The translations under genes were made by a program, and so were the position numbers. Positions 1 to 64,000 of a stretch of 64,000 nt of DNA are shown here, one piece after another. Source of the stretch: an uncultured Clostridia bacterium (GTDB lineage Bacteria > Bacillota > Clostridia > Christensenellales > HGM11417). The DNA lies in contig CALVJY010000008.1 of assembly GCA_944332455.1 (NCBI GenBank), positions 1-64,000 of the forward strand. The letters are read 5' to 3'. The notes beneath the pieces are model-generated. The model was given only the letters and a program-made list of their open reading frames with translations, was not told where the DNA came from and ran no database searches. Position 1 is the stretch's first letter. Every line of letters starts with the position of its first letter.

Positions 1-35
1 GCAAGGAAGAATACCTGCGAGACCCATTCCCCTGA
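1..35 (+). CDS. Partial CDS: extreme 3' end of a gene left of the window
   Basis: An open + frame runs in from the left edge and ends with KEEYLRDPFP and TGA at 33-35. Ten codons are too few to identify the protein. Support for it being real is indirect: the same segment is duplicated at 99-133, and other duplicated gene 3' ends occur in this window. It could be chance reading of non-coding sequence. Confidence 0.35.
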   Translation, partial: KEEYLRDPFP

Positions 36-196
36 GCGAAACAGATCATCCGCACAGGTCAACGCTTATCTTCTCCGAAGGGGCTTTTTCTTATGCCGGC
101 AAGGAAGAATACCTGCGAGACCCATTCCCCTGAGCGAAACAGATCATCCGCACAGGTCAACGCTTATCTTCTCCGGACGGGCTTTTTCTTATGTCG
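1..196. repeat. 98-bp tandem duplication, two copies, carrying a gene 3' end
   Basis: Bases 1-98 recur at 99-196 with only a few changes (near unit positions 76-80 and 95-98). The start of each unit reads on the + strand as the C-terminal residues KEEYLRDPFP and a TGA stop (33-35 and again 131-133), so the unit appears to be the 3' end of a gene lying left of the window together with its 3' flank. The near identity implies a recent event. Confidence 0.9.
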
Positions 197-428
197 GAAG
201 GAGCTGGCCCGTTCCCGCGAGCGGCATTGCCCGCTCCCGCGCAGACGGGCGGAGGCTGCCCTGTCCTGCGGCGCCGAATGGGCGACCAAAACAGCCCGGG
301 ACAAAAACGGGGCGGGCCTTCCCACGGGATTGCTTATACATAGAGCAGCCAATGAGTTGGGTTGCTGAACAGGATACTCCTTTCTCGGAGGTCTTGCCCC
401 CCCTCCTGCACAATACGGTTGACATGGA
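197..428. other. Gene-free spacer between the duplicated gene end and the nucleoside transporter operon
   Basis: No reading frame here has plausible coding character; the available ones are short, low-complexity and lack a ribosome binding site. The segment has two near repeats of a GCCCGYTCCCGCG motif (about 208-240). No promoter or RNA element was recognised. Confidence 0.5.
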
Positions 429-474
429 ACGGAGCGGGTCCGGCAAAATGCCGGACCCGCTCCGTTTTTCTTTT
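429..474 (+). terminator. Strong intrinsic terminator, + strand
   Basis: A 17-bp perfect stem (429-445 with 449-465, 3-nt loop) is followed by a T-rich tract on the + strand. It would end transcription entering from the left. On the minus strand the stem may also help stop the operon that ends at 534, although the T tract there is poor. Confidence 0.8.
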
Positions 475-533
475 ATCGTTTTTTTCCTAAACAGGGATTG
501 CATGATCGCAGCCCGTTTAAAGTTCACAGGCCC

Positions 534-1520
534 CTAGCGGTCCTCGCGGTAGTAGTTGAGTCCCAGCGCCGTGGGCGAGCCTCCGTCCTTTTTCTTGCGG
601 ATGGAGGTGATGACCAGAATGACGGCGGTCAGCAGGAAGGGCAGCATCTGGTAGAACTCTCCGGGGATGGCGTTCATCCAGGACAGGCCGGCCGGCCAGA
701 TGGAGACCACGGCGCCGCGGTAGGCCTGCAGGGAGAGCAGCAGCCCGAAGAGGAAGGAGCCGCCGATGGCCTTGGCCGGGCTCCAGGCCGCGAAGATGAC
801 CAGGGCGATGGCGATCCAGCCGTAGCCGGCGATCCAGTCGCCGTAGCCGTCGTAGCGGCCGGAGCGCAGGACCATGCCGAGGTACAGCCCGCCGATGCCG
901 CAGATCCCGCAGCCCAGCATGATGTTGAGATACTTGATCCGGGTGATGTTGACCCCCACGCCGTCGGCCGCGGCGGGGTTTTCCCCGACGGCGCGCACCT
1001 TCAGGCCGGTCCTGGTCCGGAACAGGTAGACCCAGCAGAGCACCGCGATGACGACGCCCAGGTAGACGAAGGGGTTGTAGGAAAAGAGCAGATCGCCCAC
1101 CACGGGGATGTCCCGCAGCAGGGGAATGCCGTTCTCCCCCACCTTGGCGGCCAGCTCGGCGCTCATGGCGGGGAACCCGCTCCCCGAAGTCAGATTCTGT
1201 CCGATGAACTGGAACAGGCCCACCCCGAAGATGGTCATGGCAAGACCGGTGACGTTCTGATTGGCCTGCAGCGTGACGGTCAGGAAGGCGAACAGCAGCC
1301 CGCACAGCGCCCCGCAGACAAAGGCGGCCAGAATGCCCAGGATCAGGCTGTTGGTCCAGGTGGCGAACAGAAAGCCGCCGATGGCCCCCACGGCCATGAC
1401 GCCCTCCACCCCCAGGTTCAGGCTGCCCGACTTTTGGGTGATGATCTCCCCCGTGGTGCCGAACAGCAGCGGCGTGCCGTAGCGCACCGACTGCACGATG
1501 AACTGGATAAAGGCTTCCAT
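534..1520 (-). CDS. Nucleoside ABC transporter permease (BMP-type, NupQ/YufQ-like)
   Basis: A 328-residue hydrophobic protein with about eight to ten membrane segments, of the branched-chain/BMP-type permease superfamily (BPD_transp_2). It is the second permease of a four-gene importer and the last gene of the operon, starting 3 bp after the preceding permease. The EAA-like cytoplasmic region includes the motif TGLKVRAVGENPAAA, where the permease contacts the ATPase. With xpt at the head of the operon, purine nucleosides are the likely substrate. Substrate is inferred from context, not from sequence alone. Confidence 0.93.
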   Translation of the reverse strand: MEAFIQFIVQSVRYGTPLLFGTTGEIITQKSGSLNLGVEGVMAVGAIGGFLFATWTNSLILGILAAFVCGALCGLLFAFLTVTLQANQNVTGLAMTIFGVGLFQFIGQNLTSGSGFPAMSAELAAKVGENGIPLLRDIPVVGDLLFSYNPFVYLGVVIAVLCWVYLFRTRTGLKVRAVGENPAAADGVGVNITRIKYLNIMLGCGICGIGGLYLGMVLRSGRYDGYGDWIAGYGWIAIALVIFAAWSPAKAIGGSFLFGLLLSLQAYRGAVVSIWPAGLSWMNAIPGEFYQMLPFLLTAVILVITSIRKKKDGGSPTALGLNYYREDR

Positions 1521-1523
1521 GGC

Positions 1524-2690
1524 TCAGCCCTCCCCGGCAGTTGCGTCGGACCCCGGCTGCCCTGCCGTCTCGTCGGATCCTCCCTTCAGCCCCTCGGTCT
1601 TTTTGCGGAAGACCGGCTTGAAGCGGATGAACAGGTCAAAGGCCAGCACCGAAAAGAGGATGATGCCCTGCAAAATGTCGGCCGAGGCCGCCGAGACCCC
1701 GGAGTTGAGGCGGGCGATCTCGCAGCCCCGCTCCAAAATGCCCATCAGCGAGGAGCCCAGCAGGATGCCGAAGGGGTTCAGCCGGCACAGCCAGGCGATG
1801 ATGATGCCCGTCCAGCCCATGCCGCCGGTGATGCCGGTGCTCATGGTGTGGCCGGAGGCCGGCCCCTGCAGCTGCAGGGCGCCCGCCAGCCCCACGAGGA
1901 AGGCGGACAGCAGCACGGTGCGCAGGGTGATCTTTTTGACGTTCATGCCGGCGTAGAGGGCGGTGTTTGGGCTGTCCCCCACCACGGCGATCTCGTAGCC
2001 GTGCTTGGTGTACTTGAAGTAGAGGAAAATCCCCGTCACCAGAATGAGGGCGACAATGAGGGCGGTGTCGAAGGAAAAATTGCCGATGCGGATCTCGCTC
2101 AGCCAGGCCGAGGTGGGAAGGCTTTTGAACACCGGAATGCCGCCGCCCGGTCTTCTGTAGAAGTCCACATTCAAAAGATAGGCGACAAAGTACTGGGCGA
2201 TGTAGTTGAACATCAGGGTCAAAAGGGTCTCGTTGGTGCCGAATTTGACCTTGAAAAAGCCCACGATCCCCCCGAACAGCGCGCCGCCCAGGCCGCCGAT
2301 GAGGGCCACCAGCACCACGGTGAGGAAGGAGGGCAGGGCGTTGCCCAGCAAAAGAGAGGCCGTCATGGCAAAGAAGGCCCCCATCATGAACTGCCCCTCG
2401 GCGCCGATGTTCCAGAATTTGAGTTTGAAGGCCACGGCGATGCCCAGCGAGGTGATCAGAAGGGGCACGATGGCCCGGATGAGGTTGCGGAAGGCAATGG
2501 CGTTGGCGAAGTTGCCCGAGATCACCGTCCAGTAAAAACTGAAGGGATCGGTCCCGTTGAAGGCCAGCAGGACGGCGCCCAGCACCAGGGCGAAGAGGAT
2601 GGCCGCCGTCAGCACGGCCGCCGTCCGTCTGACGGTGACGTTTTCCCGGCGGACGAACCGCACAAAGGGCTGTTTGACTTTTTCTTTCAT
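1524..2690 (-). CDS. Nucleoside ABC transporter permease (BMP-type, NupP/YufP-like)
   Basis: A 388-residue permease with a basic cytoplasmic N-terminus, a first membrane span at about residues 25-45 and further spans to about residue 350. The conserved loop reads VVGDSPNTALYAGMN, the ATPase-coupling motif of BMP-type permeases. The C-terminal tail of about 25 residues is hydrophilic and Gly/Asp-rich. It lies 1 bp downstream of the ATPase gene and 3 bp upstream of the second permease, so the genes are tightly coupled. Confidence 0.93.
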   Translation of the reverse strand: MKEKVKQPFVRFVRRENVTVRRTAAVLTAAILFALVLGAVLLAFNGTDPFSFYWTVISGNFANAIAFRNLIRAIVPLLITSLGIAVAFKLKFWNIGAEGQFMMGAFFAMTASLLLGNALPSFLTVVLVALIGGLGGALFGGIVGFFKVKFGTNETLLTLMFNYIAQYFVAYLLNVDFYRRPGGGIPVFKSLPTSAWLSEIRIGNFSFDTALIVALILVTGIFLYFKYTKHGYEIAVVGDSPNTALYAGMNVKKITLRTVLLSAFLVGLAGALQLQGPASGHTMSTGITGGMGWTGIIIAWLCRLNPFGILLGSSLMGILERGCEIARLNSGVSAASADILQGIILFSVLAFDLFIRFKPVFRKKTEGLKGGSDETAGQPGSDATAGEG

Positions 2691-2691
2691 C

Positions 2692-4386
2692 TCAGGCGCT
2701 CTCCTTGTCGTCGATGCCGGAATCCCGGGCGATGCCCAGGTGCTTGTCCTCCTTCAGGCTGACAAGGTCCAGCGAGCCGGTCATCATCAGGCCCAGCTCT
2801 TCCTTGGAAGTCTTCTGCGCGTGGACCACCCCCATGACCCTGCCGTGGCAGAGCACCAGGATCTTGTCGCACAGCTCCATCATGACGTCCAGATCCTCGC
2901 CCACGAAGAGGATGCCCACCCCCTTTTCCTTCTGCAGGTTGAGGATGTCGTAGATGGCATAGGAGGAATTGATGTCCAGCCCCCGCACGGGATAGGCCGT
3001 CACGATGACGTTGGGGTTGCCGATGATCTCCCGGCCGACCAGCACTTTCTGGACGTTGCCGCCTGAGAGCCGGCGCACCGGGGTCTCGATGGAAGGGGTC
3101 ACCACCCCCAGCTCCTCCACCACGTAGCGGGCCTTGGCCCTGGCCTTTTTGCGGTTGACCACGGGGTTCCACTTGTTCTCGCCGTAGTCCTTCAGGCACA
3201 TGTTGTCCGCGATGGACAGCGAGGGCGCCAGCCCCATGCCCAGGCGGTCCTCCGGAATAAAGCTCATGGAGATGCCCTCGGCGATGATCTCCCTGGGCGG
3301 CAGGCCCACCAGGTCTTTCCCCTCGTGGCTGATGCGGCCGGACTCCACCTTGCGCAGGCCTGCGATGGCCTCGCAAAGCTCCCGCTGGCCGCAGCCGGAG
3401 ATGCCGGCCACGCCCAGGATCTCCCCGCCGCGGATGTAAAAGCTGACCTTGTCCACGGCCACGCTGCCCTCGTCGCTGCGGACGGTGAGGTCCCGGACCT
3501 CCAGCAGCGGTCTGTCGAACTGAACTTCGGGCCGGCGGATCTTCAGATCCACCTTGTGCCCCACCATCAGCTCGGTCAGCTGCTGCTCGTCGGTGTCGGC
3601 GGTGTTCACCACCCCCACGCTCTCGCCCTTGCGCATGATGGCCACCCGGTCGCTGATCTCCATGACCTCGTTCAGCTTGTGGGTGATGATGATGATGGCA
3701 TGACCGCTCTCCTTCATCCGGCGCATGACCGCGAACAGCTTTTCGATCTCCTGCACGGTCAGCACGGCGGTGGGCTCGTCCAGCACGATGATCCTGGCCC
3801 CGTAGGTCAGGACCTTGACGATCTCCAGGGTCTGCTTCTCACTGACCGACATGTCGTAGACCTTTTTGGCGGGGTCCAGCTCGAAGCCGAATTTCTGCAC
3901 GATCCCGGCCACCCGGGCGTTCCGCTTTTTGGACAGGAACCAGCCCTTGAAGCGGGCCCCCGCGCAGCGGAAGACCAGCCCCGTCTTTTTGGCCAACCGA
4001 AAAAAGCCGCGCTCCCCCTTGCGGGCGTCCACGGCTTTGCACTTTTCCCTCAGGCCGAACGGGGTCGGCTCCATGCCCATCCAGATGTTGTCGGCGGCGG
4101 TAAAGATGTCCACCAGCTTGAAGTGCTGATGGACCATGCCGATCCCCAGCCTTTTGGCGTCCTCGGGCGACTGGATGGAGACCTCCCGCCCGTCGATGCA
4201 GATGGAACCGCTGTCCGGGCGGTAGATCCCGGACAGCATGTTCATCAGCGTGGTCTTGCCCGAACCGTTTTCGCCAAGCAGGGCGAGGATCTCGCCCTGC
4301 CTGACGTCCAGGCTCACGTTGTGATTTGCGACCACGCTGCCAAAGGTCTTGGTGATGTTTTTCAGTTGTACGGCGAAGGTTTCCAT
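2692..4386 (-). CDS. Nucleoside ABC transporter, double ATPase subunit (NupO/YufO-like)
   Basis: A 564-residue protein with two ABC ATPase domains, energising the adjacent permeases. Domain 1 has Walker A GENGSGKTT near residue 38 and Walker B IIVLDEPTAV. Its signature is MSVSEKQTLEI rather than the usual LSVGxQQR. Domain 2 has the degenerate P-loop GISGCGQRE and a good signature LSGGNVQKV, as is normal for this class. Odd feature: a basic, aromatic insertion of about 40 residues (near residues 115-160) between the Q-loop and signature of domain 1. It starts 6 bp after the binding-protein gene. Confidence 0.94.
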   Translation of the reverse strand: METFAVQLKNITKTFGSVVANHNVSLDVRQGEILALLGENGSGKTTLMNMLSGIYRPDSGSICIDGREVSIQSPEDAKRLGIGMVHQHFKLVDIFTAADNIWMGMEPTPFGLREKCKAVDARKGERGFFRLAKKTGLVFRCAGARFKGWFLSKKRNARVAGIVQKFGFELDPAKKVYDMSVSEKQTLEIVKVLTYGARIIVLDEPTAVLTVQEIEKLFAVMRRMKESGHAIIIITHKLNEVMEISDRVAIMRKGESVGVVNTADTDEQQLTELMVGHKVDLKIRRPEVQFDRPLLEVRDLTVRSDEGSVAVDKVSFYIRGGEILGVAGISGCGQRELCEAIAGLRKVESGRISHEGKDLVGLPPREIIAEGISMSFIPEDRLGMGLAPSLSIADNMCLKDYGENKWNPVVNRKKARAKARYVVEELGVVTPSIETPVRRLSGGNVQKVLVGREIIGNPNVIVTAYPVRGLDINSSYAIYDILNLQKEKGVGILFVGEDLDVMMELCDKILVLCHGRVMGVVHAQKTSKEELGLMMTGSLDLVSLKEDKHLGIARDSGIDDKESA

Positions 4387-4392
4387 GAAAAA

Positions 4393-5667
4393 TTATTCGG
4401 CCAGCTCAACGCCTTCCACGAAATAATCCATGGTGCTCTTGATGACCTCGTCGGAGACCGAAGCTCCGCCGGCGGCCACGATGACGTTGCCGGCGTTGTC
4501 CTTCAGGTCGGCGTCGGTGTAGACCACTTCCCAGACGCCCTCGTCATTCTGCTCGAAGGAGAGCTTGACGCCGGTGAAGACATCCCACTCCTCTGTGCCC
4601 TCGCGCATGATGCCGCGGACCAGATCCACGATCTCCTGGGTCCCTTCGGGGCAGTCGGGCGAGAGCTCGGCAATGTCGAACAGGCCGTCGGCAAAGCTGC
4701 CGTAGTAGTTGCCAAAGCCGCCTTCGTTGTCCCAGGTGCCGTCAATGGCGGCCTGCACCAGCTGGGTGTAGTACACTCCCCAATGCCACAGCACCGAGGT
4801 CAGCACCGAGGGATCGCGGGAGCCGTCCGAGGTGATGGCGGTGGCCATGTCGCTGTTGTAGCCCACGCTGTACTTACTCGCAGCCTGAGCGGCCAGAGAG
4901 GGGCCGGAGGTGTCGCAGTGCTGGGCCACGATCTCGCAGTTGTAGGGGGCGGCCAGCAGGGCGTCCGCAAAAGAGCGCTCGTTGGTCTCGCTGTACCAGG
5001 ACTGCAAGGTTCTAACATAGACCTTGGCGGTGGGGTTGACGGTCTGCACGCCCAGCGCGAAGGCGTTGATACCGCTGGCACACTCGGCATTGTCGGTCCC
5101 GAAAGCGGAGACGTAACCGATATTATTGGAACCGCCCTCGATCTCCTTCGCCTTCATGCCGGCCACGATGCCGGACAGGTAGCGGGCCTGGTAGATGCGG
5201 CCGAAGTAGTTGTTCAGGTTGTAGCGGTAGGAGTAAAAGCCGGTGCCGTGCGAGAACAGGATGTTGGTGTACTCGTGGGCCTTCTGACGCATCATGGTGC
5301 CGTAGCCGAAACTGGTGCCGATGATCAAATTGCAGCCCTGGGCGATCAGATCGTCTATGGCAGAAGAGATCTTGGCGTCATCAGTATCCGCCAGACTGGG
5401 GATGTAGACCATCTGATCAGCGCTCAGGCCGATGGTCTCGATCATCTCCTCGATACCCTGCTGATGGGCGAAGGTGTAGCCCGATTTGGACTCCAGCGGA
5501 TTGATGTGCAGCACGCCGATCTTCAGGTCCTCCTTGGCGATGGGCCCGATCTTGACGCTGACGTCGGTGGCGTAGGGGTCGTCCACCTCGCCGCCGCAGC
5601 CGACCAGGCCGACCACGCAGGCGGCCGCCAGGACGAGCGAAAGAAGCATTGTCAGAAACTTCTTCAT
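4393..5667 (-). CDS. BMP-family nucleoside-binding lipoprotein
   Basis: Substrate-binding lipoprotein of the Bmp/NupN family, 424 residues from the chosen start MKKFLTML. A signal peptide ends at the lipobox LVGC and is followed by an acidic linker. The mature protein starts KIGVLHINPLESKSGYTFAHQ, the typical BMP fold opening, and contains GTSFGYG. A longer upstream frame exists, but the start at 5667 has the signal peptide and a GGAGG about 10 bp upstream. It sits between xpt and the ATPase gene, which argues for purine nucleoside binding. Confidence 0.94.
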   Translation of the reverse strand: MKKFLTMLLSLVLAAACVVGLVGCGGEVDDPYATDVSVKIGPIAKEDLKIGVLHINPLESKSGYTFAHQQGIEEMIETIGLSADQMVYIPSLADTDDAKISSAIDDLIAQGCNLIIGTSFGYGTMMRQKAHEYTNILFSHGTGFYSYRYNLNNYFGRIYQARYLSGIVAGMKAKEIEGGSNNIGYVSAFGTDNAECASGINAFALGVQTVNPTAKVYVRTLQSWYSETNERSFADALLAAPYNCEIVAQHCDTSGPSLAAQAASKYSVGYNSDMATAITSDGSRDPSVLTSVLWHWGVYYTQLVQAAIDGTWDNEGGFGNYYGSFADGLFDIAELSPDCPEGTQEIVDLVRGIMREGTEEWDVFTGVKLSFEQNDEGVWEVVYTDADLKDNAGNVIVAAGGASVSDEVIKSTMDYFVEGVELAE

Positions 5668-5735
5668 GTGTAACATTCCTCCATGTTGTTTTTCTCGAAA
5701 ACGGCCCGAAGTCCTTTCCCGACAAAAGAAAAAAA

Positions 5736-6323
5736 TCACCGATCCGGGCCGGCGGAACGGAAGACGACGCGGCCGCCCTCCATGGCCTCCACCACGGCGG
5801 CGGACTCCACCCGGAGCCCCTGCCCGCGCAGGCGGTCTCCCCCGCCCTGAAACCCTTTTTCGATGACGATGGCGGCCCCCACAGGGACCGAACCGGCCTG
5901 CCGCAGCAGATCCAAAAGCCCCTCCAGGGCCTTGCCGTTGGCCAGAAAGTCGTCCACGATCAGCACCCGCTCGCCGGGCAGCAGAAACTCCTTGGCCGCC
6001 GAAATTTCATATTCCCGGTTCTTGGTGTAGGAGAACACCCGGGAGACGTACTTCTCCTCGGACATGTTGGCGCTTACCGTCTTTTTGGCAAAGACCATGG
6101 GCACCCCGAACTTCAGGGCGGTCAGCGCCGCCACGGCGATGCCCGAGACCTCCAGGGTCAGCACCTTTTCCACCCCGTCCTCCCGGAACAGCCGGAAAAA
6201 CTCCCCGGCCACTTCGTCCAGCAGGCCGACGTCCAGCTGGTGGTTCAGAAAACTGTCCACCTTCAGGATGTTTCCCGGAAGCACCCGGCCCTTTTGCAAG
6301 ATCATCTCTTCCAGACGCCGCAT
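5736..6323 (-). CDS. xpt: Xanthine phosphoribosyltransferase
   Basis: A 195-residue type I phosphoribosyltransferase converting xanthine and PRPP to XMP, the same length as Bacillus Xpt. Visible motifs: the opening MRRLEEMILQKGRVLPGNILKVDSF (given here only in part as a family hallmark), LTLEVSGIAVA and the PRPP-binding loop VLIVDDFLANGKAL. The start at 6323 has GGAGAGGG upstream; a longer frame to 6527 lacks family similarity. It is the first gene of the xpt - lipoprotein - ATPase - permease - permease operon. No guanine riboswitch was recognised upstream; the leader instead has tandem repeats and hairpins (see separate entries). Confidence 0.95.
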   Translation of the reverse strand: MRRLEEMILQKGRVLPGNILKVDSFLNHQLDVGLLDEVAGEFFRLFREDGVEKVLTLEVSGIAVAALTALKFGVPMVFAKKTVSANMSEEKYVSRVFSYTKNREYEISAAKEFLLPGERVLIVDDFLANGKALEGLLDLLRQAGSVPVGAAIVIEKGFQGGGDRLRGQGLRVESAAVVEAMEGGRVVFRSAGPDR

Positions 6324-6399
6324 GGCTTGTCCCTCTCCGCCAAAAATAAGACTTCCCGACAGACCGGCCCGGCGGGAAGAAAACAGCAAACCGATTTTT

Positions 6400-6441
6400 C
6401 TCTTTTTGCCCCGGCAAAAAGAGAAAGGGCGCGCGCCCTTT
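6400..6441 (-). promoter_or_regulatory. Possible attenuator hairpins in the xpt leader
   Basis: Reading the minus strand, an AAAGGGC-GCGC-GCCCTTT hairpin (6441-6424) is followed by CTCTTTTT, resembling an intrinsic terminator. That T tract is itself the 5' arm of a second hairpin, CTCTTTTTGCC-GG-GGCAAAAAGAG (6423-6400). The arrangement suggests transcription attenuation ahead of xpt, but no ligand-binding domain was identified. Confidence 0.4.
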
Positions 6442-6500
6442 GACCGGCTCCCCCGAAAAAGGCAGGGCCGGCGCCGTCCCGGATCTCCCGGTCCGGCTTT

Positions 6501-6565
6501 CTGAAACCTTGTGACTCTGTGCCACATAAAACCTATGTAACCTGTGTCACGTAAAACCTATGTAA
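6501..6565 (-). repeat. Tandem direct repeats in the xpt leader
   Basis: Two copies of a 25/26-bp unit (6541-6565 and 6515-6540; minus-strand core TTACATAGGTTTTAYGTG) abut each other, with a degenerate third at 6501-6514. They begin about where transcription should start, so they lie in the first 60 nt of the leader. They may bind a regulator as DNA or act in RNA. Confidence 0.75.
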
Positions 6566-6567
6566 AC

Positions 6568-6597
6568 AGTATAGCTCAAACAACAGGCAAAAGTCAA
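6568..6597 (-). promoter_or_regulatory. Promoter of the xpt/nucleoside transporter operon
   Basis: Minus strand: -35 TTGACT (6597-6592), 18-bp spacer, -10 TATACT (6573-6568). Transcription should start near 6560, giving a leader of about 240 nt before xpt. Confidence 0.75.
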
Positions 6598-6910
6598 ATC
6601 TTTCGCCCCGGCAAATTTCAACAAATTTTGACAAATTTCACTTTCCCCCCACACGGCCTTCCCCGGGACAAAAAAACCGGCCGGCCGCGGCGAGCCGGTC
6701 GGGTCCGCAAATGAGGGTTCAGGCCTAGAAGGCGCTCCTCCCGCCTCTTTCTGATACGCAGGCCCCTCCCTTAGGCCCGAGATCGATTCGGCGGGGCCGC
6801 CTTCGGGAGGGGAAGCGAGCGAAAAGGACCGGCCGGCCTCCCTCGGAGCGGGGGCTTGGGAATCCCCGCGGGAAGAGCAGCCCAAAAGCCGGACGGGCCA
6901 AAATTCGTCG
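6598..6910. other. Gene-free spacer downstream of the PolC-like gene
   Basis: No credible gene. A short minus-strand frame across it is proline/glycine-rich low-complexity sequence without family resemblance. The segment holds the terminator at 6670-6699 and GC-rich inverted repeats. No remnant of a polymerase domain could be recognised in any frame. Confidence 0.55.
6670..6699 (-). terminator. Intrinsic terminator for ispG/PolC-like transcript
   Basis: Minus strand: an ACCGGC...GCCGGT stem with a GC-rich interior is followed directly by seven T (6676-6670). It lies about 210 bp after the PolC-like stop codon and just upstream of the xpt promoter. Confidence 0.7.
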
Positions 6911-8458
6911 TCAGGCCGATGCCTTTTGCGGGGGATATTTGATCTTCATGACCTCCAGAAAGATCCTGGCGCAGGTCAGGGCGTCGTCCAGGGCGCGGTG
7001 GGCGGACCCCACGTCGATGCCGAAGCGGGCCGCCACCGTCTTTTGCTGCAGGTTGGGCAGGCCCTTGACGTTTTCCCGGGCCAGTTCCATGGTGTCGAAC
7101 AGTTCGTTCTCGAAAAAGTAGCCGTTTTTCTTGGCGGCGAACTGCAGAAATTTGATGTCAAACTCGATGTTGTGCCCCACCAGAGCGGCCCCCCGGGTAA
7201 ACTTGAAAAAGTCCGGCAGGACCTCCTCGATCTTAGGCTGTCCCCGCACCATGTCGTCGGTGATGTGGTTGACGGCGGCCGCGCTCTCGGGGATGGCGCG
7301 CTCGGGGTCGATCATGGTGTGGAAGCCCTCGCAGATCACCCCGTTCTCGATCCTGACCGCGCCCAGCTCGATGATGCGGTCGAGGTCATAGTACAGCCCG
7401 GTGGTCTCGGTGTCGAAGACCACAAAGGTCCTGCCCAGCAAAAAGGGCGAGACGGAGCTGTCGGCCGCCTCGAAGAGGTTCTCCTGGGCGCTGAGCTCGA
7501 TCTTTTTGGGAAAGACGACGGCATAGTGTTCGGGCGCGGGCTTGGAGGGCATGGGGGCGGGCGTGAACTCGGTGGGGAGCGAACACAGTTCGATGTCCCG
7601 GATCCAGAAGCACAGCCCGCTGCGCTCGTCCTCCCGCAGCTCGCCCTGAGCCAGGATTTCGTGCTCGCCCTCCTCCTCGAAGACCTTCATCTTTTCCAGA
7701 TTCTTTTCCGAGCTGAAGTACAGGCAGGACACGCTGCCCGTGAAGTCCTTCAGCGTAAAGCGGAACATGTGCTTTTCGGTCTTGGTCAGGCGGTAGGAAA
7801 AGCGCTCCACTTTGCCGCACAGCACCACGCTTTTCCGGGGCTTTTCCATGTCGATGAGGTACTCGGCCGCCGGGCTCTCGATGGGAGAGCCCACCAGAGG
7901 CCGGGGATCGCGTATGTAGATGCGGCGGAGCTGTTCGGGGCGGCGGTATCCCCCCTCGGGGGCCTGGGGCAGCCCCTCGGCCAGCAGGGACTCGTAGCGC
8001 ACTTCGACCTCGAACGGCTCGCAGAAGGTCTGTTCCAACAGGTCCGCCAGGGCGTAGGGAAAGCGGTTCTGCTCGACGTAGGGCCGGACAGCGGGGTCGG
8101 CCCGGAAGAGCAGGCGGGTCTTTTTGCCCTCCCCGGCCGGGACCACCTTTTCCAGCGCCAGGCACCCCGACAGCGCCGGGGCGTGCTTTTTGAGATAGTC
8201 GGTCAAAAAGCCGGTCAGGATCTCCTCGTCGAAGTAGGCCCTGCGGATCTCGGCCTCCACCGACCTGACGCAGTCGGGGACCAGCTCGGCGGCGGTCTTC
8301 TGCACTTCCTCCCGCAGGGCGGAGGTGACCGGCCGCTTGATCAGAAACAGCAGCTTCAGCTTGCCGGTGCGCCGGAAGTAGACGGCCTCCTTTAAGAAGA
8401 GGCCGCCCTCCACCTGCACCCGGCTGTTGATCATCTCGCAGAGCTTACTTTCTTTCAC
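6911..8458 (-). CDS. Shortened PolC relative: N-terminal region + OB fold + DEDDh exonuclease
   Basis: A 515-residue protein resembling the first half of Gram-positive DNA polymerase PolC. Residues 1-200 match the PolC N-terminal style; an OB fold is at about 205-300 (VVLCGKVERFSYR onward); a DnaQ-type proofreading exonuclease runs from about 343 to 505. Exonuclease residues are intact: FDTETTGL (D349, E351), GHNIEFD and AHRALDDA. The PHP and polymerase domains of a PolC (usually about 1400 residues) are absent. The gene starts 14 bp inside the end of ispG, the usual place of polC in Clostridia, so it looks like a polC that lost its polymerase. It could act as a free exonuclease; a full polymerase must be encoded elsewhere. 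Confidence 0.8.
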   Translation of the reverse strand: MKESKLCEMINSRVQVEGGLFLKEAVYFRRTGKLKLLFLIKRPVTSALREEVQKTAAELVPDCVRSVEAEIRRAYFDEEILTGFLTDYLKKHAPALSGCLALEKVVPAGEGKKTRLLFRADPAVRPYVEQNRFPYALADLLEQTFCEPFEVEVRYESLLAEGLPQAPEGGYRRPEQLRRIYIRDPRPLVGSPIESPAAEYLIDMEKPRKSVVLCGKVERFSYRLTKTEKHMFRFTLKDFTGSVSCLYFSSEKNLEKMKVFEEEGEHEILAQGELREDERSGLCFWIRDIELCSLPTEFTPAPMPSKPAPEHYAVVFPKKIELSAQENLFEAADSSVSPFLLGRTFVVFDTETTGLYYDLDRIIELGAVRIENGVICEGFHTMIDPERAIPESAAAVNHITDDMVRGQPKIEEVLPDFFKFTRGAALVGHNIEFDIKFLQFAAKKNGYFFENELFDTMELARENVKGLPNLQQKTVAARFGIDVGSAHRALDDALTCARIFLEVMKIKYPPQKASA

Positions 8459-9494
8459 GTCTTTCCTCGCACATTTCTTCCAGGATCTTCAGAAAGGCGG
8501 CCTCGGCCTCGGCCTGCGGCAGCGTACAGAGGACCTCTCCCTGCCGGAAGATCACGCACTTCCCCTTTCCGCCCGCGATCCCGAGGTCTGCCTCCTTTCC
8601 CTCGCCGATGCCGTTGACCGCGCACCCCATGACCGCCACCTTTAAGGGAACGGTCAGGCCGGCCGTCAGCCGCTCCACCCGCTCGGCCAGGCCGACCACG
8701 TCGCACTCGGTGCGGGCGCAGGTGGGACAGGCGATCACTTCCACAAAGCTTTTGTCCACCCCCACCGCCCGCAGGATCTGCCGGGCGGCGTAGACCTCCT
8801 CCACCGGATCCCCGCTCAGGCTGACCCGGATGGTGTCGCCGATGCCATCCAGAAGCAGGGCGCCCAGCCCGGCCGCGCTCTTGATCAGGCCGCTTCGGAC
8901 CGTCCCGGCCTCGGTCACCCCGATGTGCAGGGGGTAGGGCAGGTCGGCCAGCATCCGGTTGGCCGCCACCGTGCCCGCCACGTCCGAGGACTTGGCCGAG
9001 ACCACGATCTGATCAAAATCCAGATCCTCCAGGAGTTTTACGCTCTCCCGGGCGCAGCGGGCCAACGCCTCCGGCGTGCGGCCGTATTCCGCCAGCAGGC
9101 GCTCGGGCAGGGAGCCCGAATTGACCCCCACCCGGATGGGGATGTCCGCCCTCTTGCAGGCGGCGACCACTTTTTTCAGGCCCTCCGGCTCCATGTTTCC
9201 GGGATTGATGCGGATCTTGGCCGCCCCGTTTTCGGCCGCGCGCACGGCCAGCCGCCAGTCGTAGTGGATGTCGGCCACCACGGGCAGCGGAGACTTTTTG
9301 CAGATGACCTTCAGGGCCTCGGCACTGGGGAGGTCGGGCACCGAGACCCGGACCAGCGGACAGCCGGCCTCGGCCAGCCGTCCGATCTGGGCCAACACCT
9401 CTTCGGTCCGCTCGGTCCGGACGTTGGTCATGGACTGGATGATCACCCCTTCTCCCAGCGCGAGGGGCCCCACCCGGACAATTCTCTTTTTCAT
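8445..9494 (-). CDS. ispG: 4-hydroxy-3-methylbut-2-en-1-yl diphosphate synthase (IspG)
   Basis: A 349-residue iron-sulfur enzyme of the MEP isoprenoid pathway. Seen: the TIM-barrel start VGPLALGEGVIIQSMTN, the cluster-binding region ACPTCARTE near residue 262, and the third Cys in MGCAVNGIGEG followed by ADLGIAGG. The start at 9494 is preferred because the alternative ATG at 9515 overlaps the promoter -10 box. Its last 14 bp overlap the start of the PolC-like gene, suggesting translational coupling. Confidence 0.95.
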   Translation of the reverse strand: MKKRIVRVGPLALGEGVIIQSMTNVRTERTEEVLAQIGRLAEAGCPLVRVSVPDLPSAEALKVICKKSPLPVVADIHYDWRLAVRAAENGAAKIRINPGNMEPEGLKKVVAACKRADIPIRVGVNSGSLPERLLAEYGRTPEALARCARESVKLLEDLDFDQIVVSAKSSDVAGTVAANRMLADLPYPLHIGVTEAGTVRSGLIKSAAGLGALLLDGIGDTIRVSLSGDPVEEVYAARQILRAVGVDKSFVEVIACPTCARTECDVVGLAERVERLTAGLTVPLKVAVMGCAVNGIGEGKEADLGIAGGKGKCVIFRQGEVLCTLPQAEAEAAFLKILEEMCEERRERK

Positions 9495-9513
9495 GGCAAA
9501 TCCCTTTTCTTTC

Positions 9514-9542
9514 ATTATAGCCTTTTTCCCGGGAAAAAGCAA
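9514..9542 (-). promoter_or_regulatory. Promoter of ispG
   Basis: Minus strand: -35 TTGCTT (9542-9537), 17 bp, -10 TATAAT (9519-9514), leaving a short leader to the ATG at 9494. The spacer contains a palindrome, CTTTTTCCCGGGAAAAAG (9522-9539), that could bind a regulator. Confidence 0.65.
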
Positions 9543-9769
9543 CCGATTCCGGCATGACGGGCGAACAGGGCGCTCCGCCGGCGGGATCGCCGCCCCGGGC
9601 TGCGCGGCGGTCTCCGGACGGACGGGTGCGGACTCCCCCTCTTTCGCCCTGCGCGCCTCCGGGACACTTTTTGCGGGCGGGGTTTCATATACTGCATAAG
9701 ACCTGCTTTCCGCCCTGCACCCCGTTCGCCTCGCCGGGGCGGAGGCAAATAAGACACGGAGGAACGACG

Positions 9770-10831
9770 ATGGCTCAAGCCAGCCAATTTCTGATCGCGG
9801 GCAACGACGAACACGGCATGAATCCCCCCACGGCGGGCAAGCGCACGCCCATCATGCCCTACATAGACCGTCCCTTTTTCGAAAACGAATTCAACCGCCC
9901 CGCCAAGCAGCGCTTTCTGGGGGTGTGCGCCCGCATCGGGTTCAACACCTTCGACGTCCACCCCGAGGTGACGGATACCTCGGTCTCCACCCGGGTGACC
10001 CGCACCAACCGGGCCGGGGTCAGCTGCGTGATCACCTTTGCCTACAACGCCACGGTCAACGAGAATTTCAACTCCACCGCCGGCACCCTGATCTACTATT
10101 CCACCACCAACCCCTACCGCACGGCCAGCCGCACCCTTTCGGGGCTGATCTCCGAGAGCATCGGGGCCTACGACGCCGTCCCGGAGCTGGGCGTTCGCAC
10201 CCTGGACATCGGCATGCTCTCCAGCGTCAACCGCCCGGCCTGTCTGGTCGAGGCCGGATTTATGACCAACTTCCGGGAGGCCAAGCTGATGATGGATCCC
10301 CAGTTCCAGCAGATCGTGGCCGAGGGCACCGCCCAGGCCGTCTGCGCCTACTTCGGAGTGACCTATCTCCCCCTGCAGCCGGCCTCGGCCTACTCCCTGC
10401 TGCGGCGGGGCAGCCGGGGGCAGCAGGTGCTGTACCTGCAGTGGCTGCTGACCGTGTACGGCTACCAGCCCGGCTCCCCGGACGGCATCTTCGGCTCCGG
10501 CACCCAGGCCGCCGTGCAGGCCTTCCAGCGGGACAACGGTCTGAGCGCGGACGGCATCGTGGGGCCGGCCACCTGGGGGCTGCTTCTGACCGACTTTGCC
10601 TCCGCTCCCCTGCTCCGCCTGGGCAGCCGGGGCATTTACGTCCGCTACCTCCAGCAAAAACTGCTCTCCAAGCTTTACACCGTGGGCGTGGTGGACGGCA
10701 TTTTCGGACAGAACACCCTGTCGGCGGTCCGGGCCTTCCAGAGCGAAAACGGACTGACGGTGGACGGATTGGTCGGCCCGGCCACCTGGAGGGCGGTCAC
10801 CGTACTGAACGAGGGACGGCCTCAGCCGTAA
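9770..10831 (+). CDS. N-acetylmuramoyl-L-alanine amidase-like protein with two peptidoglycan-binding repeats
   Basis: A 353-residue protein without a signal peptide. Residues 1-200 resemble Amidase_3: the first zinc ligand region NDEHGMNPPTAGKRTP (H15), a Glu in FFENEF, and catalytic-type NRPACLVEAGF (E161). The third ligand motif, usually SIHANA, reads TFAYNA (near 89-94), so the histidine is missing and activity is doubtful. Residues about 213-275 and 285-345 are PG_binding_1 domains, each ending GPATW. The start at 9770 has GGAGGAACGACG upstream. It is divergent from ispG and ends before a hairpin pair. It may be a cell wall or spore-coat binding protein. Confidence 0.8.
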   Translation: MAQASQFLIAGNDEHGMNPPTAGKRTPIMPYIDRPFFENEFNRPAKQRFLGVCARIGFNTFDVHPEVTDTSVSTRVTRTNRAGVSCVITFAYNATVNENFNSTAGTLIYYSTTNPYRTASRTLSGLISESIGAYDAVPELGVRTLDIGMLSSVNRPACLVEAGFMTNFREAKLMMDPQFQQIVAEGTAQAVCAYFGVTYLPLQPASAYSLLRRGSRGQQVLYLQWLLTVYGYQPGSPDGIFGSGTQAAVQAFQRDNGLSADGIVGPATWGLLLTDFASAPLLRLGSRGIYVRYLQQKLLSKLYTVGVVDGIFGQNTLSAVRAFQSENGLTVDGLVGPATWRAVTVLNEGRPQP

Positions 10832-10904
10832 CGCCCAGACGCCGCCGCGCACCCCGGACGTCGGCCGCGGCCTTCTTTACGGCGGCAAAACGCCCTGCCG
10901 AAAC

Positions 10905-11020
10905 GAAAGAGTACTCTGCGGACTTCGCAGAGTACATCCCCGTAATCGTTCAATGCGGTTCAAACATGAACAAACGCAAGAGTACTCTGCGGCATACGCA
11001 GAGTACTCTTCTCTTTTTGT
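10905..11020. terminator. Duplicated terminator hairpin (71-bp tandem repeat)
   Basis: Two similar hairpins, AGTACTCTGCG...CGCAGAGTAC at 10910-10935 and a longer 14-bp stem at 10978-11010, lie in a 71-bp tandem duplication (shared flank AAACGmAAGAGTACTCTGCGG). Only the second is followed by a T tract on the + strand (CTCTTTTT), making it the terminator of the amidase gene; it may also serve the convergent kinase operon. Confidence 0.8.
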
Positions 11021-11083
11021 GTGGAACAGGGACCGCGCCGCGTGAAGATCGTGCAGCGCAGCCCCTCAGGCGGTCTTTCCGTC

Positions 11084-12616
11084 CTAATCCTCCTTCCGTC
11101 CCTCCCGGGCGTCCTCGGCTTTGGCGGCCCGTCTGGAGGCCCGGCGATCCTGCCGGGTGGGCGGCTCGGCGGGAGGCAGGTCGGACTCGCCGGGCGGATC
11201 GGTCTTTTTGAGCTTGAAGTAGAAGCGGGAGCCCTTGTTCAGGGTGCTCTCCACCCCGTACTCCGCGCCGTGCTGGTCGAGGATGCTGCTGACGATGGAC
11301 AGGCCCAGGCCGGAACCGTGGACGTCCCTTTTCCGGGTCTGGCTGGCCCGGTAGTAGCGCTTCCAGATGCCGTCGATCTCCTCGGGGGGGATGCCGGGGC
11401 CGTTGTCGATGACCGAACAGACCACACAGCCGCCCTCCTCCTCCACCGTCACCCGGATCCGCTTGTCCTCCCCGGTGTAGTTGACGGCGTTGATGACCAG
11501 GTTGTAGAGCACCCGTTCGATCTGGACGGGGTCGCACTTCGCGTAAAGGTCGGGCCTGATCTCGGCCTCGATGCGGTAGCCGTCCCGCTCCTCCAGGTAG
11601 GAGAACTGCTTGAGGCAGTGCTCGGCCAGCAGGGAGATGCAGGAGACCTCGTAGTGGAATTCCACGGTCTTGGCCTGCAGTTTGGACAGATCCAGCATGT
11701 CGTTGACCAGCAGGGAGAGCCGGTCTGCCTCCTCGATGATGGTCTCGGTGTGGCGGGTCCGCTTTTCGGGGTCGTTGCCCGACAGGTCCCGGATCATCTC
11801 GGCATAGGCCCGGATCATGGACAGCGGGGTGCGCAGATCGTGGGAGACGTTGGCCAGCAGATCCTTGCGGAGGTCGTCGGTCTTGCCCAGCTCCTCGGTG
11901 GCGAAATTCAGGGCGTTGGAAAGCTCGTCGATCTCGTCGTAGCCGTTGCCCTCGAAGTGCACGCCGTAGTCCCCCTGGCCCAGCTTTTTGGCCTGCGCGG
12001 CCATTTTGTGGATGGGATCGGAGAGCTTCCAGGAGATGAACCAGGACATGATCAGGGCGAAGGCCAGCGAAATGATGCCCACCGTGACCAGCTGATTGCT
12101 GAGGATGTCGCCCATGATGTTGTACTCGGTGATGGGCATGTTGATGTACAGAAAGGCCGAATCGGCCGGCCCCAGCATACAGCCGTAGATGTAGGAGCGG
12201 AACTCGGAGTCGGTGCGGTCCACGAAGTACTCGACCTCGTCGGCGCCGCTCTCGATAAACTTGTTCAGGAAGGTCTCCACCGTGGCCTGATCGGGTACGT
12301 AGCCGCCGAAGGGGCCGAAACTGGCCAGAACATCGCCTTTGGCGTTGTAGATGATGATGGCCACGCCGTAGCTGACCGCGGCCAGTTCGGCCGCATCCCT
12401 GAACTCCTCCCAGCTGGAAATTTCATCGCTTAGGTCTGCCAGCCGGTAGGCAATGTTCCGGACCTCGGTCTGCCGCATGCGCTGGTAGTAGATGCGGAAG
12501 GCCGCGACTTCGAACATCCAGACCATGATGACCAGCACGGCGGAGAACAGCAGAAAATACAGCCATACGTTGAAACGCAGGCTGTGAGGGGTGCGCGTCT
12601 TTTCCTGGGCCTTCAT
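11084..12616 (-). CDS. Sensor histidine kinase
   Basis: A 510-residue membrane kinase. Transmembrane span at about 17-38, extracytoplasmic sensor of about 135 residues, second span about 174-196, then HAMP, HisKA with NVSHDLRTPLS (H259) and a HATPase domain with NLVINAVNYT, DNGPGIP and GSGLGLSI. A tail of about 45 charged residues follows. Its ATG overlaps the stop of the response regulator by 4 bp. The ligand is unknown. It is the last gene of a RelA/SpoT-like - regulator - kinase operon. Confidence 0.95.
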   Translation of the reverse strand: MKAQEKTRTPHSLRFNVWLYFLLFSAVLVIMVWMFEVAAFRIYYQRMRQTEVRNIAYRLADLSDEISSWEEFRDAAELAAVSYGVAIIIYNAKGDVLASFGPFGGYVPDQATVETFLNKFIESGADEVEYFVDRTDSEFRSYIYGCMLGPADSAFLYINMPITEYNIMGDILSNQLVTVGIISLAFALIMSWFISWKLSDPIHKMAAQAKKLGQGDYGVHFEGNGYDEIDELSNALNFATEELGKTDDLRKDLLANVSHDLRTPLSMIRAYAEMIRDLSGNDPEKRTRHTETIIEEADRLSLLVNDMLDLSKLQAKTVEFHYEVSCISLLAEHCLKQFSYLEERDGYRIEAEIRPDLYAKCDPVQIERVLYNLVINAVNYTGEDKRIRVTVEEEGGCVVCSVIDNGPGIPPEEIDGIWKRYYRASQTRKRDVHGSGLGLSIVSSILDQHGAEYGVESTLNKGSRFYFKLKKTDPPGESDLPPAEPPTRQDRRASRRAAKAEDAREGRKED

Positions 12617-13293
12617 GCGATCTGCGGGTCGAACTTGTAGCCCAATCCCCGCAGGGTGACGATGAAGTCACGGTAGGGCCCCAGATTGCTCCGGAGCATT
12701 TTGATGTGGGTGTCCACGGTGCGGTCGTCCCCGAAAAAGTCGAAGCCCCACACGTCCGAGAGCAGCTTTTCCCGGGAGACCGCGATGCCCTTGTTCTTGA
12801 CCAGATAAAAGAGCAGTTCGTACTCCTTGGGGGTCAGCTCGGCCTTGGTCCCGTCCACGTAGACGTTGCGGCCGGGGATGTCGATCTCCAGCCCCTTGTA
12901 GCGGATGACGCCGGACTTTTCCTCCCCGTTCTTTTGGCAGCGCTTTAAGATGGCGGCGATCCGGGACATGACCTCCTTGGGCGAAAAGGGCTTGACCACA
13001 TAGTCGTCGATGCCCAGCTCGAAGCCGAACAGCTTGTCGTACTCCTCCCCCCGGGCCGAGAGCATCAGCACCGGGATGTCCTTGATCTTTTTGATCTCCT
13101 TGACCGCCGAAAAGCCGTCCAGCCGGGGCATCATGATGTCCATGACGATCAGGTCAAAATCCTCCTCCCGGCACCTTTTGACGGCCTCCATGCCGTCCTC
13201 GGCCTCGGCCACCTCGTAGCCTTCGAATTCGGCGTATTCCTTCAGCACCTCGCGGAGTTTGCTTTCGTCGTCCACGATCAACAAACGGGCCAT
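12613..13293 (-). CDS. OmpR/PhoB-family response regulator
   Basis: A 226-residue regulator: receiver domain with acidic pocket VDDE and phospho-acceptor D52 in LIVMDIMMP, conserved Thr/Ser and Lys (LMLSARGEEYD, DDYVVKPFS), then a winged-helix DNA-binding domain (LTPKEYELLFYLV, GFDFFGDDRTVDTHIKMLR). Partner of the overlapping kinase gene. It starts 3 bp after the RelA/SpoT-like gene. Confidence 0.96.
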   Translation of the reverse strand: MARLLIVDDESKLREVLKEYAEFEGYEVAEAEDGMEAVKRCREEDFDLIVMDIMMPRLDGFSAVKEIKKIKDIPVLMLSARGEEYDKLFGFELGIDDYVVKPFSPKEVMSRIAAILKRCQKNGEEKSGVIRYKGLEIDIPGRNVYVDGTKAELTPKEYELLFYLVKNKGIAVSREKLLSDVWGFDFFGDDRTVDTHIKMLRSNLGPYRDFIVTLRGLGYKFDPQIA

Positions 13294-13296
13294 GGT

Positions 13297-14457
13297 TCAG
13301 TCCTCCTCTCGTTCAAAGTCCGCCCCGGCAAAGATGGTCTCGGCCACTTCGGAAAATTCGGCCGAGCGTTTCTGCTCCCGGGTGAGATTGTCTTCCAGTA
13401 CGTGAAACAAAAGATCCTGATGGGGATCCAGTTCGGCAGCCAGCAGGCGGTAATACACAAAAAACAGGTGCCAGTCGAAGTCGGCGTTGATCAGCCCGGA
13501 CACCCGGACGGCCAGTTCGGAATTCCCGTACTCGGCGGGATCCAGGCGGATCTCGCTGCCGACCTCGGCGGAGCCGTTCTCGGTCTCCTTCTCGATCCGC
13601 ATCGACAGCAGGGCCAGGATCTGCTGAAAGGAGTCCTTCCGCTCCATGATCCCGTACACCAGCATGGCGGCCAGCAGGCGGGAGACGTCGTGCGAGCGGG
13701 GAAACACCCCCATCAGATCGGTCATGCGCCGGTTGATCATTTCGTTCAGCAGGCGGGAGAGCAGTTCCTTCATGTCCAGGCGCTCGCCCACCGGCTCGGA
13801 CAGCCGTTCGATCTGTTCCTTGATCAGCTGCAGCATGCTGTCGATGCCCAGCAGATTGCCCCGGACCTCGTTGAGCATGCGCACGGGGAAGCTGCGCTCG
13901 GGCAGCAAGGCGTTGTTTTTGTAGACCACGCTGTGCTCGATGTCCGACCAGAAGCGGTTGACCAGGGATTTGATCTGCAGTTCAAAGCCCACGTCCAGCT
14001 CCGGCAGCCGGACCCGGCCGTCCACCCGGTAGATGTCCATGCCGTTCTGCTGGCGCTGGGGCTGGGGTTCCCCCAGCTTGAGCCACAGCTCGGGAAAGGC
14101 CGGGCAGGAAAAGTAGCCCCCGCCGGCCTCCTCGGAAAAGCTCTCCTTCAGGCGGCCGAACAGGTAGGCCTCGTCGCTGACGAACCGGCACTCGATCATC
14201 ACGCCCAGGGCGTCCGACAGCAGCGAGAGCACCCCCTGCGGGGTGGAGGCCCCGCGGTAGTACTTGCGACGGATGATCTTTTCCTTCAGGCTCTCCGTCG
14301 TCTTGATGCGGAAACTGACCGTCGAAAGGCGGTCGCGCTCCCCCTCCAGGGTCTTGCGCAGGGCCTTGACGGCGTAGGAGGCCGCGCGGTCATACTCCCC
14401 CTTTCTGCTCTTGTGCAGAAAGCAGGTCTGCTCGATGAGTTGAAAAATCTGTTCCAT
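13297..14457 (-). CDS. RelA/SpoT-domain protein, divergent alarmone synthetase-like
   Basis: A 386-residue protein whose first 210 residues resemble a (p)ppGpp synthetase domain: FRIKTTESLKEKI, SDALGVMIECRF (metal-binding Asp position) and FELQIKSLVNRFW...EH (catalytic Glu position). The usual GYRSLH loop is not visible between them. The C-terminal 170 residues are helical and unrecognised. The start at 14457 is chosen because the longer frame has no similarity. It is the first gene of an operon with a two-component system. Activity is uncertain; it could be a synthetase, or a catalytically altered relative. Confidence 0.7.
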   Translation of the reverse strand: MEQIFQLIEQTCFLHKSRKGEYDRAASYAVKALRKTLEGERDRLSTVSFRIKTTESLKEKIIRRKYYRGASTPQGVLSLLSDALGVMIECRFVSDEAYLFGRLKESFSEEAGGGYFSCPAFPELWLKLGEPQPQRQQNGMDIYRVDGRVRLPELDVGFELQIKSLVNRFWSDIEHSVVYKNNALLPERSFPVRMLNEVRGNLLGIDSMLQLIKEQIERLSEPVGERLDMKELLSRLLNEMINRRMTDLMGVFPRSHDVSRLLAAMLVYGIMERKDSFQQILALLSMRIEKETENGSAEVGSEIRLDPAEYGNSELAVRVSGLINADFDWHLFFVYYRLLAAELDPHQDLLFHVLEDNLTREQKRSAEFSEVAETIFAGADFEREED

Positions 14458-14505
14458 AACCCTTCCGGCCGGACAGGCCCGGACCTTCCGGTCAGGCGGG
14501 ACGCC

Positions 14506-14541
14506 GGCGTTTACGGTACTATTGTAAACGCCCAAAGTCAA
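14506..14541 (-). promoter_or_regulatory. Inverted repeat and possible promoter before the RelA/SpoT-like gene
   Basis: A perfect 9-bp inverted repeat, GGCGTTTAC-N9-GTAAACGCC (14506-14532), lies 50 bp upstream of the start. A TTGACT (14541-14536, minus strand) stands next to it as a possible -35, and TACAAT within the repeat (14526-14521) could be a -10, but their spacing is not standard. It is an operator candidate. Confidence 0.4.
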
Positions 14542-14828
14542 ATCCAACCGACAGCCCGGTGAAAGTTTGGTGAAACCTGGCAAAGTCCTTAGCTTCCGGA
14601 CGCGCGAAGGGCCCTTCGATCCCGTCCTGTTTTTTTCAGCTTTTCCGGCAAAGTCCTTCCGCCGGCCGAACGTGTGCTGTTTTACGGAAAGGGCCGGCAA
14701 AAAAGAAGGTTTTTACACTGCAAATCCGGCTGTTCAAGCTCCCCGCGGGCACGATAAGATCTGCCCTTGCACGCTTTCGGCTCCCTGCAAATGGAACGGC
14801 CGCTCTCGCTGCGAAACGACGGGCCGGG
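14542..14828. other. Gene-free spacer between RelA/SpoT-like operon and citrate synthase
   Basis: No credible coding sequence. A GGCAAAGTCCTT word occurs twice (about 14580 and 14653). No clear terminator for citrate synthase was seen here apart from the repeat array that follows. Confidence 0.5.
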
Positions 14829-15034
14829 CCGGCGGGCCTTCGGCGGGCGGCGGCCCCGTTCCCGCTCAGCGGTCCTTTAAACCGGCGGGTCGTTCCCCAC
14901 TCGGCGGGCCTTTAAATTGGCGGGTCGTTCCCGCTCAGCGGTCTTTTGTCCGGACGGGCGGCAGGCCCCCTCTCAGCAGGCCTTCAACCGGACGGGCGGC
15001 GGGCCTTTATGCTCAGCGGTCCTTCAGCCGGACG
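14829..15034. repeat. Tandem decayed copies of the citrate synthase 3' end
   Basis: The gene's last bases (15011-15034 on the + strand, GCTCAGCGGTCCTTCAGCCGG, encoding RLKDR-stop on the minus strand) recur at 14971, 14933, 14899 and 14864, with a weaker fifth from 14829. Spacings are 40, 38, 34 and 35 bp. The two nearest copies still read VRLKAC-stop and VRTKDR-stop in frame on the minus strand. Confidence 0.8.
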
Positions 15035-16386
15035 TATTCGGTATGGGGGGCCACCGAGGTGTAGCCCGGGCGGATGATCTTGCCGTTGTTGGCGATCTCC
15101 TCGATGCGATGGGCGCCCCAGCCCACGATGCGGGAGATGGCAAAGATGGGCGTGAACAGCTCGGGCGGAAGATTCAGCATGTGATAGACGAATCCGGAAT
15201 AGAAGTCGATGTTGGCGCTGACCCCCTTGTAGATCTTCCGCCGCTCGGCGATGACCTCGGGCGCCAGCCGCTCCACCTTGGCGTAGAGCTCGTACTCCTC
15301 CTCCAGCCCCTTTTCGACGGCCAGTTTCTGCACGAATTTTTTGAGGATGTCGGCCCGGGGATCCGAGAGCGAATAGACGGCGTGCCCCATGCCGTAGATC
15401 AGGCCGGCCCGGTCGAAGGCCTGTTTGTTCAGCAGTCTGTCCAGGTAGTCCCGGACGGTCCCGTCCCTGCGGTCGGGCAGATTGGCCTTCATGTCCTCGA
15501 ACATGCGGACCACCTTGATGTTGGCGCCGCCGTGGCGGGGGCCCTTGAGGGATCCCAGCGAGGCGGCCACCGCCGAGTAGGTGTCGGTGCCCGAGGAAGT
15601 CACCACGTGGGTGGTAAAGGAGGAATTGTTGCCTCCCCCGTGCTCGGCGTGCAAAACCAGGCAGAGGTCCAAAATCCTGGCCTCCAGGTCGGTGTAGCGG
15701 GAATCCTCCCGCAGCAGGTGCAGGATGTTTTCGGCGGTGGACAGCTCCCCCACCGGGTTGTGGATGATCAGGCTGGCGTTGTCGTGGTAGTGCTTGAAGG
15801 TCTGATAGCCGTACACCGACAGCAGGGGAAACTGGGCGGTCAGCTGAAGGATCTGCCGCAGCACGTTGGCGACGGAGATGTCGTCCGCCCGGTCGTCGTA
15901 GGAATAGAGGGTGAGCACGCTGCGGGCCAGCACGTTCATCATGTCGATGGAGGGGGCCTTCATGATGATGTCCCGCACAAAGCTGTTGGGCAGGGTGCGG
16001 AAGCCCGAGAGGATATACCCGAACTTCTTCAGGGCCTCCCCGTCCGGCAGCTGCCCGAACAGCAGCAGGTAGGCCGTCTCCTCGAAGCCGAAGCGCTTTT
16101 CCCGCACGAACCCCGAGACCAGATCCCGGATGTTGTAGCCCCGGTAGTAGAGCTCTCCCTCGCAGGGGATCTTCTCCCCCTCCGGCCCGCGTCGGAAGGC
16201 GATGATGTCCGAGATCTCGGTCAGGCCGCAGACCACGCCGTTTCCGTTGATGTCCCGAAGCCCCCGCTTGACGTCGTACTGTTCGTACAGTTCGGGGGCG
16301 ATGTGGTCGCTCTTGCGCGCCAGCTCGGCCAGGCCTTCGATGTCCGCCCAAACCTCGCGGGAAAAATCCTCAAAATCTGCCATCAT
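15013..16386 (-). CDS. Citrate synthase
   Basis: A 457-residue citrate/methylcitrate synthase family protein, condensing acetyl-CoA with oxaloacetate. Catalytic motifs: HAEHGGGNNSSF, GMGHAVYSLSDPRA and the later arginine region, ending SVAPHTEYVRLKDR. Two ATGs (16386, 16383) follow AAGGAGG; either is possible. The ribosome binding site lies over the stop codon of the unknown gene upstream, so the two are probably co-translated. The larger size and N-terminal extension match the type found in Clostridia and related Firmicutes. Copies of its 3' end lie downstream. Confidence 0.93.
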   Translation of the reverse strand: MMADFEDFSREVWADIEGLAELARKSDHIAPELYEQYDVKRGLRDINGNGVVCGLTEISDIIAFRRGPEGEKIPCEGELYYRGYNIRDLVSGFVREKRFGFEETAYLLLFGQLPDGEALKKFGYILSGFRTLPNSFVRDIIMKAPSIDMMNVLARSVLTLYSYDDRADDISVANVLRQILQLTAQFPLLSVYGYQTFKHYHDNASLIIHNPVGELSTAENILHLLREDSRYTDLEARILDLCLVLHAEHGGGNNSSFTTHVVTSSGTDTYSAVAASLGSLKGPRHGGANIKVVRMFEDMKANLPDRRDGTVRDYLDRLLNKQAFDRAGLIYGMGHAVYSLSDPRADILKKFVQKLAVEKGLEEEYELYAKVERLAPEVIAERRKIYKGVSANIDFYSGFVYHMLNLPPELFTPIFAISRIVGWGAHRIEEIANNGKIIRPGYTSVAPHTEYVRLKDR

Positions 16387-16388
16387 GC

Positions 16389-16931
16389 TTACCTCCTTTT
16401 CACCTTTCCGATCGCATAGAACAATCCGCTCAAAATGTTGCCTTCGTGGGTGCCGGATTCTCCAAAACTGTCCGGCGCAAGAACCCGGAACACACACTCG
16501 TCAAAGCGCAATTCGATCTTAAAAATTTTCTTTCCTCCTAACTCCGCAGGTTCGGAGGAAAGAACCGTTCCGCTCATAAGCACCGTAGGACTCTCGACAA
16601 AATCGGGATCGTTCGTCGGACTGAATGTACCGCACGGAATATATGATTCCACTGCCATACGCGAATCCGCTTCCCCGAAGTATTCTTCTTTATCTTTATA
16701 ACAACTACCTTCCAAAAACAGGAGACGCAGTTCCAAATCGAGAGGCGTATCGGATTTTAACCCGCGAGGAAAATCGCCTGCTACTTCTAAATTCATAGGC
16801 ATCCAGTCGCTCTTCGGCAGACACACTTGCAGAAGTTTTCCCCATCTCACCCAATGATCGTGTTCCGCCGCAACGGGAAGCGGTTCTTCCCAAAACGCAA
16901 AATATTGTTCTAGCTCTGCTCTTCTGTCCAT
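16389..16931 (-). CDS. Unknown AT-rich protein upstream of citrate synthase
   Basis: A 180-residue acidic soluble protein with no recognised family. Aromatic and acidic residues are frequent (YFAFWEEPLP, DFVESPTVLMSGTV, FKIELRFDECVFRVLAP). Its base composition is clearly more AT-rich than its neighbours, suggesting horizontal origin. AGGAGG lies 10 bp before the ATG, and a consensus promoter is about 100 bp upstream. It ends 2 bp before citrate synthase. The protein might be an immunity-type or regulatory protein, but nothing proves it. Confidence 0.7.
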   Translation of the reverse strand: MDRRAELEQYFAFWEEPLPVAAEHDHWVRWGKLLQVCLPKSDWMPMNLEVAGDFPRGLKSDTPLDLELRLLFLEGSCYKDKEEYFGEADSRMAVESYIPCGTFSPTNDPDFVESPTVLMSGTVLSSEPAELGGKKIFKIELRFDECVFRVLAPDSFGESGTHEGNILSGLFYAIGKVKRR

Positions 16932-17011
16932 AAAAATTTATCCTCCTATGCGGGCTATGCGGGGCGCAGCAGGAACTTCTCTCTCCACGCTGTCAAATCG
17001 GATGTTATGTT

Positions 17012-17040
17012 ATTATACAAAAAATTTTCAAATTTGGCAA
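17012..17040 (-). promoter_or_regulatory. Promoter of the unknown gene and citrate synthase
   Basis: Minus strand: -35 TTGCCA (17040-17035), 17 bp, -10 TATAAT (17017-17012). No separate promoter was seen directly before citrate synthase, so this one probably drives both. Confidence 0.75.
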
Positions 17041-17163
17041 GCAAAGTGGGGACGGCTCCCCTTCCCCGCCGGAAATCGGTCGAAAAATCCGGGTATTTTC
17101 CCCGAAAATTTCCCGAATCCTCCCGAAAATCCGGCTCCGGCCGTGGCGTCAGGCCGGCAGAAT

Positions 17164-17192
17164 TTGATTTTTCCGGGCAGACGTGCTATAAT
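17164..17192 (+). promoter_or_regulatory. Promoter of the Crp/Fnr regulator gene
   Basis: TTGATT (17164-17169), 17-bp spacer, TATAAT (17187-17192). The start codon follows 60 bp later behind AAAGGAGG. Between this and the divergent promoter at 17012-17040 lies a stretch with repeated CCCGAAAAT words. Confidence 0.8.
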
Positions 17193-17251
17193 AAAAACAA
17201 TCGTTTTTTGGTCTGGTTCCGGTCCGGAGCCAAAGGAGGCAGATCGCATTC

Positions 17252-17920
17252 ATGGAAAAGACCGCCGCAAACCTGCCGGAGGGATTCCCCTTCTGGGATC
17301 ATCTGCAGCCCGAACAGCGGGACTTTCTCTCCGCCCACGCCCGCCTGCGCCGGTTCGACGCCGGAAAGCTCATTCAGGGCGCCGAGGACGCCTGCCTGGG
17401 TGCCATCCAGGTCCGCAAGGGCGTTCTCAGGGTCTTTCTGCTCTCGGAAGAGGGGCGGGAGATCACCCTGTTCCGGCTGAAAAAGGGGGACTTCTGCATG
17501 CTGTCGGCCTCCTGCATGATCGACCAGATCACCTTTGACACCCACATTTCGGTGGAAAGAGACTGCGAACTGCTGGTCCTCGGCGCCCCGGCCTTTGACC
17601 GCGTGGTGAAGGAAAACGTCTATGCCCGCTGTTTTATGTACGAACTGATGGCCGAGCGCTTTTCCGCGGTCATGTGGGTGATGCAGCAGATCCTCTTCGC
17701 CCGGATGGACCGCCGCCTGGCCTCCTTTTTGCTGGCGGAGTACGACCGCACCGGGGATCCCGAGATCCGCATGACGCACGAAGGGATCGCCGGGCAGATC
17801 AATTCGGCCCGCGAAGTGGTGGCCCGCATGCTGAAACAGTTCGCCTCGGAGGGCTGGGTGGAAGTCCGGCGGGGCAGGGTCCTCCTGCTGGACCCCGGGG
17901 CGCTGCGGAGCCTGCTGTAA
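17252..17920 (+). CDS. Crp/Fnr-family transcription regulator
   Basis: A 222-residue regulator: N-terminal cyclic-nucleotide-type beta barrel (about 25-120), dimer helix, C-terminal winged HTH (about 150-215) with MTHEGIAGQINSAREVVARM. Several Cys residues (DFCMLSASCMID, YARCF) might sense redox or bind a cluster; this is inference. It is followed by a thioredoxin-rhodanese-disulfide reductase operon preceded by a TGTGA-N5-TCACA palindrome, its probable target. Confidence 0.93.
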   Translation: MEKTAANLPEGFPFWDHLQPEQRDFLSAHARLRRFDAGKLIQGAEDACLGAIQVRKGVLRVFLLSEEGREITLFRLKKGDFCMLSASCMIDQITFDTHISVERDCELLVLGAPAFDRVVKENVYARCFMYELMAERFSAVMWVMQQILFARMDRRLASFLLAEYDRTGDPEIRMTHEGIAGQINSAREVVARMLKQFASEGWVEVRRGRVLLLDPGALRSLL

Positions 17921-17946
17921 AAAAATTTGAAAAATTTTCGGAAAAA

Positions 17947-17989
17947 TGTGACCGAATCACAGATTTTTGACTGCCTTTTGGGGTATCCT
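17947..17989 (+). promoter_or_regulatory. Crp/Fnr-type operator and activator-dependent promoter
   Basis: A perfect palindrome TGTGA-CCGAA-TCACA (17947-17961) precedes a -10-like TATCCT (17984-17989). The palindrome centre lies about 42 bp before the expected start, the class II activator position. No good -35 is present at the right spacing, as expected for an activated promoter. The spacer is 5, not the 6 of enterobacterial CRP sites. Confidence 0.6.
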
Positions 17990-18029
17990 TTGGGTACGAT
18001 ATTTTTTGAATCCAAAGGAGATGCTCATC

Positions 18030-18347
18030 ATGTCTGAATTAAAGATCACCAAACAGAATTTCGAATCCGAAGTGCTGCAGGCCGAAGTACCCGTCCTCCT
18101 GGATTTCTGGGCCCCCTGGTGCGGCCCCTGCCGGATGCTCTCCCCCGTCGTGGAGGAGCTGGCACGGGAAGTCGGCGACCGGGCCAAGATCGGCAAGGTC
18201 AACGTGGACGAGGAACCTGAACTGGCGGCGGCCTTCCAGGTGGCCGCCATCCCGACCGTCGCCGTGGTGCGGGGCGGCAAAGTCGTCTCCTCCTCGGTGG
18301 GGTTCCGGCCCAAAAACCAGCTGGCCGCCATGCTGGAGGCCAAATGA
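18030..18347 (+). CDS. trxA: Thioredoxin
   Basis: A 105-residue thioredoxin with the active site WCGPC at residues 30-34 and the conserved cis-Pro in AAIPTVAVVRGG. The start at 18030 has AAAGGAG upstream; the longer frame from 17967 would run through the promoter. It is the first gene of the operon with rhodanese and CoA-disulfide-reductase-like genes and overlaps the rhodanese start (ATGATG). Confidence 0.95.
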   Translation: MSELKITKQNFESEVLQAEVPVLLDFWAPWCGPCRMLSPVVEELAREVGDRAKIGKVNVDEEPELAAAFQVAAIPTVAVVRGGKVVSSSVGFRPKNQLAAMLEAK

Positions 18348-18667
18348 TGGGGCTGCTCGATCTCTTCCGGCGGCCGGGCACGGACGAGGGCGTACGGGAG
18401 TTCCTGGCCACGCCCGGGGCCGTCCTGCTGGACGTCCGCACCCCGGCCGAGTTCGGCGAGGGGCATATCGGGGGCAGCCTGAACTTCCCTCTGGACCGGA
18501 TCGAAAGCCTGCCCGAGCGGGTGGCGGACCGGAACACCCCGATCTTCGTCTATTGCAGGAGCGGGGCAAGGAGCGCCCGGGCGGCAGCCGCGCTCCGGCA
18601 GATGGGATACCGACAAGTCAAAAACATCGGCGGGATCGCCGACTATCACGGAAAGGTGGTGCATTGA
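18344..18667 (+). CDS. Rhodanese-like sulfurtransferase
   Basis: A 107-residue single-domain rhodanese. The active-site loop is YCRSGARSAR with Cys71, preceded by LLDVRTPAEFGEGHIGGS. It probably carries persulfide sulfur for the oxidoreductase encoded next, 1 bp downstream, which has its own rhodanese domain. Translationally coupled to thioredoxin. Confidence 0.93.
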   Translation: MMGLLDLFRRPGTDEGVREFLATPGAVLLDVRTPAEFGEGHIGGSLNFPLDRIESLPERVADRNTPIFVYCRSGARSARAAAALRQMGYRQVKNIGGIADYHGKVVH

Positions 18668-18668
18668 T

Positions 18669-20351
18669 ATGAAAGTCGTGATCGTGGGCGGAGTCGCAGG
18701 CGGCGCAACGGCCGCAGCCCGGCTCCGCCGTCTGGACGAGAAGGCCGAGATCGTCATCTTCGAGCGCTCGGGCTACGTCTCCTACGCCAACTGCGGCCTG
18801 CCCTACTACATCGGCGGGGTCATCGAGGATCAGCGGGAGCTGACCCTGCAGTCCCCCCAGAGCTTCTGGCGGCGGTTCCGCGTCGCGGTCAAGGTCCGCC
18901 ACGAGGTGCGGGCCGTCAACCGCACCCGAAAGACGGTGACCGTCTGCGCCCTGGATACCGGCGAGGTCTTTGAGGAATCTTATGACAAGCTGATCCTCTC
19001 CCCCGGCGCGCTGCCCGTCCGGCCCGAGCTTCCCGGCGTCGGCAGCAGCCGCATCCTGACCCTGCGCACGGTGGAAGACACCCTCCGCATCCGGCAGGAA
19101 GCCGAGCGGGAGGAGCTTGCGGACTGGACGGTCATCGGCGGCGGCTTTATCGGTCTGGAAGCCGCCGAAAACCTGCGGGAGCGGGGCCGCCGGGTGCGCA
19201 TGATCCAGCAGGATCCCCACGTGCTGGCTCCCCTGGACGGGGACATGGCCTCCTTCCTCCACGCCCATCTGCGGGCCAAGGGGGTGGAACTGCTCCTCGG
19301 CCGGAACGTGACCGGCTTTGAGGAGCGCGGCGAGGGGTTGACGGTGCGGACCGACGGCGGGGACCTTGCCACCGACCGGGTCCTTCTGGCCGTGGGCGTG
19401 CGGCCGGACTCGGCCCTGGCCCGGGAGGCCGGCCTGAAGCTGGACGTCCGGGGCAGCATCTGGACGGACGACCGCATGAGGACCTCGGATCCGGACATCT
19501 ACGCGGTGGGCGACGCCGTCTCGGTGCCCCACGCCGTCACCGGACAGCGGGCGGTCATCGCCCTGGCCGGACCCGCCAACAAGCAGGGGCATGTCGCCGC
19601 CGATCAGATCGCCGGCCTGGACAGCCGCTACCGCGGCTCCCCCGCCTCCTCGGTGCTCAAGGTCTTTGACATGACCGCCGCCTTCACCGGGCTGAACGAG
19701 GAGGCCGCCCGGGCGGCCGGGCTGGATTTTGACAAGGTCATTCTGGCCCCGGCCTCGCACGCCTCCTACTACCCCGGCGGCAGGGTGATGACCCTGAAGC
19801 TGCTGTTCGAGCGCCGGACCCTCCGCATCCTGGGCGCCCAGATCGTGGGCTTCGAGGGGGTGGACAAAAGGCTGGACGTCATCGCCGCCGCCATGCAGGC
19901 CGGACTGAAGGCTTCCGACCTTGCCGATCTGGATCTGGCCTACGCCCCGCCCTACTCCTCGGCCAAGGATCCCGTCAACATGGCGGGCTACCTCGTCCGC
20001 AACCTGACGGAGGGACTGGTGCGGCAGTTCTGCTTCGAGGACCTGCCCTCCCTGCCCCGGGAGGCCGTCCTGCTGGACGTCCGCACCCCCGGCGAATACG
20101 CCCGGGGCCACGCCGAGGGATTCGAGACCCACATCCCGGTGGACGACCTGCGGGAGCGCCTCGGAGAGCTGGATCCCGCAAGGCCGGTCTATGTGATGTG
20201 CCAGTCCGGCCTGCGGAGCTACATCGCCTGCCGCATCCTCGCCCAGCACGACTTTACCTGCTACAACTTTGCGGGGGGGTATCGCCTGTACGAGAGCCTC
20301 ACCCGGGACCGCTTCGACGCCCAGAGCCGCACCGACTGCGGCCTCCGCTGA
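18669..20351 (+). CDS. CoA-disulfide reductase-like flavoprotein with C-terminal rhodanese
   Basis: A 560-residue pyridine nucleotide-disulfide oxidoreductase. FAD site VIVGGVAGGATAAARLR at the N-terminus; redox Cys42 in SYANCGLPYY; NADH site VIGGGFIGLEAAENL; FAD-binding DIYAVGDAV; a dimerisation domain and a rhodanese domain with Cys511 in MCQSGLRS. This is the CoADR-RHD or NADH-dependent persulfide reductase architecture, acting on CoA disulfide, persulfide or polysulfide. With thioredoxin and rhodanese it forms a thiol/sulfur or oxygen stress operon. Confidence 0.94.
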   Translation: MKVVIVGGVAGGATAAARLRRLDEKAEIVIFERSGYVSYANCGLPYYIGGVIEDQRELTLQSPQSFWRRFRVAVKVRHEVRAVNRTRKTVTVCALDTGEVFEESYDKLILSPGALPVRPELPGVGSSRILTLRTVEDTLRIRQEAEREELADWTVIGGGFIGLEAAENLRERGRRVRMIQQDPHVLAPLDGDMASFLHAHLRAKGVELLLGRNVTGFEERGEGLTVRTDGGDLATDRVLLAVGVRPDSALAREAGLKLDVRGSIWTDDRMRTSDPDIYAVGDAVSVPHAVTGQRAVIALAGPANKQGHVAADQIAGLDSRYRGSPASSVLKVFDMTAAFTGLNEEAARAAGLDFDKVILAPASHASYYPGGRVMTLKLLFERRTLRILGAQIVGFEGVDKRLDVIAAAMQAGLKASDLADLDLAYAPPYSSAKDPVNMAGYLVRNLTEGLVRQFCFEDLPSLPREAVLLDVRTPGEYARGHAEGFETHIPVDDLRERLGELDPARPVYVMCQSGLRSYIACRILAQHDFTCYNFAGGYRLYESLTRDRFDAQSRTDCGLR

Positions 20352-20481
20352 ATCACGGAACGGCCCAAAGCTTCCGGACGGCGGCAAAAGCCCGCGAATA
20401 AAAGATTGCAAAGAGTGCCCGGAGCTGATTTTTTTCCGGTCTGTATACCCTTTTCCCCATTCCCAAAACAAAAAACAAAAG

Positions 20482-20516
20482 AAAAAGCCGTAGTCTGGAC
20501 AGATTACGGCTTTTAC
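20482..20516. terminator. Bidirectional terminator between convergent genes
   Basis: AAAAGCCGTA (20483-20492) pairs with TACGGCTTTT (20505-20514), with an inner TCTG/CAGA stem. The minus strand continues into TTTTTCTTTTG and the + strand has four T, so it can stop both the oxidoreductase transcript and the helicase transcript. Confidence 0.75.
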
Positions 20517-20549
20517 GTTATGGAGCTGGCGCAGATCATGGCCCTTTTT

Positions 20550-20692
20550 ACGTCTTTGTGCGGGTGTTCGAAGAGGTGTCTGTGACACCCTGATTGCAGC
20601 TTTTCGTTTCACATTTTGGGAGCGAGTGCGGGGCGCGGTTTACTCCTGCGTCTCTGTGCGGGCGTTCAAGGAGGTGTCGGTGACACCCAATT
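20550..20692. repeat. Decayed copy of the helicase gene 3' end, 98 bp downstream
   Basis: Bases 20648-20692 (last codons of the minus-strand helicase gene) recur at 20550-20594 with about six substitutions and no gaps. On the minus strand the copy reads GVTDTSSNTRTKT-stop against GVTDTSLNARTETQE-stop. Weaker similarity extends left (AGCTTTTCG against GGCTTTTACG), consistent with a 98-bp tandem duplication. Confidence 0.8.
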
Positions 20693-23648
20693 TTAAAAAA
20701 CCGTTTTCAAAGGCCGAGATGTTGAAGATCTTTTCCCCGACGGAAAAGGCAACGTCAACATATTCTCCCCCTTGCTCAACGCTGACGATCCTGCCCTCCC
20801 CGAATTTGGCGTGGATCACCGCCGCGCCCTTGACGACGCCGGACAGATCGAGGAAAGGCTTTTCCGCAGGCTTCGCGGCCGCCGGATAGGCGGAAGAGCG
20901 GACAGAAGAGGAGACTTGTGCTTCCGGTCCCCGCTCGGAAAGGGGGAGCGATCGGCCTTCGATCGTCCCGGCCGCCTCCTCCTTTGCGCGGTCAGAAGGC
21001 TGGGAAGGCGCTTCGGCCGCCGTCTGCACCCCGAGTTTTTGAGCTTCCTCCACTCCCCCGCGCGCCCGGTCCTCGTCGCCGGCAACTCCCGCTGCCAGCG
21101 TAGACTGCTGGTTGTAGAACAGTTTTTCGTACTCCTCGCGGCGGATGGCGGTGTCCCAGCCGCCGATCTCGGAAGGATGATTTTTCAAAATACCCGTGTA
21201 GGAAAGGCTTGCATCCTCGTAACGTCTGAATCCAAAGATGGCCTGATTCATGACGTTGGCGTTGAACACGCCCAGGGAACACAAAAGCTCGAAGTCTTTG
21301 ACGTTCAGACCGGTGACCTTTTTGAACAGCCCAGGCTCCAACTGGGTGATGACGTCCTTGAGCGTGTGCTCCCGGAAATCGGTCAGATACATGAACACCG
21401 GCACACGGGTGGCGAATTTGATCAGCTTTTCCTGGATCTCCTTCCGCTTGGACTTGAACTCTTTTTCTTCGGCGGAAAGTTCCTTCTTTTCCCTGGGCGA
21501 AAGCTTTTCCTCCCCCTCTTTTCTGGTCTTTTTGACATGCTCGGACTTGTTGATGATGGTCTCGATGTCCTGATTGAGGGAGCGGAATCCCTCGATCCGC
21601 ATGAGAGCCTCCAGCGCCTCGGGATTATTCAGCAGGCGGGCAAGGGTGTCGTTGTCCACGTTGACCAACAGGGCAGATTCCCACCGCCTGGCGAGCAGCG
21701 TGGCGCTGGTCCCTGCCATGGCGATGTCCAGAATGTCCTGCGCGTCCACCTGCTTCATGGTGCTGCCGTCAAAGGCCAGAACGGGCAGAAAATGGATGAA
21801 CTCCCCCACCTTTTTTTCGGGATTGCTCTCGTCCACGTTCAGCCGGCAGGAGTAGTCCGAGATCTGCCGCAGGGCCCGGTCCAGGGCGAAGTCAAAGACA
21901 TAACATTCCTGCTTGAGGATCTGCCGGTCCCCGTGATCGTCGAGGATCTCCCAGGGGCTCTGCACCCGGAAAGCCGCCTGAAAGTAGGTCTCCGGGGACT
22001 TGAGGTTGCGCAGCATAAAGATCCCCGTCCAGGGGCGGATGGTGACCCCCGTGGTCAGCTTGCCGCAGGAAAGGGTAATGGTCTTGCTGTGCAGCGGATC
22101 CGCCATAGAGGCCTGAACGGGGCGCAGCGCGTCCAGGCCGATCCCCGCCGCCGGCCCGGCGCAGAGGTTGACGGTGTAGTCGTGATAAAAGGCATTCTGC
22201 CGCTGTGCGAGCAGGTTTTTCATGGCCTGACAGGAGGCGACGCTGGGAAGATACCACAACGTGTGCGAGAGCACGTTTAAAAGCCGCACGTCCGAATAGG
22301 GCATGGGCGGGCGCCGGTCCTGTCCCAGCTTCAGATCGTCCACACTGGCGGGCAAAAAGGCTCCGCGGATGAGGTCCAGCCATTTTTGCACTTCGCTCTC
22401 GTACACAAAGCGGGCCTCCTCTCCCTTGCCCTTCGCCGCAAAGAACACATTCAGGTCGAACTCGTCAAACTCTCCCTGAACGGCGATCTGCCGGATGCTG
22501 TCGGGGATGCGGTAGGTCAGCATCACCATGCGGGGCAGGGCCCGGTAGGGGTTGTCCGACCCCACCCAGTTCTCCTTGGCCCGCTGTTCGTCCGAATAGG
22601 TCCAGTTGTAGATCTGTTCCTCGATGAACTCGCCGGAATTCAGGGCCCGGAAGGGCGTGCCCGACAGAAAAAGATAGTAGCCTGCGGTGATCGGAAGAAA
22701 GGTCTCGTTGTAGGCGTTGTCTGCCTCGTCGCGCTTGTACTTTTCCAGATCGAAGTCGCTGTCCGCTTCCTCGTCGGGGTTGTCAAACAGCTTTTTGGCG
22801 TTCTCCCGCCAGGCGCCGAAATGGTATTCGTCAAAGATGACCAGATCCCAGTTGCTGCTGTGGATGAACTCGTTTTTGGCCTTGATCCCCCCGTTCTCGT
22901 TGGTGCCCAGAAGATCCTGAAAGGAACCGAACACCACGATGGGGCGGCTCTTGTCGGCCCGCTCGAACTGACTGTCGATGTTGATCCGGTTGTCGTGCGC
23001 GTCCTTGTTGGAGACGAACTGCCAGCCCTCGAAGTCCACATGGGTCAGCAGATCTTCCCGCCAGGCGCTCTCCACGGCGGGCTTGAAGGTCAGCACCAGC
23101 ACCCGGGAAAGCCCCATCTTTTTGGCCAGCTGGTAGGCCGCAAAGGTCTTGCCGAAGCGCATCTTGGCGTTCCAGAGAAATTTAGGCGCCCGGTCCGGAT
23201 CCTCCCGCTTGGCGGCGGAAAAAAAGGCCATGGTCTTTTGCACCGCCCGCACCTGTTCGGGCCGCATCCGGAAGGCGGCCGTGCGGTTTTCCGAGGTGAG
23301 GATGCCGTCGCGCACTTCGTGGATGGCGGCCAGCACGTCGCGCGCGCTGCAGCGGTACCACTCGTTGCGGTCCTCTCCCTCGTTCAGCTGAAAAAATCCC
23401 CGGCGGCGAAGCACGGCGTGGACGTCCCGGTCGGTAAAGCAGCTGCCGTCCGGGCGCATGGCGGGTTCCTTCAGCACGATCCGGTAGGGCACGGCGCTGG
23501 TATGTAACTGCTCCCGGATCCTCGTCTCCGCGTCCCGGTCGGTGTAGCCGACTTTCAGGTACCCCTCGTGCGAGGCCACCCCGACCAGGCAATAGGCGTA
23601 TATGGTGGGCGACACTTCCGGCCGCTGTGAAAAAAATTCCTGTGGCAT
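20640..23648 (-). CDS. GIY-YIG (T5orf172-type) nuclease-helicase, restriction subunit
   Basis: A 1002-residue protein. Residues 15-75 form a GIY-YIG/T5orf172-like nuclease (IYAYCLVGV, LKVGYTDRD, R43). A superfamily 2 helicase follows: Walker A-like AKMRFGKT (161-168), motif II DEYH (273-276), motif III LSGTPFRA and motif VI-like QAAFRVQ. Residues about 700-760 are a charged coiled coil. The C-terminus (about 935-990, VIHAKFGEGRIVSVE) resembles the Tudor-like tail of PcrA helicases. It lies in one operon with two methyltransferase genes and is the likely restriction component. Its 3' end is partly duplicated downstream. Confidence 0.85.
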   Translation of the reverse strand: MPQEFFSQRPEVSPTIYAYCLVGVASHEGYLKVGYTDRDAETRIREQLHTSAVPYRIVLKEPAMRPDGSCFTDRDVHAVLRRRGFFQLNEGEDRNEWYRCSARDVLAAIHEVRDGILTSENRTAAFRMRPEQVRAVQKTMAFFSAAKREDPDRAPKFLWNAKMRFGKTFAAYQLAKKMGLSRVLVLTFKPAVESAWREDLLTHVDFEGWQFVSNKDAHDNRINIDSQFERADKSRPIVVFGSFQDLLGTNENGGIKAKNEFIHSSNWDLVIFDEYHFGAWRENAKKLFDNPDEEADSDFDLEKYKRDEADNAYNETFLPITAGYYLFLSGTPFRALNSGEFIEEQIYNWTYSDEQRAKENWVGSDNPYRALPRMVMLTYRIPDSIRQIAVQGEFDEFDLNVFFAAKGKGEEARFVYESEVQKWLDLIRGAFLPASVDDLKLGQDRRPPMPYSDVRLLNVLSHTLWYLPSVASCQAMKNLLAQRQNAFYHDYTVNLCAGPAAGIGLDALRPVQASMADPLHSKTITLSCGKLTTGVTIRPWTGIFMLRNLKSPETYFQAAFRVQSPWEILDDHGDRQILKQECYVFDFALDRALRQISDYSCRLNVDESNPEKKVGEFIHFLPVLAFDGSTMKQVDAQDILDIAMAGTSATLLARRWESALLVNVDNDTLARLLNNPEALEALMRIEGFRSLNQDIETIINKSEHVKKTRKEGEEKLSPREKKELSAEEKEFKSKRKEIQEKLIKFATRVPVFMYLTDFREHTLKDVITQLEPGLFKKVTGLNVKDFELLCSLGVFNANVMNQAIFGFRRYEDASLSYTGILKNHPSEIGGWDTAIRREEYEKLFYNQQSTLAAGVAGDEDRARGGVEEAQKLGVQTAAEAPSQPSDRAKEEAAGTIEGRSLPLSERGPEAQVSSSVRSSAYPAAAKPAEKPFLDLSGVVKGAAVIHAKFGEGRIVSVEQGGEYVDVAFSVGEKIFNISAFENGFLKLGVTDTSLNARTETQE

Positions 23649-23651
23649 GAC

Positions 23652-23993
23652 CTAACCTAACATTGAGTTATCTGATAAATGTGCAGCGATAGACGACGGA
23701 TCAACGATAAATATTATTAAAGGATTTTCAATCTTTATTTGAGAAATCTTGTAACTGTATCCATAAGCTGGAGTTTCATTATTGTAAACAAGTAAAATCC
23801 TTTTCCCAATTGCGTTTTCTAATTTTTTTTCGAACCCAATTGCAAAAATATCAATTTGATTCAGATAGAAATTTTCCCATAATTTTGTAGCCTGACCGCG
23901 TTCAATTCCTTTGATAACTCCAGGAAAACAGAGCTTTCCATCAATAAGAATTTTTTTATAATATACAGTACGAGATTTTTCTTCAGTATACAT
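23652..23993 (-). CDS. Small AT-rich protein of the restriction-modification operon
   Basis: A 113-residue protein with no recognised family, predicted alpha/beta (KRILLVYNNETP, NPLIIFIVDPSS). GGAG over the methylase stop codon serves as its ribosome binding site, and its end is 3 bp from the helicase start, so it belongs to the operon. It is strongly AT-rich, like the 3' part of the methylase gene beside it and unlike everything else around. This suggests both arrived together, so it may be tied to sequence specificity. Confidence 0.7.
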   Translation of the reverse strand: MYTEEKSRTVYYKKILIDGKLCFPGVIKGIERGQATKLWENFYLNQIDIFAIGFEKKLENAIGKRILLVYNNETPAYGYSYKISQIKIENPLIIFIVDPSSIAAHLSDNSMLG

Positions 23994-23998
23994 ATTAC

Positions 23999-25639
23999 TT
24001 ACTCCTTTGTCCTCATTATTTGTTCGATAAATTTAACCTCTTCACTTGTCAAGTTATATTTATCGTACAATTCATCATCCTTCCATGGTTTTGAAAAGTC
24101 TTGCATGGGCACAAACTGGAATTTTTCTTTGGAAAGATTGATCGAAGAAATGGCTTGCAATAATAAAAAGCGAAAAAATTTTGTTGTCATATAGCTATAA
24201 CAGTTTTGTACGTACTCTAGGTCAGGAGAATGGTATACAATTAGGTAAGAGTCCGTACAAACCTCATTCGGCTTTAACACTTGCATTTTTGAAAGAACCA
24301 TAAATTTTCCGCTTTGATCTGGTTCTCCTGCGTGTTCGCTTGTTATTTTGCTGAGCATGATTTTATAATTCGGAATCATATCTATTCCGCTAGTTACTTT
24401 CTTACGTGCAATTTTAAATGTACCGCCACTTGAATACAATGTGTAAGCGTCATTGCTGTTATCTCCTCTCTCCGATGACGATAATCCAAAAGGGTTTCTT
24501 GTACTGATGCATTCGCTAAAATTCTGTTCTTGCTGTGCTTGTACTTTATAGACAATGGACAAAGCCTCGTTATAGCGGATAAACACCGGAAATTCGTTAA
24601 GTTTTCTTTCTTTTGTCGATTTGCTTCGGTCATGTATGCTTGTAAATATACAATCTTTATTTTCGTCACGGCTCCATAAGAAATAGCAGATGCCTCCGCC
24701 AATACTTACCCCTGAAAAACAATCTTTAGCATTTACATAATCGACAAGCCGAACAATATGGCCATCGTTTAACATATTATTACGAAACTCGTCCAACCCC
24801 TTGCCTCCGGCATACCATCGTGCCGGAATGATCATAGAAAGATAGCGCGGCTTCAGCTTTTTTGCTTGCTCTACAAACAAATGGTAAATGGGTTTTGCGC
24901 TCGCGCCGTTTCCCCCATCGCTCAATTGATAGGGCGGGTTGCTGATGATCACGTCAAATTTCATATTGAACAATTTCTCCGGGGTGGCGGTGTGTATGAA
25001 TTCATAGGCGTGGGTCTCCAGTTCCCCGCCGCGGTCATATTCCCTTTGGCTTGCGCCGCAGAAGACGCAGCGTTCGTTTTTCCAGGTATGCGGGATCCGC
25101 CGATAACGGATGTTCCCCTCGGCGGTGTCGAACAGGCTGACCGAAAATTCGCTGTTGGGGTACTTGCTGCAGTAAAGCCCGCGCCGGGAAAGCAGGCTGG
25201 TCAGCTCGGTGATGGCAATGCCGAACAGCTGCTTGTGGAAGATGTGGTCGACGCGCTCCTGCAGGTCGGGAAACTGCGGCTCCAGCCCCTTGATCAGCCG
25301 CTTGGCGATCTCCCGCAGAAATACCCCGGTCTTGCAGGCGGGGTCCAGAAAGGTGGTGTCGGGGTTGCGGAAGAGTTCCTGCGGCAGCATATCCAGCATC
25401 TGATTGACGATCTCGGGCGGGGTGAACACCTCGTCGTTAGAGAGATTGGCCAGACAGGAAAGGACGTCCGGATTGTAGACTTTCTCAAACAGGGGCCGAT
25501 CGCCCCAGCGGGCCGGATCCTCGGTTGTCTGGATCCCGGTTTTCATCATGCGTTTGCCCTCCCGAATGTTCTTCAAAAATTTTTTCTGCGGGTCGTCCGC
25601 CGGAACGTTTTGAAATGTTCCTTCAGTTCCGGTCCTCAT
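23999..25639 (-). CDS. Eco57I-type N6-adenine DNA methyltransferase
   Basis: A 546-residue gamma-class adenine methylase. Motif I reads FLDPACKTGVF (98-107) and motif IV NPPYQ (234-238). The region after about residue 240 should hold the target-recognition domain. Base composition changes sharply there: the 5' part is GC-rich, whereas from about 24930 down to 23999 it is AT-rich, pointing to replacement of the recognition domain. Start uncertain: the first ATG overlaps the upstream gene by 17 bp, while an ATG at 25549 follows a GGGAGG. It forms a modification unit with the neighbouring 227-residue protein. Confidence 0.88.
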   Translation of the reverse strand: MRTGTEGTFQNVPADDPQKKFLKNIREGKRMMKTGIQTTEDPARWGDRPLFEKVYNPDVLSCLANLSNDEVFTPPEIVNQMLDMLPQELFRNPDTTFLDPACKTGVFLREIAKRLIKGLEPQFPDLQERVDHIFHKQLFGIAITELTSLLSRRGLYCSKYPNSEFSVSLFDTAEGNIRYRRIPHTWKNERCVFCGASQREYDRGGELETHAYEFIHTATPEKLFNMKFDVIISNPPYQLSDGGNGASAKPIYHLFVEQAKKLKPRYLSMIIPARWYAGGKGLDEFRNNMLNDGHIVRLVDYVNAKDCFSGVSIGGGICYFLWSRDENKDCIFTSIHDRSKSTKERKLNEFPVFIRYNEALSIVYKVQAQQEQNFSECISTRNPFGLSSSERGDNSNDAYTLYSSGGTFKIARKKVTSGIDMIPNYKIMLSKITSEHAGEPDQSGKFMVLSKMQVLKPNEVCTDSYLIVYHSPDLEYVQNCYSYMTTKFFRFLLLQAISSINLSKEKFQFVPMQDFSKPWKDDELYDKYNLTSEEVKFIEQIMRTKE

Positions 25640-26306
25640 CGTGTTCCTGGACCCTTTTGTAATGCGAGACGTATCGCTTCAAAAAATGCCCCTCTTCGGC
25701 CGGCGGCTCCAAAAAGTTCTGCTGTTTGGCGGCCTTGGGGTCCTCTTCGGCGAGCAATTCAGCAAAGGTGTAGTCGCATCGCTGCATCTGGCATCCGGTG
25801 ATGAAGGCCCACTCCGAAAAGACGATGGGCTCCTTTGTGTCGGCGCCTTGTTCGTCCACACACATCAGGGTGAGCGCGTTGCCGCAGACGATGTTGCGGG
25901 AAAAAATGAACCGGACCGCCTCGCGGGTCTGCTCGCTGCAGTCCTTCCGGCAGACGGCGGTATATTCCCGGTCCCAGATCGAAAACATCCGCTCCCGGCA
26001 GGCCAGCACATTGTCCTGCAAAATGTCCACGCCGTAGATACTGCTCGCCGCAAGGACGGCGTTTTTTTCATAGTCGGGATGACTTCTGCCGTATTTTTTC
26101 CGCACCACGGCCAACTTCCGGGAGAGGATCTCGGCCAAAAAGTTGCCGTCTCCGCAGGCCGGCTCCAGAAATCGGCTGTCGATGCGCTCGGTCTCGTCCT
26201 TGACGAGATCGCACATGGCCTTGACCTCCCGCTCCGCCGTGAACACTTCCCCGTGTTTGCGCACCCGGTCTTTTGATTTGGTTTGTTTTTTCAGATCTTT
26301 ATCCAT
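25623..26306 (-). CDS. DNA methyltransferase companion subunit (motif I only)
   Basis: A 227-residue protein of the kind often labelled restriction endonuclease subunit M. Residues 15-110 contain HGEVFTAEREV and the SAM-binding motif I FLEPACGDGNFL. An NPPY or DPPY catalytic motif is not found; the equivalent region reads IVFSEWAF. It probably works with the next gene, which has both motifs. First gene of the R-M operon, transcribed from an operator-covered promoter divergent from the HTH gene. Confidence 0.85.
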   Translation of the reverse strand: MDKDLKKQTKSKDRVRKHGEVFTAEREVKAMCDLVKDETERIDSRFLEPACGDGNFLAEILSRKLAVVRKKYGRSHPDYEKNAVLAASSIYGVDILQDNVLACRERMFSIWDREYTAVCRKDCSEQTREAVRFIFSRNIVCGNALTLMCVDEQGADTKEPIVFSEWAFITGCQMQRCDYTFAELLAEEDPKAAKQQNFLEPPAEEGHFLKRYVSHYKRVQEHDEDRN

Positions 26307-26325
26307 GGTAAAGTACAGCGATTAT

Positions 26326-26354
26326 ATTTTAACGCAAATGCGTTAAAAAGTCAA
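26326..26354 (-). promoter_or_regulatory. R-M operon promoter with embedded palindromic operator
   Basis: Minus strand: -35 TTGACT (26354-26349), 17 bp, -10 TAAAAT (26331-26326). A 22-bp perfect inverted repeat TTTTAACGCA-AA-TGCGTTAAAA (26327-26348) fills the spacer and overlaps the -10, so a bound protein would block transcription. Confidence 0.8.
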
Positions 26355-26359
26355 CGATG

Positions 26360-26391
26360 TTGCGTTAGTATTTTTACGCAAATTCGTTGTA
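26360..26391. promoter_or_regulatory. Second operator for the HTH controller
   Basis: TTTTTACGCAAATTCGTTGTA (26371-26391) resembles the palindrome at 26327-26348, and a half site TTGCGTTA stands at 26360-26367. It overlaps the region expected to hold the promoter of the HTH gene (possible TTTACG ... TATTTA), consistent with autoregulation. Confidence 0.6.
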
Positions 26392-26406
26392 CACTATTTA
26401 ATAATT

Positions 26407-26718
26407 ATGGATATTATCAAACGCATCAGTGATCTGATGAACGAACGGAAATGGTCGGTCAATTACCTTGCCATGGAGGCCGATTTGACGCAATCCACCC
26501 TGTCCTCCATCATGAGCCGCAATTCTCTGCCCAAGATCGATACCTTGCAGCGCATCTGTAAGGCGTTCGGCATTTCCATGGCTCAATTTTTCTGGGAGGA
26601 TGAACAGACTGAAGCGGTTGACGAACAGGAACGGCAGCTGCTGCACCGGTTCAGAGAACTTTCCCCGAAAAAAAGGCAGGCCCTGCTGGAACTGCTTTCC
26701 CCTCCGGAAAAAGAATAA
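26407..26718 (+). CDS. XRE-family HTH regulator, controller-like
   Basis: A 103-residue protein. Residues 1-60 form an XRE helix-turn-helix (LAMEADLTQSTLSSIMSR, LPKIDTLQRICKAFGIS); the rest is acidic and then helical. It is divergent from the R-M operon with operator palindromes between, the layout of restriction controller (C) proteins, though the tail is longer. No Shine-Dalgarno sequence is seen before the ATG and the likely -10 is very close, so the message may be leaderless. It could instead be a plain autorepressor. Confidence 0.88.
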   Translation: MDIIKRISDLMNERKWSVNYLAMEADLTQSTLSSIMSRNSLPKIDTLQRICKAFGISMAQFFWEDEQTEAVDEQERQLLHRFRELSPKKRQALLELLSPPEKE

Positions 26719-26758
26719 CGAAAAGAACGGTATCCGCCCGGATACCGTTCTTTTCGTT
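26717..26758. terminator. Bidirectional terminator between convergent genes
   Basis: A perfect 19-bp stem (26717-26735 with 26740-26758, loop GCCC) starts at the HTH gene stop codon. Its outer part is A-rich on one side and T-rich on the other, so it can work for the HTH gene and for the SSB gene. Confidence 0.85.
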
Positions 26759-26832
26759 AAGTCTGTGTCTTTTTATGGCCTTGAAAGTGCTTTTTTCTGA
26801 CGGGGGTCAGAAGCTTTTCAGATAACTGAATT

Positions 26833-27528
26833 TTACTGCGGGTCGCCCAGGAAGAAGGAATCGCCCAGCGTTTCGTTCTCGCTCAGCCGGTCACCCAAGG
26901 GGGCGGGGTCGTGGTTTTCCACGATGATGCGGGAAATGGAGATCTCGTAGGCCGTCCGCTCGGTGACGGTGCCGTCGGGCAGGCGTTTCTGGTAGGTGCG
27001 GCTCTGGATCCGCCCGGTGACGCTGAGGCGGTCCCCCACCTTCAGGGTGCGCAGGTAGCGGGCGTTCCGGCCCCAGGCGATGCAGGGGATGTAGTCGGAC
27101 TTGTTGTAGGCCCGGTTGATGGCCAGCAGCACGTCGCAGATCTCCCGGGCAAAGGGGGTGGTGCGATACACCGTGGGCTTGCAGATGTAGCCCGAAAGCT
27201 CGATGACGTTGGGGTTTTTGGCGGGGGCGTAGTCCTCGATCTCCCGGACAAAGACGGTCAGCATGAGGCGGGACTTGCCGTCCTCGATCTTGTTGTAGCT
27301 GCGGAACTGCCCGCTGACGCTGATCTTGCTGCCCACCCGCAGGTCGTGTTCGGAGATCAGCCGCTCCGAGATGGTGATGGGCAGGGTGTCCTTCTGGTTG
27401 GACAGCCGCATGACCTCCAGGAACAGCTCGTAAAATCCCTCGCCGTAGACTTCGTGCGAAAACACCGGCTGAGAGACGATGGTGCCGCACAAAAACAGCT
27501 TGTTGTTGCTCATCTGTTCGTAGTTCAT
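26833..27528 (-). CDS. Single-stranded DNA-binding protein with two OB folds
   Basis: A 231-residue protein with two tandem SSB-like OB folds: residues about 9-95 (KLFLCGTIVSQPVFSHEVYGE) and about 103-210 (NVIELSGYICKPTVYRT, IPCIAWGRNARYLRTLKVGD). A short acidic tail ends FFLGDPQ rather than the DDDIPF-type tip of canonical SSB. Such double-OB SSB relatives occur in Clostridia beside the normal ssb. GGAGGAG precedes the ATG. It is 24 bp downstream of the deacetylase gene, probably in one transcript. Confidence 0.85.
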   Translation of the reverse strand: MNYEQMSNNKLFLCGTIVSQPVFSHEVYGEGFYELFLEVMRLSNQKDTLPITISERLISEHDLRVGSKISVSGQFRSYNKIEDGKSRLMLTVFVREIEDYAPAKNPNVIELSGYICKPTVYRTTPFAREICDVLLAINRAYNKSDYIPCIAWGRNARYLRTLKVGDRLSVTGRIQSRTYQKRLPDGTVTERTAYEISISRIIVENHDPAPLGDRLSENETLGDSFFLGDPQ

Positions 27529-27552
27529 CTTTTCTCCTCCTGACGGATCTTT

Positions 27553-28314
27553 CTAGTTGAGTTTCTGCTCGCCCTGCGAATCGACGTAGGCATTCCCGTG
27601 GTAGATGAGGTCGCTCACCCGCACAAAGGTGTAGCCCTGTTCCTTGAGCGCGATCAGCACCGGGGGCAGGATCTCCAGAATATGATCCGAATTGTTGTGA
27701 AACAGAACGATGGAACCGGGCTTTACCTTGTTGATGACCCGGTTGACGGTGTCCGTGGCCGGACCGTTTTTCCAGTCCAGACTGTCCACGTCCCACTGAA
27801 TGGTCTGCAGGCCCAGCCCCTCCGCCGCGGTCATGACCTTGTCGTTGTATTCCCCGAAGGGGGCCCGGAACAGCGTGACCTGCTGATCGGTCAGGCTGTT
27901 GATCTTGGCGCAGCTGACCGTCAGTTCGGTGACGATGGTCTCGGTGTCCAGCCGGGACATGTGGGGATGGGTGTTGGAATGCGTGCCGATCTCGAAGCCG
28001 TTTTCGGCGATCTTTTGGGTCATTTCGGGATAGCTTTCCATCCAGAACCCGACCAGAAAGAAGGTGGCGTCCGCGCCGTATTCTTTCAGGATCTCCATGA
28101 TCCCCTCGGTCTTGTCGGCCCCCCAGGCGGCGTCAAAGGTCAGCGCGATCTTTTTTTCCTGGGTGTCCACGCGGTAGATGGGGATCTTCCGCAGCGAAGT
28201 CCCGAAGTAGACGGCCGCCGCATTGGCGCCGGACAGCGAGAAGATCAGTCCGGCCGCCGCCAGCAGGCCGGCCAGCACAAAGGCAATGGTCTTTTTTTTG
28301 ATGACAAGAAACAT
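27553..28314 (-). CDS. Sporulation-type polysaccharide deacetylase (PdaB-like)
   Basis: A 253-residue membrane-anchored NodB-fold enzyme. A membrane segment or signal anchor spans about 7-30. Catalytic motifs: TFDAAWG (Asp), HSNTHPH (metal-binding His), RAPFGEYN, and a late HNNSD region. It removes acetyl groups from peptidoglycan-type glycans; the PdaB branch acts in spore formation. GGGAGGG precedes the ATG. The closest subfamily is inferred from size and membrane anchor. Confidence 0.88.
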   Translation of the reverse strand: MFLVIKKKTIAFVLAGLLAAAGLIFSLSGANAAAVYFGTSLRKIPIYRVDTQEKKIALTFDAAWGADKTEGIMEILKEYGADATFFLVGFWMESYPEMTQKIAENGFEIGTHSNTHPHMSRLDTETIVTELTVSCAKINSLTDQQVTLFRAPFGEYNDKVMTAAEGLGLQTIQWDVDSLDWKNGPATDTVNRVINKVKPGSIVLFHNNSDHILEILPPVLIALKEQGYTFVRVSDLIYHGNAYVDSQGEQKLN

Positions 28315-28481
28315 GTTACCCTCCCGCCGTCATCCCGGATATTGTATCATTTTTATGCCGGACTTTTTTGACGGATCTTGTCGAAACCTGTCCCCTTTTT
28401 GCAGGAGGCTCCGACCCGGCGCCCGCCGGCTGTTTTTACTTCCATTCTATGAACAAATTTTCCGAATTAGACCTCATTCGG

Positions 28482-28510
28482 TTGACAAATCCTTTTCCCT
28501 GCGCTACAAT
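28482..28510 (+). promoter_or_regulatory. Promoter of the FMN riboswitch-ribU transcript
   Basis: TTGACA (28482-28487), 17-bp spacer, TACAAT (28505-28510). Transcription would begin right at the 5' edge of the riboswitch. Confidence 0.88.
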
Positions 28511-28516
28511 AGAGGT

Positions 28517-28660
28517 GTTCTTTGGGGCAGGGTGAAATTCCCTACCGGCGGTGACAGTCCGCGAACAGCCTTTTCGGCTGCCGAGCCCGGCGAAATTCCG
28601 GCACCGACAGTGAGGCCGTCAAATCTTTCAGGGCGGCCGCAGTCTGGATGAGAAAAGAAC
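28517..28660 (+). ncRNA. FMN riboswitch (RFN element)
   Basis: All hallmark segments are present: GGGGCAGGGTGAAATTCCC, ACCGGCGGTGACAGTCCGCG, ATTCCGGCACCGACAGT and AGTCTGGATGAGAAAAGAAC. The closing stem P1 pairs GTTCTTT (28517-28523) with AAAAGAAC (28653-28660). It binds flavin mononucleotide and controls the riboflavin transporter gene downstream through the terminator at 28678-28708. Confidence 0.97.
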
Positions 28661-28677
28661 GGTTCTTTCCGCCATCC

Positions 28678-28708
28678 TCCCCTTGCGTCCGCAGGGGGAA
28701 TTTTTTTT
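28678..28708 (+). terminator. Riboswitch-controlled terminator before ribU
   Basis: A nine-pair stem (28678-28686 with 28091-type partner GCAGGGGGA at 28691-28699, 4-nt loop) is followed by eight T. It is placed between the FMN aptamer and the ribU start at 28739, as expected for transcription attenuation by FMN. Confidence 0.85.
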
Positions 28709-28738
28709 GGAAAGGATCGGCTGCCTCCCTTCGGAGCC

Positions 28739-29359
28739 ATGAAAAAATCACCTGTCTACTGCATCGTCCTCACCGCCATGATGTCCGCCCTGGCCGCGGT
28801 CCTGCTGGTCTTCGAGTTCCCCATCTTTCCGGCCACGCCCTGGCTGCAGCTCAACATCTCGGATATGCCCGCCCTTCTGACCGCCTTTTTGCTCAACCCT
28901 TGGCTGGGCGTGGTGGTCGAGCTGGTCCGTATCCTGCTGTTTCTGGCCATCCGGGGCACTAGTTCGGCCTTTGTGGGCGAACTTTCCAACTTGATGATCG
29001 CCATTGCCTTTGTCCTGCCGGCCGGCTATCTCTTCAGGATCCGGAAAAATCTGACCTCCGCCCTCATCGGCCTGATCGCGGGATCGCTGTGCATGATCGC
29101 CGTCGCCACCCTGACCAATGCCTACATTCTGCTGCCCCTGTACGGCATGGAGCAGGCGGCCATTCCAGCCCTGATCCCGCCCACGATCCTGTTCAACGTC
29201 ATCAAGGCCGTTGCCACCTCGGCCGTCACCATGGCCCTCTGCGCCGTCCTGAAGCGGACCCTGCCCGGGATCTGGCCGGCCGAAAAGAAGCCCGCCGAGA
29301 AAGCGGAGAAAAAGGAGGAGACCGCCGGACCCTCCGTTCAACACGACCCCACCCGCTAG
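28739..29359 (+). CDS. ribU: Riboflavin ECF transporter substrate-binding subunit (RibU)
   Basis: A 206-residue membrane protein with five or six spans; S-component of an energy-coupling-factor importer. Family marks: the N-terminal span with AAVLLVFEFPIFP, then LNISDMPALLTAFLLNP and GVVVELVRILLF. The last 30 residues are a charged, Lys/Glu-rich cytoplasmic tail. Single-gene transcript under FMN riboswitch control, which fixes the substrate as riboflavin. Confidence 0.96.
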   Translation: MKKSPVYCIVLTAMMSALAAVLLVFEFPIFPATPWLQLNISDMPALLTAFLLNPWLGVVVELVRILLFLAIRGTSSAFVGELSNLMIAIAFVLPAGYLFRIRKNLTSALIGLIAGSLCMIAVATLTNAYILLPLYGMEQAAIPALIPPTILFNVIKAVATSAVTMALCAVLKRTLPGIWPAEKKPAEKAEKKEETAGPSVQHDPTR

Positions 29360-29524
29360 GCCCGCCGCCGGCGTGAAGCGTGATTGCCCCGCTCTCCCTC
29401 GGCAATATATCTTTGAACTGCCAGCGCTTTCCGCAGATCTTTCCTTCTCTTCTTTCCTGGATCTGTCGCACTTTACTTTGCAGATCGGCGAACAAAAAAA
29501 AGCCGGCCATGCCCCCTAAAACGG

Positions 29525-29553
29525 TTGACAAAGCCGGCGTTTTGAGTTAAAAT
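29525..29553 (+). promoter_or_regulatory. Promoter of tRNA-Leu
   Basis: TTGACA (29525-29530), 17 bp, TAAAAT (29548-29553), 16 bp before the mature tRNA 5' end. Confidence 0.85.
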
Positions 29554-29569
29554 ATCTTCGTTATCCTGT

Positions 29570-29653
29570 GCGAGGGTGGCGGAACTGGCAGACGCGTACG
29601 TTTGAGGTGCGTATGGTACAACCGTAGGGGTTCAAGTCCCCTCCTTCGCACCA
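29570..29653 (+). tRNA. tRNA-Leu (GAG)
   Basis: An 84-nt class II-type tRNA with encoded CCA. Acceptor stem GCGAGGG/CCTTCGC, D-arm GGCGGAACTGGCAGACGC, anticodon arm TACGT-TTGAGGT-GCGTA giving anticodon GAG, T-arm GGGGTTCAAGTCCCC. Confidence 0.97.
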
Positions 29654-29660
29654 AGAAAAA

Positions 29661-29694
29661 AACAGCCCGGACTTTTCAAAGTCCGGGCTGTTTT
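29661..29694 (+). terminator. Terminator after tRNA-Leu
   Basis: A 14-bp stem (29661-29674 with 29679-29692) around AGCCCGGACT, followed by TTTTGC. The minus strand shows a longer T run, so it also serves transcripts arriving from the lipoprotein gene. Confidence 0.85.
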
Positions 29695-29701
29695 GCTGTC
29701 T

Positions 29702-29807
29702 GCAGCGATCTGTCTTTTTAAATTGAAAAACTGCCGTGGTCAGCCTCGGCGCCAGCGACATCGCGCCCGCAGCGTTCTGCCTTTTAAAATTGAAAAGACT
29801 TCTGCCG
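29702..29807. repeat. Imperfect direct repeat, two copies
   Basis: GCAGCGATCTGTCTTTTTAA-type sequence at 29702-29736 recurs at 29769-29807, both ending TTGAAAA...CTGCCG, offset 67 bp. It lies in the spacer between tRNA-Leu and the lipoprotein gene, with no gene in it. Confidence 0.7.
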
Positions 29808-29955
29808 AAGCTGAGGAGGGCTTGGCGGACCCGGACGCGAGGGAAAAAGCAGGTCTTCACATCTTCAGTCCGGCATCAGCCTGGCGGCAAAATCTTCCTT
29901 TTCGCTTTCACGGGGTCTCCCCCTTCCTTGGCGGGGGTTCTTGGCCTCCCGGGGC

Positions 29956-31014
29956 TCAGTTCATGACGGCGACCAGCTGAAAACTTTCCACTGTCATGCC
30001 CGCGCAGTAGGTTCCGGTCATTTCCCAGCCGAAGTTTCCTCCTCCCACCGCCAGATCGCTGAAGTTGCTGCGGGTGAAGAATTTGGCGTTCTGAGCGGAG
30101 ATGAATGCCTTTTTGATGTGCGGAAGCAGATCTGCTTTGACCTCCTGCCGGACGCCTACGGCCGTGGCCGCGGGCAGAATGTCCCGCGCGGCCGGCTGAT
30201 AGATGTAGGCTTCGGTGTTGATCGGCTTTCCCGTGTCCTGCATGGCATAGAGTTCGGCAAACTCGTAGCGGCGGTCGAACAGATTGACCCCGAACCACAT
30301 AAAACAGCCGTAGTCCTCGCTGGCGGGGTTGACGTTGCGCAGGGTCATGTACCACATGAACTGGGCGGTATGCAGCCCCTCCCGCTGCGTGCCCTCGGCC
30401 ATCAGGTTTTCAAAGTGCTCCAGCTGAAAGGTCAGCTGCAGCTCCAGACGGCTCATGGCGGCTGCGCGCGGATTTTCGGTCAGGCCGTATTCCAGCAGCA
30501 GATGAGGCCAGGGCTGGCCGTTTTCGCGGGGGGCGGCATACTCCTTTCCGGCATCCAGCGCCAGAAAGACCGACCCGGACCCGGGATCGACGCGCAGGGT
30601 CTTGGAGGCGTCCTTCCACTGCCAGACCCCTTCCGACTCCGTCTTTTCGCCGTTCAGGATGTCATAGGCTGCGGGATAGGCGCCGTTTTCCCGGAAATAG
30701 TAGCCGGACTCCCACTGCGCCAGATCCCAAAGAGCCTCTTCCTGCCGGCTGTCGTACCAGAGCATACCCTTCACGGTGCCGTCGCCGTCCTGCTGGCCCT
30801 TGACGTTGAAGCCGGTCTCGTGCCGGGGATCCGCCACCAGTTCGAGAACGGGGGCTTCCCCGACCGTCGGATCTTCCGGGACCTGTTCCCCCGTTGACGT
30901 CTGTTCGCTGCCCGGCTCCTCCCGGCTGCTTTGGCTGCCCGGCGCGCAGGCGACAAGGGCGGCAAAGAGAGCCAGCACGAGCAGCAGACAGCATAATTTT
31001 TTTATCTTTTTCAT
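29956..31014 (-). CDS. Unknown secreted lipoprotein of the glycan region
   Basis: A 352-residue protein with a signal peptide and lipobox LVAC at residues 20-23, then a Ser/Glu/Pro-rich linker to about residue 55. The globular part has many aromatic residues (YYFRENGAYPAAYDI, WYMTLRNVNPASEDYGCFMWFG) as in carbohydrate-binding proteins, but no family was recognised. It is the last gene of the long minus-strand glycan region, 223 bp after the sorting-tail protein. A carbohydrate-binding role is inference only. Confidence 0.85.
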   Translation of the reverse strand: MKKIKKLCCLLLVLALFAALVACAPGSQSSREEPGSEQTSTGEQVPEDPTVGEAPVLELVADPRHETGFNVKGQQDGDGTVKGMLWYDSRQEEALWDLAQWESGYYFRENGAYPAAYDILNGEKTESEGVWQWKDASKTLRVDPGSGSVFLALDAGKEYAAPRENGQPWPHLLLEYGLTENPRAAAMSRLELQLTFQLEHFENLMAEGTQREGLHTAQFMWYMTLRNVNPASEDYGCFMWFGVNLFDRRYEFAELYAMQDTGKPINTEAYIYQPAARDILPAATAVGVRQEVKADLLPHIKKAFISAQNAKFFTRSNFSDLAVGGGNFGWEMTGTYCAGMTVESFQLVAVMN

Positions 31015-31177
31015 TTTATTTCCCTTCCTGAAAAGTTTTGATTGCCTCCCCGGCGGGTCGGTTTGCTCTGACAGCCAGCCGCCGACAGCCGCAGGCAGGA
31101 CAAGCAGTCCGCAAAAGCTGCCAGTCCGAAAGCGGCCGCGGCGCTCTTACGGCTGCGGCGGATCTTCCGAAGATGGG

Positions 31178-31210
31178 TCGGGCGGAGAGAAACGAGTTCT
31201 CTCCGCCCGA
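31178..31210 (-). terminator. Stable hairpin after the sorting-tail protein gene
   Basis: CGGGCGGAGAGAA (31179-31191) pairs with TTCTCTCCGCCCG (31197-31209). There is no T tract on the minus strand, so it may stabilise the 3' end of the message or slow transcription rather than terminate it. Confidence 0.45.
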
Positions 31211-31237
31211 ATCCGTCCCCTCATCGGGAGCAATTTG

Positions 31238-34200
31238 TTATTTCCTTCTCTTGAGCAGCAGCGCCATGACGGCCAGCGAAAGGCCGACGCCGCCCATCAG
31301 GGAATTGGTGTTGCAGGTCCGTCTGACGGGCTCCTCGGGATCATCGGGGCCCGGACCGGGCTCGTCCCCGCCGATCTCCACGGGATCATAGGTGATCTCC
31401 TGGATGCCGGCCAGGCAGTTGACGCCGGCCTGCATGGCATTCTCTTCGGAGCCGGCCGGGGTGATGACCGTGCAGATGCTGCCGCTGAGGTTGAAGCCGC
31501 CCAGATCGCTGATGGTGGTGCTTCTGGCGTTGTCGACCGTGACGGTCAGCACGCCTCTGTTCACCTGGAAGGTGATCCGATGCACGCCCAGGGCGTTGGG
31601 ATTCTCGGCGTTGGCGACGTTGATGGCGCGGACCGACTCCAGCACCACCGTGGCGCCCTCGGCGTCCAGGACCTCGTAGGACTCGTACAGCGCCGTGTTG
31701 CTGGCGGTGACCGATCCCTCGGCGTAGTTGGTGAACAGCCGGTAGACGAAGGTCAGGCCGCTGTACGGATCGTAGAACTCCAGCGTGACCTTGCCCGCAT
31801 TGGGATCCAGACCGCCCTGATAGTAGCCGGGGGTGGACTTGAAGTCGACCTTGAAGGTGACGCCGGCGTTAAAATTGACGGCCTGCATCAGCTCGTAGGC
31901 CACATCCCCGCTGAGGATGAAGTTGGAGCCGTCGGTCTCGAAGCTACCCTCGCCGGAAAGCTTGACGCCGCCGTTCTCGAAGGCGTCCACATAGACGTAG
32001 ACGGGATAGAACAGATTGTCAGAGCCGGTGACGATGAACTCGGTGGCGCCGCGCACATCGGGGATGGCAGCGGCGGCGATGGTCAGGCTGCCGTCGGCAA
32101 AGCTCCACTGCTCGGCCGTCAGCTCCTCCTCGCCCACCATGACGGACAGGATGCCGGTCACGGAATCGGGCATTTCGACGACCGCGTCGGCGATCGCGCC
32201 CAGGGTGGCAAAGCTGATGGCGGACTCCTGCATGGCCGAGGCCGTGTAGGTCATGGCGATCTGCGTGCCGGTGGACGAGTCATTGTCCCAGATCGACAGG
32301 GTGCCGGCCTTGGCAAAGGGCAGGCCGGAGAAGTAGTCGGCTTTGATGACCAGCTGCGAAGAAGCCTGGTCATAGGTGTAGTCCGTGCCGGCATTCAGAG
32401 TGACCCCCCGGCCGTCCGTGACGGTGAGAGCGGAGCCAGCCCCCTGCAGGGTGAGGGTGAAGTCGGTCGCCGCCGACAGATCCATGGTGTAGGCGCTGTC
32501 CTGTACGGGCGCGGCCACGGTCACGGGGTTGATGTTGGCGTTGATGCGGAACACGGTGTCGTTGGCGGATCTGGGGATAAACCAGCCGATGTAGGCCCTG
32601 CCGTTGGCAAAGTCGCTCTGCTTGGCGGCCGGGATCCCGCAGTCCACGCCGTTGACCCGGAAGTAGCCGGTCTCGCTCTCGTTGACGCCGAAATAGATCT
32701 CGATGACCGTCTTTTTCATCGAAGTCTTGGTGTAGTTGGCATTGGTGGACTCGCCGTCGGCGATGACAAAGCCGCCCAGTTTCTGCAGGTCGGTCCGTCC
32801 GCCGAAGAAGATACTGGTCAGCTGGGAAGTGGCCGCCGTCCGATCGGAGAAGTAGTCCATGATGCTGTAGTCATCCATGACCTGCAGCATGACCCAGACC
32901 GCCGAGCTGTCGAAGGCGTTGGTGGAGAAATCCACTTCCATGACGATGGGTTTGGTGACGTCCAGTCCCTCGTTGTAGAACACTCTGGGAACCATGTCGG
33001 CCTCGTTGAAGCGGACCAGATCCAGGCTGACATAGTAGTCGTCCCGCTCCGCTTCGCCGCTGAGATCCACCGGACGGGCCGTCCAGCCCTCCTGATCGGG
33101 GATCAGGTAGATGCTGGTCGAGATGGAGTTCTGCCCGATCTGCATGGTGAAGGTCCGGCCGTAGTAGTTGGCCATGGCCTCCGCCAGATACGCCCGGGTG
33201 ATGGTCAGGGTGTAGCTGTTGTCCCCGTTGTCGGTCAGCAGATAGTCCTCGGTCGGGGTCAGCGGGGCGTCGAAGTCTACGCTGGTCGACGTGACGCCGC
33301 TGTACACGCTGATGGTCTCGGCGGTGGGCGGGGTAGCGGTCTGATAGGTGAAGTCGAAACTGACGTCTCCCAGGGCGGTCAGCTCGGTGTACGTGGGGGT
33401 AGTCCACTCGGGCGGAATGACCTGCATGATGTCCAGCAGCAGAACGGCCGCGCCGTTGGTGGACTCGAAGGTGAAGTAGGACTCCCGGGGGAAATCCATG
33501 CTGGTCCAGAAGCTCTGCCGGATCTGGATCCTTCTGGCGTTGGTGAACTGATCGGCGGGCGTGATGTTGTAGTACTGCTCATCGACCACGGTCCCGTTGA
33601 TCTTCAGCGTCAGATCGTTGACATCCCCGAGGTTGGCGATCGAGATCCCGACTTCGTCCTTGGGCAGGCCCTCGTACAGCCGGATCGTGTCCTTGAAGAC
33701 ATTGTTCATCGCGACGACGACGGGCTGGCTGCCGATCTCGGTGAAGTAGCTCTCGTTGCCGCCGTCCGTGGCCAGATTCAGGTGCATCCCGATGTAGCAG
33801 CCGTTGGGGAAATCCGCCGTCGTCATGTGACGGAGCACGGACTGATCGGAGGTCCCCTGCTGGGTCATCATCGAGTCGTTGAACTTGATGTAGGAGACGT
33901 CGCCGTCCTCCCCCGTGCCGATGTGGATCTCCACCCCCACCAGGGTTTGGGAGAAGTTGGGCTTGGGCGAGTTGATGCCCACGGCTGCCGCGCCGTAAAT
34001 GGCCGACGTGGTGTTTCCGTGCAGCTGGGCGTCACCGTCCTGGAAGATGTAGTGGGGCAGCGTGTCATTCCCCGTGTTGATGCCGGGCCAGGTCACGCTC
34101 TGCCAGCCATCCAGACCGTTCAAAAATCCGATGCCCGACCAGGCGGCGCTTTTGTCCACCTGCATCTGGAAGAAGCCCGTCCGGTTGGGCAGCTCCAAAA

Positions 34201-34417
34201 GGTTGGTGCTGTTGGCGATGATGGCCGCGCCGCTGATGCGGACCGCGCCGGAGTCGCCCACGGCCACGGGCTGTCCCTGAGCGGAGAGCCAGGCGGTCTC
34301 CCCCTCGGCCGAAGCCGGATCCTGCCTGACCGCGTTGAAGGTCAGGAAGGCGCTGACCAGCAGGACGAGCGTCATCAGCCCGACCAGCAGTCTGCGCTTA
34401 GCAAAGGTCTTTCCCAT
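31238..34417 (-). CDS. Large secreted surface protein with C-terminal sorting-like tail
   Basis: A 1059-residue exported protein: signal peptide (VGLMTLVLLVSAFLTFNAV), a long beta-rich region with several repeated-fold modules (DFTYQTATPPTAETISVYSG, KVDFKSTPGYYQGG), then a Pro/Asp/Glu linker near 1020. The last 25 residues are CNTNSLMGG, a hydrophobic stretch LSLAVMALLL and KRRK. That Cys-motif/helix/basic tail looks like a C-terminal surface-sorting signal but is not LPXTG. Probably a glycan-binding surface protein. AAGGAGG precedes the ATG. Confidence 0.85.
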   Translation of the reverse strand: MGKTFAKRRLLVGLMTLVLLVSAFLTFNAVRQDPASAEGETAWLSAQGQPVAVGDSGAVRISGAAIIANSTNLLELPNRTGFFQMQVDKSAAWSGIGFLNGLDGWQSVTWPGINTGNDTLPHYIFQDGDAQLHGNTTSAIYGAAAVGINSPKPNFSQTLVGVEIHIGTGEDGDVSYIKFNDSMMTQQGTSDQSVLRHMTTADFPNGCYIGMHLNLATDGGNESYFTEIGSQPVVVAMNNVFKDTIRLYEGLPKDEVGISIANLGDVNDLTLKINGTVVDEQYYNITPADQFTNARRIQIRQSFWTSMDFPRESYFTFESTNGAAVLLLDIMQVIPPEWTTPTYTELTALGDVSFDFTYQTATPPTAETISVYSGVTSTSVDFDAPLTPTEDYLLTDNGDNSYTLTITRAYLAEAMANYYGRTFTMQIGQNSISTSIYLIPDQEGWTARPVDLSGEAERDDYYVSLDLVRFNEADMVPRVFYNEGLDVTKPIVMEVDFSTNAFDSSAVWVMLQVMDDYSIMDYFSDRTAATSQLTSIFFGGRTDLQKLGGFVIADGESTNANYTKTSMKKTVIEIYFGVNESETGYFRVNGVDCGIPAAKQSDFANGRAYIGWFIPRSANDTVFRINANINPVTVAAPVQDSAYTMDLSAATDFTLTLQGAGSALTVTDGRGVTLNAGTDYTYDQASSQLVIKADYFSGLPFAKAGTLSIWDNDSSTGTQIAMTYTASAMQESAISFATLGAIADAVVEMPDSVTGILSVMVGEEELTAEQWSFADGSLTIAAAAIPDVRGATEFIVTGSDNLFYPVYVYVDAFENGGVKLSGEGSFETDGSNFILSGDVAYELMQAVNFNAGVTFKVDFKSTPGYYQGGLDPNAGKVTLEFYDPYSGLTFVYRLFTNYAEGSVTASNTALYESYEVLDAEGATVVLESVRAINVANAENPNALGVHRITFQVNRGVLTVTVDNARSTTISDLGGFNLSGSICTVITPAGSEENAMQAGVNCLAGIQEITYDPVEIGGDEPGPGPDDPEEPVRRTCNTNSLMGGVGLSLAVMALLLKRRK

Positions 34418-34532
34418 AAAGATTCCTCCTTATACGTTTATCCCGAGGAAGCTCCTCGAAATTTTTGAAACATGTGCCCGAAAGGGCTGCCGGAAGGCCC
34501 TGTGCGGGCCTTCCCGGTCTGCGGTCAAACGG

Positions 34533-36632
34533 TCAGTAGGCCATGCGGTAGGCGTAGTTCAGCCGGCCCATGGGGGCACAGTCGCCGCCCGTGTAGAAGG
34601 CCATGACGTCCCCGAACTCGAAGACGCCCACCCCGTCGTTGTCCTCGGTGGCGGTGTTGGCGAACACGTTGTCGCAGGCCTTGAGCTGGATCTCGTCCGC
34701 GCTGGTCACGCCCAGGGCCTCCAGCGGGATGCGGAAGCTGATCATGTTCCCCTGCAGGACGTAGTCGGCCTTGGCCGAAAGGGATTCCACGGTGATCTTT
34801 CCGCTGCCGTCCACGCCCAGGCGCTCGATGGAAGTGACGCTGCCCTCGGGATGGCGGTTGATGAGGAAGTTGTAGTTCTCCCATCCTCCGTCCGCGCCGG
34901 TGGACAGGTACAGGTTCATCCAGCCGGTGTCCCCGGCCTCGTGCGCGGTGATGTCCTCCGCGGCGGCCACCAGCACGTACAGATACTGGCTGTCGTTGGC
35001 GATCTTCAGGTAGCTGATGTCGTTGCGGGCGGAGTTGTCGGTGTAGGTGTAGACGTCCGCCACGCTGGCGTAGTTGCGGACCACGGCGTCCCCGGTAAAG
35101 TCGACATACTTGGCCTGCACCGCCTCCCAGGCGGACATGTCGGCATAGTCCACCGTCCGGCGCTCCCACATGGCGGTGTTGGAGGTCTTGCCGGACTGAC
35201 CGTACTTGAACAGCCGGACGTTGGCGGCCAGCTGCATGTAGTAGTTGTCGGCATAGCCGTTCTCGTCCCGCATCATCTCGATGTCGCGGGAGAAGGCGGT
35301 GTTGAAGGTGTCCACAAAGGTCGCGTACTGGCTGTTGACGTTGAGCTTCTGGGCCACCCACTCGTTCCAGCCGGTGACGGTGACCATCCAGACCTCGTCC
35401 TCGCCCTCATAGTTGAGCACGTTCTCCCACTGGTTTGCGAAGTTGGCGCCGTACTTGGCCTCCTCGGTGCTGTCGCTCTGGTAGGCATAGCGCTGCGCCG
35501 CCGTAGCGCTGCGGCCGCGGTAGGTGTAGTTGGAGCCGTCCGCCCCCCGGCTGCGGGCCAGATAGGCCTCGGAGGACCAGGAGCCGCCCAGGTGCTGGGC
35601 GATGGAGACGTTCATGATGCCGTTGTAGTTGGCCTGCGGCAGGCTGTAATCCATCCAGGGGAAACCGTTCTGGTAGGAATTGCTGCCGACCGCGGTCGGC
35701 CAGACCACATTGCGGATCCAGAAGGCGTCGGCCACCTCGGGATTGCTCAGGTACTGGGGATCGAAATCATAGCACACCAGCAGAGGCTTGCCCGAGGGAT
35801 TGCGCACTTCGTCCGCCGTGAACCAGCAGTCCGCGTACTTGAAATTCTGGGCGGCGTAGTAGGTTTCGTACACCCACTCCACGATGTGAGTGATGTTGGC
35901 CGTGCCGCCCGCCGTGGAAGGATTGCAGACCATGGGGACGATCTGCGGGACGTCCAGGCCCTTGCCCTGCAGCTCCAGGATGGCGTCCATCAGGGCGATG
36001 GTCTCCTCCCGATAGATGTTGATGGGGGCGCTGCCCGTCCACCCGGCATTGGTGAAGTCCAGATAGAGGAAGTCGATGCCGGCGTAGGCCAACAGCTCCA
36101 GATGCTTGCGGATGACCCAGGGGTCGTCCGAATGGTAGTAGCCGTAGAGGGGCTCCTCGAAGTAGTGGAAGGCGTTCTGCGGGGAGATCGAGGCGTCATA
36201 GTAGTCCGATCCCGCGTTGGCCCACAGGGGGCTGCGCACGGTGTCAGTGGCCAGATCGGCGTACTGCTCCTGCAGTTTGGAGATGTCATAGATCCCAGGC
36301 CAGTTGTCGCCCAGCCACAGGAAGTAGAAGATCCCCACGTACCTGCCGCCGGTCTTTTCTCCCACGGTGGTCACTTCCCGGCCCGCGCCGTCCCTGCCGG
36401 CCGTCTGGGAGAGGGTAAAGTCGCTCTCCCCCATGCTCAGCAGATCCTGGGTGTACCGGGCGTCATAGGGATCCGCCCAGTCCTCGCCGTAGACATAGGC
36501 CGGGTCCTCCGGCTCCTCCGAACTGCTCTCCGGATCGTCGCCCTGACCAACGCAGGCCGCGGCCGCCAGCAGCACGAGGGCGAGCAGCAGCGACACCGCC
36601 GCCCAGGCGAATTTTTTTCTGATTGCATTCAT
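34533..36632 (-). CDS. GH99/GH71-like glycoside hydrolase lipoprotein with CBM9-like C-terminus
   Basis: A 699-residue protein from the start MNAIRKKF with lipobox AAAC. The barrel spans about 60-480: YVGIFYFLWLGDNWPGIYD, WVIRKHLELLAYAGIDFLYLD and VTGWNEW, the NEW motif typical of GH99-type enzymes. Residues about 500-690 form a CBM9/DOMON-like beta domain, ending GDCAPMGRLNYAYR. It is a paralog of the next gene, which ends with nearly the same motif. Substrate unknown; alpha-mannan-like glycans are typical for GH99. A longer frame to 36743 lacks a signal peptide and is rejected. Confidence 0.75.
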   Translation of the reverse strand: MNAIRKKFAWAAVSLLLALVLLAAAACVGQGDDPESSSEEPEDPAYVYGEDWADPYDARYTQDLLSMGESDFTLSQTAGRDGAGREVTTVGEKTGGRYVGIFYFLWLGDNWPGIYDISKLQEQYADLATDTVRSPLWANAGSDYYDASISPQNAFHYFEEPLYGYYHSDDPWVIRKHLELLAYAGIDFLYLDFTNAGWTGSAPINIYREETIALMDAILELQGKGLDVPQIVPMVCNPSTAGGTANITHIVEWVYETYYAAQNFKYADCWFTADEVRNPSGKPLLVCYDFDPQYLSNPEVADAFWIRNVVWPTAVGSNSYQNGFPWMDYSLPQANYNGIMNVSIAQHLGGSWSSEAYLARSRGADGSNYTYRGRSATAAQRYAYQSDSTEEAKYGANFANQWENVLNYEGEDEVWMVTVTGWNEWVAQKLNVNSQYATFVDTFNTAFSRDIEMMRDENGYADNYYMQLAANVRLFKYGQSGKTSNTAMWERRTVDYADMSAWEAVQAKYVDFTGDAVVRNYASVADVYTYTDNSARNDISYLKIANDSQYLYVLVAAAEDITAHEAGDTGWMNLYLSTGADGGWENYNFLINRHPEGSVTSIERLGVDGSGKITVESLSAKADYVLQGNMISFRIPLEALGVTSADEIQLKACDNVFANTATEDNDGVGVFEFGDVMAFYTGGDCAPMGRLNYAYRMAY

Positions 36633-36657
36633 CTTCCGATGATACCTCCTGAAAACA

Positions 36658-38532
36658 TCAGTTGAGCGCCGCGCCGCGGTAGGTGTAGTTGATCCTGCCG
36701 ATGGGCGCGCAGTCGCCGTTGGTGTAAAGGTCCGTGATGTCAAAGTCGCTCTGCAGATTGTCGGCGACCTTGAAGGTGATGCCGAAGGCCCCCGATCCGA
36801 TCCCCAGCGCGCTCCGTGGCACCTGGACGATCATGGTGTTCCCCTCCACCCGGGTGGTGCAGTTCCCGGCCGGGACAAAGCTTTCGTCCTCCAGGCGGTC
36901 GAGGGAGGCGGTCGTGCCGTTCAGGGAACGGTTGACCACGAACTGCAGATCGTTCCAGCCTCCGGACGTCCCCTCCACGCCGATGAACAGATTCATCCAC
37001 CGAGTGTCCGAGGCCTGCTTTTGGGTGATGTCGTCCACCGTGACGATCAGGAAGTAAAGGTTGTCGGCATCGTGGCTGACCCGCACCTCCCGGATGTCGT
37101 TGCGGCCGGTGTCGTTGGTGTAGTGGGTGCCCACACCCGCCCCCATGTAGTCCCGGGGCTCGGTCTCCTTGACCAGGTCGGCGTAGGAGGCGACCTCGTT
37201 CCAGCTGCTCAGCTCGAACATATCCGCGCTTTCGGTCCCCTCACGGACGACGCCCTCGCCCTCGCCCTTGTAGGCGCGGATGTTTTTGACCATCTGCAGG
37301 AAGCAGTTGTCCAGGTATCCCCCCTTCATCATCTCGATGTCCCGGGAGAATTCCATGGAGAAGGTGTCCACAAAGTAGCCGTAGTCCGCCCCCAGCAGGG
37401 GATCCCGGCTCTGCTTCTGGGCGATCCACTCGTTCCAGCCGGTGATGAACACCAGGTTGACCTCCTCGTTGTCATAGACCGACTGCCACTGCTGCTCGAA
37501 GTTGACGTTCTTCAGGGCGTCCTCGTAGCTGTTGGTCCCGGTCTCGTGCGAGTAGCCCCGCCCCCAGTTGTAGTTGTAGTAGCGGTCGGCCTGCTCGGCG
37601 GAGTAGCGGTCCTTCAGATTCTGCGAGAGGGTGTCGTAGTTGTAGGGGGCGAACAGCCCGGAGATCGAGAAATTGATCCCGGACACCCCGACGTCGCTGA
37701 GAGATCCCCCGATGCCGGTGTGCTGCGAGGCCGAGACGCTCATGATGGTGTAGTCGTTGGCCTCGTCCGTGTAGGTCTCCTGGGGATAGTGCCAGGAGAT
37801 CCAGGGAAAGCCTTCCCGGTTGGGCGCCCTGTTGGGCCACTGGGCCGGCTTGAAGTAGAAGCGATCCAGAATGTCCTGGTTGGTCCCGGTGTAGTTGGCG
37901 ATGATCCAGGGCTTGTCGCCGTTGCCCCGGAACCAGATGTCGTCGTAGGTGTCCCGGCGGTAGAAGGCGTTGTAGATGGAGGTGGTCATGCCGGTGGAGT
38001 CGCTGTTGGTCATAAACATGACTTTGGGCACGTCGTAGCCCATCTCGTGGTACTCCAGCAGGACGTCCAGCACGCTCTGGGAGGCAGCCCGGTAGTAGTC
38101 GTTGTTGGTGGTGTCAAAGCAGATGAAGTCCAGGCCGGCGTTCATGAACAGCTCGACGTGCTTGCGCACCACCCATTCGTCCTCCAGCCGGTAAAAACCG
38201 TACATCGGCTCCCCCCAATAGGTAAAGGTGGGGGCGTAGGCGACCTCGTCCCCGGTCAGCGCGGCCTCCGCCCGGCCCTCCTCGACGTAGGAATCCACCG
38301 TCACGGCCTGGGAGGCCTGGCTGAGCCAGAGGAAGTAGAAGATGCCGACCACTTTGTCGTTGTAGCCGTCCACGGCGCCGAAGGAGCGGCCGTAGTCGTC
38401 TGTAGCGGAGGTCTGCAAAAATCCGCTGCGGCGGTCATCGGACTCCTCGAAGGAGCCCGGCGAGCCCGTTCCGCAGGCCCCCAGCGAGAGGGCCAGCAGC
38501 AGGCAGACCAGCATGGCGGTCAATCGCTTCAC
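36658..38532 (-). CDS. GH99/GH71-like glycoside hydrolase lipoprotein, paralog
   Basis: A 624-residue lipoprotein (lipobox LGAC) with a GTG start behind AAGGAGGG. It shows the same order as its neighbour: VVGIFYFLWLSQ, WVVRKHVELFMNAGLDFICFD, FITGWNEWIAQK, and a C-terminal CBM9-like domain closing with GDCAPIGRINYTYR. The paralogs are adjacent (25 bp apart) and downstream of a sugar-binding protein and permeases, so they probably cleave a polymer outside the cell and feed the importer. Confidence 0.75.
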   Translation of the reverse strand: MKRLTAMLVCLLLALSLGACGTGSPGSFEESDDRRSGFLQTSATDDYGRSFGAVDGYNDKVVGIFYFLWLSQASQAVTVDSYVEEGRAEAALTGDEVAYAPTFTYWGEPMYGFYRLEDEWVVRKHVELFMNAGLDFICFDTTNNDYYRAASQSVLDVLLEYHEMGYDVPKVMFMTNSDSTGMTTSIYNAFYRRDTYDDIWFRGNGDKPWIIANYTGTNQDILDRFYFKPAQWPNRAPNREGFPWISWHYPQETYTDEANDYTIMSVSASQHTGIGGSLSDVGVSGINFSISGLFAPYNYDTLSQNLKDRYSAEQADRYYNYNWGRGYSHETGTNSYEDALKNVNFEQQWQSVYDNEEVNLVFITGWNEWIAQKQSRDPLLGADYGYFVDTFSMEFSRDIEMMKGGYLDNCFLQMVKNIRAYKGEGEGVVREGTESADMFELSSWNEVASYADLVKETEPRDYMGAGVGTHYTNDTGRNDIREVRVSHDADNLYFLIVTVDDITQKQASDTRWMNLFIGVEGTSGGWNDLQFVVNRSLNGTTASLDRLEDESFVPAGNCTTRVEGNTMIVQVPRSALGIGSGAFGITFKVADNLQSDFDITDLYTNGDCAPIGRINYTYRGAALN

Positions 38533-38544
38533 GGCGGGCCCTCC

Positions 38545-40335
38545 TTAGTTCGAGGTGTTGTAGGGCGAGTTGACCAGGCCGTTGGTAACTGCGGAGACCT
38601 GGGTGTAGTCGTTGTAGATGAAATTCCGTTCGGCGGCATAGTTGGAGAAACCGCCCTTGATGGCGTTGAACAGGGCATCGGCGTAGCCGCTCTCCACCCA
38701 GCCGCGCTCGCTCCCGCGGAAGTAGCTCGAGCAGGCCGAGGCCACCTGATCCTTGACGTAGGTGTTGGTCTCCCCGATGCGGATGGTGGACATGCCGGAA
38801 CCCTTGCCGAAGATCAGGTAGGGCGAAACCGTACAGTCGCCGTCCACGTCGATCAGGCCGGTGTAGTCGATGGCCTCGGGGATCTCCACCCCACGGACCA
38901 GCTGGCGCATAACGATGGGCGCGTTGTTTTCCCCCACATAGGTGGAGTAGATAGCCGCCTGGCCGGTGGGCGAGAACAGGTACTGCAAAAAGTCGATGGC
39001 GTACTCGTTCAGCTCGGTGCTGCCGGTGTTGACCACCCCCATGTGCTCGTTGGGTCCGCCGAAGGCGCGGACGTTGTCGGCCACCCCCTCCAGCTCGGAC
39101 TCCATGGCCGGCATGATGAACCAGCCCAACTCGCTGGTGATGGTCTCGGCGTCGGGATAGACCACGCTGCCGTTGCTCGCTGTTCTTTTGAAGGCGTCGC
39201 GGTAGGTGCGCACATAGCCCAGCGCCTCGACGTAGAACAGCTTCATGTCGGTGTAGCTGGCGCTGGTCTTGTCCTCGTGGACCAGCGTGGTCTCGTTGAA
39301 GCGGCTGAACACGTCGTTGTAGGAGGCCTGGGGATCGGCGTAGCGGGTGAAGTCGTAGATGTTCTCCATGACCTCGCTGTAGCGCTCGGACAGGGGGCCG
39401 TAGTCGGCGTTGTTGAAGTAGTAGTCCACCACCTTGTTGATGTTGTAGGTGTAGCTGCCCACGGCGTCGAGGGCGGCATTGTCGGGATCATAGACCCAAT
39501 CGGCGTCCACCGAGGGCACGTAGCTGAAGTCTCCCTCCTGCGAATGCACGTCCTCGGTGAAGTCGCGGAAGTACTGATCCAGGTACATGTTGATGATCTG
39601 GTTGAGCATGGGGAAGGCATCCTCGCCGCAGGACTGGGTGCTGGTGGAGAGCCCGAGCGGATAGTTGAAGTTCAGTCCGGAATTCCGGGCCTTTTCCAGG
39701 GCCTCCATCATCCAGGACCAGGTGATCAGCGAGTTGTCCAGGGTGCCGTCCTCGCCCACCACGGGGTCGTCGGCGCCGATGACGTCCAGCATGGCCTGCT
39801 TGTTGTAGAACACCGTGGCGTAGTTGGAGGAGTAGCTGATCCCGGGAATGGTCGAGGTCGCCCCCACCACTTCGGTGCGGTAGGCGTCGGGATCCAGGGC
39901 GTCCTTCCAGGCGGTGTTGCCCTCGATGTAGGGGTTGGGGTCCTCCAGGTAGCCGCCCAGCTCCACATAGGTGTCGGTGCCGTAGTACTCGGGCGCCACC
40001 GAGGTGGTGATGATGGTCGGCTCCTCGACGCCCGCGGTAATCATGTTGCGGACGGTGGAGATGTAGCTGACAGGGTCGGTGTCGTTGCTGATGATGACCG
40101 TGATGTCATTCCCCTGTTCGTACTGCAGGTCCATGTAGGCGTCGGCCACGGCCTCCAGCGCCCGGTGCTCGATGATATTGACCGTGGTGTAGACGGTGAT
40201 GGTCGCCGACTTTCCCTCGGGCGTCGGATCGTCGGGGGTGCTGCTTTCAGGGGGCGTTGTCCCTCCTCCGCAGGCCGTGAACAGCATCAGCGCCGACATC
40301 AGGACGGCGAGCAAAGTGCCGAAATACTTTCTCAT
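38545..40335 (-). CDS. Extracellular solute-binding lipoprotein (sugar/oligosaccharide ABC importer)
   Basis: A 596-residue family 1-type binding protein with lipobox FTAC and a Gly/Pro/Ser linker. The binding fold begins ATITVYTTVNIIEHRALEAV and continues with FYNKQAMLDVIGAD and FLQYLFSPTGQ, as in large iron/oligosaccharide-type binding proteins. It lies between the permease genes and the GH99-like genes in the same direction. No ATPase gene is present here, so the system must use a shared MsmK-type ATPase encoded elsewhere. Confidence 0.9.
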   Translation of the reverse strand: MRKYFGTLLAVLMSALMLFTACGGGTTPPESSTPDDPTPEGKSATITVYTTVNIIEHRALEAVADAYMDLQYEQGNDITVIISNDTDPVSYISTVRNMITAGVEEPTIITTSVAPEYYGTDTYVELGGYLEDPNPYIEGNTAWKDALDPDAYRTEVVGATSTIPGISYSSNYATVFYNKQAMLDVIGADDPVVGEDGTLDNSLITWSWMMEALEKARNSGLNFNYPLGLSTSTQSCGEDAFPMLNQIINMYLDQYFRDFTEDVHSQEGDFSYVPSVDADWVYDPDNAALDAVGSYTYNINKVVDYYFNNADYGPLSERYSEVMENIYDFTRYADPQASYNDVFSRFNETTLVHEDKTSASYTDMKLFYVEALGYVRTYRDAFKRTASNGSVVYPDAETITSELGWFIMPAMESELEGVADNVRAFGGPNEHMGVVNTGSTELNEYAIDFLQYLFSPTGQAAIYSTYVGENNAPIVMRQLVRGVEIPEAIDYTGLIDVDGDCTVSPYLIFGKGSGMSTIRIGETNTYVKDQVASACSSYFRGSERGWVESGYADALFNAIKGGFSNYAAERNFIYNDYTQVSAVTNGLVNSPYNTSN

Positions 40336-40397
40336 TTTTTTTCCTCCCTGTGAGAAAAATTTTGTATTTTCAAGGCGGTTTTCCGCCTGAACTACCC

Positions 40398-41264
40398 TTA
40401 CAGCTTCATGCCGCTGGCAAAGTCGCCGTTGACGAAGAACTTGATGCTGATCACGGTGGAGATGATCAGCGGGATGCCGGCCACCAGGTACATGGTGTAC
40501 TGGACGCCCTGGGTGAAGTTCTGGCAGATCTGCCGCAGATAGGGCATCAGCATCCCCCGCTCCAGCTGCCCCTGGAAGAGGAGCTGGGGCCAGAGAAAGT
40601 CATTGTAGATGGCCGCGAAAATGCCGATCCCCTGCACCATCATGATGGGAAGCGCCAGGGGCAGGCAGATGGAAAAGTAGACCTGGAAGGTGTTGGCTCC
40701 GTCCAGCTGGGCGGCCTCGTAGACGGAATCGGGGTGCTGTCCCAGAAAGACCCGCAGCATGAAGATGGAGGAGATCTGGTTGCCGGCGACGTAGGGCAGC
40801 AAAAGCCCCAGCCAGTTGTTCCGCAGTCCCAGCCACTGGGCCACCACGATGTAGGTCGAGGACAGCAGCACCACGCTGGGCACCATCATGGGGGCGATGA
40901 TGAAGAAAAAGAGCGGCTTTTTGCCGGCAAACTGCCTGCGCTCGAACAAAAAGGCGATGTAGCAGCTGCCGAACATCACGATGAAGGTGGAGGCCAGATC
41001 GATCAGCACGGTGTTGACCATGGGCATGGACAGCGCCGAGAAGGCCTGGATGTAGTTGCTGAAGTACCACCCGGTCTGCGGGAGGGTCCAGATGGGATAG
41101 GCCGTGATGTCCTCCGGCCCCTTGACCGACATGACCATGGTGACCAGCAGGGGCATGGCCACCAGCAGCACCACCACGGCCACGATCACGGCAAGCACGA
41201 TCTGGGCGGGCAGACTTTCGATCCCCCTCTTTCTGCCCCGTTGACGCAAAACTTTTGTACTCAT
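40398..41264 (-). CDS. Carbohydrate ABC permease, MalG type
   Basis: A 288-residue permease with six spans. The ATPase-contact loop reads SVYEAAQLDGANTFQVYFSI, the EAA motif of MalG-type subunits. Its ribosome binding site (AGAGGTGAG) overlaps the stop codon of the propeller-permease gene upstream. Confidence 0.94.
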   Translation of the reverse strand: MSTKVLRQRGRKRGIESLPAQIVLAVIVAVVVLLVAMPLLVTMVMSVKGPEDITAYPIWTLPQTGWYFSNYIQAFSALSMPMVNTVLIDLASTFIVMFGSCYIAFLFERRQFAGKKPLFFFIIAPMMVPSVVLLSSTYIVVAQWLGLRNNWLGLLLPYVAGNQISSIFMLRVFLGQHPDSVYEAAQLDGANTFQVYFSICLPLALPIMMVQGIGIFAAIYNDFLWPQLLFQGQLERGMLMPYLRQICQNFTQGVQYTMYLVAGIPLIISTVISIKFFVNGDFASGMKL

Positions 41265-41274
41265 GAACTCACCT

Positions 41275-43320
41275 CTAGGACTGGTCGGACTGCATCCGGA
41301 AATTGATGACGGTGGCCACGCTCAGGAAGAGGAAGATCAGCAGTCCCATGACGCTGGCCGTGCCGTAGCTGGCGTTGATGATCTCCCGGTACATGAGCAG
41401 CGCGGGCGTGCGGATGGCTCCGTCGAACCCGTACAGGATGTAAAACGTGGTGTAGTTCTGCACCGAGGCGATGAAGGAGGTGATGAAGATGTACTTGATC
41501 TGGGGCAGGATGAGCGGGATGTCCATCTTCAGGATCCGCTTGACCCAGCCGCAGCCGTCCAGCTTGGCCGACTCGAACACCGAGGCGTTGATCCCCCCGA
41601 TGGCCCCGTAAAAGATCAGATACGACCCCACCCAGGGGAAGCCGAAGGCGATCAGGGTGAAGATCTGGGTGCTGATCTGGGCGCTGTTGATCCAGTTTTT
41701 GACGAACCCCGGCACGAACAGGCCGATGAAGGCGTTGACCAGGCTGTTGGAGGTCGCCCCGAAGACGCCGCTGCTCCAGACCATGACGGTGGCCACGCCG
41801 GGCAGGATGCCGGGCAGAAAGAGCAGGATGCGGGTCCACAGGGAAAAGCGCTTGAATTTGAGGGCGAAGATGGCCTCGGCCAGCAGCACGGGGGGCACGA
41901 TGGCCTTGACGAGGTCGGCGACCAGAAAGACCAGCATGATGAGAGCGGAGTTCCAGAAACTCGCGTCCGTGACCACCGCGATGATGTTTTTCAGTCCGGT
42001 GAAGACCAGCGTCTGCCCCGGCACGTAGTCGAAAAAGGACAGCCCCAGGCTGAGGACGATGGGGATGTAGTAAAACACGATCAGCAGGACGACGGGGATC
42101 ACCATGGAAAGGTAGACCAGCTTATCCTTCCTAAGCGCCCTGCCGAAGGCCCGGAATTTGCCGTTGACGGCCCGGCGGTACTTCTCCTTGATGCCGAACC
42201 CGAGGTACAGCGCGGCCAGCAGGGACCCGATCAGGATCCCCAAAGAGACGAATTTCAGCGTTGAAAACAGGGCGATGCTCCCGGCCAGGCTGATGGAATA
42301 GTAGGTCACGACGGGATGGTTGATGTCGGCGTCGTCCTTCAGCACAAAGCTGTCGGCCGTCCACATGATCAGGCTGGCCGAATCGGCCGCCCCCATGCTG
42401 ACGCTCACCGCCCCGGCCCCGGCGTCGATGACGGCCACGCCGCCGTTGCGGATCTTGCCGATGAAGTCCTCCCCCACCGCATAGACCTGGTTGGCGTTCA
42501 AGGTCACGGAGAGCGGGAGGTGCTCGACGGCCGCAGTCTCCCGGTCCAGCCGGACCAGATTGCTGCTCTCGGTGATGACGTTGACCGAAGTTTCCCCCAG
42601 CGAAAGGGCCAGCAGATTTTCCCCCAGGGAGGCGAAAACTTCGGCCTCGCCGTCCGGCAGGGTCCGGGTCAGGACCTGCTGCCCCTGGGCGTAGAAAAGG
42701 GTGTCCCCGTCCGCCGCCATGCCCGTCACGTTCCGGGCCGCCCCCGCGCTGCCCAGCAGGGGCAGCGCCTCGCCGGTCTCCGGGTCGATGCGGTAGATGT
42801 TGCTCCGGGCACCGGAGGCCCCGCGGAAGCGTCCGCGCAGCAAAAGAACACCCTCGTCTGCGATCAGCTGGGTGTTGGTGACGTTGCCGTCGTCGGCAAA
42901 ACTCTCGGGCAGGGCAAAGATCTGTCCCTCGTCGGCGAAGCTTGCCCCGCCTGCGGGATCAAAGCCCTCGGCCGCCTCCGCCGCAAAGGCGAAGATCCGC
43001 CCGTCGGCATACACCGCATAAACCGTCCCCTCCTCCATGACGAGGTCGTAGACCGCCCGCTGCACGGGGGCGCCCACGTTCCACAGCAGCTGCCCCTCGA
43101 GGTCGAAGGCAAAAAGCTCGCCCTCCTGGGTGCCGGCGATGCGGATGGTCTGATCATCGGTGTACATTTTGGTGATGCGGTAGGAGGAGATATCGTAGCC
43201 CAAATCGATCGTCCGCCCGGAGGCCGCGATCGAAAGGCCGAACATCACCGCCGCAGCTGCAAAGATCACAGCTGCCGCCGCAAACCCGATTTTGAATTTC
43301 GTTTCCGTTCTCATCATCAT
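41275..43320 (-). CDS. Carbohydrate ABC permease, MalF type, with N-terminal extracytoplasmic beta-propeller
   Basis: A 681-residue fusion. A membrane anchor (about 11-31) is followed by some 300 residues outside the cell with repeated propeller-like blades (GELFAFDLEGQLLW, GRIFAFAAEA, NIYRIDPETGEAL, NLVRLDRET). A second span at about 345-378 leads to a basic stretch and then a MalF-type permease (from about 400) with the EAA loop VFESAKLDGCGWVKRI. Ordinary MalF homologs are about 300 residues. The blades may sense or bind sugar. Three ATGs in a row begin the gene; the third (43314) is best spaced from AGGGG. First gene of the transporter/hydrolase operon. Confidence 0.9.
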   Translation of the reverse strand: MMMRTETKFKIGFAAAAVIFAAAAVMFGLSIAASGRTIDLGYDISSYRITKMYTDDQTIRIAGTQEGELFAFDLEGQLLWNVGAPVQRAVYDLVMEEGTVYAVYADGRIFAFAAEAAEGFDPAGGASFADEGQIFALPESFADDGNVTNTQLIADEGVLLLRGRFRGASGARSNIYRIDPETGEALPLLGSAGAARNVTGMAADGDTLFYAQGQQVLTRTLPDGEAEVFASLGENLLALSLGETSVNVITESSNLVRLDRETAAVEHLPLSVTLNANQVYAVGEDFIGKIRNGGVAVIDAGAGAVSVSMGAADSASLIMWTADSFVLKDDADINHPVVTYYSISLAGSIALFSTLKFVSLGILIGSLLAALYLGFGIKEKYRRAVNGKFRAFGRALRKDKLVYLSMVIPVVLLIVFYYIPIVLSLGLSFFDYVPGQTLVFTGLKNIIAVVTDASFWNSALIMLVFLVADLVKAIVPPVLLAEAIFALKFKRFSLWTRILLFLPGILPGVATVMVWSSGVFGATSNSLVNAFIGLFVPGFVKNWINSAQISTQIFTLIAFGFPWVGSYLIFYGAIGGINASVFESAKLDGCGWVKRILKMDIPLILPQIKYIFITSFIASVQNYTTFYILYGFDGAIRTPALLMYREIINASYGTASVMGLLIFLFLSVATVINFRMQSDQS

Positions 43321-43343
43321 TCCCCTGAATTCAAGAAAGAAAC

Positions 43344-43390
43344 TTTTTGTTTCTGCTGTTGCAGAAACAAAAAATGCCTAGGCATTTTTT
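43344..43390 (-). promoter_or_regulatory. Overlapping hairpins in the sugar-transporter leader (possible attenuator)
   Basis: On the minus strand AAAAAATGCC-TA-GGCATTTTTT (43390-43369) resembles an intrinsic terminator 50 bp before the permease start. It overlaps by 5 nt with a second stem, TTTTTGTTTCTGC/GCAGAAACAAAAA (43373-43344). The two cannot both form fully, which suggests attenuation inside a leader of about 260 nt. Confidence 0.5.
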
Positions 43391-43586
43391 GCGGATTTTA
43401 TGGATTTTTTAACTTCGGCCGGCCCGTATGCCGCCGGCGGTCCAAACTCTAGTTCCTCCGTCAAGTTCAAATTTCAGCTCTTTTGGGGTCAGAATGGGCC
43501 GGCGGCGCAAGTTTCTCTCCAAGCTCTTTTCTTTCTTTCCCCGGTTCGAGAAGCTGGAAATAATTTACAAATATATTGTCGGTTAT
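43391..43586. other. Leader region of the sugar transporter operon
   Basis: About 200 nt between the promoter and the hairpins with no gene. It includes an ACAAATATATTGT near-palindrome just after the expected start (43566-43580) and GC-rich inverted words (GCCGGCGGC). No known riboswitch motif was recognised. Confidence 0.5.
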
Positions 43587-43615
43587 ATTATAATGGCAAA
43601 AGGTCGTTTTGTCAA
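43587..43615 (-). promoter_or_regulatory. Promoter of the sugar transporter/GH99-like operon
   Basis: Minus strand: perfect -35 TTGACA (43615-43610), 17 bp, perfect -10 TATAAT (43592-43587). It begins 20 bp after the stop codon of the preceding gene, so the operon has its own transcript. Confidence 0.9.
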
Positions 43616-43634
43616 TAGTTTTTTAAAAATTCTT

Positions 43635-44900
43635 TCACTGCTTTTTCATAGATCTTTCACGGACGGAACACAGGAATCCCTTTTGACGATCTTCCTCTTT
43701 CCCTCCATAAAACGCAAAAAAAGGGCTCCGGTCTCCGAAGTCCTCTTTGTCGTCTTGTGTGATCCGAAAAGGCGTGTTCGCCCCCTCCCGGGTCAGAAAG
43801 TCCGCAACTTCGGCCGCCGGGCGGATGCCGGCATAGGCCTGGAAGGCCGCGCACTGCTTGAAGGTCTGCACCTTGGCCGCGTTGGTCTTGGAAAGCTTTT
43901 GCAGCAATCTCTCGCAGGGCGTCCGGTCCAGCCCCAGGATCTCGAACAGTTTTTCGGCCTTGCGGGCGGCCAGGGTCAGCAGGGCCAGGATGCCGATCTT
44001 CTCGTCTTCCGAGCCGTGGCTGGGCCAGTCGAACAGGCAGCGCTCGTCCTCGATCAGGGAGCCGTCCTCCTTCACCAGGGTGGAGATCAGCTCCAGCGCT
44101 CCCTTTATGTAATCTTTCTGCGCCTCCAGATAGGGCAGGTTGTTGTTCTGAAGAAAATAGTCGTACAGAATGACCAGCCACCAGGCCGTGTAGGTGGGGG
44201 TGTGGTTCATCCAGCCGGGCAACGGGGTGTGTTCCCGGCAGTAGGACAGCGACAGCTCCACCGAGGGGTCGGCCCCGAACAGGCAGACGATGCCGGTGGT
44301 CTCGGGGTGCATGTCTCCGATCCAGACCAGACGGTCCCGCTTGATGCCGTCCCAGATGTAGTGCTGCATGTTCAGCATCAGGGTGCGGGAGGCCACCTGA
44401 AAGATCTGATTGACCCGCTCGTCGCTGCACACAAAGGAGCCTTGTGGCTTCAGGTCCCGGTGGACGCTGACCGCAGTCACGGCCTTCAGCAGGACCTCCT
44501 TGTCCTCCAGCAGGTCCAGGCGCAAAAAGCGGAAGCCGGTCTGCAAAAACTCCTGATCGGAGTACATCAGCAGATCGGTCTGAATGTCGCGGAGGGCGTG
44601 ATGGTTGTTGGCCCCCCTTTCTCCCATTTCGGCGCAGCTTTCGGAGACGGATTCCCCCGTGCGGAGGCGGACCCGGACGCTGCCTCCGTCGGCCAGCTGA
44701 GTCAGGATGCGCACGCCTCCGTGCAGCTCCTGCCCGAAATCCAAAATGACCGAGGCCCTCCCCTTTGCCCGGATCAGATGATCCTCGTCCAGGCCGATCT
44801 GCAGATCGGTCGGGGTCAGCAGGCGTTCGGCGTTCCGCCACTCGCCCTCGGTCTTGACGATGCGTACCGGAAAAACGGCTTCCCTGATTTGTTCCATCAT
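43635..44900 (-). pseudogene. GH78-like alpha-L-rhamnosidase, truncated at the C-terminus
   Basis: A 421-residue product similar to GH78 six-hairpin enzymes: a beta domain with VILDFGQELHGGVRI, then the catalytic-region motif WDGIKRDRLVWIGDMHPE and TPTYTAWWLVILYDYF. Catalytic domains of this kind continue for another 150-250 residues; here similarity stops near residue 370 and the protein ends in a charged tail (SMKKQ). No continuation was found in other frames before the next promoter. It has a perfect promoter and LacI-type operators, so the truncation may be recent, or a shorter product may still act. Confidence 0.65.
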
Positions 44901-44936
44901 TTTTGGTCGCTCCTTGCTGTCTGTCAGGGCCGGGCA

Positions 44937-44994
44937 ACGCGTGTTCGCGTCTTAAAAGCCTCCTCTTTTCCCGGCCGCTCAGAACACGCGTTCT
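44937..44994 (-). promoter_or_regulatory. Two LacI-type operator sites in inverted orientation
   Basis: AGAACACGCGTTCT (44981-44994) is a near-palindrome with a central CG, typical of LacI-family sites. Its 10-bp core recurs inverted as ACGCGTGTTC at 44937-44946. The first lies just after the expected transcription start. Spacing of about 45 bp (four helical turns) would allow a loop by the LacI regulator encoded upstream. Confidence 0.6.
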
Positions 44995-45009
44995 TTCACT
45001 TCTGTTTTT

Positions 45010-45038
45010 ATTATACACCAAACCGGGGTCGTTGTCAA
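45010..45038 (-). promoter_or_regulatory. Promoter of the truncated GH78-like gene
   Basis: Minus strand: TTGACA (45038-45033), 17 bp, TATAAT (45015-45010). Transcription should start near 45003, next to the operator pair. Confidence 0.9.
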
Positions 45039-45184
45039 TACCCCTTGGAAAAAAACTTTCCCGGATATGTTTTCAAAAGAAGGATCGGATTTTAATTTTT
45101 ATTTACAGACTGAAATCCTGTATATTTTCATTATATCGAAAAAATTTTTGTTCAAAAAAAGAAAAAACCGAAATTTGAAAATTT

Positions 45185-45289
45185 CAAACTTTCGGCAATG
45201 TTTTCTCACAGGCCGCCTTGAGGCGCCGGGACCGTCCCCCTCTCGCCCCCAAAAAGGCAAAATGAAACTTTCGGCAATGTTTTTTCAAA
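45185..45289. repeat. Direct repeat of 26 bp, offset 79 bp
   Basis: AAACTTTCGGCAATGTTTTY occurs at 45186-45205 and 45265-45284 with like flanks. On the minus strand both read EKTLPKV in one frame, and the left copy is followed by a stop codon. It lies in the gene-free 3' flank of the LacI gene, whose own end differs, so it may derive from a lost gene end. Confidence 0.7.
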
Positions 45290-45344
45290 ACGGATTCGGC
45301 CCGCCGGCCGGACCGCCCCGAAAGGCCGATCCGGCTTTTGGCTC

Positions 45345-46394
45345 TCAGCCCCGCGGGAGATCCGGGCAGGGTCCCGTGGACTGGCGGACGACCAGCCGGG
45401 GGCGGACGGTGTCCCGGATGACGCAGGACTTGTCCTCGATGTTGGCCAGCAGGATCTCGAAGATGCGGCGGCCGTACTCCTGACTGCAATGGCTCAAGGT
45501 GGTCAGCGCGGGCGTGAAGGAGCGGGAAAAGATGATGTCGTCGATGCCCACCACCGAGACCTGTTCGGGCACCCGGATCCCCTTTTCGCGGAGGGCCCGC
45601 AGCGCCCCGTAGGCCATCATGTCGTTGGCGCAGACCAGGGCGGAAAAATCCCGGGAGCGCGCCAGCAGGCGGTCGGTCAGCAAAAAGCCCCGCTCGATGG
45701 TGCTCTCGTAGGGGGGCTCCCCCATCTCGACGAGGGGATCCTCCCGGCCGAACAGCTCCCGCATGTAGCGGCGGAAGGCGGGCAGCCGGCGGTCTCCGGT
45801 CTCGGCGCCGTCGTAACAGCTGACAAAGGCGATGTCACGGTGGCCCAGGGAGCCCAGATACTCCAAAATCAGTTTCATGCCGTAGGTAAAGTCCAGCTCC
45901 AGCCCGCAGACCCGGTCGTCCGAAAAGCCCCGGGAGGAGGTGACGATGACGCTGATCCCCCGGTCCAGCAGCATGGACAGGCCCTCGTTTCCCACCGCGG
46001 CGAGGGGAACGGACAGAAAGACCCCGTCCACCTTGCGGGAGATGAAGTTGTGGATGTAGTCCCCCAGCTTTTTGGTGCCGCCGCAGATGTGCACGAAAAA
46101 GCCGGCGTCGATGGCGGCCTCCTGGAGGGCGCTGACGATCTCCATCTGCAGGGGGCTGACGATGTCGTCGGTCAGCACGGCGATGGAGTTGGTCCGCCCG
46201 CTGCCCATGGAGGCGGCCACCATGTCGGGATGATAGTTCAGTTCCTTGGCCGCCCGCAGCACCCGTTCGGTCAGTTCGGGCGAGACGTACCTCTTTTTGG
46301 AGTAGACAAAGGAGACCGTGGTGCCGGACACCCCGGCCAGCCGGGCCACGTCGTCGCGCTTGGTCAGGTTGTTCCTGTCGGTTTTCGGAGCCAT
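45345..46394 (-). CDS. LacI-family transcription regulator
   Basis: A 349-residue repressor: HTH at about 12-35 (TKRDDVARLAGVSGTTVSFV) with hinge helix ELNYHPDMVAASM, then a periplasmic-binding-protein-like effector domain (VVGIDDIIFSRSFTPALTT). GGAGGAG precedes the ATG, overlapping the end of the deacetylase gene, so it is co-transcribed with alpha-galactosidase and deacetylase. The likely target is the operator pair upstream of the GH78-like gene. Confidence 0.95.
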   Translation of the reverse strand: MAPKTDRNNLTKRDDVARLAGVSGTTVSFVYSKKRYVSPELTERVLRAAKELNYHPDMVAASMGSGRTNSIAVLTDDIVSPLQMEIVSALQEAAIDAGFFVHICGGTKKLGDYIHNFISRKVDGVFLSVPLAAVGNEGLSMLLDRGISVIVTSSRGFSDDRVCGLELDFTYGMKLILEYLGSLGHRDIAFVSCYDGAETGDRRLPAFRRYMRELFGREDPLVEMGEPPYESTIERGFLLTDRLLARSRDFSALVCANDMMAYGALRALREKGIRVPEQVSVVGIDDIIFSRSFTPALTTLSHCSQEYGRRIFEILLANIEDKSCVIRDTVRPRLVVRQSTGPCPDLPRG

Positions 46395-46404
46395 CTTCTC
46401 CTCC

Positions 46405-47097
46405 TCAGCGGTCCCGGGGCGGGAAGGAGCAAAAGACCTCCCGGTTGGTCTGGCAGACCCCGCCGCTCCGGGCCAGGCGGGCGAAGATCTGTTCGGCCCG
46501 ATCCCAGGCCGAATGGACGTCGAACTCGTAGGAGTGCGCCCAAAGGTAGCAGACCGCGTCCCCCTCGGCCTCCGCGAAATCGTCCAGCAGGCGGTCCAGG
46601 TCGGGATCCAGCAGGTGGGCGGTGGGGTGCCAGGTCAGAAAGTCGGCGGGCAGGTCAAAACGGTGGGTGGACCGGAACCCCCGGGCGTAGCAGACGCGGG
46701 TGTTCTCCCGGATGACGCGCACCACTTCCCCGTTGTAGTTGGGGGGGCCGCCGGGGTAGGCCATGCCCACCACCTCGTACCCCACCAGGTCGGACAGCCG
46801 CAAAAGGTCCCCTACCACCTCCTCCAGGATCCGCACCCGGGAGAGGGTCTTCAGGTCGGGGTGGGTGCAGGTGTGCGCCGCCACCTCCATGCCCGCATAC
46901 ACGCCGGATACTTCCTCGGCCCGCCACCGCTCGTGCCGGACGTGGTTCTGGGCGGGCCCCAGGTCCAGGCAGGCCCCGAACAGCCCCGAATTGAGGTTGA
47001 AGGTGGCCTTCAGCCCGAATTTTTGCAGCAACTCGATGACCCGGGCGTCCTGGCGGACCCCGTCGTCAAAGCTCAACGTAAACACTCTTCTTCCCAT
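46405..47097 (-). CDS. Polysaccharide deacetylase family protein (cytoplasmic)
   Basis: A 230-residue NodB-fold protein without signal peptide. Motifs: TLSFDDGVRQD (catalytic Asp), AAHTCTHPDL (metal His) and YPGGPPNY. It probably deacetylates a sugar or small glycan inside the cell, in keeping with its place between the alpha-galactosidase and LacI genes. The exact substrate is unknown. Confidence 0.88.
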   Translation of the reverse strand: MGRRVFTLSFDDGVRQDARVIELLQKFGLKATFNLNSGLFGACLDLGPAQNHVRHERWRAEEVSGVYAGMEVAAHTCTHPDLKTLSRVRILEEVVGDLLRLSDLVGYEVVGMAYPGGPPNYNGEVVRVIRENTRVCYARGFRSTHRFDLPADFLTWHPTAHLLDPDLDRLLDDFAEAEGDAVCYLWAHSYEFDVHSAWDRAEQIFARLARSGGVCQTNREVFCSFPPRDR

Positions 47098-47302
47098 GTG
47101 TCAAAACCTCTCGTATGTCAAGACCTCTCGACGGTCTTTCCGTTTCTTTTCCTCGGCCGATCGCATCCACCGGCTGACCGGAATCGGGATCCGGGGTCTT
47201 CACCCCGTCGGTCCCGTTGTCTCTGTGCATTTTCCGGTCCCTTTCCCGGCGCGCCAGATCCCCGTCATTGAGCAGGTCAAGGCCACAGCCTTCTGTCCCT
47301 CG

Positions 47303-49402
47303 TCACTTCAGCTCCGCCCGGATGAGTACGGCCTGATTTGGGTGCGGGAGGCGGACGCGGAGCCCCTCCCCCTCCGGCCGGATCTCGCAGGAATTTCCCG
47401 GGAAGAGCTCGGCCGCCCCTTGGAGCCTGCCGCAGGGCAGAAAGACCTCGTCGGCCTCCCCTTCCCGCCGCCACACGGCCAGCAGCAGGTTGTTGTCCCG
47501 CCGCAGGCCCTGGGCCGCGAAGGAGGTCCGGTCCATCCAGGAGGCCGTCCCCAGCGGAAAGACGGGGCGGCTTTGGGCGACCTCCTCCCGCAATGTCCTG
47601 GCCAGGGAAAGGCCTCGGCGGATGAGCTCAAAGTTGGGCTCGTCCGCCCGGTCGATCCTGCCGGACAGATACAGGCGGCCCATCATGCCGGTGACCAGAT
47701 TGAAGGCCGTCTCCCGGCCGTCCGCCCGTTCCTTCCGGTAGGCCTCGGTCAGGTAGTCTTCTCGCCCCATCTCCCAGAAGATCCGGGGATAGGGATAGGC
47801 CCACACCCCCACCTGCTCGGGAAGCAGCTGGAGCAGGGTGCCGTTTAAGATGGCGGGCAGCTTGTCGTACTCCTCGCAGTCCGAAATGCTCTGGACGTCA
47901 AAGTTCTCCATGGTGCGCCCGTCCGCCCGCATGGCCCCGGAGCCGCAGTTCTCCACCCTTAGGTCGGGAAAGGTCCGCCTCAGTTCGGCGTAGAAATCGT
48001 ACACCGCCCGGCAGTGCTGCTCGGCCCCGGCAAGGCCTGAGGCATTGGGCCAGTCCACATGGCAGCCGGGGTGGCCGTTGTAGTCGTTTTTGAGGTAGCG
48101 GACGCCCAGGCCGTAGAGTTCCCCCACCCGCTCCAGCAGATAGCGGCGGACGCCGGGATGGGAAAAATCGAAGTACAGCCGGCCGCAGCGGTAGATGCGC
48201 ACGCCCTCGTGCCGGAGAAAGTACTCGTCCGGGAAGGAGGCGGCCTCGGACATCAGGCTGCACACTTCCAGCTCGGTCCACACGCCCGCGATCATCCCCC
48301 GGGCGTTGATCTCGGCGATCAGTTCGCGGAAGGTCTTTCCCTCGAACCGCTCCGCACTCGGCCGCCAGTCCCCCAGATGGGTGAAGCCGTGGACGCCGCG
48401 GTCGCGGTACCAGCCGTCGTCAAAGCAGTAGCCCTCGGCCCCCGCCCGCTCCGCCGCCTCGATCAGGGAGAGACAGGAGGGGGTGTCGGGATTGCCCCAC
48501 AGGCAGTTCATGTAGTCGTTGAACATCAGGGGAATGGGCGGATGGTGCAGAAGATGCGCCCGCCGCCAGGCCGTCAGCGCGGCCATCGCCCCGTCAAAGT
48601 CCGGCGCGCACCCCAACAGGGTGGTGCAGGCGCGGTAGCTCTCCCCCGGCTCCAGGTAGAGCCGGAAGCCGTGCTTGTCGCTCCGCCCCGCCCCGCAGCC
48701 CAGGTTCAGACAGCTGCCCGGGCGGTTCTCCTCGTCGGTCAGGCCGATCTCCAGACAGTACGGCCCGTCCGGCAGGTGCTGGGCAAACCACACCCGCCCG
48801 CTTTGCTCGTCCCGCACGAAGAGCAGGGGCGAGACCTGCCGGGTGGTGTAGGCCGAATTGGAGCGAAGTTCCGCCGTACACCCCGTCCGGTGGCCGGTGG
48901 CCCGCACCAGGCAGAGTTCCTCCGGGCGCACCCAGCAAAGCCGGGCCTCGCCGCCCCACTCTCCCCGGATGACGCCCAGCCGCACCCGCTCGGAAAACCG
49001 ATCGTTCAGGCAGTCCGCGTCTAAACCATTGAAAAAATTGTACAGCTGTTTGACGCAGAGCCGGCTCCCGGAGAGATTGCGGATCTCGGAGGTCTGGGCC
49101 ATGATCCCCTCCGAAAAGGTCTGCCGGACGGTGACCTCGGCCCCGCCGTCCTCGGAGAGATAGCGGTACGCACACGCGTTCTTTTCCCCGAAAAAAGAGA
49201 TCGGCTTGAAATTCCAGGTCTCGCCGAACACATCCCCCTTTTCCGACCGAAAGGCATATTCGGCCTGAAAGGGAAATCTTAAAAAGCTTTCCTCCCACTC
49301 CGAAGCCAGCTCGGAGAGGTCGGCAAAGGCCATGCTGCCGTCCTCCGCGCTCCCGACGACCAGATCCCCGGTCCGCCGGCAGCGGATCTTTTTCAAACTC
49401 AT
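47303..49402 (-). CDS. GH36-type alpha-galactosidase
   Basis: A 699-residue cytoplasmic enzyme. N-terminal beta-sandwich to about 300, then a TIM barrel: FNDYMNCLWGNPD, CFDDGWY, nucleophile region YLKNDYNG and acid/base region ENCGSGAMRADG (in place of the usual SCSGGGGRFD). The start at 49402 has GGAGGATT upstream; a longer frame has no similarity and would run through the promoter. Head of the operon with deacetylase and lacI-type genes. It cleaves alpha-galactosides taken up as oligosaccharides. Confidence 0.88.
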   Translation of the reverse strand: MSLKKIRCRRTGDLVVGSAEDGSMAFADLSELASEWEESFLRFPFQAEYAFRSEKGDVFGETWNFKPISFFGEKNACAYRYLSEDGGAEVTVRQTFSEGIMAQTSEIRNLSGSRLCVKQLYNFFNGLDADCLNDRFSERVRLGVIRGEWGGEARLCWVRPEELCLVRATGHRTGCTAELRSNSAYTTRQVSPLLFVRDEQSGRVWFAQHLPDGPYCLEIGLTDEENRPGSCLNLGCGAGRSDKHGFRLYLEPGESYRACTTLLGCAPDFDGAMAALTAWRRAHLLHHPPIPLMFNDYMNCLWGNPDTPSCLSLIEAAERAGAEGYCFDDGWYRDRGVHGFTHLGDWRPSAERFEGKTFRELIAEINARGMIAGVWTELEVCSLMSEAASFPDEYFLRHEGVRIYRCGRLYFDFSHPGVRRYLLERVGELYGLGVRYLKNDYNGHPGCHVDWPNASGLAGAEQHCRAVYDFYAELRRTFPDLRVENCGSGAMRADGRTMENFDVQSISDCEEYDKLPAILNGTLLQLLPEQVGVWAYPYPRIFWEMGREDYLTEAYRKERADGRETAFNLVTGMMGRLYLSGRIDRADEPNFELIRRGLSLARTLREEVAQSRPVFPLGTASWMDRTSFAAQGLRRDNNLLLAVWRREGEADEVFLPCGRLQGAAELFPGNSCEIRPEGEGLRVRLPHPNQAVLIRAELK

Positions 49403-49487
49403 GCGGCAATCCTCCGTTTGACGCTGCGCTCTGTCTGCCGCGCCCGGCCCCAAGGGGCCGTCCGGGACCTGCCCGGTTTCTTTTTCC

Positions 49488-49516
49488 ATTGTAACACAAA
49501 ACCTCGCGCTTGTCAA
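49488..49516 (-). promoter_or_regulatory. Promoter of the alpha-galactosidase operon
   Basis: Minus strand: TTGACA (49516-49511), 17 bp, TACAAT (49493-49488). The leader contains a GGCCCC-TT-GGGGCC hairpin before the start codon. Confidence 0.88.
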
Positions 49517-49915
49517 TCCCCTTTTTTCAAAAAAAATAAACCGAGCTTCGGATCCTTCCGCCGGCCCGGGGCGAAGCCCCTGAAAAAAGGTCTTGGCTTT
49601 GGGACAGAAAAAAAGAGCGCCCCGTTGGCGGACGCTCCCAAATTCTGCCCGTTTTCCGGGCGGCCTGTCAAGGATGTTACAAAATCCTGTTTTCTGCAAG
49701 TTCTTCGCAGGGCCGGCCCTTTCTTTGCGAACGCCAGCCCCTGCGAGCTTTCACAGCGGCCGGACGCGTTTTCGGTCCGGGCCGATTTTTTTCTTAACGT
49801 TTCCTGACATCCCGTTCAGTCCTTCTTTAGGGCTTTCCTTCGGCCTTGACGCACGATCTTCTGGCCCTTCCCGGCGGTCCGGGCCGCTCTTTTTTCTATT
49901 ATTTCCGAGAAAAAA
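49517..49915. other. Gene-free spacer with a decayed direct repeat
   Basis: No credible gene. CGGTCCGGGCCG followed by a T-rich run occurs at 49773 and again at 49875, offset 102 bp. The AACGTTTC word at the end of the GH78-like gene (49916-49934) recurs near 49795. This looks like another worn tandem duplication at a gene end. Confidence 0.5.
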
Positions 49916-52153
49916 TTATTTTTGAACGTTTCGGGCCCTATCTTCAAACCACGAACTTCCCTTCCGGGCGAGGCGCAGGCTTCCGTCCGAGAGCGGGATC
50001 TCGGCCTCGAAGTCGCAGTCCAGCACGGGCGGGACGCGGACGATCTCGCCTCCGATCTCCTCGACGAACCCGGTCACGCACTCCAGCACGAAGTTGGCCG
50101 CCAGGGAGGCAAAGCCGTGGTTCAGGCTGCCGTAGACCTGATCGTTCTCCCACAGGGTGCCGGTGCGGAGGGCCATCTTCCAGAAATAGTCGATGCACTC
50201 CGAGGCCATGCGGGCCCTTTCCCCCGCCTTCATGAAGTAGTCCAGGCGGAGGTAATTGCCGATGAAGGCGTTGGAACGCGCGACGTCGGGGTGTACGACC
50301 TTATCGTCCCGGTTGGGGCCGAACTCCTCCAGCACGGTCCGATAAAAATCGGGATCCCGCTCGCGGTCGGCCACCCCGAAAAAGAGGGCATAGTACTGAC
50401 AGGTCTCGGTGCGGTTGCGGGTGTTGACCAGCTTCCCCTCCTGCCGCAGGGCCTGATCCACGAAAAATTCCCCGTCAAAGGCCATTTTGCGGATGGTCTC
50501 CTTCAGCTTCCGGCCCCGTTCCACCCAGGCCGGGCGGCCGTACAGCTGGCCGGCCTCCTCCAGCACCTGCGCGTAGCACATGTTGGAGGGAAAGTTGACC
50601 CCGCCGGTGTACTCGTTGGCCTTGCTCCACTCCACGAACACCCAATTGCCCAGGTCTTCCAGCAGGCCGAACTCGTTTTCACAGGGCCGGAAGAATGCCT
50701 CCAGCGCCTCCACCTTGGGCCGGCAGAGGTCGGCCATGGCATAGTCGCCCGTGCGCCGGACGTGGTCGCAAAGCTCCAGGATGAACCACAGGCTCCAGTT
50801 TGGGATGTAGATGTGATCGGGATTGTCGGCCGGGTAGCACATCGGGATCATGCCCTCGGGCAGATCGGGATCCTGGGGGGCCAGGCCGTAATTTTCCAGA
50901 TAGTTGCACTCGACGAGGTTTTTTCCGGTGAACAGCTTTTCGGCCCGGGCCGAGAAAAATCCGTCGCACAGCCAGCCCGCCCGCTCCCGGGAGGGGCAGT
51001 CGGTCAGAATGTCCGCGGCGTTCTGGGCCAGGGTGTGGCGGGCGGCCTCCACGACGGCCTCCAGCCTGGGGTCCGAACAGCGGAATTTCAGCGCCGACAC
51101 GTCCGGGTTTTCATAGCGGACAAAGGAGGGCGGGGCCAGGCGGATCTTCCCCTTTTTCAGGGCCAGCACAAAGTAGCGCCCGGTCATGGGCTCGAAGTTC
51201 TGCAAGTGGAATTTCCCCTTTTTCAGGGCGTATTTGACCACCTGACAGCAGCTGTTGCGGTAAAAGCAGACGTTCAGACCGGGCTGATTTTTGCCCTGCT
51301 CCTTCCAGTCCACCTCGTCCCACAGCACGAACAGTTCACTGTCCTGTTCGGCCTCGGCCTCCAGGTCCAGAAAGCCCGAAAGGGTGCGGCCGGCGTCGAA
51401 GATCCGGTATTCCATTTCAGACACCGCCTCGAAGGGCAGCCCCGCCCGCGGGGCATAGCGGAATTCCGAGGCCTCGAAGCTGATCTTCTCCTCCCACTCC
51501 TCGGGGGCGTAGCCGAAAAACTGCTCGTTGGGGTGCATGCAGCGGTCGTCGTAGTGCCAGCTGTCATCCAGCGACAGCTCGCCGCTTTCGGCCGGCGAAA
51601 AGGCCTCCCGTTCAAAGGCGGGAAAGGGCACCCGGCGGGGCAGCGGCGACTTTTCCGGGGCGGCTTCGGTCTCCAGCTCGGGGAACAGATCGAACTGTCC
51701 GGCGTAGAAGTCCCGGCGGTCATCCGCCATGCGGTAGGCCTCGGCAAAGGGCCGCTGGAAGGAGTAGCGCTCGGTGCGGGTGACGTGGTCGGTCAGCGCC
51801 CGGCAGGAAAAGGAGGCCGCGTCGAACAGCACCTTTCCGCCCCGGCAGACCTCGGCCCCGAAGGCGGGCGGCTGGTCGGCATAGCAGTAGGTGTTGACGT
51901 TGGCCCCGATGATCTCCACGGCCGCGGCCAGCGGCCGGCCGGCGTAGGCGTCCAGATCGAATTCGTCCGTGCGGACAAAGTGGTGGGCGGCCCGGGCCGG
52001 GCCGTAATGCTTGAATTCGCCGTTCAAAAACAGGCGGTAGGCCGGGGTGGCCGCGATCTTCAGGGTCTCCCCCGGCTCCGGCGTCCAGCTTCTGACAAAG
52101 CAGACCGCGAAATTCTTGGTTCGGGATTCTCCCTTCGCCCAGATCGATTTCAT
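49916..52153 (-). CDS. GH78-like alpha-L-rhamnosidase family protein
   Basis: A 745-residue protein without signal peptide. N-terminal beta domains (about 1-330) precede a six-hairpin domain starting near 340 with the GH78 region TDCPSRERAGWLCDGFF, followed by FVEWSKANEYTGGVNFPSNM. It would release rhamnose or a similar unit from imported oligosaccharides. CAGGAGAAAG precedes the ATG. It is flanked by gene-free spacers, so it may be a single-gene transcript; no consensus promoter was found. Confidence 0.83.
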   Translation of the reverse strand: MKSIWAKGESRTKNFAVCFVRSWTPEPGETLKIAATPAYRLFLNGEFKHYGPARAAHHFVRTDEFDLDAYAGRPLAAAVEIIGANVNTYCYADQPPAFGAEVCRGGKVLFDAASFSCRALTDHVTRTERYSFQRPFAEAYRMADDRRDFYAGQFDLFPELETEAAPEKSPLPRRVPFPAFEREAFSPAESGELSLDDSWHYDDRCMHPNEQFFGYAPEEWEEKISFEASEFRYAPRAGLPFEAVSEMEYRIFDAGRTLSGFLDLEAEAEQDSELFVLWDEVDWKEQGKNQPGLNVCFYRNSCCQVVKYALKKGKFHLQNFEPMTGRYFVLALKKGKIRLAPPSFVRYENPDVSALKFRCSDPRLEAVVEAARHTLAQNAADILTDCPSRERAGWLCDGFFSARAEKLFTGKNLVECNYLENYGLAPQDPDLPEGMIPMCYPADNPDHIYIPNWSLWFILELCDHVRRTGDYAMADLCRPKVEALEAFFRPCENEFGLLEDLGNWVFVEWSKANEYTGGVNFPSNMCYAQVLEEAGQLYGRPAWVERGRKLKETIRKMAFDGEFFVDQALRQEGKLVNTRNRTETCQYYALFFGVADRERDPDFYRTVLEEFGPNRDDKVVHPDVARSNAFIGNYLRLDYFMKAGERARMASECIDYFWKMALRTGTLWENDQVYGSLNHGFASLAANFVLECVTGFVEEIGGEIVRVPPVLDCDFEAEIPLSDGSLRLARKGSSWFEDRARNVQK

Positions 52154-52271
52154 CTCTTTCTCCTGATGCTGAAATGTTCAAAAATAAAAAGTTTGCCAAA
52201 ATTATGCCATTTTTAGATCTGGAACAGCCGCGGCGCGATCGGCCCCGCCCGCTCCTTTCCTTTTCAGAAGG

Positions 52272-52584
52272 TCAGTCTTTCAGAGACCTTTCAAAGACCA
52301 TGCGGAAAGTTTTCCCTCCGCCTGCGCTTTTCGCTCCTTTCCTCCCTTTTCAAAAGGTCAGTCCTTCAGCGGTTTTCACAGGGCCTGCCGACAGGTACCG
52401 CCATGCAGGAAAGCCTTGCGCTCCCTCCGTCTGCACCCCTTCAGATCCTCTCTTTGTTTTTTGGGGAAGTCAGCCCTTCACGGGCCTTTCAAAGGTCATG
52501 CGGAAAGATCTCCCTCCTTCCCTTTCGGTTTCAGTCCTTCAGGGACATTTCAAAGAGCATGCGGAAGGTCTTGCTCTCCCCCGG
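52272..52584. repeat. Tandem decayed copies of the DUF4432 gene 3' end
   Basis: The gene's last 50 bp (from 52531: TCAGTCCTTCAGGGACATTT...) recur at 52470, 52358 and 52272. On the minus strand the copy at 52272 reads TFRMVFERSLKD-stop and that at 52470 reads SFRMTFERPVKG-stop, against TFRMLFEMSLKD-stop in the gene. The copy at 52358 keeps PLKD-stop. Spacings are 61, 112 and 86 bp. Confidence 0.85.
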
Positions 52585-53508
52585 CTGCAGCACGCTCCGT
52601 TTTACCTCGGGCAAAAACGAGGAGGTGGCCGGCTCGATGCCCAGGCTGTAGTCCCCGCTGGCCATGGAGTTCCACTGCGTCATGTAGGGCAGCTGTTCGG
52701 GGTCGAAGCTGAGGGCGATGCGGATGCGCTCTCCCTCGAACTCGGCCTTTTTGCCGGCGCCCGGGCGCAGGGTGTGACAGTAGACCTCCTCGGGGTTGCC
52801 GGGCTTGGGGGCCTCGAACTCGTAATTTCTGGCCTCCTTGGCCACCGATTTGGGGTTGAAACCGGCGTGCGAGGCCGAGTCGATGCGATAGACCGCCTTT
52901 TCGGTCAGGGCGGGATAGCCGATGTTGTAGTGATACATCAGCACGTATTCCTGCGGGGTGAAGCCCTCGTTGCAGAGTTGGTCGCAGATCATCAGCTCGT
53001 CGCTGTCATAGAACAATCTGATCTTCCGGGTCAGGGTCAGGTGGCTGCCGAACAGGGCGGTCCAGCGCATCTGGCCGGAAAGCTGCACAAACCAGCGGCC
53101 CCCGTCCTCCCCCGTTTCCACGTTGACGTGCTCGGCGGGGATGGCCGAAAGGCTGCCGTGCTGCACGCAGTCGCGGTCCCCCCTTCTGGCGGGCGCGCCG
53201 ATGTTGTCCAGCCCGCAGGTAAACAAAAAGCCGCCGACAAAGCCGTTGACAAAGTCGTACACCCCCGGCGTGTTGCACAGCCTGGGCGAGACCATGCCGT
53301 TTTTGCTCAGAAAGCTGACCGTCATGCCCCGGTAGTCCAGCCGGGCGATGTCCATGCACTTGTCGGCCTGCACGAACAGGTTGTAGCGGCCGTTGTACAT
53401 CCGCCACAGCCGGCATCCGGCGGCCTTGCCCTCGGCGGCGATCAGCTGTTCGGCCCCGCAGAGGACCTCCATACGGGAGACGTATTGTTTCAGTTGGGAC
53501 ACTTCCAT
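52531..53508 (-). CDS. DUF4432 aldose-epimerase-like protein
   Basis: A 325-residue protein from the start MEVSQLKQ. It matches the DUF4432 branch of the galactose mutarotase-like fold: NLFVQADKCMDIARLDYRG, GLDNIGAPARRGD, HGSLSAIPAE and YHYNIGYP. Such enzymes interconvert or bind sugars, often next to sugar catabolic genes. A longer frame to 53568 has no similarity. It has its own promoter at 53547-53575. Three worn copies of its 3' end lie downstream. Confidence 0.88.
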   Translation of the reverse strand: MEVSQLKQYVSRMEVLCGAEQLIAAEGKAAGCRLWRMYNGRYNLFVQADKCMDIARLDYRGMTVSFLSKNGMVSPRLCNTPGVYDFVNGFVGGFLFTCGLDNIGAPARRGDRDCVQHGSLSAIPAEHVNVETGEDGGRWFVQLSGQMRWTALFGSHLTLTRKIRLFYDSDELMICDQLCNEGFTPQEYVLMYHYNIGYPALTEKAVYRIDSASHAGFNPKSVAKEARNYEFEAPKPGNPEEVYCHTLRPGAGKKAEFEGERIRIALSFDPEQLPYMTQWNSMASGDYSLGIEPATSSFLPEVKRSVLQPGESKTFRMLFEMSLKD

Positions 53509-53546
53509 TTCAAATTCCCCTTTCCGAAAAAATCGGGTTTTTGAAC

Positions 53547-53575
53547 AGTATAGCCTTTTTCGGGGCAAGTGTCAA
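53547..53575 (-). promoter_or_regulatory. Promoter of the DUF4432 gene
   Basis: Minus strand: TTGACA (53575-53570), 17 bp, TATACT (53552-53547), 38 bp before the chosen ATG, which supports that start. Confidence 0.88.
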
Positions 53576-53733
53576 ATCTTTTGCCCGTCCGCCGCCGACA
53601 AATCGTGCGGACCGGAAAAATTTGCCGCTTTCCCGGACGAATTTGCCGGGTCTTCCAAGCCATGGCCGGACAAACAGATCTTTTTTTATTTTCCCTTTTA
53701 CATGGTGCATTAAAAAAATTCACATAGTGCATT
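53576..53733. other. Gene-free spacer with short direct repeat
   Basis: No gene seen. TAGTGCATTAAAAAA-like sequence occurs twice (53703 and 53726), the second forming the T tract of the terminator at 53734-53772 on the minus strand. Confidence 0.5.
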
Positions 53734-53986
53734 AAAAAAGCGCGGCCCCTTCCCCAAAGCGGGAGGGGCCGCTCAACCGTGTCCCTTCCTCCGCAGATCT
53801 CAAGCGGCGGTCCGATCGGAAGGCGCCCGCGAGGCGGTTTTCCCGCACCGTTTTGCTAAACTCTTCCGGGCCCCGCCCCGCATCGGACCGTACTTTTGAA
53901 CCGTACTTCATGGGGCCGAACTGTACGAATATCTGATCCCCGCAGGTCAGACATTCGCAGATCTGCGGAAGCGGCGGCTGTTCCAC
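53732..53986 (-). CDS. Doubtful small protein between two terminators
   Basis: An 84-residue frame beginning with GTG (VEQPPLPQICECLTC...). It has a CxCLTC cysteine pair near the start but otherwise looks like low-complexity, charged sequence, and no ribosome binding site is clear. Its last codons run into the terminator hairpin at 53734-53772, which argues against it. It is listed only because it sits alone between two terminators with no other explanation for the segment. Confidence 0.15.
   Translation of the reverse strand: MEQPPLPQICECLTCGDQIFVQFGPMKYGSKVRSDAGRGPEEFSKTVRENRLAGAFRSDRRLRSAEEGTRLSGPSRFGEGAALF
53734..53772 (-). terminator. Intrinsic terminator, minus strand
   Basis: GCGGCCCCT (53742-53750) pairs with AGGGGCCGC (53764-53772), followed on the minus strand by six T (53739-53734). 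Its stem resembles that of the hairpin at 54008-54042. Confidence 0.8.
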
Positions 53987-54007
53987 ACTTTTAAATATAA
54001 GAATATA

Positions 54008-54042
54008 AGGGCCGCCCCTTCCGGAGCGGAAGGGGCGGCCCT
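54008..54042 (-). terminator. Terminator hairpin after the large lipoprotein gene
   Basis: A perfect 16-bp stem (54008-54023 with 54027-54042; AGGGCCGCCCCTTCCG) with a 3-nt loop is followed on the minus strand by a T/A-rich stretch. A smaller GAGTCC/GGACTC hairpin with CCCTTTT on the + strand lies at 54051-54075. Confidence 0.75.
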
Positions 54043-54094
54043 GTCGGGGAGAGTCCTTAAGGGACTCCCTTTTGATGCGTTACAGCCACAAATT

Positions 54095-56776
54095 TCAGGC
54101 CTGCGCGTCGTACATCGGAATGTAGGCCGTCATCTTGCCGACGTCGCCCAGATCGAGGTTGAGCGCCAGCTCGATGTATTCGGCCTCCAGGATGGACTGA
54201 TACATCAGCTGATTGACAGCTTCCACTTGAGCCGTCTCTAAATCCATTCCGCCTTGCATCAATCCGGGCACCAGCTCTGCTACCGCTGCCAGGAAGTCGT
54301 TCGTCAGCGAGAGATCGCCGAAGGGAATGAAAGTCGCTGTGCTGTTCTTCCGCACATCATCATTGGCCAGCGCATTGCGGTTGTGCTGCACGGTGTGTCC
54401 GTCGATGGTGACCGCCGACTTGAAGGCCCCCTCCTCATTTCCTACTTCATCATAGATTTCAGTAATCACAACAGCAAAGTTGAAACATTGCGAGGGCTGG
54501 TTATTGACTGTTTTTTCCTGTATTATGGTCTTTTCACTCTTTGAAAACGTATTGACACTGCTTTCAATTGCCGCTTTCATCGAACCGACCATAGTCAAAT
54601 TCCAGGCAGCAAACCAAGGCTCGTTTCCAGCCACCAGATTTTCGATGACTGTATTTTCCAGGGTCAGGTTGCTGTTGAACACGCTGCCCGAGCGGTGGTC
54701 GCGGTCCTCCAGCCAGACGGCCGCGCCGCCGGCCGTGGTCAGCACGCTGTCGGTGATGGTGACGTCGGAGCCGTTGTAGGAGTAGACGTTGTTGGCCCAG
54801 GACTCCCGCAGGTAGCAGGCAGTCAGATCCGTGTCCGCCCCCAAACCGATGGCACTGAAGGGCACCACCGTGCCGTAGATCGAGACATTTTCGGCTGTCA
54901 TGTCGGTGTAGTAGGTGCGGAAACCGCAGTAAGCCCCCGAATTGGCGTAAATGACTTCCATCCCGCCGTCCTCGGCGATCTGATCATCGGTGGGCAGGCT
55001 GGTATTCCCTTTGATGGAGAGGTTGGCAAAGGACAGCCAGTTGTCCTCGCCCTCATCGAACACGGCCTTGCTGCCGTCGACCAAAGTGGCGCCGGAATCA
55101 TCCACCGTATCTGCGGCCTGGGTCTCCAACTCCGACCGATGGGCGGAACTGCCCCGGACATAGGACCAGAATACGCCGGTCTGCGAATTGACCACCTGTC
55201 TGAGCTCCCCCGTGTTGTTCAGGTTGCCCGAGTTGCCGGGGTGGTTGGCATCGGTGTGCACCTTGAAGGTCTCCAGCGCGGTGATGTCGATGGTGAAGTA
55301 GTTGCCGTTGACGGTCAGATGATCGCCGGTCTTGTCCTGGCTGACCCGGACATAGAGATTTCCGGTGGCGTTTTTGGTCAGATTGCCCTCGGCGTCATAC
55401 TCCACGGAGCTCAGCACCGTGCCCTCGCCCAGGTTTTTGATGCAGCACTTTTCGCCGTCCACCCAGAAGAACTGATCGTCGTCCAGGTCGGCCTCGGTGA
55501 TGACGAGGTTGCGGTGGAGGTTGATGCAGTGCACGTTAAAGCTGCCGTAGGCGGCCTCCATCTGCTTGTGGGTGAACACATTGACGCCGTCGTTGAGCAG
55601 AAATTCAAAGGTCAGCACGTCCTGCTCGGTGTAGCGGGATTCCACGCTCACCCGCACGGTGCGGCCGGCATAGGCCGAGCCGAAGAACACTTCGTTCCCC
55701 TCGATGACGGCAAGGTCCTCGGGCGCGGCCACGAAGGCCCCGTCCTCCAGGATCTCGAAGGTCAGCTTTAAGACGTCCAGGCTGAAATCGATGGAGGCCG
55801 CGCCATCGCCCAGCAGCTCCACGTCAAACAGGAAGCTGTCCGCCGTACCCACTTCGTAGGGGTCGGCCTCGGTGTCCAGGAAGTCGCTCCCCTCCTGCCC
55901 CAGGTTTCCCAGGGTGTTAAGGTAGAGCGCATAGTCCGGGCCGTAGCTTAAGGCCGAGACCCGGTCCACAAAGCGGAGCTTGCGGACGGTCGGTTCCCCG
56001 GAAGAGGAGACGTAGCTCATCTCGTAGTCGCCGTTTTCCAGCTTGGGATAGGGATAGGTCTGTCCGGCCACGCACTCGACTTTGGTCACCGCGCCGTTTT
56101 CGGCCGTGAAGGTCACCGTCTGGTCGCTGGAGACCGAGAAGGTGTAGTTGACGGTGGAGAACATGATGCGGGTGTCCCCGTCATAGATGACGCTGTCGCT
56201 GTCGCCGGCCGCGACGATCTGCACGGTAAAGGTCTGGGGGGCATAGTCCTTGTAGGTCACCGTGATGGTGTAGGTGCCCACCTCGTCGTTTTTGAAGGCC
56301 GAGTCGTCCAGATCATAGGCGGACGCCTCCAGCAGCTCCTCGCTTCCGTCGTTAAAGACGGCGTAGACCTGCACGCCCGAAAAATCCACGTCCGAGCCGT
56401 AGCCGTAGACGTTCAGCACCGAGGAGCGGTCCACCCGGAACCCGGTCTCGGCCCGCACGAACTCGGCCACGGTGACCTGGAAGGAGGCCTGTTTTTCGTG
56501 CGCGGTGACGGTGATGGTGTAGGTCCCGGCCTTGTCTTTCTGGAAGCCGCCCTGGTCCACGGTGTAGTCCGAGGCGGGCACAACGGCCTCGGTGCCGTCC
56601 TCGTAGACGGCGGTCACGATCAGCCCGGACAGGTCGAGGTCCTCGTTGAAGGCCAGCTCGGTCTTGACGGCCGAGGTGTCCAGCTTCAGTTCCGCTACCG
56701 GCCGCTGGCAGCCGGCCAGGGTCAGAGCCAGCAGGGCGGCCATGGCCAGCAGCACGATCTTGGATGTCTTTTTCAT
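54095..56776 (-). CDS. Large Ig-like-domain lipoprotein
   Basis: An 893-residue surface lipoprotein, lipobox LAGC at about residues 19-22. Two bacterial Ig-like (Big_3-type) domains follow at about 28-105 and 115-190, each with the pattern DLSGLIVTAVYEDGTE and AGTYTITVTAHEKQ. The remaining 700 residues are beta-rich, with Asn/Gly turns and stacked short strands (NLTLENTVIENLV, NVSIYGTVVPFSA) suggestive of a parallel beta-helix as in surface adhesins or glycan lyases. Function unknown. AGGAGC precedes the ATG. Confidence 0.85.
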   Translation of the reverse strand: MKKTSKIVLLAMAALLALTLAGCQRPVAELKLDTSAVKTELAFNEDLDLSGLIVTAVYEDGTEAVVPASDYTVDQGGFQKDKAGTYTITVTAHEKQASFQVTVAEFVRAETGFRVDRSSVLNVYGYGSDVDFSGVQVYAVFNDGSEELLEASAYDLDDSAFKNDEVGTYTITVTYKDYAPQTFTVQIVAAGDSDSVIYDGDTRIMFSTVNYTFSVSSDQTVTFTAENGAVTKVECVAGQTYPYPKLENGDYEMSYVSSSGEPTVRKLRFVDRVSALSYGPDYALYLNTLGNLGQEGSDFLDTEADPYEVGTADSFLFDVELLGDGAASIDFSLDVLKLTFEILEDGAFVAAPEDLAVIEGNEVFFGSAYAGRTVRVSVESRYTEQDVLTFEFLLNDGVNVFTHKQMEAAYGSFNVHCINLHRNLVITEADLDDDQFFWVDGEKCCIKNLGEGTVLSSVEYDAEGNLTKNATGNLYVRVSQDKTGDHLTVNGNYFTIDITALETFKVHTDANHPGNSGNLNNTGELRQVVNSQTGVFWSYVRGSSAHRSELETQAADTVDDSGATLVDGSKAVFDEGEDNWLSFANLSIKGNTSLPTDDQIAEDGGMEVIYANSGAYCGFRTYYTDMTAENVSIYGTVVPFSAIGLGADTDLTACYLRESWANNVYSYNGSDVTITDSVLTTAGGAAVWLEDRDHRSGSVFNSNLTLENTVIENLVAGNEPWFAAWNLTMVGSMKAAIESSVNTFSKSEKTIIQEKTVNNQPSQCFNFAVVITEIYDEVGNEEGAFKSAVTIDGHTVQHNRNALANDDVRKNSTATFIPFGDLSLTNDFLAAVAELVPGLMQGGMDLETAQVEAVNQLMYQSILEAEYIELALNLDLGDVGKMTAYIPMYDAQA

Positions 56777-57121
56777 GATTTGCTCCTTGTCTTTATTTTT
56801 TTATGACATATTCAGCCCGGGGCTGTCTTTGCCATTTCGGAGAGTTTCCCGGTCTTTCCCCCTGATTGTCAGAACGCCGCCGGGGCGGCGGGACTTTGTC
56901 CGCCTTTCAGGGGGCCGGATCTTTCGCCTTTCCGCCAAAAAAACCGTTCAGAACGCCTTCGGGGGCGGCAGCTGTCCTCCGCGGAAGCGACTCCTTTTTT
57001 GCGCCTTTCGGCGGCGAGGCAAGATTTTTTTCAGCGAAAAGTTTTAGCTTTTCGCTGCCGCTTTTTGGTGCAAAAAAAGCGTTTTGAATGTTTTTACACC
57101 TGCTTTGGCTGCCTTCCCGCC
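56777..57121. other. Gene-free spacer between the two Ig-like protein genes
   Basis: No credible gene in either strand. It contains a CAGCGAAAAG-TTTTAG-CTTTTCGCTG hairpin (57031-57057), possibly a weak terminator on the + strand or an RNA 3' structure for the small Ig-like gene, and T-rich runs. No clear promoter for the lipoprotein gene was recognised. Confidence 0.5.
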
Positions 57122-57553
57122 TTACAGATCGTCGTGTCCGCCGTCCGTGGAGGCCGGCACTTCGATGTAGATGGTGTCGGTGCGTTTGGCGTCGTCGTTG
57201 GTCTGCACCGTGATCCGCACGATCCCCTGCATCCTCAGAAACTGCACGAACCCGGTCGGGCTGACCGTGGCCACGGAGGGATCCGAGGAGATGAAGGTCA
57301 CCGACTTGTCGGTGGCGTTTTCGGGGGTGACCTCCCATTCCAGCTGAAAGACCTTGGGATTGTTGTCCAGGGGGCGTTCCAGGGTGACCAGCTTGCGGCC
57401 GTCCTCGGTCAGGGTGTAGTCGCAGGTGAAGGCCACGCTTTCGGTGAACACCGTGCTGTTGGTGAACTCGGGCAGCAGACCGAAGATGCTGACGATCACC
57501 ACCCCCACCACGCAGGTCAGGATCTCGATGAGCACGATCCATTTTTTACTCAT
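57122..57553 (-). CDS. Small membrane-anchored Ig-like protein
   Basis: A 143-residue protein: N-terminal membrane span (WIVLIEILTCVVGVVIVSIFG) and an extracytoplasmic domain with a Big_2-like pattern (VTPENATDKSVTFISSDPSVATVSPTGFV). The start at 57553 is preferred: AGGAG is 9 bp upstream, while the ATG at 57559 is too close. It lies downstream of the ABC export genes and may be their partner or substrate-side accessory. Confidence 0.8.
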   Translation of the reverse strand: MSKKWIVLIEILTCVVGVVIVSIFGLLPEFTNSTVFTESVAFTCDYTLTEDGRKLVTLERPLDNNPKVFQLEWEVTPENATDKSVTFISSDPSVATVSPTGFVQFLRMQGIVRITVQTNDDAKRTDTIYIEVPASTDGGHDDL

Positions 57554-57598
57554 AGGCATCTTCTCCTAAGAAACAGTCATTTAATCAACAGCATTTCT

Positions 57599-57755
57599 CT
57601 TATATCGCTCTTGGCCGTCTATATCGCTCTTGTATCTCGCTTGGTCAGCGTATATCGCTCCGGCCGTCAAGCGGTCTTTGCGCCGCCCGGAGAAAGCGGC
57701 TCCGGGGCGGACCTCAGGAAGATCCCGCCGTCAGACGGTCTTTGCGCCGCCCTAG
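57599..57755. repeat. Two repeat series in the 3' flank of the ABC permease gene
   Basis: ATATCGCTC recurs four times between 57599 and 57660 in an irregular unit of about 19 bp. A second repeat, GCCGTCARRCGGTCTTTGCG, occurs at 57664 and 57728, offset 64 bp, the latter ending directly at the permease stop codon. Confidence 0.75.
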
Positions 57756-59350
57756 TACTCGATGCGCTTGAAGTAGACCCGCAGATTGGCCGTGAACAGG
57801 ACCAGGCGGATGGCGCAGAAGGCCACGGCCACGCAGAGTACCCGGATCCAGCCCCCCATCCAGCCCTCCTTCAGGAAGAAGAACACGCAGAACAGGCAGA
57901 GGATCAGGGCGGTCAGCAGGCCGATGCCCACCGACCTTCCCACATTGGGGTTGGAGGCCGAAGTCCCCCGCACCGCGAAATCCAGAATGTGGGGATCCAG
58001 CAGGTCGAACTGAAAGCTCCACAAAAGGTGGGCGAAGTCAAACAACAGCAGGGTGATCAGCAGAAAGACGCGGTCGGTCCAGGAGAGGTCGGTGACCAGG
58101 GAGAGGGTGACAAACCCCAGCAGCACGGACAGCGCGGAGGCCACGCCGTTGACCAGGATCTTGGCCCAGGCGATCTGGTAGGTCCGGCTGGGCGCGGTCT
58201 TTAAGACCCAGAACTCCATGCCCTCGGAGGACACGGCGTTGGCGCACATGGAATTTCCCGCCGCGCACAGCACCAGGCCGATCAGCACGTTGAAGCTGAT
58301 GACCAGCAGGTCCCCCTGCAGGTCGGTGTTGATGGCCGCAAACAGAGTATTGACCACGTACATCAGCACCGGGAAGGAGATCAGGGTGTACAGGTAGGAG
58401 CCCAGCACCGACGGGGTGCGGAAGATCATGCGGATCTCCTTCAGGCAGAAGGTCCCGAACACCGTGCGGGCCTTTTTGTCGGGTCTGTGCCGCTTGGAAG
58501 AGGTGCTCTCGGCGTACTGCGCCACGATGCGGAAGTAAAAGGGCATGGCCAGGAAGTAGACCAGCACGGAAAGCACCGCCAGAATGCCCAGCACGATCAG
58601 GTAGTCCCACACCGTGCGTCCGGCAAAGAGCAGGTTGACCAGATTCCGCACTCCGAACAGGTACTGGTTGACCTCCGAAATGAACACGTTGACCTTACCC
58701 ATGAAGGTGGTGTAAAGGGCCAGCAGGCGGAGCGGAACGGGCACCAGGGCCATCAGGGCGATCAGCCCCCACACCGCAAATCCGCCGGCGATCAGCCCGA
58801 GGATCAGAGTCAGCCAGGGCAGCCTTTTCAGCAGATGCCGGATCATCATGGCCGGCATGGACAGCACCGCGCCCAGCAGCACGGCCAAAGCGGGCAGCAG
58901 CACCAGAAGAAGGATCAGGTTCAGCAAATATCCCACCGTAAGCCCCGCAAACAGGCCGAAGGCCAGAAAGATGGGCAGCAGGGTGTACAGTCCCTTGAAG
59001 AACTCGTCGATGCAGAACACGGCCAGTTTGGCCAGAAAGACCTCGCTGTGGTTGGCGGGCAGGGCGAACAGAATGGGATTGTCCTTGCCCAGGTACAGGG
59101 TCTTCATCAGCTCGTTGGTGTTGCCGATGACCGAGATCAGCAGGATCAGCCCCACCAGAAAGAGCAGAAATGCCCGGTCCACCCGCAGGGCCATGATGTT
59201 GTTGAAGAAAAAGAAGACCACCCAGACCCCGGCGGTGATGCAGATGACGGCCAGCACGCGGAGCAGCACAAAGACCAGCGGATGGACCTTGCGGCGCCGG
59301 TGGCGGTCCCTAAGCTGCATGGCGATCAGAATTTTGATGCGTTCCAGCAT
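57752..59350 (-). CDS. ABC-2-type export permease
   Basis: A 532-residue protein with about twelve membrane spans in two halves linked by a cytoplasmic stretch (YAESTSSKRHRPDKKARTVFG). It resembles the large permeases of ABC exporters paired with a single ATPase. It follows the ATPase fusion gene by 13 bp with AGGAG before the ATG. The substrate is unknown. Confidence 0.85.
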   Translation of the reverse strand: MLERIKILIAMQLRDRHRRRKVHPLVFVLLRVLAVICITAGVWVVFFFFNNIMALRVDRAFLLFLVGLILLISVIGNTNELMKTLYLGKDNPILFALPANHSEVFLAKLAVFCIDEFFKGLYTLLPIFLAFGLFAGLTVGYLLNLILLLVLLPALAVLLGAVLSMPAMMIRHLLKRLPWLTLILGLIAGGFAVWGLIALMALVPVPLRLLALYTTFMGKVNVFISEVNQYLFGVRNLVNLLFAGRTVWDYLIVLGILAVLSVLVYFLAMPFYFRIVAQYAESTSSKRHRPDKKARTVFGTFCLKEIRMIFRTPSVLGSYLYTLISFPVLMYVVNTLFAAINTDLQGDLLVISFNVLIGLVLCAAGNSMCANAVSSEGMEFWVLKTAPSRTYQIAWAKILVNGVASALSVLLGFVTLSLVTDLSWTDRVFLLITLLLFDFAHLLWSFQFDLLDPHILDFAVRGTSASNPNVGRSVGIGLLTALILCLFCVFFFLKEGWMGGWIRVLCVAVAFCAIRLVLFTANLRVYFKRIEY

Positions 59351-59363
59351 GGCTCCTCCCCTC

Positions 59364-61508
59364 TTATGCGAAGCTCATGTAGAGCTCTTCCAGGGAGACC
59401 TGCTCTTTTTTGAGGTCCTCCATGCGGTACACGCCCTTGATCTCGCCCTTGGCGATGATGGCGATGCGGTCGCAGATCTTTTCCACCACCTCGATGACGT
59501 GGGAGGAGAAAAACACGATGTTGCCGTTGGCGGCATGCTCCCTCATGCACTCCTTGATCTGGAAGGCCGAGGTGGGATCCAGCCCGGTCAGAGGCTCGTC
59601 CAGCACCCAGACCTTGGGGTTGTGGATGAGGGCGGCGATGACCATGACCTTTTGCTTCATGCCGTGGGAATAGCCCCGGATCTCCCGGTCCAGCGCGTCG
59701 GTCAGCTTGAACATGTCGGCGTACTTGGCGATGCGGGCCTCCCTCTCCTCGGCCGGGACCCGGTAGAGGTCTGCCACGTAGCCGATGTACTCCCGGCCGG
59801 TCAGATGCTCGTAGACGGCGTGATTGTCCGAAACGTAGCCGATCTGCATCTTGGCCTCCAGGGGCTGGCGGGAGATGTCGTAGCCGCAGATCTCCATGCT
59901 CCCCTCGGTGATGGACTGGATGCCCACCAAAGACTTGATGGTGGTGGATTTTCCCGCCCCGTTGTGGCCGATGAAGCCGAAGACCTCGCCGTCGTGTACC
60001 TCCAGGGTGACGTCCTTGACGGCGTAGCGGTCGCTGCGTCCGTAGCGCTTGGCAAAATGGTTGATCCTGATCATGTCGACTCCCTCCGGATTGACGGGCT
60101 GATCCAGCGGCCGGTCCCCCATCTGCGCCCGGAGTTTCCGGATCTGCAGACGGTCGGCCTGCTCGAGCACCAGCACCTCTTTGTAGTGGTCGGCCACCTT
60201 GTAAAGATAGCTGTAGACCAGCCAGGTCAGAAAGATGAGCAGAATGTAAGCGGCGTAAAAACAGATGTCGTACAGCCAGTAGATGTTGAAGGTCAGCCCG
60301 TTCAGGGTGAAGGTCAGAATGAAATCTTCCTTGATGGAGCGGGCGAAGGTGAACTTTTCCACCAGAAAGTTGGAATTCAGGAAAAAGTAGTCCACGCCGG
60401 GGTCGTAGTTGACCAGCCAGGCGTTCAGCACGATCATCAGCCCGAAGTAGACCGAAAAGGCCACGATGCCCTTGCGCACCAGTTTAAAGGTGGGCCGCTC
60501 GAAGATCTTCAGCGAGACCCCCAGAATGGGCAGGAAGAAGGCGTACCAGTGGTTGATCCAGTAGTGGAAGGAGTACAGCGAAAAGGCGTCGTCGGTGACG
60601 TTGGGCAGCAGGATGGCGCAGAACGCCCCCACCACGTTGACCATGTAGGTGAAGTAAAACACCTCTTTCTGCTTGAAGATGACCGCGATGGCCGACAGAA
60701 ACATGGCCGTGTTGCACAAATGGAAGGGCAGTCCGGTGGGCTGGATGATGCTTTCGAAGGTGTAGTGGTAAAAGTAAGAGACGAAGGCCGAGACCGACAA
60801 GAGCAGCAGGGCGCCGTAGCGGATCTCGTAGGATTTGTCCTTTAAAAACCAGGTGATCAGCAGCGGGGCCAGCACCGACACGTAGATGGCCAGCCTGTGC
60901 ACCAGGGAAAAATCGGTGGTCTCGGCCCCGATCTCCCCGAACACGTTGTAGAACAGGGTCTGGGAAAAGTTGGCGGCCATCAGCAGGCCGAAGATCCCGA
61001 ACATCAGGCCGATCCGGCGGCCGATGCGCTCAAAGTCCCGGTCCCTGATCTTCCGGAACAGGCAGAAGCCCCCCAGCCCCAACCCCGCCGCGTTTTCGAG
61101 CGCCACCATGACGGTGCGCACCCCGAAGGCGGGATCCGGCCCCAGCCGGGCGGTCATCTGCAGATTTAAAAAGATGATGTTCAGCAGACAGACCACGGGC
61201 AGGATAAAGGCCGTGATGTTTTTGAGGACGTCCAGCTTCAGAAAGGCCCCCACCGGCACGGCCACGACCAATGTGGCCGACAGCCAGCGCAGCAGGTTGA
61301 CGAAGATCAGCTCGGGCAATGACAAAAAGCCCACTCCGCCGGCGATGCCGTCGAGGGCGTCGCTTCGGAACAGGCCGAACAAAAAGCAGCTCAGATAGAT
61401 CATCGCGGCCGTTCTGACGGCTGCGATCTGATGTTTCGTTTTTCTGTCGACAAGCACCAGCGCGCCGAAAACCCCGCACGCCGCTGCCCCAGCGCATAAT
61501 TCAACCAT
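59364..61508 (-). CDS. Fusion of YwaF/TIGR02206-like membrane domain with ABC ATPase
   Basis: A 714-residue protein. Residues 1-460 have about eleven membrane spans and YwaF-family marks (QPTGLPFHLCNTAMFL, FHYWINHWYAFFLPILG). Residues about 480-710 form a complete ABC ATPase: Walker A GHNGAGKST, signature YSHGMKQKV, Walker B VWVLDEPLTGLDP and the H-loop SSHVIEV. This ATPase serves the permease encoded 13 bp downstream. YwaF and ATPase are normally separate proteins. The upstream start context is weak (AAAGGTC). Confidence 0.9.
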   Translation of the reverse strand: MVELCAGAAACGVFGALVLVDRKTKHQIAAVRTAAMIYLSCFLFGLFRSDALDGIAGGVGFLSLPELIFVNLLRWLSATLVVAVPVGAFLKLDVLKNITAFILPVVCLLNIIFLNLQMTARLGPDPAFGVRTVMVALENAAGLGLGGFCLFRKIRDRDFERIGRRIGLMFGIFGLLMAANFSQTLFYNVFGEIGAETTDFSLVHRLAIYVSVLAPLLITWFLKDKSYEIRYGALLLLSVSAFVSYFYHYTFESIIQPTGLPFHLCNTAMFLSAIAVIFKQKEVFYFTYMVNVVGAFCAILLPNVTDDAFSLYSFHYWINHWYAFFLPILGVSLKIFERPTFKLVRKGIVAFSVYFGLMIVLNAWLVNYDPGVDYFFLNSNFLVEKFTFARSIKEDFILTFTLNGLTFNIYWLYDICFYAAYILLIFLTWLVYSYLYKVADHYKEVLVLEQADRLQIRKLRAQMGDRPLDQPVNPEGVDMIRINHFAKRYGRSDRYAVKDVTLEVHDGEVFGFIGHNGAGKSTTIKSLVGIQSITEGSMEICGYDISRQPLEAKMQIGYVSDNHAVYEHLTGREYIGYVADLYRVPAEEREARIAKYADMFKLTDALDREIRGYSHGMKQKVMVIAALIHNPKVWVLDEPLTGLDPTSAFQIKECMREHAANGNIVFFSSHVIEVVEKICDRIAIIAKGEIKGVYRMEDLKKEQVSLEELYMSFA

Positions 61509-62216
61509 GACCTTTTCGATGTCTTTCTTCCGATGTTCGCCCGTCCGGGCGGCAGCCTTCCCTCCGGAGGCCTGCTTTTGGTGTCTCTCCTTCCGCCGCT
61601 TCCGGCGGCTTCGGATCTACGGTTACGAATAATATATCTCTGAGGGCGGCTTTTTATTGGGCAAACCCCGATTTTTTTTGTCCGGATCCCGATTTTTTTG
61701 ACTTTTTCGGACTGTCTGCCCCAAAAGCGCTGAAAAAGGGCGTCCGCCCCCGCCTCCGGCCCCTGCATAAGCTGTCCCGGGCGGACATAAAATGAAGGAT
61801 GTCAGCCCCCGCCTTTGTCAGGTTCCCGCCGCACAGAGCCGGGGGCGGGAGGCGCACTCCGCGCAGTCTTCCGGTCAAATTTCGTCTGTCCATAATCATT
61901 ATCTTTTGCCTATCTTTGCCGTGTGAAACGTGCGCTCCGCGCAGTCGCCTTTGCTGTTTCGGCCGGCTGTTTATTCGCGGCAATGGCGTACGAGACAGGT
62001 GCGCACCCCTTCCGGCTCTCCCGGCCGAGGCCCTGAAAAACGGGCCGAAAAGCAGGCCGGCCATCCTTCCGGAAGGGCGCACACTGTTTAGACACTCGAA
62101 GAGCGCGTTTTATTGGCAATTTCAAAAATTTTTTTCGGCCGGTGCCGGATGCGGCTCGGCGCACCGCCGCCCCGTACCGGTTCCCGGCGCGGGGGCCGGC
62201 GCCGGGGAGGATGTTT
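61509..62216. other. Gene-free 700-bp spacer between divergent genes
   Basis: No credible gene on either strand. Direct repeats: CCCGATTTTTTT at about 61668 and 61688, and GCGCWCTCCGCGCAGTC at about 61855 and 61931. An AT-rich stretch near 61620-61640 (ATAATATATC) may hold the promoter of the fusion gene on the minus strand. No known RNA family was recognised. The size is unusual for this compact window. Confidence 0.5.
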
Positions 62217-63068
62217 ATGAATCTCGTCTTTGCGGTCATCATTTTGTTTTCCACCCTCATGCTGCTGATCGCCGACCCTTCGCTGGTCCTGCCGGCGCTG
62301 GGCGACTCCTCCGCCCGGGCAGTGGATCTGACCCTGAAGATGCTGGCCATTTATGCGGTCTGGCTGGGCATTTTGAAGCTGTGCGAGGTCACCGGCGCCT
62401 CGGACAAACTGGCCCGCCTTCTGCGCCCGGTCATCCGCTTCCTCTACGGCGAGATCCCCGACGAGGCCGCCAGGCAGCTTTCGGTGAACATGGCCGCCAA
62501 CGTGCTGGGCATGGGCAACGCGGCAACGCCTGCCGCCATGAAGGCCGTGCGGGCCATGGACGGGGGAAAAAAGGTGGCCGATTACGCCATGATCATGCTG
62601 GTGGTGGTCAACTCCACCTCCCTGCAGCTGCTACCCACCACGGTCATCCAGCTGCGGCAGAGCTTTCAGTCGGCCTCGGCTTCCGACATCATCCTGCCCT
62701 CCCTGATCGCCTCGGCGGCCTCCACCCTCTTCGGCGTCGCCCTGGTCTTTCTGCTGTACCGCAGAGAGTGCCGGAAGGCGCCGAAGAAACAGGCAAAAGC
62801 AGAGAAAAAAATAATTTTTGAACGAAAGAAAACCGGCACTTCCTCAAAAGCACCTTACATTTCCGGTACCCCTTCAAACGCTCCCCTTCCGGCCGGAGCG
62901 GAACAAAAAAGCCGGGGAAAGATCGGGAGATCGGAAGGCATGTACGGCCGGGATCGGAAGGACTCTTCGGGCGCCCCCAAAAAAGGGGCCGGCGGCGGGA
63001 GGATCGGCGCGGGCAGCCCCGCCCCCCTTTCCCCGAGCCGGCCGGAGCCGGACCGGAAGGCGGGATGA
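62217..63068 (+). CDS. spmA: Spore maturation protein A
   Basis: A 283-residue membrane protein of the nucleoside-recognition domain family, acting with SpmB in spore core dehydration. Family marks: LGMGNAATPAAMKAVRAM and LVVVNSTSLQLLPTT. The start at 62217 has GGAGG 6 bp upstream. After residue about 190 a basic, Gly/Pro/Ser-rich tail of some 90 residues follows, absent from usual SpmA of about 200 residues. It may be read-through of former spacer. The stop codon is 3 bp before spmB. Confidence 0.92.
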   Translation: MNLVFAVIILFSTLMLLIADPSLVLPALGDSSARAVDLTLKMLAIYAVWLGILKLCEVTGASDKLARLLRPVIRFLYGEIPDEAARQLSVNMAANVLGMGNAATPAAMKAVRAMDGGKKVADYAMIMLVVVNSTSLQLLPTTVIQLRQSFQSASASDIILPSLIASAASTLFGVALVFLLYRRECRKAPKKQAKAEKKIIFERKKTGTSSKAPYISGTPSNAPLPAGAEQKSRGKIGRSEGMYGRDRKDSSGAPKKGAGGGRIGAGSPAPLSPSRPEPDRKAG

Positions 63069-63071
63069 GCC

Positions 63072-63578
63072 ATGGACGTCTACATCATTCCGGTCCTGCT
63101 GGTGCTGCTCTTTCTGGTCACCCTGCTCAAAAAGATCCCGGCCTACGACACCTTTGTGGAGGGAGCCAAACAGGCGCTCTCCCTCTGCGCCTCCCTGTTC
63201 CCCTTTCTGGTGGCCGTCTTTCTGGCCGTCCAGCTGTTCCGGGTGAGCGGGGCCGCAGCCTGGCTCTCCGACTTTTTAAGCCCGGTCTTTTCCCTGATGG
63301 GCATTCCCAAAGAGCTGGTCGAGCTCATCCTCATCCGCCCCCTCTCGGGCGGGGCGGGACTTTCCCTGCTCTCCGACATCTTCACCCTGTACGGCCCGGA
63401 CAGCTACGTCTCCCGCTGCGCCTGCGTGGTCATGGGCAGTTCGGAGACCATCTTCTACATCGCGGCCGTCTATTTTTCGGGCACCGAGATCAAAAAGCTG
63501 AGGCTGGCCATTCCCATCAGTCTGGTCGCCTCCCTGTTCGGCAACATCCTGGGCTGTCTGCTGCTGCGGTTCATGTAG
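63072..63578 (+). CDS. spmB: Spore maturation protein B
   Basis: A 168-residue membrane protein of normal SpmB length with about four spans. Family marks: RPLSGGAGLSLLSDI and GSSETIFYIAAVYFS. Directly after spmA, as in other endospore formers. Confidence 0.95.
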   Translation: MDVYIIPVLLVLLFLVTLLKKIPAYDTFVEGAKQALSLCASLFPFLVAVFLAVQLFRVSGAAAWLSDFLSPVFSLMGIPKELVELILIRPLSGGAGLSLLSDIFTLYGPDSYVSRCACVVMGSSETIFYIAAVYFSGTEIKKLRLAIPISLVASLFGNILGCLLLRFM

Positions 63579-63597
63579 GCCCGGCAGGCAACGTTTA

Positions 63598-63636
63598 CAA
63601 AAAAAGCGCACCTTACCTTGCCGCAAAGTGCGCTTT
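63598..63636 (-). terminator. Terminator between convergent spmB and the right-edge gene
   Basis: AAAGCGCAC (63603-63611) pairs with GTGCGCTTT (63628-63636). On the minus strand the stem is followed by seven T (63605-63599), so it terminates the right-edge gene; on the + strand it may also help stop spmAB. Confidence 0.8.
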
Positions 63637-63651
63637 CGCTCCTTATGGATC

Positions 63652-64000
63652 TCAGAGGGCGTTCTCGAACACCTCTCCGATCAGGTGCCTGTCCAGGACC
63701 AACTTTTTCCTGAACAGTCCGCTGAAATGGTAAGCCGTGAAAAACAGGACGGCAGCCCCGCTTTTGTGGAAGAGAAAAGTGACCAGGGCTTCTGATTTTT
63801 TGAGCACGGACGAAGAGGTGTAGGACAGGGCCGCCGTCTCAAATTTGCGCGTGCGCAGGATCTCCTTGGCCTTCTCCATCATCCTGTCCATTTTTACCAC
63901 CCCGTCCTGCGGCTGCAGGGACAAAAGCACCGGTTCCGCTCCGCCGTTGATCCGCATCATGGGTTCCAGGCCGTGACCCTCCTGCAGTATTTCCGCACAG
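63652..64000 (-). CDS. Partial CDS, unknown protein running off the right edge
   Basis: The minus-strand frame is open from the window edge to the stop at 63652; reading in from 64000 it gives CAEILQEGHGLEPMMRINGG, so the true start is outside. The visible 115 residues include a helical charged stretch (MDRMMEKAKEILRTRKFE) and an aromatic C-terminus (VLFFTAYHFSGLFRKK). No family was recognised. Confidence 0.7.
   Translation of the reverse strand, partial: CAEILQEGHGLEPMMRINGGAEPVLLSLQPQDGVVKMDRMMEKAKEILRTRKFETAALSYTSSSVLKKSEALVTFLFHKSGAAVLFFTAYHFSGLFRKKLVLDRHLIGEVFENAL

Follow-up and report, generated by a model that had tools for sequence, protein, structure and literature searches.

Introduction

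Surveys of bacterial replicases recognise three sets, namely DnaE1 alone, PolC with DnaE1, and PolC with DnaE3 (PMC3919608, PMC12926913). Clostridia that possess only DnaE1 have been described (PMC3919608), as have standalone DnaQs (PMC12926913). PolCs that lack the Exo insertion make up 6% of PolCs and are found in Clostridia and Negativicutes (Timinskas 2013, PMC3919608). The DnaE of B. subtilis brings in PolC through physical contact, and its errors are corrected in trans by the PolC exonuclease (PMC5627055). The N-terminal domains of PolC are reportedly related to domain V of τ (PMC12926913), and the consensus for binding to the sliding clamp is QL[S/D]LF or QxxLF (PMC12309361).

The locus described here lies in a 64,000-nucleotide stretch of DNA (referred to as the window) from an uncultured Clostridia bacterium. 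It encodes a 515-residue protein, referred to as the short form, which consists of PolC-type N-terminal domains (NTD), an OB fold, a linker and a DEDDh exonuclease, and which occupies the place of polC in a large clade of gut Clostridia.

The gene and its operon slot

The features of the locus, all on the minus strand, are as follows.

6911..8458, minus: PolC-derived NTD-OB-linker-exonuclease gene, 515 aa (open reading frame; RNase_T, E 1.9e-37)
7994..8458, minus: PolC-type N-terminal domains I and II, residues ~1-155 (profile-profile match; model)
7580..7924, minus: OB fold, residues ~179-293 (PF01336, E 2e-4; model strands 179-293)
7472..7486, minus: QENLF, residues 325-329, predicted sliding-clamp-binding motif (conservation; shuffle test)
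6938..7429, minus: DEDDh 3'-5' exonuclease domain, residues 344-507 (profile matches; model)
8445..9494, minus: ispG (gcpE), the upstream neighbour (PF04551, E 3e-127, above the NCBIfam cut-off)
6681..6698, minus: terminator-like hairpin and T run, 213 nt beyond the stop of the short-form gene

The short-form gene has an intact reading frame, from a GTG start at 8458 to a stop codon at 6911-6913, and its GAGGA-type ribosome-binding site is placed in the tail of ispG. The latter runs from an ATG at 9494 to a stop at 8445-8447, and its 3' end shares 14 nt with the short-form gene. In relatives, full polC directly follows ispG, which upholds the claim of an earlier note on this sequence that the gene lies at the polC position, after and overlapping ispG. 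The downstream terminator that the same note had proposed is only weakly supported, as the six terminator-like matches of this region only mildly exceed the chance expectation of 3.9.

Short-form loci are arranged as dxr-rseP-(ispG)-short-rimP-nusA, and polC loci show the same arrangement. Among 58 short-form loci, rimP is located downstream in 49 and ispG upstream in 39. Within the dxr-rseP-ispG-polC-rimP-nusA operon, the short gene takes the place of polC. In the window's genome only the link to ispG is left, and dxr, rseP, rimP and nusA are no longer found beside the ispG and short-form pair. In several members with small genomes (loci L063, L074, L076, L078, L080, L089, L090, L098 and L100), rseP stands directly upstream of the short gene, at the place of ispG, which has apparently moved from the locus or been lost.

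Elsewhere, the window contains an FMN riboswitch at 28514-28663 (RF00050, 86 bits) and, at 17967-20351, a cluster with a thioredoxin, a rhodanese-like protein and an FAD-dependent oxidoreductase carrying a C-terminal rhodanese-like domain; the names in this cluster were assigned by reading the sequence.

Domain architecture and predicted fold

The AlphaFold2 model of the window protein, built from an alignment with 48 relatives, has a mean pLDDT of 90.7, with a partly flexible linker between the OB fold and the exonuclease. Its N-terminal part forms two small α/β domains (residues 5-92 and 94-155). The PolC N-terminal Pfam models match none of 25 short-form members, and recognition of this homology therefore required profile-profile comparison: hhalign matches the N-terminal half of the short form along its whole length to the N-terminal domains and OB fold of PolC (286 columns, probability 99.6, E 1.5e-24). 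The best PDB match of the window protein in Foldseek is full-length E. faecium PolC (9qpc, 377 columns).

The RNase_T profile covers residues 346-500, and none of the catalytic residues D349, E351, D434, H487 and D492, all present here, varies among 25 aligned relatives. The best family profile and the best PDB sequence matches of the exonuclease are PolC exonucleases. The domain also scores with the DinG, PRK06807 and PRK07883 exonucleases and lies above the cut-off of the DnaQ epsilon model TIGR00573 (123.3 against 71.5), but well below that of the proteobacterial DnaQ model TIGR01406 (98.4 against 222.7 bits). No PHP or C-family polymerase domain was found in the window protein by Pfam, NCBIfam or the AlphaFold2 model. 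The architecture claimed earlier, with a PolC N-terminal region, an OB fold and an intact DEDDh exonuclease and without PHP or polymerase, was thus borne out by profile searches, hhalign and the model.

Replacement of PolC in a single clade

The earlier note had called for a search for other polC or dnaE genes. PolC is absent from the window's genome, a draft of 53 contigs that is 94% complete, and the single PF07733 match, on contig 4, is DnaE1, the only C-family polymerase. A split PolC with its polymerase encoded elsewhere was considered and rejected for this genome, as DnaE1 is the only such match. Besides the short-form gene, no other RNase_T/DnaQ-type exonuclease was found in this genome. 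DnaE1 proteins of short-form genomes have conserved PHP active-site residues and a canonical QxSLF clamp motif; because both are kept, DnaE1 appears, as inferred from its sequence, to have the features that a sole replicase needs.

Across 396 genomes of the order, PolC is present in 120 and a strong short form in 204, with both in none, and no PolC-level match was found in the order's short-form genomes. The families divide cleanly into 17 with PolC and 16 without, and it is these 16 that share the short form, in more than 200 genomes. Most of the remaining genomes, with neither PolC nor a strong short form, belong to families with diverged short forms. Named members of the clade include Candidatus Gallimonas and Candidatus Coproplasma, both of which we take to lie within GTDB Christensenellales. 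One genome (G330) of an otherwise PolC-bearing family (f11) is 94% complete and has neither PolC nor a short-form match, which may reflect an assembly gap or a second loss.

When DnaE proteins were placed in a tree with outgroups, the 29 genuine short-form genomes all fell into one clade, with a support of 100. This count leaves out genome G041, which was first labelled as short form. Its candidate (L138:2912-3832, contig C28) was rejected as a short form outside the clade; it is a 307-aa Cas2-DEDDh-type fusion next to a cas1-like gene and other CRISPR-associated genes, which imitates the short form in searches, and G041 likewise lacks PolC. The short form was found in none of 277 genomes from other orders of the same class and in none of 397 other genomes sampled from the phylum, and viral contigs gave matches to the exonuclease part only. 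The distribution points to a clade-wide replacement of PolC by the short form in gut Clostridia, which probably arose once, in the common ancestor.

A predicted clamp motif in the linker

In PolC, PHP-N is located between the OB fold and the exonuclease, and the distance from the start of PHP-N to the exonuclease has a median of 86 residues. In the short form this place is taken by a linker of ~46 residues that is mostly variable. Within it, the QENLF motif stands out by its conservation in 74 relatives, with Q325 kept in 66, a hydrophobic residue at 328 in 73 and F or L at 329 in 68. The pattern Q..[LIMFV][FLMY] is present in 64 of the 74 linkers, against a mean of 6.9 and a maximum of 16 after shuffling. 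The motif has a pLDDT of 65-78 and fits the criterion of a QxxLF in a flexible region that applies to sliding-clamp binders. Members without a good linker motif are L014, L018, L062, L139 and L152. The protein at L139:3157-4554 (genome G032) is a 466-aa variant with an intact exonuclease, apparently without the OB fold as well as without QxxLF.

Of 29 PolCs, only 2 have a clamp-type motif at the linker place, whereas 28 have one within the final 10% of the chain. The short form is not a plain truncation of PolC, because a linker with a conserved motif, predicted to bind the clamp, stands where PolC has PHP-N. The earlier description of a PolC remnant is supported as to derivation from PolC and not as to a simple cut-down. 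It seems likely that the short form gained a new clamp motif after losing the C-terminal one of PolC, with binding itself inferred in both statements.

Descent of the exonuclease

A phylogeny grouping the protein with DinG or DnaQ-type exonucleases would have refuted the earlier view, and this did not come true. In a tree of 167 columns, short forms are placed next to PolC exonucleases, with weak support (47/75), and form a group of their own (87/94). A tree in which they join the other DnaQs instead withstands the AU test (p-AU 0.31). Exonuclease phylogenies are short of signal, and the window exonuclease is pulled toward long branches. Because support for the PolC placement is weak and the DnaQ grouping is unrejected, neither retention of the PolC exonuclease nor a domain swap can be excluded.

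Selection and repeated loss of the active site

Synonymous sites are saturated in most pairs, for which dN/dS is unusable. The closest usable pair gives 0.065 overall and 0.031 for the exonuclease, indicating strong purifying selection. The proposal that this is a working gene and not debris held, with its intact frame, this ratio and its presence in more than 200 genomes.

The DEDDh catalytic residues are intact in 71 of the 74 relatives of the main set. They are lost in family f17 (genera g20 and g44), in six of the eight sampled genera of f20 and in genus g83 of f32. Intact sites survive in two further genera of f20 and in f32 outside g83, which makes three or more separate losses the simplest reading. 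The lineages without the site still have the whole protein at its operon slot, with a linker motif of the form Q-x-x-[LFMI]. Even in the dead exonuclease domains, non-synonymous sites change far less than synonymous ones, and the fold has therefore been retained. Several of these genomes carry separate small DnaQ-like exonucleases, as do some genomes with a live exonuclease. Because the protein persists in three lineages with an inactivated exonuclease, proofreading cannot be its sole function, and a second, non-catalytic bridging or scaffold role is probable, as inferred from this retention. The suggestion of a detached proofreading subunit is hence supported, although proofreading remains inferred and may be only part of the function.

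Proposed mechanism and alternative explanations

The reading considered likely is that a single ancestral event gave rise to a PolC-derived, clamp-tethered, epsilon-like proofreading subunit for DnaE1 with a second scaffold role. The architecture, the locus, the mutual exclusion with PolC, the single clade, the conservation of the motif and the intact active sites are observed; clamp binding, proofreading and bridging are inferred. PolC would have been reduced once, in place, in the clade ancestor to ~515 aa comprising the N-terminal domains, the OB fold, a new motif-bearing linker and the DEDDh exonuclease, leaving DnaE1 as the only replicative polymerase. The QxxLF motif would anchor the protein to the DnaN clamp next to DnaE1, and the OB fold and N-terminal domains, the latter acting as a docking module, would place it on single-stranded DNA or a replisome partner. 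The exonuclease would trim the misincorporated 3' ends of DnaE1, beside the predicted-active PHP of DnaE1 itself, and a bridging role without catalysis would exist in addition to proofreading. By analogy with B. subtilis, and as inferred from architecture and conservation, the short form probably keeps the parts of PolC needed for trans-proofreading and adds a clamp tether. A point against a proofreading subunit is that the PHP site of DnaE1 is intact, so that DnaE1 might proofread alone. A bolder reading, which could as easily prove wrong as right, is that DnaE1 works, in a replicase layout distinct from those known, with a PolC-derived, clamp-tethered accessory subunit, made once by replacing PHP and polymerase, in which the tether to clamp and single-stranded DNA is the core function and the proofreading exonuclease was lost on three or more separate occasions.

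Several alternatives can be weighed against the favoured reading. The protein may be mainly a replisome scaffold, in which the N-terminal domains, OB fold and clamp motif bridge DnaE1, clamp and single-stranded DNA and the exonuclease is a dispensable extra. This is less likely but remains possible, given the dead-exonuclease lineages of f17, f20 and f32, which nevertheless keep the protein, slot and motif, and the constraint on their dead domains; against it stand the complete catalytic residues of nearly all main-set relatives and the fact that this is the only RNase_T exonuclease in the window's genome. A domain swap, in which everything from PHP onward gave way to another, DnaQ-like exonuclease fused to the retained PolC N-terminal domains and OB fold, would fit the observation that the OB fold and Exo are not directly adjacent in PolC, as well as the separate grouping of short-form exonucleases and the unrejected DnaQ tree. 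The best tree and the best family and PDB sequence matches point to PolC instead, and on balance a swap is possible but the less likely course.

That the protein is a general DnaQ-type exonuclease for repair or for trimming single-strand or RNA ends, outside the replisome and linked to PolC by history only, draws on the versatility of DEDDh domains and on the DinG, PRK06807 and PRK07883 scores. It is unlikely in view of the strict mutual exclusion with PolC, the PolC N-terminal domains and OB fold, and the clamp motif, which is conserved although the rest of the linker varies. A sequencing error, assembly gap or decaying pseudogene masking a full polC is conceivable for an incomplete draft of many contigs, but is all but excluded by the intact frame, the purifying selection, the confidently predicted fold and the sharing of the short form across 16 families, none with PolC, which rules out the sequencing error that the earlier note had named as a refutation.

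Significance

The short-form protein is undescribed in the open-licence literature searched, including papers that deal, for gut Clostridia, with the loss of PolC or with drugs against it, and the same literature holds no earlier description of the fate of the other functions of PolC after loss of its polymerase. The clade displays the steps, from loss of the polymerase, through an exonuclease kept on a new predicted clamp tether, to loss of the exonuclease in some lineages with the tether kept, and points to an undescribed organisation of bacterial DNA replication. If proofreading is as inferred, the short form is a natural form of the B. subtilis-type trans-proofreading of DnaE by PolC (PMC5627055). 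A protein of 515 aa also makes the role of the PolC N-terminal domains directly testable. The gut bacteria of this clade are predicted to lack the target of PolC inhibitors such as ibezapolstat, which bears on the commensals that are spared.

Comparison with known systems

The short form resembles PolC in N-terminal domains I and II, the OB fold, the DEDDh exonuclease and the slot between ispG and rimP. It differs in size (~515 aa against ~1,430 aa), in lacking PHP, the polymerase core and the C-terminal clamp motif, and in the new motif in the linker between OB fold and exonuclease. With E. coli DnaQ (ε) it has in common a separate DEDDh exonuclease, a DnaE1 replicase and a predicted clamp motif, but it has PolC N-terminal domains and an OB fold in front, places the motif before the exonuclease, falls below the TIGR01406 cut-off (98 of 222.7 bits) and has no PHP-binding tail shown. 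The non-canonical mycobacterial and putative Treponema DnaQs (PMC12926913) are likewise extra DnaQ-type proofreaders beside a PHP-active DnaE1, but are of other architecture and origin, not derived from PolC as far as PMC12926913 describes. In the Exo-less PolCs, too, the PolC polymerase and exonuclease have been separated in Clostridia, and these are the mirror image of the present case: there the polymerase is kept without Exo, whereas the short form is NTD-OB-Exo without the polymerase.
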